Virus record (IMG/VR): IMGVR_UViG_3300036980_000293
Location: 1 to 28,887 of that record
DNA: 28,887 bases
Source of the DNA: a virus
Strand: one strand, 5' to 3'
Below the pieces are notes generated by a model. The model did no database searches, was not told the origin of the DNA, and worked only from the letters and a program-made list of their open reading frames with translations. Both the position numbers and the translations under genes were made by a program. Below are positions 1 through 28,887 of this stretch, one piece after another (position 1 is the first letter of the stretch; the number at the start of each line of letters is the position of its first letter).

Positions 1-509
1 GTTTTCTTTCTTAGCCATATCGTTAAACTTTTTAAGTTGATCTAACTTTATATTAACTTGCACTGGTAGTTCAGTAACAATATCCTCATTATCGATTGTT
101 AAATTGTTGTTTTCTACCTCTTGTTTAATTTGTTCAAGTGCTTCCATTTCTATAAGAACATCAAAACCTAATGACACTAATTTATTAAGTTTTTCATCCA
201 TTGAAAGTTTGAGAAACGATTCAGTTCTTATACTGTATTCTTTTAGTTCTTTCAGTAGGACGTCATTTATATTAAATGTCATAGTTTTACTGTTAACCAC
301 AAAAGTATCAACATTAATTACAGAAGGTGTGATTACATTTTCAACATTAACAACAGAAGTTTTATCTTTATTTGAAATTATTTCTAAACCTAATTCCAAG
401 ATAAGCAACATTGTGTTACAGACTGATCTACGTTCTTTAACGGCATAATTCTTTATTTTAGTGTGTAAATCCACATCTATATCAAGAACAACCTTTCTAT
501 TTACCATAT
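1..509 (-). pseudogene. Tandem ribbon-helix-helix (RHH) protein, partial and frameshifted near its start
   Basis: This frame is open from about position 480 leftwards to the window edge, so the gene is cut at its 3' end. The likely start is the ATG at 509-507, with AAAGG 6 bases upstream, giving MVNRKVVLDI, a typical RHH beta-strand. A TA-dinucleotide run (477-485 on the plus strand) then puts the frame out: reading from the ATG meets TAG after ten codons, whereas removing two bases or shifting -1 gives DVDLHTKIKNYAVKERRSV, the RHH helix. That continuation aligns with the neighbouring RHH gene at 531-851. The body holds what look like two further RHH units: MTFNINDVLLKELKEYSI (from about 282) and VQVNIKLDQLKKFNDMAKKE (from about 63). 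RHH proteins are usually DNA-binding repressors or partition proteins. Whether this copy is dead, phase-variable or contains a sequencing error cannot be decided here. Confidence 0.65.
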
Positions 510-530
510 AATACCTTTATTTTTCACTTA

Positions 531-851
531 TTAATCAACAAATATCTCAGGTTTATGACTTGTATCAACAAGAAATTGTGCATAATCAGTAAGTGTATTA
601 GAAGGATTTTGTTTGAAATATCCTCTTTGATCAGTAGTTAATACACTACCATATTGTGCAATTTCTTTTTCTTCTTGACTTATAGTCTGATTATCATCGT
701 AACTTTGCACCCTAGTTTCAACTATACCAATACCCGCTGATAACACTTTTTTAATTGTAGAGTTCAAAGTTCTATCATCTCGGATTGAACAGTCTTTTAT
801 TCTTTTATGTAGTTTATCGTCTATATCCATTATAATACGTTTAATGGTCAT
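531..851 (-). CDS. Ribbon-helix-helix DNA-binding protein (putative autoregulated repressor)
   Basis: This is a 106-residue protein. Its first 45 residues have the RHH (MetJ/Arc/CopG) pattern: a beta-strand (KRIIMDIDDKL), helix 1 (HKRIKDCSIRDD), a turn, and helix 2 (TLNSTIKKVLSAGIGIVE). The rest is polar, ends PEIFVD, and is not recognised. RHH proteins bind operators as dimers of dimers through the strand and often repress their own promoter. The ATG at 851 follows GAGGA. The gene lies 21 bp upstream of the second RHH gene on the same strand and is probably co-transcribed with it from the consensus promoter at 955-983. It diverges from the packaging operon, so it may be a phage switch regulator. 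A partition or copy-control role is an alternative. Confidence 0.75.
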   Translation of the reverse strand: MTIKRIIMDIDDKLHKRIKDCSIRDDRTLNSTIKKVLSAGIGIVETRVQSYDDNQTISQEEKEIAQYGSVLTTDQRGYFKQNPSNTLTDYAQFLVDTSHKPEIFVD

Positions 852-890
852 TGTATCCTCATTAAATAAGTTGTAAATTAAATTGTTATA

Positions 891-947
891 TTAGTTTTGC
901 GTTCAACATCAATGTTCAATGAAATTATGTTTGTAGTTCAAAACTAA
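891..947. promoter_or_regulatory. Candidate operator: nested inverted repeats between RHH promoter and RHH gene
   Basis: A 9-bp inverted repeat, TTAGTTTTG (891-899) and CAAAACTAA (939-947), encloses a smaller palindrome, AACATCAATGTT (905-916), and several TTCAA words. It begins about at the predicted transcription start of the minus-strand promoter and extends into the leader. This is where an RHH protein would bind for autorepression. The repressor assignment is inference. Confidence 0.45.
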
Positions 948-954
948 TAAAACA

Positions 955-983
955 AGTATATATAATGATATTAAGTATGTCAA
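955..983 (-). promoter_or_regulatory. Sigma70-type promoter for the RHH genes
   Basis: Read on the minus strand, TTGACA (983-978) is followed after exactly 17 bases by TATACT (960-955). This is a consensus -35, ideal spacer and near-consensus -10. The predicted start is near 948, about 100 bases upstream of the RHH gene at 851. Confidence 0.7.
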
Positions 984-1198
984 CAAGTATTTTCATATTA
1001 TTTGCAAATATTTTTGATATTTGCATGTACTCTTTGCGTTTTACTAGGGTATTTTAGCTTGAAAAAGCATGAAAAGCATATTTTTCATTTTTATTTTTGG
1101 CTTGAAATAAGGGTTTACTGGTAGACATTACCACATTACCCATTTTTCCCTATTGTTTATATGTAAAAAACACTATACCCCTATTTATATATTATTCT

Positions 1199-1249
1199 AC
1201 TATACTCTTTTATATAGTAATATAAGTAATATAAGTAATATAGTATAGT
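1199..1249. repeat. Three tandem 9-bp repeats inside an inverted repeat
   Basis: AGTAATATA occurs three times head to tail at 1216-1242. The array is flanked by the inverted pair ACTATAC (1199-1205) and GTATAGT (1243-1249). Short tandem AT-rich repeats of this kind serve as protein-binding arrays, for example operators or centromere-like sites for RHH proteins. They could also be simple-sequence expansion. Confidence 0.6.
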
Positions 1250-1281
1250 TGGATAGTAGAGTTTATAAGGGATTGGGGTAC

Positions 1282-1371
1282 ATGCCTTTTGACATGCCTT
1301 TTATTTTTAATATGCCTTTTATTGATTAAATTACCTTGAATCCCTTATGTTTATTAGAATTAAAAAGGCAT
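1282..1371. repeat. Four copies of ATGCCTTTT (iteron-like)
   Basis: ATGCCTTTT occurs as direct repeats at 1282-1290, 1294-1302 and 1312-1320, with an inverted copy AAAAGGCAT at 1363-1371. The 10-bp inverted repeat ATAAGGGATT / AATCCCTTAT surrounds the three direct copies. Start-to-start spacings are 12 and 18 bases. The pattern suggests a multi-site protein-binding array; its ligand is unknown. Confidence 0.55.
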
Positions 1372-1583
1372 CTCCGCTCCCACTCAAAAATATCTTGGTA
1401 CAATACAAAGCGAGAAGAGAGAAAATAATTAGTGGGATGTTTAATGCAAAGATTTATTGAAATAAGGCGTTTTAAGGGTGTTTATAGAAGCAAGTTAGGT
1501 GTTTGATAACTCATCATACATTAAAATAGTTTTGCTAATGTAATAGCGTTTAGACTTAGATTTATTATTTTAAACATGAACTG

Positions 1584-1612
1584 TTGACAGCTAGCAAAGA
1601 ATTATTTATTAT
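1584..1612 (+). promoter_or_regulatory. Consensus sigma70 promoter of the packaging operon
   Basis: TTGACA (1584-1589), a 17-base spacer, then TATTAT (1607-1612). The predicted start is near 1619, giving an untranslated leader of about 118 bases before the small terminase gene at 1738. Nothing else in the upstream region matches consensus as well. Confidence 0.75.
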
Positions 1613-1649
1613 GATGAAAGCTGTGTGAATTGTTTGCACAGTTTCTTGC

Positions 1650-1703
1650 AAGATTAAACTTTGTTTCATGTTCTAGCTGATGGTGAAGTTTAAGTTTAAT
1701 CTT
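1650..1703 (+). promoter_or_regulatory. Long stem-loop in the packaging-operon leader
   Basis: AAGATTAAACTT (1650-1661) and AAGTTTAATCTT (1692-1703) are perfect 12-bp inverted repeats with a 30-base loop. A smaller imperfect hairpin, CTGTG...CACAG, lies just upstream at 1621-1641. There is no T tract after the stem, so this is not a standard intrinsic terminator. It could regulate elongation or translation, or be a protein-binding or packaging site. Confidence 0.5.
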
Positions 1704-1737
1704 AGAAGTAAAAATATTGAATAAGGGATTAAGGTAA

Positions 1738-2199
1738 ATGCATAAAGAGACAGTTTCAGGTCGTCAATACAAGACTGAAAAGAATGTTTTCGATGCTGAA
1801 GATATAGTTGAGCTTGAGAGATTAGCTGCTTATCTTTCTGTTGACCAGATAGCGGCATATTTCTGTATTGGTCAAAATACTTTTTATGAAATAATGAAGA
1901 GACAACCAGAAGTGGCGGTAAGTTATCAAAAAGGAAGAGTTGATAAAACAGTTCTTTTTGCGCAACAATTACAAGATAAAGCACTTGGTATTACCACTGA
2001 AGGTGATACAACTGCACTTATCTTTTACCTAAAGACCCGTGCACGTTGGAGTGAGGCCGTTCCTGAAACAAAAATTGAAGAAGAAATCGTAAAAACTCCA
2101 GAAGAAAAAGCAGCTTATGATAAAGAAGTTAAGCTTTATACAGAGTTTAAAAATGATTTTGAAGAATTTTCAAAATGGAAAAAAGAGATGAATAAATGA
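1738..2199 (+). CDS. terS: Terminase small subunit (TerS)
   Basis: The small terminase binds phage DNA at the packaging start and recruits the large subunit. This 153-residue protein has a helix-turn-helix-like N-terminal half (SVDQIAAYFCIGQNTFYEIM, about residues 37-56). It then has the segment TTALIFYLKTRARW (about 93-106), a signature I recognise from many phage small terminases. The C-terminal third is highly charged and probably coiled coil, a common oligomerisation region. It sits first in the operon, directly before the large terminase genes, and its stop overlaps the start of the next small gene (ATGA). Length is normal for the family. Confidence 0.85.
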   Translation: MHKETVSGRQYKTEKNVFDAEDIVELERLAAYLSVDQIAAYFCIGQNTFYEIMKRQPEVAVSYQKGRVDKTVLFAQQLQDKALGITTEGDTTALIFYLKTRARWSEAVPETKIEEEIVKTPEEKAAYDKEVKLYTEFKNDFEEFSKWKKEMNK

Positions 2200-2432
2200 G
2201 TAAAGTTAAAAAAGATAACGCTGTTGATGAAGTAATTGCGACTCAAGAAGTTTCAACTGCTCAACCTGTAGTTGTTACAGCTCTTGATCCCGTATATAAT
2301 GATCGTGGTCAATTAAGCTATGGTTTTACAATAAAGTTAGATGATACAACTTATAGTTTCCGTACAAATCAACAAGGATATTTAGAGCTTAATGGTTCTG
2401 GTATATTCTTTAATAACTTTATACTAGCTTAA
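2196..2432 (+). CDS. Small hypothetical phage protein
   Basis: This is a 78-residue protein of unknown function. Its ATG overlaps the TGA of the small terminase gene, so the two are probably translationally coupled. The first third is polar and likely disordered (many Val, Ala, Gln). The rest alternates hydrophobic and polar residues (LSYGFTIKLDDTTYSFRTNQ), suggesting a small beta-rich domain. The position between the two terminase subunits is the only functional hint. Confidence 0.7.
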   Translation: MSKVKKDNAVDEVIATQEVSTAQPVVVTALDPVYNDRGQLSYGFTIKLDDTTYSFRTNQQGYLELNGSGIFFNNFILA

Positions 2433-2441
2433 TAATATAGT

Positions 2442-2501
2442 GTCATTAATGCTATTCTAATTGCTTATATCCATTGGCTTAATTAGAGTAGCATTAATGA
2501 C
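2442..2501 (+). repeat. 21-bp inverted repeat between the small and large terminase genes
   Basis: The arms are 2442-2462 and 2481-2501, with an 18-base loop. They pair over all 21 positions, with a single G-U in RNA and a single mismatch in DNA. The stem is AT-rich (begins GTCATTAATGCTA) and no T tract follows, so it is not a classical terminator. It sits just upstream of the split terminase gene. It could be an RNA-stability or processing element, a weak terminator, or a DNA site for packaging or homing. Confidence 0.75.
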
Positions 2502-2525
2502 ATTTAAACAAAATGGATAAAAACA

Positions 2526-3290
2526 ATGTTATTTTCTGATAAAGATATTGCCGAAGCTAGCTTATACGAGTTCTTTAAGCAATCATGGCACGTCATTGAA
2601 GGACACACCGAGTTCGTTGATGAATGGTATTTAAAAGAAATATCAAAATCATTAGAAGATTGTTATCACAGAAAGATTAAGAATTTATTAATTAATCTTC
2701 CCCCACGAAAAGGAAAAACCAATTTAATATCAATAGCATTTCCAGTATGGGTTTGGCTTCATAATCCAGAGGAAAAGTTTATCTGCGCCTCATATACTAA
2801 CTCTCTTGCATTAAAAATATCCGATAAAAGTAAGCTACTTATTGAAAGCGAATGGTTTCAAAATAATTGGGGCGATAGATTTAAACTACGTAGAGATCAA
2901 AATAGTAAGAGTTATTTTGCTAATAATAAAACTGGTTATAGGATGTCGACAAGTGCTGGATCTTTTGTTACTGGTTCAGGTGGCTCAATAATCATTTGCA
3001 TTCCATCGCATACTATGATACAATGTGATAAAGGTGTTTTTACCATAGGTGATATCGTTGACAATAAACTCGATGTTAGAGTTCTTAGCTATAATCATAA
3101 ATTCAATAGAACAGAGTTTAAAGAGATTGAACAATACTATAAACATGATGGTAAAGAGTTGTATGAGATAGAATTTGACGATGGTTCTGTTTTAGAATGC
3201 ACAGAAGAACACCCTGTGTTTGTTGAAAATAAGGGTTATGTGAATGCTAAAGAATTGCGAGAAGGGGACACGTGTTTGTCGAATTTGTAA
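2526..3290 (+). CDS. Terminase large subunit N-terminal part fused to a split-intein N half (TerL-IntN)
   Basis: Residues 1-157 are the N-terminal ATPase part of a large terminase: Walker A-like PPRKGKT at 59-65, then ICASYTNSLALKISDKSKLL, then TGSGGSIII, the first half of Walker B. At residue 158 (Cys, codon 2997-2999) an intein begins: CIPSHTMI with the nucleophile Cys1, GVFTIGDIV, and block B as GSVLECTEEHPVF with its Thr and His. It ends LREGDTCLSNL at two consecutive TAA stops (3288-3293). Int-N is thus 97 residues, similar to natural split inteins such as gp41-1. The partner half lies at 3996. The endonuclease gene overlaps the last 47 bases. Splicing is inferred from motifs, not shown. 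A normal intein broken by frameshifts is the main alternative. Confidence 0.82.
   Translation: MLFSDKDIAEASLYEFFKQSWHVIEGHTEFVDEWYLKEISKSLEDCYHRKIKNLLINLPPRKGKTNLISIAFPVWVWLHNPEEKFICASYTNSLALKISDKSKLLIESEWFQNNWGDRFKLRRDQNSKSYFANNKTGYRMSTSAGSFVTGSGGSIIICIPSHTMIQCDKGVFTIGDIVDNKLDVRVLSYNHKFNRTEFKEIEQYYKHDGKELYEIEFDDGSVLECTEEHPVFVENKGYVNAKELREGDTCLSNL
2997..3287 (+). other. Split-intein N half (Int-N) coding segment
   Basis: The segment encodes 97 residues from the catalytic Cys1 to the stop codon. Block A is CIPSHTMIQ. Block B carries TEEH. The end, ELREGDTCLSNL, resembles the ends of known split intein N halves. The upstream flanking residues GSIII are the start of the terminase Walker B strand. 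Confidence 0.8.
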
Positions 3291-4062
3291 TAAGGAATTA
3301 CCAAGTGCATATAAAACTTTTTGTTCTTGGGATTGTAGGGCGACTTATGGGCAGATACAAAGAACTCTTACATGCAGTTATTGTGGTAAAGTTAGCATTT
3401 TAAAAAAAGGAGAATGTTTAAAAGAAAATTCTAAATACTGTTCGGCTGTTTGTTCACAACGTAGTTATAGTGGTGCAAATAATCATAGCTGGAAAGGTGT
3501 AAAAGAAAATAGAGTTTGTTTAATTTGCAAGAAAACTTTTGTTGTAAAAACTATTCTTGATAAGAAACGTAAATTATATTGTAGTAAGGAGTGTCGAAGT
3601 AAAAGAATTATAATACCTAAGACAGTGTATGTAAATTGTTTGTACTGCGGTATTAAATTTAAAACATTAAAGAAAACTATATTACAGAAACATTGTTCAA
3701 GAGAATGCGCAGATAAAACGCATAGTATTAAAATGAGCAGTAAGGGTAATTCTAACTATGTACACGGAAATGGGAGTAGAGGATATCCTGTTGCATGGAC
3801 TAAAAGTTTTAAGAAGTTAATTCGCACTAGAGATGATTTTATATGTCAACTATGTTATATGACAGAAGAGCAGCACGGTCAAAAATTGTGTGTTCATCAT
3901 ATAGATTTTGATAAGTTTAATCTGAATCCTGAAAATTTAATTACGTTATGTAAGTTTTGTCATGGTAAGTTTCACGGTAAATATACGAGAGAAAAATGCA
4001 AAGAAGAATTGTTAAGTCTATTAAAAGAAAGGGGGAAATCCCTGACTATGTGTATAACATAG
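3244..4062 (+). CDS. HNH homing endonuclease with four zinc-finger-like Cys clusters
   Basis: This 272-residue protein is in the +1 frame relative to both terminase pieces. It has four CxxC...CxxxC clusters: C12/C15/C27/C31, C44/C47/C66/C70, C92/C95/C113/C117 and C132/C135/C151/C155. A C-terminal HNH nuclease domain follows: C201/C204, then CVHHIDFDKFNLNPENL (H218, H219, D221, N231), C236/C239 and H244. Such proteins cut intein-less alleles and copy themselves by repair. The ATG at 3244 has AAGGG 8 bases upstream and directly follows a TGA in its own frame, so it looks independently translated. It overlaps Int-N by 47 bases and Int-C by 67. In ordinary inteins this domain is fused in frame; here it is not. 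Confidence 0.85.
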   Translation: MLKNCEKGTRVCRICNKELPSAYKTFCSWDCRATYGQIQRTLTCSYCGKVSILKKGECLKENSKYCSAVCSQRSYSGANNHSWKGVKENRVCLICKKTFVVKTILDKKRKLYCSKECRSKRIIIPKTVYVNCLYCGIKFKTLKKTILQKHCSRECADKTHSIKMSSKGNSNYVHGNGSRGYPVAWTKSFKKLIRTRDDFICQLCYMTEEQHGQKLCVHHIDFDKFNLNPENLITLCKFCHGKFHGKYTREKCKEELLSLLKERGKSLTMCIT

Positions 4063-4112
4063 AGGTAAAAGATAATAATAATTATTTTGCTAATAATATC
4101 CTTGTACATAAT
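3996..4112 (+). other. Split-intein C half (Int-C) coding segment
   Basis: This encodes 39 residues from the start Met to the C-terminal Asn. That length and the M-basic-I-V-K start are typical of natural split-intein C halves, which are about 36-40 residues. The end, ILVHN followed by Cys, is the canonical C-terminal splice junction. Confidence 0.8.
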
Positions 4113-5156
4113 TGTGATGATCCAAACGACCCAAGCGGTGAATCTGAAATAACAACCGAACGAGTGAATGTTTGGTGGTCGCAGAAAATGTTTAATCGTG
4201 TTAATGATGCACGAACTGCTGTGCGTATTGTTGTGCAACAACGTTCACAAAGTGAGAATGACATATCAGGTAATATAATTAAGAATGACATAGAAAATCA
4301 ATGGCTTAAGTACATTCTACCTATGGAGTACGAAAGTACTATTAAGTCTAACTTTAATGATAAAAGAAAAGTTGAAGGCGAATTATTAAGTTGTCGGGAT
4401 ACTCCTGAGATAGTAAGGCAATTAAAAAGAGAGATGGGTACCTCTGGTTATGCTGCGCAGTATCAACAAAGACCCGCTCCACTTGAAGGTGGAATGATTA
4501 AGAAACATTGGTTTAAATTATATTCATATGAAGAACTTCCCGATTTAGATTTTGTAATACAATCTTGGGATACTGCACTTACGGCTCATGATGAGTCTAA
4601 TTATTCAGCGTGTACAACATGGGGAATATTTTTGGATAGATATGACAATGAAAATGTGATATTACTTTCAAGCTGGCGTGATAAGTTAGAATACCCAGAG
4701 CTTAGGGATAGAGTTAAAAGGCTTGCTAATAATTATAGAGATACGGCAACAAATACTTTGCCTGCGTCTATAAAGTATCAACCTGATTTAATAGTTATTG
4801 AGGCCAAGGCTTCTGGTGATCCATTAATACAGGATCTAAGACGAGGTGGAATATATGCACAACCTTTTATACCTAACAAACATGGCGATAAGATACAGCG
4901 TGTTAGGTTGATTACTTCTTTAATAGAAAGCGGTATAGTTTGGATGCCTTGCCAAAAGAATAACACGAACAAAATGGCTGACTTTGCTGATGAGTTTGTA
5001 ACAAGTATTAGCTACTTTCCGAATGTTAGCTCAAGGGATTATGTTGATACGATGACACAGGCATTGATAGTGCTTAGAGACGGTAGCAGGATATCTCACC
5101 CTAAAGATTATCGTGATCCTGCTGATGAATTTAAAGAAACAGTTAGATTTTATTAA
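3996..5156 (+). CDS. Split-intein C half fused to terminase large subunit C-terminal part (IntC-TerL)
   Basis: Residues 1-39 are an intein C half: MQRRIVKSIKRKG, then VYNIEVKDNNNYFANNILVHN (blocks F and G) with His38, Asn39 and the +1 nucleophile Cys40 (codon 4113-4115). The C-extein starts CDDPNDPSGESE, completing Walker B. It continues into the RuvC-like nuclease: SWDTA (D192), LIVIEAKASG (E269) and SSRDYVDTMTQAL (D348/D351). Joined to the N part at III|CDD, the product would be 504 residues, normal for TerL. Stops at 3966-3968 and 3978-3980 lie upstream in frame, so ATG 3996 is the first start; GAGAGA just upstream is a weak ribosome site. The usual block F His (DNHNFF) is Asn here. Confidence 0.83.
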   Translation: MQRRIVKSIKRKGEIPDYVYNIEVKDNNNYFANNILVHNCDDPNDPSGESEITTERVNVWWSQKMFNRVNDARTAVRIVVQQRSQSENDISGNIIKNDIENQWLKYILPMEYESTIKSNFNDKRKVEGELLSCRDTPEIVRQLKREMGTSGYAAQYQQRPAPLEGGMIKKHWFKLYSYEELPDLDFVIQSWDTALTAHDESNYSACTTWGIFLDRYDNENVILLSSWRDKLEYPELRDRVKRLANNYRDTATNTLPASIKYQPDLIVIEAKASGDPLIQDLRRGGIYAQPFIPNKHGDKIQRVRLITSLIESGIVWMPCQKNNTNKMADFADEFVTSISYFPNVSSRDYVDTMTQALIVLRDGSRISHPKDYRDPADEFKETVRFY

Positions 5157-5176
5157 GTTATTTAAAAGAGAATATT

Positions 5177-5545
5177 ATGCAAATAAACCCAAATAAAAAT
5201 ACTCCAAGTGATATTAAGATGAAATCATTAATGCGTTGCCTTAGTGGTTGTAAAGATTTATTTTATAGAGATCAGCCAACTAGCTATGATGAGTTTGATG
5301 ATAGTTGTTACAATGATTTGTTTGGTTATAGTGAACTTGAATCTTTTGAAAATGAAATGACAAAGATTAATTTGTTAAAAGATATAATTGCGTTAGCAGA
5401 TGTTGCAAGAAGTAAAACATTCACTACAGATACTAGTGATAGAGAACTTTTATCAGATATTTTTACTGAAATTTTTGTAAAAGCACATGAGATACGTACA
5501 ATTTTGAATTATGGTACTAGACCTGCTACAAGAAGTGCTAAATAA
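5177..5545 (+). CDS. Hypothetical phage protein
   Basis: This is a 122-residue protein I do not recognise. It is acidic in the middle (YDEFDDSCYNDLFGYSELESFENE) and probably all-helical in the second half (LLKDIIALADVARS, SDIFTEIFVKAHEIRTIL). There is no signal peptide or membrane segment. The ATG at 5177 has an AAAGAGAA ribosome site. It lies between the large terminase and portal genes and is co-directional, so a role in packaging or head assembly is possible but unproven. Confidence 0.75.
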   Translation: MQINPNKNTPSDIKMKSLMRCLSGCKDLFYRDQPTSYDEFDDSCYNDLFGYSELESFENEMTKINLLKDIIALADVARSKTFTTDTSDRELLSDIFTEIFVKAHEIRTILNYGTRPATRSAK

Positions 5546-5564
5546 AAAATGATTAGATTTATAA

Positions 5565-7922
5565 ATGAAAAGAAATAATAAGCGTTTACAGTTAAGAGAT
5601 AGTGAAAATACTATTGATAATCAACTTAGTGGTCAAGCCATACCTGATAATATAACGGATGAAGATATCAATAAGCTTGAAGATTTAGAAGATGGTTCAA
5701 CTGTTTACGAAATAGGCAAGCCTGAGCTAGAACAAACAACTAAAGATGATAAGTTCGATGCCAACTTAGCCTTGAAGATGAAAGACGAGACATTAAAGAA
5801 AATATCGTCTTATATTTTAGATTGCTTAGAAGAAGATACTGAAGCAAGGCAACCTTGGTTAGATATTCATAATAAGGTTAAAAAGTATCTTGGTCATAAT
5901 TTAGAAGATTTGACAGATAGTCCTTTTACTCAAGCATGTCGAACATTTGATACGACGCTTAGTACAGCATTAATTAGATTTTGCGCAACATCTAGAAGTG
6001 AACTGTTACCTGAGAGTGGGCCATGTTCGTATAAGATAGTTGGTCAAAGTAACGATGAGCTTGATGATATTGCAAAGACAAGAAGTCAATGGCTTAATTA
6101 TTTTTTAACAATAAAGGATTCTGCTTATTATAAAGATTATGAAAAGTCTTTATATTACATTGGGTTTTATGGAACTGTTATTAAAAAAGTTTATTATGAT
6201 GATATTCTTAAACAACCTATTTCAAGATTTATTTTACCTGAAAACTTTTTGATTAATATTGATTGTACATCAATACTTGAATCAGATCGCTTAACTCATA
6301 TTTTAAAATTATCAGCACGTGATATTTTGATAAACCAAAAAAATGAGATTTATCGAGATGTTGAGCTACCTTATTTAAAAGTAGATGGTGGTAACAATGA
6401 TGATATGGATGATTCAAAAAAAACTGATTTCAATAGCCTTATCAATATTGATAACTATACACAAAGATCATTGCATGATGTGTATGAGAGTCATATTTAT
6501 TTGAACTTAGAAACTTTTGAACCAAACTATAACTCAGATGAAATTACAGATGTACCTAAACCTTACATAGTGACGTTAGATAAAGAAAGTAAAGAAATAC
6601 TTTGTATTAAACGTAATTGGAAAAAAGACGACGATACTTTCACCCGCAGAAAATATTTTATCGCTTATCAATATTTTACTGGTTTTGATATATGGGGTTT
6701 GGGTTTAGCTAGAATGTCTGGTACAAATGCAATAGCAGTTACTAATATGTTAAGGCAAACAGTTGATGCTGCAACTTATCAAAATTTACCAGCTGGCTTT
6801 ATCCAGAAGGGAACGAGTAAACAACAAAAAACAGATATTACTTTAGGTGCTGGTCAATGGCAATTTCTTGATGGTCCTGGAAATATAAAAGATTTATTTT
6901 CTCCACTGCCAAGTAATGGCCCATCACAAGCTTTGATGCAGTTAAGACAAGAAGTTATTGGTCAGATGCAAGATCAATTATCTACTACAGAACTTGGAAT
7001 GATGCAAAGTAAAGAAGATATTCCAACAGGAACGGCAATTGCATTCTTGGAAGAAAGTAACAAGATACAATCTTCAGTATTAAAATCCTTACATGTTTCT
7101 TTTTCGGAAGAATTACGTTTGCTTGATGATATATTTAAAGAAGTAGTTGATAGAGAGGAATTTTTTATCAATGGTGAAAATTATATTATCACTAAAGAAC
7201 ATTTTATTGATTCCGTTCAAATTATTCCCGTATCTGACCCGTCTGTTAATTCTAATATTCAAAGAATAATGAGAGCAGAGGCTGTGTTCCAAACAGCAAT
7301 GCAAATGCCAGATAAGATTAATTCTATTGAAGTTTTAAAGATGATCTTTAAAGCACAAGGTTTAGCAACTGATGTTATTGAAAGTCTTATTGTACAAGAA
7401 AATGAAGTGCAACCTACTGACCCTATTACTGAGAATATGAATATGATGCAGAATAAACCCGTTAAGGCTGGTTTAGATCAAAATCATGATGCACATATTG
7501 TTGTACATTCTGCTGTTGATACTGATCAAGCAAAGGCACATATACAAGAACATGCTGCAATGAAATTTATGTTACAAATGCAGCAAGAAATGGACATTGA
7601 TCTAAACCAAATAGACCCTAATGATCAAGAAATGCAAAATATGATTGCCATTAAAGCAGCTCATGCGGTTGAGAGTTTAGGTTTAAATAAACAAGATGAT
7701 GAAGATAGTGAGCTAAATCCTAATGCACTATTAAAGGCTGATATTGATCAAAAACGTGAACATAGCAATATTCAAAAAGAAATTGCAGATATGAAGTTAG
7801 AGGGAGATGTATTTAAAACTCAATTACATTTTGAAGAAACTAAAGAAAGACTAAAGGCAGATAAAGAAAAAGCCTTACTTGAGGCACGAATAGAAATAGA
7901 GAAATTAAAAAGTAGGTTGTAA
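5565..7922 (+). CDS. Portal protein (head-tail connector)
   Basis: The portal forms a 12-subunit ring at one capsid vertex, through which the terminase pumps DNA. This 785-residue protein has the size and position of a large podovirus-type portal. It contains segments I recognise from such portals: FDTTLSTALIRFCATSRSEL (about residues 127-146), a region with YYIGFYGTVIKKVYYDD, RQTVDAATYQNLPAGFI (about 398-414) and LPSNGPSQALMQLRQEVIGQ. The first 60 residues are acidic and polar. The C-terminal 70 residues are charged heptad-like coiled coil (KEKALLEARIEIEKLK). Portals of P22-like phages also have long C-terminal helices. The stop overlaps the next start (TAATG). Confidence 0.85.
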   Translation: MKRNNKRLQLRDSENTIDNQLSGQAIPDNITDEDINKLEDLEDGSTVYEIGKPELEQTTKDDKFDANLALKMKDETLKKISSYILDCLEEDTEARQPWLDIHNKVKKYLGHNLEDLTDSPFTQACRTFDTTLSTALIRFCATSRSELLPESGPCSYKIVGQSNDELDDIAKTRSQWLNYFLTIKDSAYYKDYEKSLYYIGFYGTVIKKVYYDDILKQPISRFILPENFLINIDCTSILESDRLTHILKLSARDILINQKNEIYRDVELPYLKVDGGNNDDMDDSKKTDFNSLINIDNYTQRSLHDVYESHIYLNLETFEPNYNSDEITDVPKPYIVTLDKESKEILCIKRNWKKDDDTFTRRKYFIAYQYFTGFDIWGLGLARMSGTNAIAVTNMLRQTVDAATYQNLPAGFIQKGTSKQQKTDITLGAGQWQFLDGPGNIKDLFSPLPSNGPSQALMQLRQEVIGQMQDQLSTTELGMMQSKEDIPTGTAIAFLEESNKIQSSVLKSLHVSFSEELRLLDDIFKEVVDREEFFINGENYIITKEHFIDSVQIIPVSDPSVNSNIQRIMRAEAVFQTAMQMPDKINSIEVLKMIFKAQGLATDVIESLIVQENEVQPTDPITENMNMMQNKPVKAGLDQNHDAHIVVHSAVDTDQAKAHIQEHAAMKFMLQMQQEMDIDLNQIDPNDQEMQNMIAIKAAHAVESLGLNKQDDEDSELNPNALLKADIDQKREHSNIQKEIADMKLEGDVFKTQLHFEETKERLKADKEKALLEARIEIEKLKSRL

Positions 7923-8107
7923 TGAGAGATTCAGAATATATTTTAGATGAATTAATAAAGATAATCAGAAGTAATTTAGAAAGCGTTGAGAACAGACTTG
8001 TTAATGGTAATATATGCCATATGGAAGACTATAAATATAATCTAGGTGCTAGATACACTCTACGCTCATTGTGCGATTCAATTAATGAAATGAATAGAGG
8101 GGAATAA
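7922..8107 (+). CDS. Small conserved phage protein downstream of portal
   Basis: This 61-residue, probably helical protein reads RDSEYILDELIKIIRSNLES...MEDYKYNLGARYTLRSLCDSI. I recognise the pattern (IIRSNLE..., YKYNLGxRYTLR) from small proteins between portal and scaffold in other phages, but know no function. It starts inside the portal stop codon (TAATG) and ends 2 bases before the GroES-like gene, so it is translationally coupled. Confidence 0.75.
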   Translation: MRDSEYILDELIKIIRSNLESVENRLVNGNICHMEDYKYNLGARYTLRSLCDSINEMNRGE

Positions 8108-8109
8108 TT

Positions 8110-8490
8110 ATGTACAACGATGATGAAATAGGAATAGATTTTGATAATTTTAATGTAAATGATGAGTTATCTTTATTTGAAGATTGCACACCAAAGCCAA
8201 CTGAGATATTGATTAGATTATATATTCAACCTCAAAAAACAAAAGGCGGTATTATTATTGATAATTCCAAAGATATATATAATGAGATTGTTGGTTATGT
8301 TGCTAAAATAGGTAAATGTTGTTTTAGCGGTGAACGTTATAAAGATTGGGGACATTGGTATAAAGTTGGTGATTGGGTAGTCTTTCCAAGACATGCGGGT
8401 ATAAGATTTACTTATAAGAAATTACCAGTATTTTCAATAGTTGATGATGCTCCGCTTTTAATAATTCAAGATCCAAGAGAAGTTAAATAA
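8110..8490 (+). CDS. GroES/Cpn10-like protein (phage co-chaperonin family)
   Basis: This 126-residue protein has an acidic 30-residue N-terminal extension, then a Cpn10-like beta-barrel pattern. ILIRLYIQPQKTKGGIIIDN (about residues 35-54) corresponds to the first strand and the GroEL-binding mobile loop. It continues with NEIVGYVAKIGKCCF, YKVGDWVVFPRHAGIRF and IVDDAPLLII. Co-chaperonins cap GroEL; phage versions (T4 gp31 is the classic case) help fold capsid proteins. Similar GroES-fold proteins occur between portal and scaffold in other phages. Position next to scaffold and capsid supports a head-assembly role. GroEL binding is inferred; it might instead be a structural protein using the same fold. 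Confidence 0.75.
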   Translation: MYNDDEIGIDFDNFNVNDELSLFEDCTPKPTEILIRLYIQPQKTKGGIIIDNSKDIYNEIVGYVAKIGKCCFSGERYKDWGHWYKVGDWVVFPRHAGIRFTYKKLPVFSIVDDAPLLIIQDPREVK

Positions 8491-9468
8491 ATGGAAAATG
8501 CTAATTATGGGATAAGTCCTGAAGAAGAACTATCTACAGTAATGAAGGATATTGAAAAAAATATCCAAGAAGAAATACAAGATGAAGAAACTATTGAGGA
8601 TGATTCGTACGTTGAGGATTCTGTTGAAGAAGATTCACAGGATGTGGGTGAACTTAGTGATGGAGATGATTCTGAGAATGTAGAAGATATACAAGAGGAA
8701 GATCCTATTAATGAAACAGATCTATATAAAGAAAAATATTACTTAGAAAAGAAAAAACGTAAAAGTGTTTTAGCTGATCGTCAAAAACTAGAGCAAGAAA
8801 ATTATCAGTTAAAAAATGCTCTTGATGGTACAATTGACAGTAATACTAAACTATATGCTCGTGATCTTTATAACGATTTAGAAAAAGCAAAAAGTCTAAA
8901 GAAACAAGCATTACTTGGTGATGATCCTGATTTGTTACTTGAGGCAGATGAGATACATCAAAAACTTCTGCACAAAGTAAGTGAGTTCGAAAGTTATGTA
9001 TCTAGTAGAACTCCTGACACAAGTAATGAGGAAGTAGAACCTGAAGAAAATCACGAAGAGAAAATAAAATTATCAAATGCTCAAGAATGGTTAAATGAAC
9101 GTCCTGAGTTAGTAGAAGGTTCTTATAATTTTAATCCTAAAATACAAAAGGAACTCGGAACTTTTATAGAGCAATTTGATAGGGAATTAAAAAGAAACGG
9201 CAGAGAAGATGAGATTTTAAGTGATGCTTATCTTGATGTTCTTGATGAGTTTGTAGATAGTGTTAAGATAAATAGACCAAAAGATGGTTACACTACTTCT
9301 AATGTTGGTGGAGTTAGAAATAATTTTTCTAATGGATCATCAAGTGGGTCAATAAAGGTAACGCTTACTGAATTTGATAAGAACTATGCTAAAAATCTTG
9401 GCATTACTGAAAAAGAATATCTAAAATATAAGATTGAAGATATAAAAGAATCTAAAAATAGAAGGTAA
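8491..9468 (+). CDS. Capsid scaffolding protein (putative)
   Basis: This is a 325-residue, strongly charged, mostly helical protein. Residues 1-75 are extremely acidic (EEIQDEETIEDDSYVEDSVE). A coiled coil follows (YLEKKKRKSVLADRQKLEQENYQLKNAL, about 82-110). The C-terminus is basic (EYLKYKIEDIKESKNRR), a typical scaffold end that contacts capsid protein. Its position after the portal and before the capsid, and its composition, match phage scaffolds, which diverge too fast for motif recognition. The start directly abuts the GroES-like stop codon. Confidence 0.7.
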   Translation: MENANYGISPEEELSTVMKDIEKNIQEEIQDEETIEDDSYVEDSVEEDSQDVGELSDGDDSENVEDIQEEDPINETDLYKEKYYLEKKKRKSVLADRQKLEQENYQLKNALDGTIDSNTKLYARDLYNDLEKAKSLKKQALLGDDPDLLLEADEIHQKLLHKVSEFESYVSSRTPDTSNEEVEPEENHEEKIKLSNAQEWLNERPELVEGSYNFNPKIQKELGTFIEQFDRELKRNGREDEILSDAYLDVLDEFVDSVKINRPKDGYTTSNVGGVRNNFSNGSSSGSIKVTLTEFDKNYAKNLGITEKEYLKYKIEDIKESKNRR

Positions 9469-9470
9469 GT

Positions 9471-9905
9471 ATGAAAAGTGAAAGACAATCAAGAGGCTTA
9501 GAAGTAAGAGCTGCCGAGAAAGAAGATAAAAGATCAAAATATAATATGGGTTATGTTAGCAGTACTGATGTGCCAGAGCATATTAAAAAAGAAGGTTTTG
9601 ATTATTATTGGGAACGAACTTCACTTAGAGGTCAAACAGATTCATCGTTAGATGCTGCATTACGCAGAGGTTGGATACCTGTACCTATTGACAGAGATCC
9701 AGATAGATTTTGTGATATTCTTGAAAGAAATCCATTATCTCGTAAATTTATTTGCCAAGGTGATGTTATTCTTTTAGAGCGGGAAAAAGTTATGACTGAC
9801 CAAGAAAGACAAACAAATGATAAGGTGTCTATGGAAAGATTAACCAGTTCACCTGCTTATAATTATCGTGATCCAATGAAACATACAATAGGTACGGTTA
9901 GATAA
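9471..9905 (+). CDS. Conserved hypothetical phage protein
   Basis: This 144-residue soluble protein has a charged N-terminus (KSERQSRGLEVRAAEKEDKR). A central block follows, GFDYYWERTSLRGQTDSSLDAALRRGWIPVP, which resembles proteins seen beside scaffold genes in other short-tailed phages. A late motif, FICQGDVILLERE, looks beta-rich. No enzyme signature is visible. It is tightly packed between scaffold and the fibre-like gene, with its stop overlapping the next start (TAATG). A head protein is the best guess. Confidence 0.7.
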   Translation: MKSERQSRGLEVRAAEKEDKRSKYNMGYVSSTDVPEHIKKEGFDYYWERTSLRGQTDSSLDAALRRGWIPVPIDRDPDRFCDILERNPLSRKFICQGDVILLEREKVMTDQERQTNDKVSMERLTSSPAYNYRDPMKHTIGTVR

Positions 9906-11044
9906 TGGCATTTTATCCACCACAAGCAAGTTGTCAGGAATTAATATTAATAACTAATGTGCAATTAGATTATCCGTATTCGGCAAATACTAGTAATCTT
10001 ACTGTTACTGATATGATTGATGTGTCAGCAACTATTCCTAATTTGAATATTTTCTTACCTAATAGTACATTAACTGGTCCAGGATTTTCTGTTACCTTTA
10101 ATAATGTTGGGACAAATAGTTTTAATGTTGTTCTGAACGATAGAATAACAGTATTAACTGCTATTGCTCAAGGGGAAGTATTAACAGTATATTTATACAG
10201 CAATCCTAATGCAAATGGTAATTGGCGAGTTATCCCTTTTGGTAGTGGGGTAAATGCTATATCAACATTAGATCTTGCTAGTAGTGATGATTCTGTAATT
10301 GTTACGAATGGGGAAGTTAGCCCTCCTGGTGGGAAGATAAACATAGGATTACCCACTATTATATCTAAAACTCAAACTTTAACTAGTACAGGTTCAGGTA
10401 TTGTTACAATGAATCCAAGTAGCACTTCTCCATGGGGAGTTACTACACTTAATAATGGGTCAAATATAACAATTACTAATCCTGATGCTTCAACAGGTTC
10501 ACCAACTATTAGTTTAAATGACACTGTTTCAATAGCACAACTTGTAGCAGGTAATATTGTTATTGATAATAATTTAATTACAAATACTGATACAGCAGGT
10601 GGGTTACATATTGTTTCTAACGGTACAAATTCATTTCTTAACTTAAATAGTATTTTAATTAATCCTAATGGTGATGTAAGTAGTATCAATAATTTAACAG
10701 TGGATGGTACATTTAAATCAGATAATACTGCTAAATCTTGGTGTAGATTTACAAATACATCTGGGGTAATAGCAGTTGTATCAAATTATAATGTTTCTGG
10801 AGTTACTTATAATACTACAACTAAACAATACACAATGACTTTTAGTGTACCAATGACAAACACAAATTATTGTGTTTTTATAAATTGTGCTAACAATAAC
10901 AGTACACCACCATTGCAAACAAGAATAGGTTATGATGTGTTAAAGCAATTAGGATCAGTCTCGATAGTATTAACAGATGCATCTGGTGAGATTTTACAAG
11001 ATATTCCTGAAGGTGTATCTGTAATAATATTTTCTTTAAATTAA
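9905..11044 (+). CDS. Fibre-like structural protein (candidate capsid fibre)
   Basis: This 379-residue, Asn/Thr/Ser-rich, beta-rich protein has fibre-type sequence: SGIVTMNPSSTSPWGVTTL, NGSNITITNPDASTGSPTI and ILINPNGDVSSINNLTVDG. Its C-terminal third (KSWCRFTNTSGVIAVVSNYN, then TKQYTMTFSVPMTNTNYCVF) resembles the terminal domain of many phage tail fibres. It lies between scaffold and capsid rather than with the tail genes, so a head fibre or decoration is plausible. There is no signal peptide or enzyme motif. Confidence 0.7.
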   Translation: MAFYPPQASCQELILITNVQLDYPYSANTSNLTVTDMIDVSATIPNLNIFLPNSTLTGPGFSVTFNNVGTNSFNVVLNDRITVLTAIAQGEVLTVYLYSNPNANGNWRVIPFGSGVNAISTLDLASSDDSVIVTNGEVSPPGGKINIGLPTIISKTQTLTSTGSGIVTMNPSSTSPWGVTTLNNGSNITITNPDASTGSPTISLNDTVSIAQLVAGNIVIDNNLITNTDTAGGLHIVSNGTNSFLNLNSILINPNGDVSSINNLTVDGTFKSDNTAKSWCRFTNTSGVIAVVSNYNVSGVTYNTTTKQYTMTFSVPMTNTNYCVFINCANNNSTPPLQTRIGYDVLKQLGSVSIVLTDASGEILQDIPEGVSVIIFSLN

Positions 11045-11048
11045 TAAT

Positions 11049-11210
11049 ATGACTGTAAAAGTTATTTATGATAGTCGTCAATTATGGATTCCTAACTTAT
11101 CATTATTAAAGAGTTCAAGAAAAGGTTTTCACAAGTTACCTTCAAGTAGAATGCATTTTCTTAGTGGATCTAGAAAAGCATTACAAGAATATCTTAATAA
11201 TTTTAGCTAA
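11049..11210 (+). CDS. Small basic hypothetical protein
   Basis: A 53-codon open frame starts 4 bases after the fibre-like gene. It reads MTVKVIYDSRQLWIPNLSLL and ends QEYLNNFS. It is basic and has no recognised motif. No clear ribosome site precedes it, so translation would depend on coupling to the gene upstream. The compact fit before the promoter at 11223 suggests it is real, with moderate certainty. Confidence 0.5.
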   Translation: MTVKVIYDSRQLWIPNLSLLKSSRKGFHKLPSSRMHFLSGSRKALQEYLNNFS

Positions 11211-11222
11211 TTTAACAATCTA

Positions 11223-11251
11223 TTGACATTATTAATTTTATTTATTACTAT
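11223..11251 (+). promoter_or_regulatory. Sigma70-type promoter upstream of the capsid genes
   Basis: TTGACA (11223-11228), a 17-base spacer, then TACTAT (11246-11251). The predicted start is near 11258, giving a leader of about 168 bases before 11426. A separate promoter here would boost the most abundant virion proteins. Confidence 0.7.
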
Positions 11252-11257
11252 ATAAAA

Positions 11258-11425
11258 GATTAAAGTTTTACCATAACTATAAAGGGTGTCTTTGAGTTAA
11301 GCTTTTCCTCTGTAAAAAGCTAAAAGCCATTATAAAATGGGAAGTTTAAAAGCTTCATGGGTTAATCTAACCTTTAATAGATGATTTTCAAAATTTCTTA
11401 ACAATTATATTTAAGGTAATAAGAT
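11258..11425 (+). promoter_or_regulatory. Structured leader of the capsid transcript
   Basis: The leader contains a hairpin AGCTTTT (11300-11306) / AAAAGCT (11315-11321) with an 8-base loop. A smaller one, GGTTAATCTAACC, lies near 11370. AAGG lies about 10 bases before the ATG at 11426. There is no T tract after the hairpins. It may stabilise the capsid mRNA; no known riboswitch pattern was recognised. Confidence 0.4.
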
Positions 11426-12436
11426 ATGTCGTATGGCGTAAATAGTCCTTTCGGATTAAGACCTTATGGTCATCAAATAAGTGGTGTTGACGATATTAAG
11501 GTAAATAGTAACTATACTATAAGTGCAAACAGTCTTTCACTAAATAAAGGTGATCCTGTAATGTATGTTCCACAAAATGCTCAATATGCTGTTGTAGCTA
11601 ATGGATATCGTGGTCAACAATCAGAAATTATGCTATACAATCCTGTTGTAGCATTACAAGCAGGTGGTACAGCTACAACTGTAATTCCTCAAAATGGTGT
11701 TGCTGGCCAACCTATTGTTGGTGTTTTCCAAGGTTGTGAATACTACACACCAAATGGCACTTATGTTGCTCAAGAATACTGGCAAACCGGTACTGCAACA
11801 AATGGTAGACCTGTTATTGCATCTATTATTGACGATCCTTATGTTATTTATGATATTCAATTGGGTACATATACTGGTGCAACTTTTGGGGCACTTGCAA
11901 CATTTATGCTTTTACCATGTTTGCAAATTCAAAATGCACAATGGCCTTTGACAGGTGGAGCTAATAATAACCCACAAATAGGTGCAAGTTGTGTTATAGG
12001 TAGTAATCTAACTTTGATGACAGGCAATAATGTCGCTGCTGCCGTCGGAGCAGGTAATAGTGCTACTATGACAGGTATTACATTAAATGGTGTTAATGCT
12101 GGTTATCAAGATAATCCACTTATAGCCAACCAAGGTGCAGCTAACGGTAATCCTTGGGGTATTTCTACATTTTATGCTTGTCCATCATTAGCGGTTACTT
12201 CTGCAAACCCATCTGTAACAAATGGTGCAAATGAGTATGTAAGAACAACTGCATTAAGTGGTGATCTTAGAGTATTAGGATTTACTCCTGATCCAAGAAA
12301 TGTACCAGGTACTTTTGGTCAACCAGGTAATGGTACAGCAGGTAACTATTTTAATACACCTTTCCTAAATGTGTTAGTAACTATTAATAAGCATGCTAAC
12401 AAACAAGGAAATAGTGGTGTAACTATAGCGCAATAA
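11426..12436 (+). CDS. Major structural protein, likely capsid-associated or decoration
   Basis: This 336-residue, Gly/Asn/Ala-rich, beta-rich protein begins MSYGVNSPFGLRPYG. It continues with SLNKGDPVMYVPQN and QPIVGVFQGCEYYTPNGTYV, a pattern I recall from phage structural proteins encoded just before a Mu-T-like capsid protein. The segment NGRPVIASIIDDPYVIYDIQ is also typical. It follows its own promoter and directly precedes the major capsid gene, suggesting high expression and a role as a minor capsid or decoration protein. It could instead be a second head protein; no HK97-fold signature is evident. Confidence 0.7.
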   Translation: MSYGVNSPFGLRPYGHQISGVDDIKVNSNYTISANSLSLNKGDPVMYVPQNAQYAVVANGYRGQQSEIMLYNPVVALQAGGTATTVIPQNGVAGQPIVGVFQGCEYYTPNGTYVAQEYWQTGTATNGRPVIASIIDDPYVIYDIQLGTYTGATFGALATFMLLPCLQIQNAQWPLTGGANNNPQIGASCVIGSNLTLMTGNNVAAAVGAGNSATMTGITLNGVNAGYQDNPLIANQGAANGNPWGISTFYACPSLAVTSANPSVTNGANEYVRTTALSGDLRVLGFTPDPRNVPGTFGQPGNGTAGNYFNTPFLNVLVTINKHANKQGNSGVTIAQ

Positions 12437-12465
12437 AAATATAAATAAAATATAGGTAAAATAAA

Positions 12466-13386
12466 ATGGCAATAAGCACCGCCTCGATTTATCCATTACT
12501 AAGACCTGGAGTTAAGGCTGTCATAGGTAACTATGACACTTATCCAGATCAGTGGAAAGCAGTATTTACAACTCATACTTCAGATAAAAAAATGGAGTTT
12601 GAAGATGAGTTTAAATCATTAGGAATGGCTCAAGTAAAAGCTGAAGGAACATCAGTTGCTCAGGATACTATGAGTGTTAGATACCAAACTACGTATTTAC
12701 ATACAACGTACGGTCTATCATTTAGTATCACCGAAGAAGCAATGAGAGATAACCTATATGCTAGTCAGTTTCCTCAACATTTAATAGCTCTTAGGAATTC
12801 ACTTAGAGCTGCTAAATCACAGGCTGCTGCTAACGTATTTAATTTGGGATCTACTACTCAGTTAACATCTGATGGTGTTCCATTTTTCTCAAATCTTCAT
12901 CCATTAGATAATGGTGCAGATGTTTCTAATTTGAGTAACGTTGCTCTTAGTGAAGTTGGTATTCAGAATGCTATTATTGGTATTCAACAATTCAAACAAC
13001 TAAGTGGAATTCTAACTAATACAATGCCTAAAAAGCTTTTAGTTGGTCCTGCTAATCAGTTTGCAGCAAGTATTATTCTAGGTTCTCAATACAGAACTTC
13101 TGTTGGAACTGCAAATAATAATGCAATGGCAGGTGTTAATGATATTAACGCTATATATAATGATAGTTACTTGCCAGGTGGTTATACAGTTAATAACTAT
13201 ATCACTTCACCTACATTCTCAGCTATCATTACTGATGCTGAAAGAGGCCTTATTCATTATGAGCGTGATAAGTTAGAACCTTGGAACTGGATGGATAACA
13301 CCACAAGAGATATGTGGTTTGCAGCAAAAGAAAGATACTCTTTTGGAGTAACTAACTGGCGTTGTGCTTATGCTATTTCAATGTAG
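12466..13386 (+). CDS. Major capsid protein (Mu gpT-like, HK97 fold)
   Basis: This 306-residue protein resembles the Mu T family of major head proteins. It has an N-terminal region with DQWKAVFTTHTSDKKMEFED and YGLSFSITEEAMRDNLYASQ. The diagnostic block is DGVPFFSNLHPLDNGADVSN (about residues 137-156), followed by ALSEVGIQNAI and MPKKLLVGPANQFAASIIL. It ends with TRDMWFAAKERYSFGVTNWR. It forms the capsid shell. Size, position after scaffold and the own-promoter transcript all fit. I see no obvious N-terminal cleavage region, consistent with a separate scaffold. Confidence 0.85.
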   Translation: MAISTASIYPLLRPGVKAVIGNYDTYPDQWKAVFTTHTSDKKMEFEDEFKSLGMAQVKAEGTSVAQDTMSVRYQTTYLHTTYGLSFSITEEAMRDNLYASQFPQHLIALRNSLRAAKSQAAANVFNLGSTTQLTSDGVPFFSNLHPLDNGADVSNLSNVALSEVGIQNAIIGIQQFKQLSGILTNTMPKKLLVGPANQFAASIILGSQYRTSVGTANNNAMAGVNDINAIYNDSYLPGGYTVNNYITSPTFSAIITDAERGLIHYERDKLEPWNWMDNTTRDMWFAAKERYSFGVTNWRCAYAISM

Positions 13387-13395
13387 AGGTTAATC

Positions 13396-13509
13396 ATGCC
13401 AAGTCATAGTAGAGCTTTAGCTGATATTCTTTTAAAAAACGCCCCTAAAAAGGGCGTTAAGAAAATTGAAGTTAAAAAAGAAGTAACTAAAACAAATAAA
13501 AATAAATGA
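13396..13509 (+). CDS. Tiny lysine-rich protein between capsid and structural genes
   Basis: A 37-residue protein starts MPSHSRALADILL and ends VTKTNKNK. The ATG at 13396 has a good AGAGG ribosome site, and its TGA overlaps the ATG of the next gene (ATGA). That tight coupling argues that it is translated. It is very basic in the second half and has no recognised motif. It contains a GC-rich hairpin (13438-13458). Confidence 0.6.
   Translation: MPSHSRALADILLKNAPKKGVKKIEVKKEVTKTNKNK
13438..13458 (-). terminator. Hairpin plus T tract reading on the minus strand
   Basis: AACGCCC (13438-13444) pairs with GGGCGTT (13452-13458) over a 7-base loop, unusually GC-rich for this genome. On the minus strand the stem is followed by TTTTTT (13439-13434, sharing two bases with the stem), the form of an intrinsic terminator. 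On the plus strand no T tract follows. It lies inside a tiny plus-strand gene and may block antisense transcripts. Confidence 0.45.
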
Positions 13510-14225
13510 CTATTTTTAGACAAGCAGTTAATGTTCCTACAGTTGCATCTAGTGTTGCTAATATTGGTACATTTGGAATTGGTGCAGTTGGTAGATTAGT
13601 ATTAAATGGTTCACAAGCTAATATAACTGGTCAGGTTTCATTTATTAACAATGGATATGCATCAGGGCTAAGCTTTACCAGTGCAGGTAATATATTAGCT
13701 GCTAGTTTTACAATAGTCGGTACATATAATGGAACAATTATTACAGAGACTATAGCTGGTCCAAATGCAAATACAGTTTACACTAATAATTTATTTCATA
13801 CTATTATTAGTGTAAATATTAGTATAGCTGCTACTGCTGCATTTACTATAGGGTCAAATTATAATGTAGCAGTTGTTTTAACAGATGGTAACAGTAGAAT
13901 GGGTGATTCTCATTCAAATTATACTTATAGTGTATTACTTAACTCTCTTACTGCTGCTGGAGCATGGGCAGCTGGAGGAGCAATAATATATGGGGTAGCT
14001 AATATTGCTCCTGCGTCATTGCAAGTAGCAACTTTAGCATATGCAACACGACCTAGTAATTATTTTTCATTACCAGTTACTGGAGCTGCTTTGGGTGGTT
14101 TTACACAATTACAATTGAATAATGGTGTTATTACTCAAACAACATACCCATATGCTGCTGTAATTGTTTATTTAGCTGCGGGAATTAATACAACTCCTAC
14201 TTTTATTGAAGTTTCACAGAGTTAA
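13506..14225 (+). CDS. Beta-rich virion structural protein (putative)
   Basis: This 239-residue protein is hydrophobic, Ala/Gly/Asn-rich and strand-forming, with almost no charged residues. Segments such as GTYNGTIITETIAGPNANTV and FHTIISVNISIAATAAF resemble phage proteins found next to capsid genes. The early part has repeated beta motifs (SANITGQVSF-like); the later part reads TAAGAWAAGGAIIYGV. It has no signal peptide and no enzyme motif. Coupled to the tiny gene upstream, it is likely a head or decoration protein. Confidence 0.65.
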   Translation: MTIFRQAVNVPTVASSVANIGTFGIGAVGRLVLNGSQANITGQVSFINNGYASGLSFTSAGNILAASFTIVGTYNGTIITETIAGPNANTVYTNNLFHTIISVNISIAATAAFTIGSNYNVAVVLTDGNSRMGDSHSNYTYSVLLNSLTAAGAWAAGGAIIYGVANIAPASLQVATLAYATRPSNYFSLPVTGAALGGFTQLQLNNGVITQTTYPYAAVIVYLAAGINTTPTFIEVSQS

Positions 14226-14227
14226 AA

Positions 14228-14416
14228 ATGAATAAAAATTGGATAAAAGAAGCTATAAAGAATAAAGGTGGTTTACACAAATCTTTAGGTATTAAAGAGG
14301 AAAAAACTATATCTGAAACAAAATTAGATAAAGCTTTTAATTCTAAAAATACAAAAGTCCGCAAAGAAGCTAATCTTGCAAAAACATTGAGAAGTTTTAG
14401 ACCTAGAGGTAAATAA
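14228..14416 (+). CDS. Small conserved basic phage protein
   Basis: This 62-residue, highly basic protein contains KNKGGLHKSLGIKEEKTI, then KLDKAFNSKNTKVRKEANLA and KTLRSF. The pattern (G-[AG]-LH-x-x-LG...; SK-x-x-x-x-RK-x-A-x-LA-x-TL) recurs in small proteins of unknown function in many phages. It may bind DNA or the virion. Its TAA overlaps the next start codon (TAATG). Confidence 0.75.
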   Translation: MNKNWIKEAIKNKGGLHKSLGIKEEKTISETKLDKAFNSKNTKVRKEANLAKTLRSFRPRGK

Positions 14417-15498
14417 TGCCTTTAGTTACTTCTTCTACCTATAATTTTCAAGCATTAGAAAATGACGAACTAATAACTGAATGTTTTGAACGTATTGGTA
14501 TATCAGCTGAGCAATTAGTACCTGTAAAATTGAATTCAGCAAAAAGAAGTTTAAATCTCTTATTATTAGATTGGATAAGTAAGTCTATAAATTTGTGGAC
14601 ATTGAATACTGCATATTTATCGTTAAATACAGGTCAATCTCAGTATTCAATAAATTCTACAATTACAGATATTCTTCAGGTAAATTTACGACAATTTACG
14701 AGGCAATTAAATGGAACACCACAATCAAATACACTCGATACTTATGATAATGGTGGCGGTGGTAATCCTTTATTTGCTTTTGACGGTAATTCGACCACAG
14801 CTTGTGTTCAGAACGCTATTAACGGTAATATTTCTTACTCGTATGGTGTCGGAGTATCACAAACAATAAATTTTATCGGCATTCAATCAAATACTACTAC
14901 TTTGTATACATTGCTTGTAGAAACTTCAGATGATAATGCTACTTGGACAACTTTAATGACTATTCCACCTCAAACATTTACAGCAGGAGTAGCAGTATGG
15001 TTTGATGTTATATTGCCAGCTAATACTATGACATATCGTATTAGGGAAATAGGAGGAGCGACTCTTAATATTCAAGAAATCTATTTTACCAATAACATAA
15101 CCGATTTAAAATTAAGTTCTGTGAGTAGGGATACATATTTATCTTTTTCTCAAAAGTTTATTCAGGGTAAACCAAGTTGCTATTATTTTAATAAGCAGAT
15201 TACACCATTATTAAATATATGGTATCCGCCAACAAATAATTACCAAGTTCTTCAATATTCTTATGTTAATATTATGCAAGATGCTGGCGGATTCTATAAT
15301 ATAGCCGACATACCGTCTCGTATGCTCCCAGCTCTTACTTGGGGCTTGACTTGGATGTTAGCTATTAAATATAATCCATCATTAGCAGCGGAAATGAAGA
15401 ATGAATATGAGCAGGCATTTAATATTGCGACTGCTAATGATAGTGAAAATGTTAATTTATCTATAAACTACGATATAGGTAGTTATTATGAAAATTGA
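14416..15498 (+). CDS. Head-tail adaptor protein with inserted discoidin-like domain
   Basis: The outer parts of this 360-residue protein fit a podovirus-type head-tail adaptor or tail-tube protein. The N-terminus (LITECFERIGI..., SAKRSLNLLLLDWISKSINL) and C-terminus (KPSCYYFNKQITPLLNIWYP..., IADIPSRMLPALTWGLTWML) are standard. Between them, about residues 105-225, is an insert with the F5/8 type C (discoidin) pattern: NPLFAFDGNSTTACVQN, SYSYGVGVSQTINFIGIQ and LLVETSDDNATWTTL. ITDILQVNLR before and ITDLKLSSVS after mark the junctions. Discoidin folds often bind carbohydrates or lipids, so the adaptor may expose a surface-binding module. The insertion is my inference. Confidence 0.75.
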   Translation: MPLVTSSTYNFQALENDELITECFERIGISAEQLVPVKLNSAKRSLNLLLLDWISKSINLWTLNTAYLSLNTGQSQYSINSTITDILQVNLRQFTRQLNGTPQSNTLDTYDNGGGGNPLFAFDGNSTTACVQNAINGNISYSYGVGVSQTINFIGIQSNTTTLYTLLVETSDDNATWTTLMTIPPQTFTAGVAVWFDVILPANTMTYRIREIGGATLNIQEIYFTNNITDLKLSSVSRDTYLSFSQKFIQGKPSCYYFNKQITPLLNIWYPPTNNYQVLQYSYVNIMQDAGGFYNIADIPSRMLPALTWGLTWMLAIKYNPSLAAEMKNEYEQAFNIATANDSENVNLSINYDIGSYYEN

Positions 15499-15751
15499 AA
15501 AACGCAGATATCAGTGTGATTACTCAAGTGAAATGTTTGAGAAATTATACAAACAATATGAATGGGCTGGTGATGGTAAAATATGGACGGGTTTATGGGT
15601 AGGTCAAAAGTGGTTAGATGTACCACAAGAACAATTAAGAACCCCTATAATAAAAGCTGATCCGTTTCCATTACCAAATCCAAGACCCCCGCAACCAGGT
15701 GTTATGGTGAATCCAAATGCTCCTACAACCACTTGGGAAGCGGTTGATTAA
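15488..15751 (+). CDS. Small phage protein, possibly a degenerate zinc-ribbon relative
   Basis: This 87-residue protein reads RRYQCDYSSEMFEKLYK, WTGLWVGQKWLDVPQEQ, then a proline-rich tail (DPFPLPNPRPPQP). A common phage family at this position has CxxC pairs with W-x-G-x-W-V and a P-Q-D/E motif. Here only one Cys (in QCD) remains, so metal binding would be lost. This relationship is a moderate guess. It overlaps the adaptor gene by 11 bases. Confidence 0.65.
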   Translation: MKIEKRRYQCDYSSEMFEKLYKQYEWAGDGKIWTGLWVGQKWLDVPQEQLRTPIIKADPFPLPNPRPPQPGVMVNPNAPTTTWEAVD

Positions 15752-15772
15752 CTTATAACTATAAGGTTTAAA

Positions 15773-16930
15773 ATGTCAGATCCAAATACAGTACGGGTGT
15801 TATCTCTTGATGGTGGCGGGATGCGAGGCTATATCTCTTGTGTTTTTATGGATTTATTTGTCCAACAGTGGGGCATAAACCCCAATGAAATATGGAAGTA
15901 TTTTGATGTTATAACAGGTAGTTCTATTGGTGGAATTCAAGCAATGGCGTATTCAATAGGTCTTTCGCCATCAGATATAAGCGGTTTTTTTACAAATGAT
16001 GGACAATGGATATTTACAACAAGCACTTCTACTCCGTCAAGCCAACCGTCAACATTAACTAAAATAAATACTATTGTTGGTGGACCATTTAGTGACCCTA
16101 CCTTTTATCCTAGTACTACACCTGGAATAGGTACTATGCGATTAAAATCAGGTTTGACAACTACATTCGGGTCAAACACTTTGCAAAATGCTTTAACAAA
16201 CGTGATTGTTACTTCTTTTGAAAAAAATGATGCCAATCCTGATTATGCACAAACAACAAATACACCTGTTTATTTTTCCAATAGCAGTATTGTTCCTGTT
16301 CTTAGTGGTCAAAACACCTTAATGACAGATGTTGGAATGGCAACAAGTGCTGCACCATTATACTTTGCACCATGGGATATTGGGGCAGATTCATATATAG
16401 ATGGGGGTGTAACACAAAACAATCCTGCATCTTTTGGTTTGGCTGTAGCAAAAGCAATAAAACCAGTTGCAAATAGATGTTGTGTTTTATCAGTAGGTAC
16501 TGGGTTAGGTGACGTTGGTTTTCCACCCACAACTACTTTAGCTAAAGTTAAAAAAGAAATAATAGATTTAAACCTTGATCCAAAAGCTTATGGTGAGAAA
16601 TGGAAATTATCTTCAAAACAAGTTAAGAATTTGCAAAGTGTTGCGAATAATTTAGGGGCATTAGAAGGTGCTAACTTGATTATGTATCTATTGGGTGCAA
16701 TGAGTACTGGGCCACAAGAGATTGCTGCACAAGAATTAAACATTGCTGCTAACTATACGTTATCAAATCTATACAATTATAGGATGCAATATTATTTGCA
16801 ACCTGATTTAGACACAGAGCTTGATGATTCTACACCAGCTATTTTAGCATACTATAAAAGTTCAGTTACTGATTATTTTAATAGTGATATTTCAAACATT
16901 ACAACTTTTATAGGGCATTTAAACGCATGA
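15773..16930 (+). CDS. Patatin-like phospholipase/lipid acyl hydrolase
   Basis: This 385-residue protein has the patatin fold signatures. The oxyanion motif DGGGMRG is at 13-19. The nucleophile elbow GSSIGG has catalytic Ser51. The catalytic Asp210 is in DGGVTQNNPA. Patatin-like enzymes hydrolyse acyl chains from phospholipids or other lipids. No signal peptide is seen. The gene sits between head-completion genes and the tail fibre, with its TGA overlapping the fibre ATG (ATGA), so it is co-expressed with virion proteins. It could be a virion lipase that helps entry, a lysis factor, or a host-modifying effector. Activity is well supported by motifs; the role is inference. Confidence 0.85.
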   Translation: MSDPNTVRVLSLDGGGMRGYISCVFMDLFVQQWGINPNEIWKYFDVITGSSIGGIQAMAYSIGLSPSDISGFFTNDGQWIFTTSTSTPSSQPSTLTKINTIVGGPFSDPTFYPSTTPGIGTMRLKSGLTTTFGSNTLQNALTNVIVTSFEKNDANPDYAQTTNTPVYFSNSSIVPVLSGQNTLMTDVGMATSAAPLYFAPWDIGADSYIDGGVTQNNPASFGLAVAKAIKPVANRCCVLSVGTGLGDVGFPPTTTLAKVKKEIIDLNLDPKAYGEKWKLSSKQVKNLQSVANNLGALEGANLIMYLLGAMSTGPQEIAAQELNIAANYTLSNLYNYRMQYYLQPDLDTELDDSTPAILAYYKSSVTDYFNSDISNITTFIGHLNA

Positions 16931-19515
16931 ATGATGTTCTGTATAATTTTATATCACCTGTTACAGGAAGATTGCCGTTAACGGAGAATTACATCTTCCT
17001 TGGTGGTAGACAAGGTTTTTCAGTAATGTCACCTAAACTTATTGATATTGAATTAGATCTTATTAACATAAACCATGTTTTAGGGGATTTATCTACAACT
17101 GCATTTATTTTAGGCGCACCAAATCCAAAACTACCTTTGAGTCAGGATTTAAGTTCTCTTGACAATGGGTTTATGTTTAACACAGGTGGTACAATTAGTA
17201 CAACCAATAATTTACCTTTACCTAGTTTACCATATAACAATATTTGGGTCGGTAATATAAACGATGTGGCAGTACCAACACCATATGTTGTATCGCAGAA
17301 TAATAGTTCTTTTATATTACAAACACCTAACGAGAATTTAGCAAATGCTCAAGCTCTTAGTCAATTATTAGGCGGGATATTAAAAAGCGCACCTCTTACC
17401 GGAGTTATCAGCATCGCTACACCAGACGTTGATTATGCCACAGTTGCTACACTAGAAGAACTTGCCGCTGAAGCAGCAGCATCTGCGGAAGAAGCTAGTG
17501 CAGCAGCCTTAGAAGCTACAGCAGCGGCAGGCGAGGCTACAGCAGCGGCGGCAGAGGCGAGTTTATCTGCTACAGGAGCTGGAATATCTGCTCTTGCCGC
17601 GGCGGCTTCTGCTTTAGCTGCGGGTGGTTCAGCTAGTAGCGCGTCTTCATCAGCATCTGACGCTAGTGACTCGGCAGATAACGCCAGTTCTAGTGCAACT
17701 GAAGCTCAAAATTACCTTAACGCTCTCTTGAGTACTGGTTTGAATGCTCTGCCGTGTACTGGGGATGTATCTTTTCAAGGCTTTAAATTAATTAATTTGG
17801 GAACGCCAATAGTTGCAACAGATGGAGCGACAAAAGGGTACGTTGATACTGCTATCGGCAATGTTCCTTTAGCAAGTTTAACGTTGCAAGGTGATGTTAC
17901 TGGTTCAGGACCTTTAAATGTTCCTGTTATTACCACTCTTACTAAAACATTAAATGAAATTACAAATGCAGGAAATGTAAATATAGGTAACTATAATTTA
18001 AATAATGTTTTAGATCCATTAAACCCACAAGACGGAGCTACTAAAAATTATGTTGATAATGCAACTATTGCACCATCACAGATAATTAATTATCCGTCAA
18101 GTTCATCTTTATTTCTTAACGGTGCAGGAACATGGACTGCTCCTAGTTTTTCTAATCTCATAACTACAAGTAGCAGTAGTTATGAAATAACAATAAATAA
18201 TACTAATCCAAATAGTACTGATACTGGTTTATTAATACAAAATAATGGCTTTAATGCTGTTAATTTTGGCTTTAATAATAGTACAAAGGAAGCTTATGTG
18301 TGGGCTTACGGTAGTAACGCACTTTTAAAATTCGGTACAAATGCAACAACAAGAATGCAGCTGCTAAATAATGGCACGTTAGATTTACTTACAAATAGTA
18401 TAACAGGATTAGCTAATCCTGTTAACCCTACAGATGCTGTAAATAAAGAATATGTTGATTCAATCATTACACCAAGTCAATCAATTAGTTTATCAGGAGC
18501 TATATCAGGCTCAGGTCAAACTGGAACTGTAGTAAATACAATTTTAAGTAGCTTAATTGGTTTAACCACAAACCAAGTTTTTAATTTCACAGGATCTCCC
18601 ACTAGTTTTAATTACGATTTAACTATTCCAAATAGCACTAATCAGACTGTGAAACTAAGGTTAAACAGAGCAAACACAGGTAATGGAGCTGGGTATGAGT
18701 TTCAATTTTACTCTCCTACTAATGGGGTGGATACCTTTACCTTTGGGTATAACTCAGGTTCAGTTTTCGGAAACATTTATTCAATGGCAAACAATGTTCC
18801 CTTAATTACATATAATTACTCGTTGTTCATAAATGATATTGGTACATATAAACCTTATAACGGTAGCTATGGTTATTTAAATTCGACGGGTAGCACGGGT
18901 CAATCATCTGGTCAAAATTCTTATTCTATCAATTGTACTAATCGGGTAAAGGCTTCTGAATTTGATGCTGTTTCTTCTAAGAAGATAAAAAATGTTTTAG
19001 GAAGAGGCAAGGAAATCGAACATACGGCAATTGAGCTTTTTAAGAAAATCCCCTTATTTAAGTATAAATATAAGGACACTATTAAAGAAGGTGATGCTGA
19101 CCATTATGGCGTTATAGCAGAAGAATTGGCAGAAGTTATCCCTGCTTTCGTGAACATGCAAGATGAGGGATGGATTCCTAATATTTATAAAACTTGTATA
19201 GCAGAAAAAGGATTAGATAATTCCTATAAATTTTATTTTGATGAAAAGTTAGAAAACATAGATGGTGACAGGTTAAAGTTAGTTTTTCGAGATAAAGAAG
19301 GTGAAAAAAACGCAGAAGTTATGATTACAGAAATAACGGCAGACTCGTTGTCTGTTATTTGCTGCGAAAAGTTGCCGAAAGATATTTTTGTATACGGCAC
19401 TTATTCAAAATGCCCAACTGTCAGCAAACAAAAAGTATTTGAATTGGGATTAGTAGCATTGCAAAACATTATAAAAAGAGTAGAGAGTTTAGAAAACAAA
19501 TTGAGGTGTATATAA
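16927..19515 (+). CDS. Tail fibre/tailspike with S74 chaperone domain
   Basis: In this 862-residue protein an N-terminal part of about 170 residues probably anchors to the tail. Residues about 171-264 are an Ala-rich coiled coil (EEASAAALEATAAAGEAT). A shaft then has three units ending in ATKGYVD, ATKNYVD and AVNKEYVD, typical of fibres. From about residue 675 there is a peptidase S74 intramolecular chaperone: VSSKKIKNVLGRG, FKYKYKD, HYGVIAEELAEVIPAFV. This domain trimerises the fibre and cleaves itself off; Ser-Lys in SSKKIK is the likely active pair. It probably binds the host surface. The start overlaps the phospholipase stop; a small receptor-region gene follows. Confidence 0.88.
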   Translation: MNDVLYNFISPVTGRLPLTENYIFLGGRQGFSVMSPKLIDIELDLININHVLGDLSTTAFILGAPNPKLPLSQDLSSLDNGFMFNTGGTISTTNNLPLPSLPYNNIWVGNINDVAVPTPYVVSQNNSSFILQTPNENLANAQALSQLLGGILKSAPLTGVISIATPDVDYATVATLEELAAEAAASAEEASAAALEATAAAGEATAAAAEASLSATGAGISALAAAASALAAGGSASSASSSASDASDSADNASSSATEAQNYLNALLSTGLNALPCTGDVSFQGFKLINLGTPIVATDGATKGYVDTAIGNVPLASLTLQGDVTGSGPLNVPVITTLTKTLNEITNAGNVNIGNYNLNNVLDPLNPQDGATKNYVDNATIAPSQIINYPSSSSLFLNGAGTWTAPSFSNLITTSSSSYEITINNTNPNSTDTGLLIQNNGFNAVNFGFNNSTKEAYVWAYGSNALLKFGTNATTRMQLLNNGTLDLLTNSITGLANPVNPTDAVNKEYVDSIITPSQSISLSGAISGSGQTGTVVNTILSSLIGLTTNQVFNFTGSPTSFNYDLTIPNSTNQTVKLRLNRANTGNGAGYEFQFYSPTNGVDTFTFGYNSGSVFGNIYSMANNVPLITYNYSLFINDIGTYKPYNGSYGYLNSTGSTGQSSGQNSYSINCTNRVKASEFDAVSSKKIKNVLGRGKEIEHTAIELFKKIPLFKYKYKDTIKEGDADHYGVIAEELAEVIPAFVNMQDEGWIPNIYKTCIAEKGLDNSYKFYFDEKLENIDGDRLKLVFRDKEGEKNAEVMITEITADSLSVICCEKLPKDIFVYGTYSKCPTVSKQKVFELGLVALQNIIKRVESLENKLRCI

Positions 19516-19913
19516 TGGATATCGTAAATTTCGGATTAAATACAATTGATATTGATTCTTCACAACTAATTGATTTAATTAATAATCCTGTTGTGATTTT
19601 AGATGGTCAAAAGGATTCGATATTAGTACCACACAGGGTGGTTTGCTCTTATTTTTTGGGTACGATGACATATGTTAGTTCATCAAGCAATTTAACAATC
19701 GCTATATCTGATTTAATTTTCGGACAACTTGATTCAACTATTTTATCAAGCGAAGTTAACTCTTCTTGTTTAATCAACATTTCTGATTGCCATAACGTAA
19801 TAACCAACACGCTAATTAACCAACCTCTTTTATTAAAGAATTCAGGTCAAAATCTTTCTAATGGGAATGGAACATTAAAGATTTTCGTCTGGTATTCGAC
19901 AATTGCTTTTTAA
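19515..19913 (+). CDS. Small beta-rich fibre-associated protein
   Basis: This 132-residue protein looks like small tail proteins seen after fibre genes: LINNPVVILDGQKDSILVPH, FLGTMTYVSSSSNLTI, LINQPLLLKNSGQNLSNGNG and TLKIFVWYSTIAF. I prefer the ATG at 19515, which overlaps the fibre stop (TAATG) with GAGG 8 bases upstream, over a GTG three codons earlier at 19506. It is co-expressed with the fibre, and may be a distal tip or adaptor. Function is not established. Confidence 0.7.
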   Translation: MDIVNFGLNTIDIDSSQLIDLINNPVVILDGQKDSILVPHRVVCSYFLGTMTYVSSSSNLTIAISDLIFGQLDSTILSSEVNSSCLINISDCHNVITNTLINQPLLLKNSGQNLSNGNGTLKIFVWYSTIAF

Positions 19914-20014
19914 AAAATACGGATAATAACTTATGAAAACAAACGATAAACTAGACAAGTCCGTTAAACAATATATTAATAATTTGCCAAATATATAGAC
20001 TTTTAGTTATCAGG

Positions 20015-20023
20015 TGATATAAT
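20015..20023 (+). promoter_or_regulatory. Extended -10 promoter candidate
   Basis: TGATATAAT (20015-20023) is an extended -10 element. TAGACT about 16 bases upstream is only a weak -35. The 137-base gap between 19913 and 20051 contains no convincing gene, so a promoter for the downstream ejection-protein genes is reasonable. Confidence 0.45.
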
Positions 20024-20050
20024 AAGGTTTAACAACTAATTAGATTTATT

Positions 20051-20239
20051 ATGGAAAATATAATTGAAGTTTTACAACTTTTACCTAAGCAAATGCAAGC
20101 TTTACATAGCGATGCTGTATTTTATCTTTCTAATGAAAATTTGATAGCAATTGCAGAAAGAAAAACTCTAATTGAAAAAGATATTGAATATATTCGTAAA
20201 AACCTATTGTTAATTGAAGAAGAAATAAACAAACTGTGA
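20051..20239 (+). CDS. Small coiled-coil protein
   Basis: This 62-residue, almost entirely helical protein has heptad-like hydrophobics in its second half (AERKTLIEKDIEYIRKNLLL). It has no membrane segment or known motif. Its TGA overlaps the GTG start of the next gene. Function unknown; it may be a virion assembly helper. Confidence 0.65.
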   Translation: MENIIEVLQLLPKQMQALHSDAVFYLSNENLIAIAERKTLIEKDIEYIRKNLLLIEEEINKL

Positions 20240-20646
20240 ATTTTGTAAACTACAATACTTCTATTTTACCTGGTTTAAATTTTAGTCAACAGGTAATTCT
20301 AGGATCAAGTTTAAATACATTGTATGTTAATTCAATTACAATATGTAATCAGAGCAATAACGATATTCGAGTAAACCTTATCAAAAAGGTTACGGGTACT
20401 GATGGAAGTTCAACACAAAGTTTTATTGTAAACAATGTTGAAGTTCAAGCACCTGTTACAGCTAAAAAAGATAGTAGAAGTACAGTTAATTTAGTATCTT
20501 TATTTGGACTTAAAATATTTTTACCTGTTATGAGTACAAGTGGGATAACATATACTACTGAGTTAATTTGCTATTCAAACGGCATTAATCAGAATTTTGA
20601 TTGTACTGTTGATTATACAACTTTTGTTGAGACACCTATAACATGA
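20236..20646 (+). CDS. Beta-rich hypothetical phage protein
   Basis: This 136-residue protein starts at GTG (20236), overlapping the stop of the gene before (GTGA). It reads SILPGLNFSQQVILGSSLNT, then LYVNSITICNQSNNDIRVNL. Alternating polar and hydrophobic residues suggest a small beta-sandwich, similar in style to minor phage structural proteins. There are no charged catalytic motifs. The ATG at 20643 overlaps its stop (ATGA). Confidence 0.65.
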   Translation: MNFVNYNTSILPGLNFSQQVILGSSLNTLYVNSITICNQSNNDIRVNLIKKVTGTDGSSTQSFIVNNVEVQAPVTAKKDSRSTVNLVSLFGLKIFLPVMSTSGITYTTELICYSNGINQNFDCTVDYTTFVETPIT

Positions 20647-21995
20647 ACTACATGGACGACATTTTAGCTAAACAAGCTTACATACAGCAGAATATGCCTA
20701 AGAAAGATCCATTCGATCAAGGTATAATGAGAGCTGTTAAAAGTGCTAAACAGTCATTAGACATGGATGACGATCAGTCTGATAGGGCTATGCGTGAGTC
20801 CATGGCTACTTTTAATGAAAATTTAGCACCTATGCCTAAAGTAAAAGGCTTTATGGCTAATTTTGCGCAAGTAGGAAGAGCCTTATCACCTGCTATCCAA
20901 ACTCATGATGCGTATGAGGATCAAGCAAAAGAAAAGAATAAACAGATGATTGCATATGCTCAACAATTAAGAGCCGCAGAAGAAGCTAAGGCAGCTGCAT
21001 TAGAGGGTAATGCTTACTCAAGAGAAATGGCGGATAAACAAATGGCATTTCAACAACAGCAATTAGCTGAGCAAAGAGAGCATCATAAATTATTAACAGA
21101 TATTGCAAGAGCTAAAGCAGAAGCGAAGGCTGAAAAAGAAAGAAATAATTATATACCTCTTCACAATGTTGATGAAAATGGATTAGTTGATGGTAAATAT
21201 GTTCCTTTTACAAATAAAAAAGATAGAGATCTTTATAGTAAAAAACTAGCAGGAACAAATGTTGTTAAAACACATTTATTAGATGCTAAAAATATATTAG
21301 ATGAGTTTGATAAAAAGTACAAAGGTACGTTGTTAAATTCACCTATTGTTGGATCACATTTGGGAAAAAGTAAAAGTATAATAGGTCATTTTAGCAGGAA
21401 CGCTGAAACGATAAAAGAAGCAAATGACCGAGCTTTATTGGATCAATCAATAGGAACTATTGCTACTAAATTTGAAAAAGAACTAAAAGGTGGTATTCTA
21501 ACTGGTGATATAATTAAAAGATTCCAATCAATGGGAATTGTACCTGTTGCTGGTGATTCACCTGAATTAATGAAAACTAAATTGATTCAGATGTTAAAAG
21601 TAGCAGAAGAAGAAAAAGATATTGCTGAAAGATCACTAGTTAATAACTATCATTATTCGCCTAGTGATAACGCAAAACTTGCAGATTATAGTATGGGTAA
21701 TTCAGTTAATCTTGGTTCAAATAGTAATACAATAAAAGATGAGTGGGTAACACTAGTAAGCCCTTCTGGTAGAAAAGAAGAAGTATATTATGAAGATGTT
21801 CCTGCGCTTATTAAAAATAAAGGGTTTAAAAAATTATCTGAAGCAGAAGCAGAAGCAGAAAGTGCTGCGAGATCAGAAGCTGCTTTTGAGGAATATTATA
21901 ATAATCAACCTACCTCATTTAGAGGCGATTTTGATATTCCTAACCAAGATGGTTATCAAAAAAATATAATGCCATTGTTTAAGAAAATGCGATGA
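20643..21995 (+). CDS. Putative internal virion/DNA-ejection protein, coiled-coil
   Basis: This is a 450-residue, mostly helical, Lys/Glu/Ala-rich protein. After an N-terminal region with MPKVKGFMANFAQVGRALSP (about 63-82), residues about 90-168 form a long coiled coil (QQQLAEQREHHKLLTDIARA, KAEAKAEKERNN). A more compact C-terminal region follows (AKNILDEFDKKYKGTLLNSP, IATKFEKELKGGILTGDIIK). Long helical soluble proteins at this position in podoviruses are often ejected with DNA to build a channel (P22 gp16/gp20-type, T7 gp15/gp16). That role is inferred from position and composition only. Its stop overlaps the next start (ATGA). Confidence 0.6.
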   Translation: MNYMDDILAKQAYIQQNMPKKDPFDQGIMRAVKSAKQSLDMDDDQSDRAMRESMATFNENLAPMPKVKGFMANFAQVGRALSPAIQTHDAYEDQAKEKNKQMIAYAQQLRAAEEAKAAALEGNAYSREMADKQMAFQQQQLAEQREHHKLLTDIARAKAEAKAEKERNNYIPLHNVDENGLVDGKYVPFTNKKDRDLYSKKLAGTNVVKTHLLDAKNILDEFDKKYKGTLLNSPIVGSHLGKSKSIIGHFSRNAETIKEANDRALLDQSIGTIATKFEKELKGGILTGDIIKRFQSMGIVPVAGDSPELMKTKLIQMLKVAEEEKDIAERSLVNNYHYSPSDNAKLADYSMGNSVNLGSNSNTIKDEWVTLVSPSGRKEEVYYEDVPALIKNKGFKKLSEAEAEAESAARSEAAFEEYYNNQPTSFRGDFDIPNQDGYQKNIMPLFKKMR

Positions 21996-24604
21996 TTGAT
22001 GAATTTGAAGGTGTTAGAATACGTCCTAAAACATCAGTTCCTATTGATGAATTTGAAGGTGTTAGAATACGTTCTAAATTAAAAAAAGATTTACCGACTA
22101 TGTTTGGTAATGAGTATGATCAGTTAATAACCCCTGAAGAGTTTTCTTCAACATGGGAATCCCGAGGTAAAAACCCTAATGATAGATTGCAATATTTAGA
22201 TGAAGTTGACTACCGCAGATCTAGTGAACCAAACAGGTCAGGTAAAGCTTATATTCAACATAGACCAACTTGGACAGATAGGGGTAAAGAACTTTTACAA
22301 GGTGTTGGAGGTGGTCTAGCTAACATTCCTGATCTTGCAAGTAATTATGTGGCAGCTCCAGTTACATTTTTAGGTTCAAAATATGCTAAAGGTCATGGTA
22401 AATTGTTAAATTCTATCGGCGCAGAAAGTTTGGCTAAATATGCTAATAATGTTGGTGAAGATTTACAAAATTTGTCAAATAAATATTGGAATCAAAACCT
22501 TAGCAATGAAATTAAAAATTCAAAAGAATTAGCAACAAAAAACAGAGATGATAGAGCAGCAATGCTTAGAGGCGCAGGTGAATTTGCGACTGATATATTA
22601 CCAGCTAGTGGTATAGGTACTGGGGCTAAATATCTTGCAAGAGGAGCTAAAGTTGCAACTAAAGTAACAAGTCCTGCCGTAAAAGGTTTAAGAAATAAAG
22701 TTGTCCAATGGTGGAAAGAACCTAAATTACCAAAAATAGCTAATTTATTAGAAACTCCATTAACAGGAAAAAATACAGCAGCGTTTGCAGGAGCAGGAGC
22801 TGGTCATGGTTATATTAATACTGGTAACTGGGGTGATAAAAAACCATCGCAAGGCGCACTCTATGATATAGCAACAGATATAGTTCCAATGACAATTGGT
22901 GCAGGTATAGTTGGTGGAGCTTATGGTGGAATTAAAGGACTTGGTAAACTTGGTGTAAATGCTATTAAAGGTACAAAATCATCTGCAAATAAAGTTCCAG
23001 CTTACTATGAATCTTTAGCTAAAAAAATAAATAAAGGTAATAATGAATTAGATGAGGAATTTATAAAAGCAGTAGAAGGTACTGATATAGATTTAACTCC
23101 TTTTAATATTTACAAAGATAATGAAGTTCCGTTTAATTTAAGTAAAAATAATTCTGAAAAAGAATATTTAAATATTCTACCTAAATTAAAAAAGGGAATA
23201 CATGACGAAACTGAAAAACTATTGGATAAAAATCTTGTTAAATACGATAAAGATGACCCAATGTCAGATATTAGTCATAGTTCAGAATTAATTAGAAAAT
23301 TATTAAAAAATAGTGATACCAATAGCAGATCTATTGCAAAAAGTAAATATGAACATGTTGAGAATGATATTCTTGATAAGTTTAATTTACCAGCTAATAA
23401 TTTGTTACAAAAGGCAAAAGATATAGTTAAAACAACTAGTGGGGTTTCTTCTGGTAACACAGGGGGTAACAATATTGTAAATAAAATTGCAGACGATATA
23501 ATAAAAACATTGGGTGAAAAACCTACTGGAAGAAGCAATAGTTCAGAATCCAAAAGAAATGTAGTTCCTTTACGTAATTTATATGTTGAACGTAAAGATT
23601 TAAACTACTATTTGTCTAAAGCTTATGCAAAGAAAAATCCTCTTGATGAGAACCAAAAAAGATTAATAAAAGAACTTAAGGATAGTATTGATATAGATAT
23701 ACACCAGGCTTATGAAAATAAAAAAATACCAAAAGATTGGTATGCAAATTTTATTGATGCCAATACATATCATAGAACCAATAGAGGACCTTTTAAAGAA
23801 AGTAAACTTTTTAGAAAAATAGATAAAAACAAATATGATGAAGGTGAGATTGTTGACGCACTAAATAATAACAATAAATATGAAGATCTAAACCAACTAT
23901 TAAACCTTGTTAAAAATCAAAATTTGTATAAGAATAATGGTAAAATAGTTTCATTAAAAGAGAATGATATCAAATCTACTACTAATTGGCTAAAAAGATT
24001 AGAGTTACAAAGAGAGTTATTTCATAGGATGGACGGCACTGATTACTCATTAGCACATTTAAAGAAAAAATTAAAAGGTGCTAAAAGCGATAATCCATTA
24101 TATAATTATAAAAATAAAAATAAAAATAAAAATAAGGATGTTGACCTTGCTGAAGAACTAAGGGCAAAAATATCACCTATAATAAAAAAATATGAAGATG
24201 TTTTACAGAAAGACAAATATTACAAAGGTGGGTTAAATGGACTTAATAACCCTACTTATTATGGTGATTTACATGGAACTATCCATAAATTTATGAGACC
24301 AGCATCATTACACTATAGTGGTGGCGTTTTAGGAGCAGGGTTAGGTGGAAGTGTGGCAGGTCCAGTAGGAGCAACATTAGGTGGATTAGCAGGTGCAGGT
24401 ATTGGACACGCTGTTAATGTTAGGCATTCAGCAAGAGTTATGAAGGCAATGACAGATAAACAATTTGTTAATGAGTTAATTAGATTAGGAAGATTGCCAA
24501 AAGTGGAAAAAGAATCTATAATGTTAGCCTTAGCAAAACGCCCAGTTCTAAAAACTGAGATAATTAAACTACTATTTAAGAAAGATGATGAAAAAACTAA
24601 CTAA
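21992..24604 (+). CDS. Putative large internal virion/DNA-ejection protein with glycine zippers
   Basis: In this 870-residue protein residues 2-28 hold two identical IDEFEGVRIR units separated by six residues. Hydrophobic Gly/Ala-rich segments follow: LLQGVGGGLANIPDLASNYV (about 92-111), PMTIGAGIVGGAYGGIKGLG and, near the C-terminus at about 775-807, GGVLGAGLGGSVAGPVGATL and GGLAGAGIGHAV. These glycine zippers are membrane-inserting segments typical of ejection proteins. The middle is highly charged and helical. No lytic transglycosylase motif is visible. It overlaps the gene on each side by a few bases. Confidence 0.65.
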   Translation: MIDEFEGVRIRPKTSVPIDEFEGVRIRSKLKKDLPTMFGNEYDQLITPEEFSSTWESRGKNPNDRLQYLDEVDYRRSSEPNRSGKAYIQHRPTWTDRGKELLQGVGGGLANIPDLASNYVAAPVTFLGSKYAKGHGKLLNSIGAESLAKYANNVGEDLQNLSNKYWNQNLSNEIKNSKELATKNRDDRAAMLRGAGEFATDILPASGIGTGAKYLARGAKVATKVTSPAVKGLRNKVVQWWKEPKLPKIANLLETPLTGKNTAAFAGAGAGHGYINTGNWGDKKPSQGALYDIATDIVPMTIGAGIVGGAYGGIKGLGKLGVNAIKGTKSSANKVPAYYESLAKKINKGNNELDEEFIKAVEGTDIDLTPFNIYKDNEVPFNLSKNNSEKEYLNILPKLKKGIHDETEKLLDKNLVKYDKDDPMSDISHSSELIRKLLKNSDTNSRSIAKSKYEHVENDILDKFNLPANNLLQKAKDIVKTTSGVSSGNTGGNNIVNKIADDIIKTLGEKPTGRSNSSESKRNVVPLRNLYVERKDLNYYLSKAYAKKNPLDENQKRLIKELKDSIDIDIHQAYENKKIPKDWYANFIDANTYHRTNRGPFKESKLFRKIDKNKYDEGEIVDALNNNNKYEDLNQLLNLVKNQNLYKNNGKIVSLKENDIKSTTNWLKRLELQRELFHRMDGTDYSLAHLKKKLKGAKSDNPLYNYKNKNKNKNKDVDLAEELRAKISPIIKKYEDVLQKDKYYKGGLNGLNNPTYYGDLHGTIHKFMRPASLHYSGGVLGAGLGGSVAGPVGATLGGLAGAGIGHAVNVRHSARVMKAMTDKQFVNELIRLGRLPKVEKESIMLALAKRPVLKTEIIKLLFKKDDEKTN
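21995..22072 (+). repeat. Perfect 30-bp direct repeat at the start of the ejection-protein gene
   Basis: Positions 21995-22024 and 22043-22072 are identical (begin ATTGATGAATTTGAAGG, end GAATACGT), offset by 48 bases. Both are in frame and encode IDEFEGVRIR. Even the codons match, indicating recent duplication or gene conversion rather than old convergence. Confidence 0.9.
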
Positions 24605-24776
24605 ATGGTTTAATAAACATAAACCATTTATAAAAAATGTATGTATACTAATTGCATTTGGAAGATTAGTTTACAATGAACCAGAACTTGCGTATAAACT
24701 AATTGAATGCGCTACTGGTTATGCTATGTTACAATTTCCTAATTTTGAAAATAGTGTTGAGAAGTTTGATGTTTGA
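24585..24776 (+). CDS. Small hypothetical protein, possibly membrane-associated
   Basis: This 63-residue protein starts with KK-rich residues, then a moderately hydrophobic helix (NVCILIAFGRLVYN) and a second (LAYKLIECATGYAMLQF). It overlaps the end of the ejection-protein gene by 20 bases. One or two short membrane helices are possible, so a holin-like or virion role is conceivable, but no family is recognised. ATG at 24585 or 24588 could be the start. Confidence 0.55.
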   Translation: MMKKLTKWFNKHKPFIKNVCILIAFGRLVYNEPELAYKLIECATGYAMLQFPNFENSVEKFDV

Positions 24777-24815
24777 AATTAATATAATTTTTTTGTCTTA
24801 TTATATCTGGTAAAA

Positions 24816-24843
24816 GAAAAGTTGATTCATGGTAGAATCAACT
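24816..24843 (-). terminator. Terminator between converging genes
   Basis: AAAGTTGATTC (24816-24826) and GAATCAACTTT (24833-24843) are perfect 11-bp arms with a 6-base loop. Read on the minus strand the stem is followed by TTCTTTTA, making an intrinsic terminator for the minus-strand gene at 24936-25748. On the plus strand it is followed by CAAAAAC, so it would be weaker there, though it may also end the ejection-protein transcript. Confidence 0.65.
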
Positions 24844-24935
24844 TTCAAAAACTTATCTACTTTATTATTTTTTCTTATTTTAATAAGTTAATATTTAAAA
24901 ATAATTTTGACTTTATATATTATCAAATAGAATAT

Positions 24936-25748
24936 TTACTCATGTTCTTTCTCCTTATTTAGATATTTATCTATACCTAAAAATTTATTAACTTTTTTAG
25001 CACCTCTATTTTGTCTTTGTAAAAACTCATTATTTTTAACATATTCATCAATAATATGTTTTATTTTATCCCCTCTATTTTTTAACGTTTCACCTACCCC
25101 ATCTTTCTTACTATCTTTTATAAAATCACTAATAAGTTCTTTTCCTTTATCATGACCTTTTACAATAGTATTGTACACGCCATCTTGTACTGAGCGAACA
25201 CCTTTGTTCAAAAGTTCACCTGCTCTATTATATTCTCTTTTATCACTATATTTCTTTTTTGCATAAGGTGTAAATTCAGGAATATCATCTTTTTCTTTCT
25301 TAGGTAGACGTTTGCTTAACATCTTAGAACCTTCTTCTTTAAAGAAAGCAAGAGGTGGTCTAACATCAGTCTCAACTGTTTCTTCTTTCTTTTTAACAGG
25401 ACGCATAGCTTTAAGTTTCTCAAGCTGTTCTTTTGCAATACGTTCTTGTTTATCTTCAGTTCTTCTTTTTATATTCCCTAACTTAAAATGTTGTCCTGCT
25501 TCAGGCTTTTTACCTTCCCACAATCCTTCATCAAAATAATAAGGTCTACCTTTATATGGGTTTTTAGGTCTATTACTTAGCTTATTAGGGTTTGAGTTAG
25601 TTGGAACATAATCGTTATCATCTGATTTTTTATTCAACATTTTATGCAATGATTTAGGATCATTTAGTAGAACATTAACGTCAATATTAACTTCATCTTC
25701 ATTGTTGTTTACAGGTGATTTTTTGTTGTTAGAAATAGATCTTTTCAT
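24936..25748 (-). CDS. Charged hypothetical protein on the opposite strand (moron-like)
   Basis: This is a 270-residue, strongly basic and charged protein with no recognised family. Residues 1-60 are Asn/Asp/Ser-rich and probably disordered. YKGRPYYFDEGLWEGKKPEA (about 67-86) is the most ordered-looking motif. A Lys/Glu-rich middle follows (ERIAKEQLEKLKAMRPVKKK), then a C-terminal helical region with GELLNKGVRSVQDGVYNTIV. It is the only minus-strand gene in the structural block and has its own promoter (25781-25809) and terminator (24816-24843), the pattern of a separately expressed accessory gene. It may also be a virion or DNA-binding protein. Confidence 0.7.
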   Translation of the reverse strand: MKRSISNNKKSPVNNNEDEVNIDVNVLLNDPKSLHKMLNKKSDDNDYVPTNSNPNKLSNRPKNPYKGRPYYFDEGLWEGKKPEAGQHFKLGNIKRRTEDKQERIAKEQLEKLKAMRPVKKKEETVETDVRPPLAFFKEEGSKMLSKRLPKKEKDDIPEFTPYAKKKYSDKREYNRAGELLNKGVRSVQDGVYNTIVKGHDKGKELISDFIKDSKKDGVGETLKNRGDKIKHIIDEYVKNNEFLQRQNRGAKKVNKFLGIDKYLNKEKEHE

Positions 25749-25776
25749 GGATTGTTCTTTATTAAATTTTTCATAA

Positions 25777-25785
25777 TGCTATAAT
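25777..25785 (+). promoter_or_regulatory. Extended -10 promoter for the adaptor/hub genes
   Basis: TGCTATAAT (25777-25785) is an extended -10 element. No good -35 is present. It would start transcription near 25792, 31 bases before the ATG at 25823. It shares its -10 with the minus-strand promoter. Confidence 0.5.
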
Positions 25786-25809
25786 ACATTTATTAATGAT
25801 AGGAATCAA
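25781..25809 (-). promoter_or_regulatory. Sigma70-type promoter for the opposite-strand gene
   Basis: Read on the minus strand, TTGATT (25809-25804) is followed after 17 bases by TATTAT (25786-25781). It lies 33 bases upstream of the ATG at 25748. Confidence 0.65.
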
Positions 25810-25822
25810 TAAAATATAATCA

Positions 25823-26461
25823 ATGAATTATAATAGCCTAATAGAAGATATGCAAACGTACATGTTACGTACAGATCAACCATATCTAGCAAAAATACCA
25901 CAGTTGATTCAACAAGGTATTATTAGAATTTATAACAACGCTAAAGATATTGGCTTTGAGTTATACTATACGGCAAATTTAGTGGCAAATAACTTCTTAA
26001 TAGATAAGCCTGGTAAATGGCAAGAAACAATCAGTTTAAGTATTGTGGATGCAAACGGGAACAAGGGTTTTCTACAAGAAAGAACTTATGAATATTGTAA
26101 AACATATTTACCTAACGCTAATATTACAGGAATACCTAAATATTATACTGACAGCCTTGTTGCGGCTAATTCTAGTTCATACTCCAATTGGTTAATTGCG
26201 CCAGCTGCTGATGCAAACTATGTGGTAAATGTAATTTACCTTGGTATACCTGAGTTTAATAATGCTAACCAAACAAACTTTCTAACCCAAAGATATCCTA
26301 ATTTACTTCTTTATTCTTGTTTAATGGAAGCCTGTTTATTCTTAGATAATGAAGAAAAACGAAATAAATACGAGATGATGTTTGGTAAAGAATTAGAGAC
26401 CATTAACAGAATGAATGTTGATAGGACTACCGATAGAACTGTTGTGCGAGATAAATCATAA
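25823..26461 (+). CDS. Head-tail adaptor/tail-tube protein
   Basis: This 212-residue protein fits the podovirus adaptor family: an N-terminal helical start (SLIEDMQTYMLRTDQPYLAK, IPQLIQQGIIRIYNN) and middle beta strands (KWQETISLSIVDANGNKGF). Its C-terminus is the diagnostic YPNLLLYSCLMEACLFLDNE followed by EEKRNKYEMMFGKELETINR. Such proteins form a ring below the portal or in the tail tube. The stop overlaps the next ATG (TAATG), consistent with coupling to the hub protein. It is the second adaptor-like protein in this window (see 14416). Confidence 0.78.
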   Translation: MNYNSLIEDMQTYMLRTDQPYLAKIPQLIQQGIIRIYNNAKDIGFELYYTANLVANNFLIDKPGKWQETISLSIVDANGNKGFLQERTYEYCKTYLPNANITGIPKYYTDSLVAANSSSYSNWLIAPAADANYVVNVIYLGIPEFNNANQTNFLTQRYPNLLLYSCLMEACLFLDNEEKRNKYEMMFGKELETINRMNVDRTTDRTVVRDKS

Positions 26462-28491
26462 TGAGAGTACCTTTACTTTACAAAGCTGGTATACTTAGGG
26501 ATGGCACAACATTTCAAGATGAATATTGTATTGATGGTCAATGGATAAGGTTTGTTGGTGGTAAAATAAAAAAAATGAAGGGTCAAAGAGAGTTAATTAA
26601 CTCTCCCCAACATGTAAGATATTTAAATGTTCAATTTGCAAATAACAATACATATTTATTTTATGCAACAGGAAACACAGTAAATAGATTAAATTTAAAC
26701 TTGAGTACCAGTACTTTAACTAATGATATAGAACTACTAAATAATGGTGTTAATGTAGGTTTGGTCACATGGTCATCTGTTACTTTTATTAAAGATTTAC
26801 AACCTTGTATTGCATTCTTAAGAACATTAAATGCATCTAATATGTTAGCTACTAATGCTGGTACATTATCTTGGAAATTATTAAATAATGATGATGTATT
26901 AATAGATGCACCAATGGGTGATAACGCTAACTTAATATCAGGTGGTATATTATATTCTGCACCTTGCTTATATTTATATGGTAACAATGGAACTATCCTT
27001 AGGAGTAGAACAAATGATCCTTTAAATTTTAATGGGGGTGATTCAGGTATTTATACGATCTCATCTGATAAGCTTATTTTTGGAGCATCTGTTAGAGGTG
27101 GTAGCAATGCTCCAAGTTTCTTATTTTGGACAGCAAATTCAGTTATCTATTTAACAAACGTTGCTGATGGTAGAGACGTAAATATCCCTGTAGACTTCCA
27201 AAAAGAAGTAGTTACTAATAACTCTTCGTTAATGTCATCAAGATCAATAGTTCAATATGATAGTTTATTCTTCTGGCTTGGTACTGATCGTATATTTGTA
27301 TATAACGGCATTGTAGATAGCATACCTAACACAATAAATTTAGAGTATTTCTTTGATAATGTTGACTTAGGTAAAAGACAATTAATATTTGGTTATAAAA
27401 TAGCTAGATACGGCGAAGTACGCTGGACATATCCTGAATATGTAAATAGAAATAATCCTAATATCGGTTGTACTAGAGAACTTGTTTATAATGTTCGAGA
27501 AAATAGTTGGTACGATACTGCTATCCAAAGAGATTGTGTTACTATTTATGAAGGAACAGGTGATATCTTTAGTTATGGTGATGCTTGTACTAATTATCCT
27601 TATGATTATGGTAATCGTTATGCGAGAATATGGAGACAAGAAGTAGGTGTTGCAGAAGTTAGAGGAGGTGGGCGTATTTACCAACGTACTTTAGGTGGTG
27701 TAGCTTCATCTAATACTGGTCTTACTAATGATGGTGCTGGCCCACCTAATCCTCAGAACGCATTTTTAGTTCCTCCTCTTATTAATCGAGTTTATCCACA
27801 AGTTCCAAATACAAATTTAATGTACGATTATGGGTTGGGTAATTTACAAACTATTTCACGAATAGAAATAACAAATGCTAATGTTGATACAAAACAAAAC
27901 TATTTTTGTAATATCCAATCCTCACTAGATCTTATAAATTGGAATCAAATACACGTTTCAACTCAAAACTTTATTGGCAGTCAAACTTTAACATTTGATA
28001 TTGCTAATGCACAACCTGCACGGGCATATAGATTAGTGGCCGATCCTAATGTGGCTAATAATTTCTTAATCGCATTTAATTTGCAAGTTAGAGTTAATGT
28101 TCCTGTAAATACTATACCTATACCTTCTTTCTTTACTACTCCGTTTTATGGATTTGTAACGTTTAATCCAGCTAAGAATGGTAATGCAATAGAAAAATAT
28201 ATTGTATTAGATCAAATAGAACCTGATTTTCCTGTATCACCACCATATGAACGCACAGAAGACGATACTCTTGAAATTACAGTTAATTATCAAAAATATG
28301 CTGGCACTAGTATAACACGTACTGCGCCTATTACTTTTAATTTGGCAAATTTACCAGATGAGGGTGAGCTTAATTTGGGTAAAATAGATTTTAGAGTTCA
28401 AGGTAGATTTATGAATATTACCTTTTCATGTAGTTACCCTTATGATGTTGGTACTGTTTTAATAAACTTTAAAGAAGGGGATAGTCAATAA
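26461..28491 (+). CDS. Tail hub/nozzle (stabilisation-type) protein with C-terminal discoidin-like region
   Basis: This 676-residue protein begins MRVPLLYKAGILRDG, followed by a conserved IDGQWIRFVGGKIKKMKG that I recognise from short-tailed phage hub or P22 gp10-like proteins. The first two-thirds look like a beta-propeller (LFYATGNTVNRLNL, SFLFWTANSVIYLTNV, LFFWLGTDRIFVYNGI). Residues about 457-545 resemble a discoidin-type domain (RIEITNANVDTKQNYFCNIQ, SSLDLINWNQIHVSTQNFIG). The C-terminal part is beta-rich (DDTLEITVNYQKYAG). It caps the tail below the adaptor. Its stop overlaps the next start. Confidence 0.8.
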   Translation: MRVPLLYKAGILRDGTTFQDEYCIDGQWIRFVGGKIKKMKGQRELINSPQHVRYLNVQFANNNTYLFYATGNTVNRLNLNLSTSTLTNDIELLNNGVNVGLVTWSSVTFIKDLQPCIAFLRTLNASNMLATNAGTLSWKLLNNDDVLIDAPMGDNANLISGGILYSAPCLYLYGNNGTILRSRTNDPLNFNGGDSGIYTISSDKLIFGASVRGGSNAPSFLFWTANSVIYLTNVADGRDVNIPVDFQKEVVTNNSSLMSSRSIVQYDSLFFWLGTDRIFVYNGIVDSIPNTINLEYFFDNVDLGKRQLIFGYKIARYGEVRWTYPEYVNRNNPNIGCTRELVYNVRENSWYDTAIQRDCVTIYEGTGDIFSYGDACTNYPYDYGNRYARIWRQEVGVAEVRGGGRIYQRTLGGVASSNTGLTNDGAGPPNPQNAFLVPPLINRVYPQVPNTNLMYDYGLGNLQTISRIEITNANVDTKQNYFCNIQSSLDLINWNQIHVSTQNFIGSQTLTFDIANAQPARAYRLVADPNVANNFLIAFNLQVRVNVPVNTIPIPSFFTTPFYGFVTFNPAKNGNAIEKYIVLDQIEPDFPVSPPYERTEDDTLEITVNYQKYAGTSITRTAPITFNLANLPDEGELNLGKIDFRVQGRFMNITFSCSYPYDVGTVLINFKEGDSQ

Positions 28492-28760
28492 TGGCGCAAT
28501 TACCTTTTCCACAATATATATCAGTAAAACAATGGGCAGCAGAGTTACTGCGAATATATAAAAATGAAAGATTGCCTGTTTTATACGATGAAGATAAATG
28601 GAAAGAATGGGCTAACTATGTTGCTGGAACAGGTATATTTAGAACTAATGGTATTCCATCTGCTACAGGAATAAAGAACTCAAAAAAGACAGATTCTTTT
28701 AAAGATTGGCAAGAATGGGCAAAGGCTGTATATATTATAATGATTAAGATTAAACAGTAA
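28491..28760 (+). CDS. Conserved small tail-region protein
   Basis: This 89-residue protein reads LPFPQYISVKQWAAELLRIY, then DKWKEWANYVAGTGIF and SFKDWQEWAKAVYIIMIKIK. The WxxWA motif occurs twice. Similar small proteins (LPxPxxFxxWxxWA) follow hub genes in other phages; I know no function. Its ATG overlaps the hub stop (TAATG). Confidence 0.7.
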   Translation: MAQLPFPQYISVKQWAAELLRIYKNERLPVLYDEDKWKEWANYVAGTGIFRTNGIPSATGIKNSKKTDSFKDWQEWAKAVYIIMIKIKQ

Positions 28761-28764
28761 TGAT

Positions 28765-28887
28765 ATGAAAAAACAAAAATTAAATTATATATTAGAGCAA
28801 GTGCGTAAGAAAGGTCGTAACGGCGATACTATCTTAGCTCATATAAACCCATTAGAAGCTAAAATGCTTAAGGCTGCGGGTGGTAGT
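28765..28887 (+). CDS. Conserved phage protein, N-terminal part (cut by window edge)
   Basis: There are 41 codons from ATG 28765 to the end of the window, with no stop. The piece KGRNGDTILAHINPLEAKML, then KAAGGS is a pattern (G-x-GDT-x-LAHINPxEA-x-LK...GG) I recall from phage tail-region proteins. The rest lies outside the window, so length and function are not visible. Confidence 0.7.
   Translation, partial: MKKQKLNYILEQVRKKGRNGDTILAHINPLEAKMLKAAGGS

What the first reader, a model, noticed from the sequence alone, without database searches (positions are those of the whole stretch)
2526..5156. Fractured large terminase: a natural split intein with a homing endonuclease between the halves
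Seen: TerL N-part plus Int-N (Cys1, block B TEEH, ending LREGDTCLSNL at two TAA stops), then an HNH gene in another frame, then a 39-residue Int-C (ending ILVHN|C) plus the TerL C-part. Known: the same layout was described for 'fractured genes' such as gp41-, NrdJ- and IMPDH-type split inteins, with Int-N about 90-100 and Int-C about 36-40 residues. Inference: the packaging motor is made from two polypeptides joined by protein trans-splicing. A terminase version with an HNH/zinc-finger enzyme may be a new member of the class.
Basis: partly seen in the sequence, partly recalled or inferred. Interest (0 to 1): 0.92.

Follow-up and report, generated by a model that had tools for sequence, protein, structure and literature searches.

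The report
Split intein breaks phage packaging motor
In this phage the DNA-packaging motor gene is cut in two by a selfish element: each half carries half of a self-splicing protein (an intein) that should stitch the halves together, with a DNA-cutting gene squeezed between them in a different reading frame; relatives carry the same cutting gene hidden in an alternative frame of an unbroken intein, which may show how such splits arise.

Summary
ORF 2526-3290 is TerL-N plus a 97-residue Int-N; 3244-4062, in the +1 frame, is a zinc-finger HNH nuclease; 3996-5156 is a 39-residue Int-C plus TerL-C. It is not a sequencing artefact: the same layout recurs in L109 (Brasilonema scaffold) and L226 (viral contig), and L227 keeps it with a decayed HNH. 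Int-C starts at the same Met in all of them, and in L226 Int-N and Int-C lie in different frames. Modelled together, the halves form a complete intein (HINT) fold (Z 22.9 to the Mtu RecA intein). Close relatives (84-94% identical TerL DNA) lack it at this site.
It fits the 'fractured gene' kind (split intein with an endonuclease between), in a new host position, TerL Walker B, with a different nuclease family.
The new part lies around it. In Gordonia phage Clown, Synechococcus phage S-EIV1, L038 and 36 S-EIV1-like contigs, the homologous HNH is hidden in the +1 frame of an unbroken TerL intein whose own frame has no stops across it (about 11-16 expected outside GC-rich Clown). The window has 39 stops, as expected by chance, so it is truly split. 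Whether split derives from hidden is unresolved. Splicing and homing are inferred, not shown.

The parts
1738..2199 (+). TerS-like small terminase subunit gene (context)
   Evidence: phrog_309 terminase small subunit E=1.2e-10
2526..2996 (+). TerL N-extein (157 aa) with Walker A NLPPRKGKT, ending GGSIII
   Evidence: phrog_4758 E=8.8e-31, phrog_38 E=5.5e-26; 89-96% aa identity to intein-free TerL of L004-L007
2997..3287 (+). Int-N, 97 aa: Cys1, block B TEEH, ending LREGDTCLSNL; stops TAA TAA at 3288-3293
   Evidence: TIGR01445 E=2e-9; alignment A1; AF2 pLDDT mostly 85-95
3244..4062 (+). HNH endonuclease gene with zinc-finger array, +1 frame; starts inside Int-N (47-nt overlap) and ends inside Int-C (67-nt overlap)
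   Evidence: phrog_1271 HNH E=1.2e-25; A2 alignment with invariant Cys pairs and VHH..N..CH motif; 39 stops in the intein frame versus 40.5 expected, so not dual-coding
3996..4112 (+). Int-C, 39 aa, starting MQRRIVKSIKRK, ending ILVHN
   Evidence: TIGR01443 E=1e-5; start Met and (V/I)K(S/A)I(K/R) conserved in L012, L109, L226, L227; AF2 pLDDT 80-93
4113..5156 (+). TerL C-extein (347 aa) starting CDDPNDP (Walker B Asp pair) with the nuclease domain
   Evidence: phrog_38 E=1.1e-36; TIGR01630 E=1.4e-11; 88-98% aa identity to intein-free relatives

Best explanation
This is a naturally split intein with a homing-type HNH endonuclease gene between the halves (a 'fractured gene'), inserted just before the Walker B DD of the phage large terminase. 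One transcript would give three products: TerL-N-Int-N, the HNH nuclease, and Int-C-TerL-C; the overlapping starts and stops suggest translational coupling. Int-N and Int-C would associate, splice in trans through Cys1, terminal Asn and +1 Cys, and yield a 504-residue TerL with Walker A and Walker B on one chain again. The HNH enzyme would cut intein-free terL alleles in co-infections so that the whole cassette is copied in. Shown by sequence or computation: the layout, the intein motifs and fold, its recurrence, the empty sites in near relatives. Inferred: splicing, cleavage, homing, coupling.
For: Anatomy. Modelled as one chain (stops read as residues), Int-N and Int-C are confident (mostly pLDDT 80-95; spacer below 50) and together match intein structures over 137 residues: Mtu RecA Z=22.9 at 1.5 A, NrdJ-1 split intein Z=21.8 at 31% identity. 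Same architecture in L109 (overlaps 23 and 64 nt; 37 stops versus 37.1 expected), L226 (ATGA overlap of Int-N stop with HNH start, 37-nt overlap at the other end, three different frames) and L227 (HNH decayed). In the complete split copies of this site Int-N is 95-101 aa and Int-C 37-39 aa, with the same starting Met. Mobility: L003 (94% nt identity) and L004-L007 (84-90%) are empty here; L003 and L008 carry a different intein at Walker A. The +1 residue is Cys here but Val or Ile in the nearest empty relatives, and Cys in some more distant empty TerLs (L034, L035, L040). No Rfam intron.
Against: No splicing, expression or cleavage data. The block-F His of most inteins is Asn here (KDNNNYF); the same motif occurs in contiguous inteins L016 and L017, so it is probably tolerated. 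The anti-SD signal before Int-C is only moderate (-3.0; 28% of all ATGs as strong). The window is one metagenomic record without reads to inspect. The HNH target site is unknown.
Confidence: 0.9

Rival explanations
1. Sequencing or assembly error: in reality one frame encodes a contiguous intein with an in-frame HNH domain.
For: Both junctions lie near short G-runs (3265-3268, 4032-4036) where single-base changes would join the frames.
Against: Int-C homology extends upstream of the second G-run; independent records L109 and L226 show the same split, L226 in three different frames; the other large ORFs of the 28.9-kb record look intact.
Confidence: 0.02
2. The intein frame is read through or the HNH is made by programmed frameshifting, so TerL is one precursor (the dual-coded form seen in relatives).
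For: S-EIV1, Clown and L038 keep exactly this frame open.
Against: 39 stops lie in the window's intein frame over the HNH gene, about the codon-shuffle expectation of 40.5.
Confidence: 0.02
3. The halves work as a non-covalent two-chain terminase, as reported for a phage ribonucleotide reductase broken by a homing endonuclease; the intein pieces are inert remnants.
For: Functional gene breakage by a homing endonuclease without splicing exists (cited in the introduction of PMC10448857).
Against: The break falls inside the ATPase between Walker A and the Walker B Asp pair; Cys1, block B T..H, terminal HN and +1 Cys are kept in every complete split copy.
Confidence: 0.04
4. terL is a broken pseudogene in a defective genome.
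For: Single metagenomic record; no culture.
Against: All three ORFs are open and the TerL parts are 88-98% identical to intact relatives; no second TerL was noticed among the ORFs.
Confidence: 0.03

Closest known systems
Fractured genes (Dassa et al. 2009, NAR 37:2560; paper not held here, content recalled; bibliographic entry seen)
   Same: A conserved enzyme gene is broken by a split intein at the canonical site, with a free-standing endonuclease gene between the halves, in phage and metagenomic DNA.
   Different: From memory, the described loci were DNA synthesis and repair enzymes and half carried Vsr-like nucleases. Here the host gene is TerL (Walker B), the nuclease is a zinc-finger HNH, and its ORF overlaps both intein halves.
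AceL-TerL, GOS-TerL, Cat-TerL split inteins (PMC11766414)
   Same: Naturally split inteins in phage large terminase from metagenomes.
   Different: They are atypical splits (Int-N 25-37 aa, Int-C 104-115 aa). The window has the canonical 97 + 39 split with an HNH gene between.
NrdJ-1, gp41-1 and IMPDH-1 split inteins
   Same: Canonical split; NrdJ-1 is the nearest solved split intein (31% identity, Z 21.8; E=1e-8).
   Different: Different host proteins; the block-F His is replaced by Asn here.
ShiLan-type hidden HNH endonuclease (PMC11855218)
   Same: A zinc-finger HNH gene hidden out of frame inside an open phage gene, with sporadic distribution.
   Different: ShiLan sits in a methylase and the authors found no intein. 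In Clown, S-EIV1 and L038 the hidden HNH lies inside a recognisable TerL intein; in the window the intein is split instead. A preprint cited there (10.1101/2025.01.02.630785, actinobacteriophage inteins with 'non-canonical architecture') may already describe some such inteins; it could not be read.

Membership tests
Class 1 intein | Cys/Ser1, block B T..H, terminal Asn with Cys/Ser/Thr at +1 | tested here: met
   C1, T69EEH72, VHN, +1 Cys; TIGR01445 and TIGR01443 above cut-off
Class 1 intein | HINT fold | tested here: met
   Int-N + Int-C model matches 2in0 Z=22.9, rmsd 1.5 A over 137 residues
Class 1 intein | Block-F His (common, not strictly defining) | tested here: not met
   Asn in KDNNNYF; also Asn in contiguous inteins L016 and L017, so not treated as excluding
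Naturally split intein, canonical site | Two separately encoded halves, Int-N about 90-100 aa, Int-C about 36-40 aa | tested here: met
   97 and 39 aa in separate ORFs; 39 stops between them in frame; conserved in L109, L226, L227
Naturally split intein, canonical site | Protein trans-splicing | not testable with these tools
   Needs co-expression
Fractured gene | Free-standing endonuclease gene between the intein halves | tested here: met
   HNH ORF 3244-4062 with its own start codon
Homing endonuclease cassette | Presence/absence at one site among closely related genomes | tested here: met
   Empty site in L003-L007 (84-94% nt identity over TerL)
Homing endonuclease cassette | Cleavage of the empty allele | not testable with these tools
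   Needs in vitro cleavage
Dual-coded (hidden HNH) intein | Intein frame open across the out-of-frame nuclease gene | tested here: not met
   Window 39 stops, L109 37; relatives L038, L057, L058, L190-L225 zero
Group I/II intron | Catalytic RNA structure | tested here: inconclusive
   No Rfam match at E<=1 in 2400-5300

The most novel reading that the evidence does not exclude
TerL inteins can carry their homing endonuclease as an overlapping gene in another reading frame rather than as an in-frame domain. While the intein frame stays stop-free the intein is contiguous (S-EIV1, Clown, L038); once it gains stops and Int-C uses an internal Met, the same element becomes a split intein (window, L109, L226). 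This would be a concrete route by which split inteins and fractured genes are born.
Probability: 0.4. Interest if true: 0.82.

Novelty: new variant of a known kind. Interest (0 to 1): 0.62.

Why it matters
How natural split inteins arise has been open since fractured genes were described. Here one group of TerL inteins shows several states around the Walker B motif: empty, contiguous mini-intein, contiguous with a hidden out-of-frame HNH, split with HNH, and split with a decayed or no HNH. That makes the route testable by sequencing and by simple mutants. The canonical TerL split intein is also a candidate tool for trans-splicing, and hidden nuclease genes inside 'terminase' annotations (as in Clown and S-EIV1) are being missed.

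Tried and rejected
Sequencing error and read-through/frameshift readings were tested and rejected; an intron reading found no support (see rivals). A search with the window HNH alone found no close viral relative; L038's HNH and an HNH alignment were needed. Int-N and Int-C alignments were too diverse for a collection scan. Trees do not settle the direction split versus hidden: a 54-row tree puts the window with hidden L038 (95/84, bootstrap not settled), but with L226 added the nodes collapse, and a single split clade is not rejected (AU p = 0.16-0.28). The codon-shuffle test is uninformative for the antisense nuclease in L060 (null 0.0) and weak for Clown (P=0.037) and L106 (P=0.053) because their GC is high. 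A dip in identity beside the insertion hints at co-conversion but is small against the best match, L003. Dassa 2009, Gorbalenya 1998 and the 2025 preprint could not be read, so prior description of dual-coded inteins is not excluded.

Full report
WHAT IS THERE. ORF 2526-3290 encodes the TerL N-part (157 aa, Walker A PPRKGKT) and a 97-residue Int-N; ORF 3244-4062 encodes a zinc-finger HNH nuclease in the +1 frame; ORF 3996-5156 encodes a 39-residue Int-C and the TerL C-part starting CDDP. Profile searches agree: intein_Nterm and intein_Cterm above their curated cut-offs, TerL PHROG families on both exteins and HNH families on the middle ORF. The insertion point is between GGSIII and the Walker B pair, so ATPase motifs A and B are on different polypeptides until spliced.

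IS IT REAL. Three tests separate a true split from an error or a read-through. First, the intein frame holds 39 stops across the HNH gene, against 40.5 expected when synonymous codons of the HNH gene are permuted. Second, Int-C residues upstream of the G-run at 4032 are conserved: MQRRIVKSIKR in the window, MKSKVVKSIKR in L012, MEERTVKAIRR in L109, MERKIVKAIRK in L226, MEKSTIKSIRR in L227. Third, the layout recurs. L109 (Brasilonema sp. UFV-L1) has Int-N ending ...YDETENL*, HNH 3413-4432 in the +1 frame and Int-C from Met 4369, with overlaps of 23 and 64 nt and 37 stops versus 37.1 expected. L226 has Int-N, HNH and Int-C in three different frames, with an ATGA overlap of the Int-N stop and HNH start and a 37-nt overlap at the other end. 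L227 keeps the split with an HNH that has lost its middle.

FOLD. Int-N, spacer and Int-C translated as one chain (stops read as residues), aligned with eight relatives, gave a model in which both intein parts are confident and the spacer is not. The two parts align to the Mtu RecA intein at Z 22.9 (1.5 A, 137 residues) and to the NrdJ-1 split intein at Z 21.8 and 31% identity. The halves therefore make one complete intein fold.

MOBILITY. L003 is 94% identical over the terL DNA and L004-L007 84-90%; all are empty at this site. L003 and L008 carry a different, contiguous intein at Walker A (GK|T) with a long insert. The window has TGT (Cys) at +1 where the nearest relatives have GTT or ATT; more distant empty TerLs L034, L035 and L040 have TGT there, so the element may have come from such a lineage together with its Cys codon (inference).

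HIDDEN-FRAME RELATIVES. Searching with relatives' HNH proteins changed the picture. In Gordonia phage Clown (L057, CDS 1817-4576), Synechococcus phage S-EIV1 (L058, CDS 2019-4559) and contig L038 the annotated or open TerL frame runs unbroken through Int-N, spacer and Int-C, and the homologous HNH lies in the +1 frame of the spacer. The intein frame has no stop over the HNH region where 12.7 (L038) and 12.4 (S-EIV1) are expected, none of 5000 shuffles reaching zero; Clown, at 66% GC, expects only 2.8 (P=0.037). A scan with the S-EIV1 HNH returned 36 contigs (HNH 56-90% identical; some are near-copies, four are partial); all 36 have zero stops in the intein frame over the HNH match and 9-20 in the third frame. 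Of twelve taken for the shuffle test, one was set aside for a stop in its HNH frame and the other eleven expect 10.6-16. Within this group the HNH frame is conserved (63% mean aa identity over 178 pairs) while the intein-frame spacer is not (36%, like the unused frame at 35%): the nuclease looks like the selected product and the intein frame is merely kept open. The same arrangement occurs with other nucleases: a DUF559-type nuclease hidden +1 in a helicase intein at 28% GC (L017; 0 stops versus 8.2 expected), an HNH_3 nuclease hidden in the +2 frame of a Terminase_3 intein (L106), and a NUMOD4-HNH nuclease on the opposite strand inside the TerL intein of Escherichia phage BUCT618 (L060).

HOW THE STATES RELATE. 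TerL-intein HNHs group apart from free-standing ones (92/63; 86/90). Whether split copies form one clade or arose repeatedly is unresolved (AU p 0.16-0.28). Two arguments favour hidden before split (inference): a split copy has no reason to lose about 40 stops, while a hidden copy needs one nonsense change and an internal start; and in GC-rich genomes the frame is nearly open from the outset, so the hidden state can begin there. Against it, an HNH gene could have inserted directly and split the intein at once. An independent pair at a site two residues upstream, L015 (split, GIY-YIG gene between) and L016 (contiguous mini-intein), sister at 97/96 and 100/100, shows the contiguous/split switch between close relatives.

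MECHANISM. Most likely one transcript yields three products; the 4-67-nt overlaps look like translational coupling. The SD-like signal before the window HNH is fairly strong (-5.1) and before Int-C moderate (-3.0). Trans-splicing would restore TerL, and HNH cleavage of empty alleles would spread the cassette. Neither was tested.

NOVELTY. Split inteins with a nuclease between (fractured genes) are known, as are TerL split inteins of a different, atypical kind. A hidden out-of-frame HNH in a phage methylase without an intein was published in 2025 (PMC11855218). The combination seen here, a canonical TerL split intein with an overlapping zinc-finger HNH and homologues carried as hidden genes in unbroken inteins, was not found in the library searched, but a 2025 preprint on actinobacteriophage inteins could not be read. 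I file the window as a new variant of a known kind.

Noticed in passing
L190-L225, L058 (S-EIV1), L057 (Clown), L038: Contiguous TerL inteins with the HNH gene hidden in the +1 frame; the intein frame is stop-free in all. The Clown and S-EIV1 records annotate only 'terminase'.
   Followed up: yes
L060:3703-4389 (minus strand): Escherichia phage BUCT618 TerL intein (Walker B region) carries a NUMOD4 + HNH_3 nuclease on the opposite strand, overlapping the intein spacer.
   Followed up: partly
L017:3227-4084: Helicase intein (28% GC) with a DUF559-type nuclease hidden in the +1 frame; 0 stops in the intein frame versus 8 expected.
   Followed up: partly
L106:2188-3138: Terminase_3-type TerL with an intein in the nuclease domain and an HNH_3 nuclease hidden in the +2 frame.
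   Followed up: partly
L012 (IMGVR 3300047493_000064) and L189: TerL split intein whose Int-N half (45809-46546) and Int-C half (near 6675) lie at opposite ends of one 47-kb record, about 7.2 kb apart if it is circular, with no HNH match near Int-C; the end of Int-N (KDNKCFSMVN) seems repeated at the end of the next ORF.
   Followed up: partly
L015:1168-2549 and L016:2443-2859: Sister TerL inteins two residues upstream of the window's site: one split with a GIY-YIG gene between, one a contiguous mini-intein.
   Followed up: partly
L003:2672-3718, L008: Near relatives of the window carry a different contiguous intein at Walker A (GK|T) of the same terL.
   Followed up: partly
window 8110-8490: Cpn10/GroES-like co-chaperonin gene in the phage structural region (PF00166 E=4e-5).
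   Followed up: no
window 15773-16930: Patatin-like phospholipase gene next to the tail genes (PF01734 E=9e-22).
   Followed up: no
window 16927-19515: Tail fibre-like protein with an S74 chaperone domain near its C-terminus.
   Followed up: no
window 4065-4100 (Int-C KDNNNYF): Block-F His is replaced by Asn; the same KDNNNYF-like motif occurs in inteins of unrelated host genes (L017, L018).
   Followed up: partly
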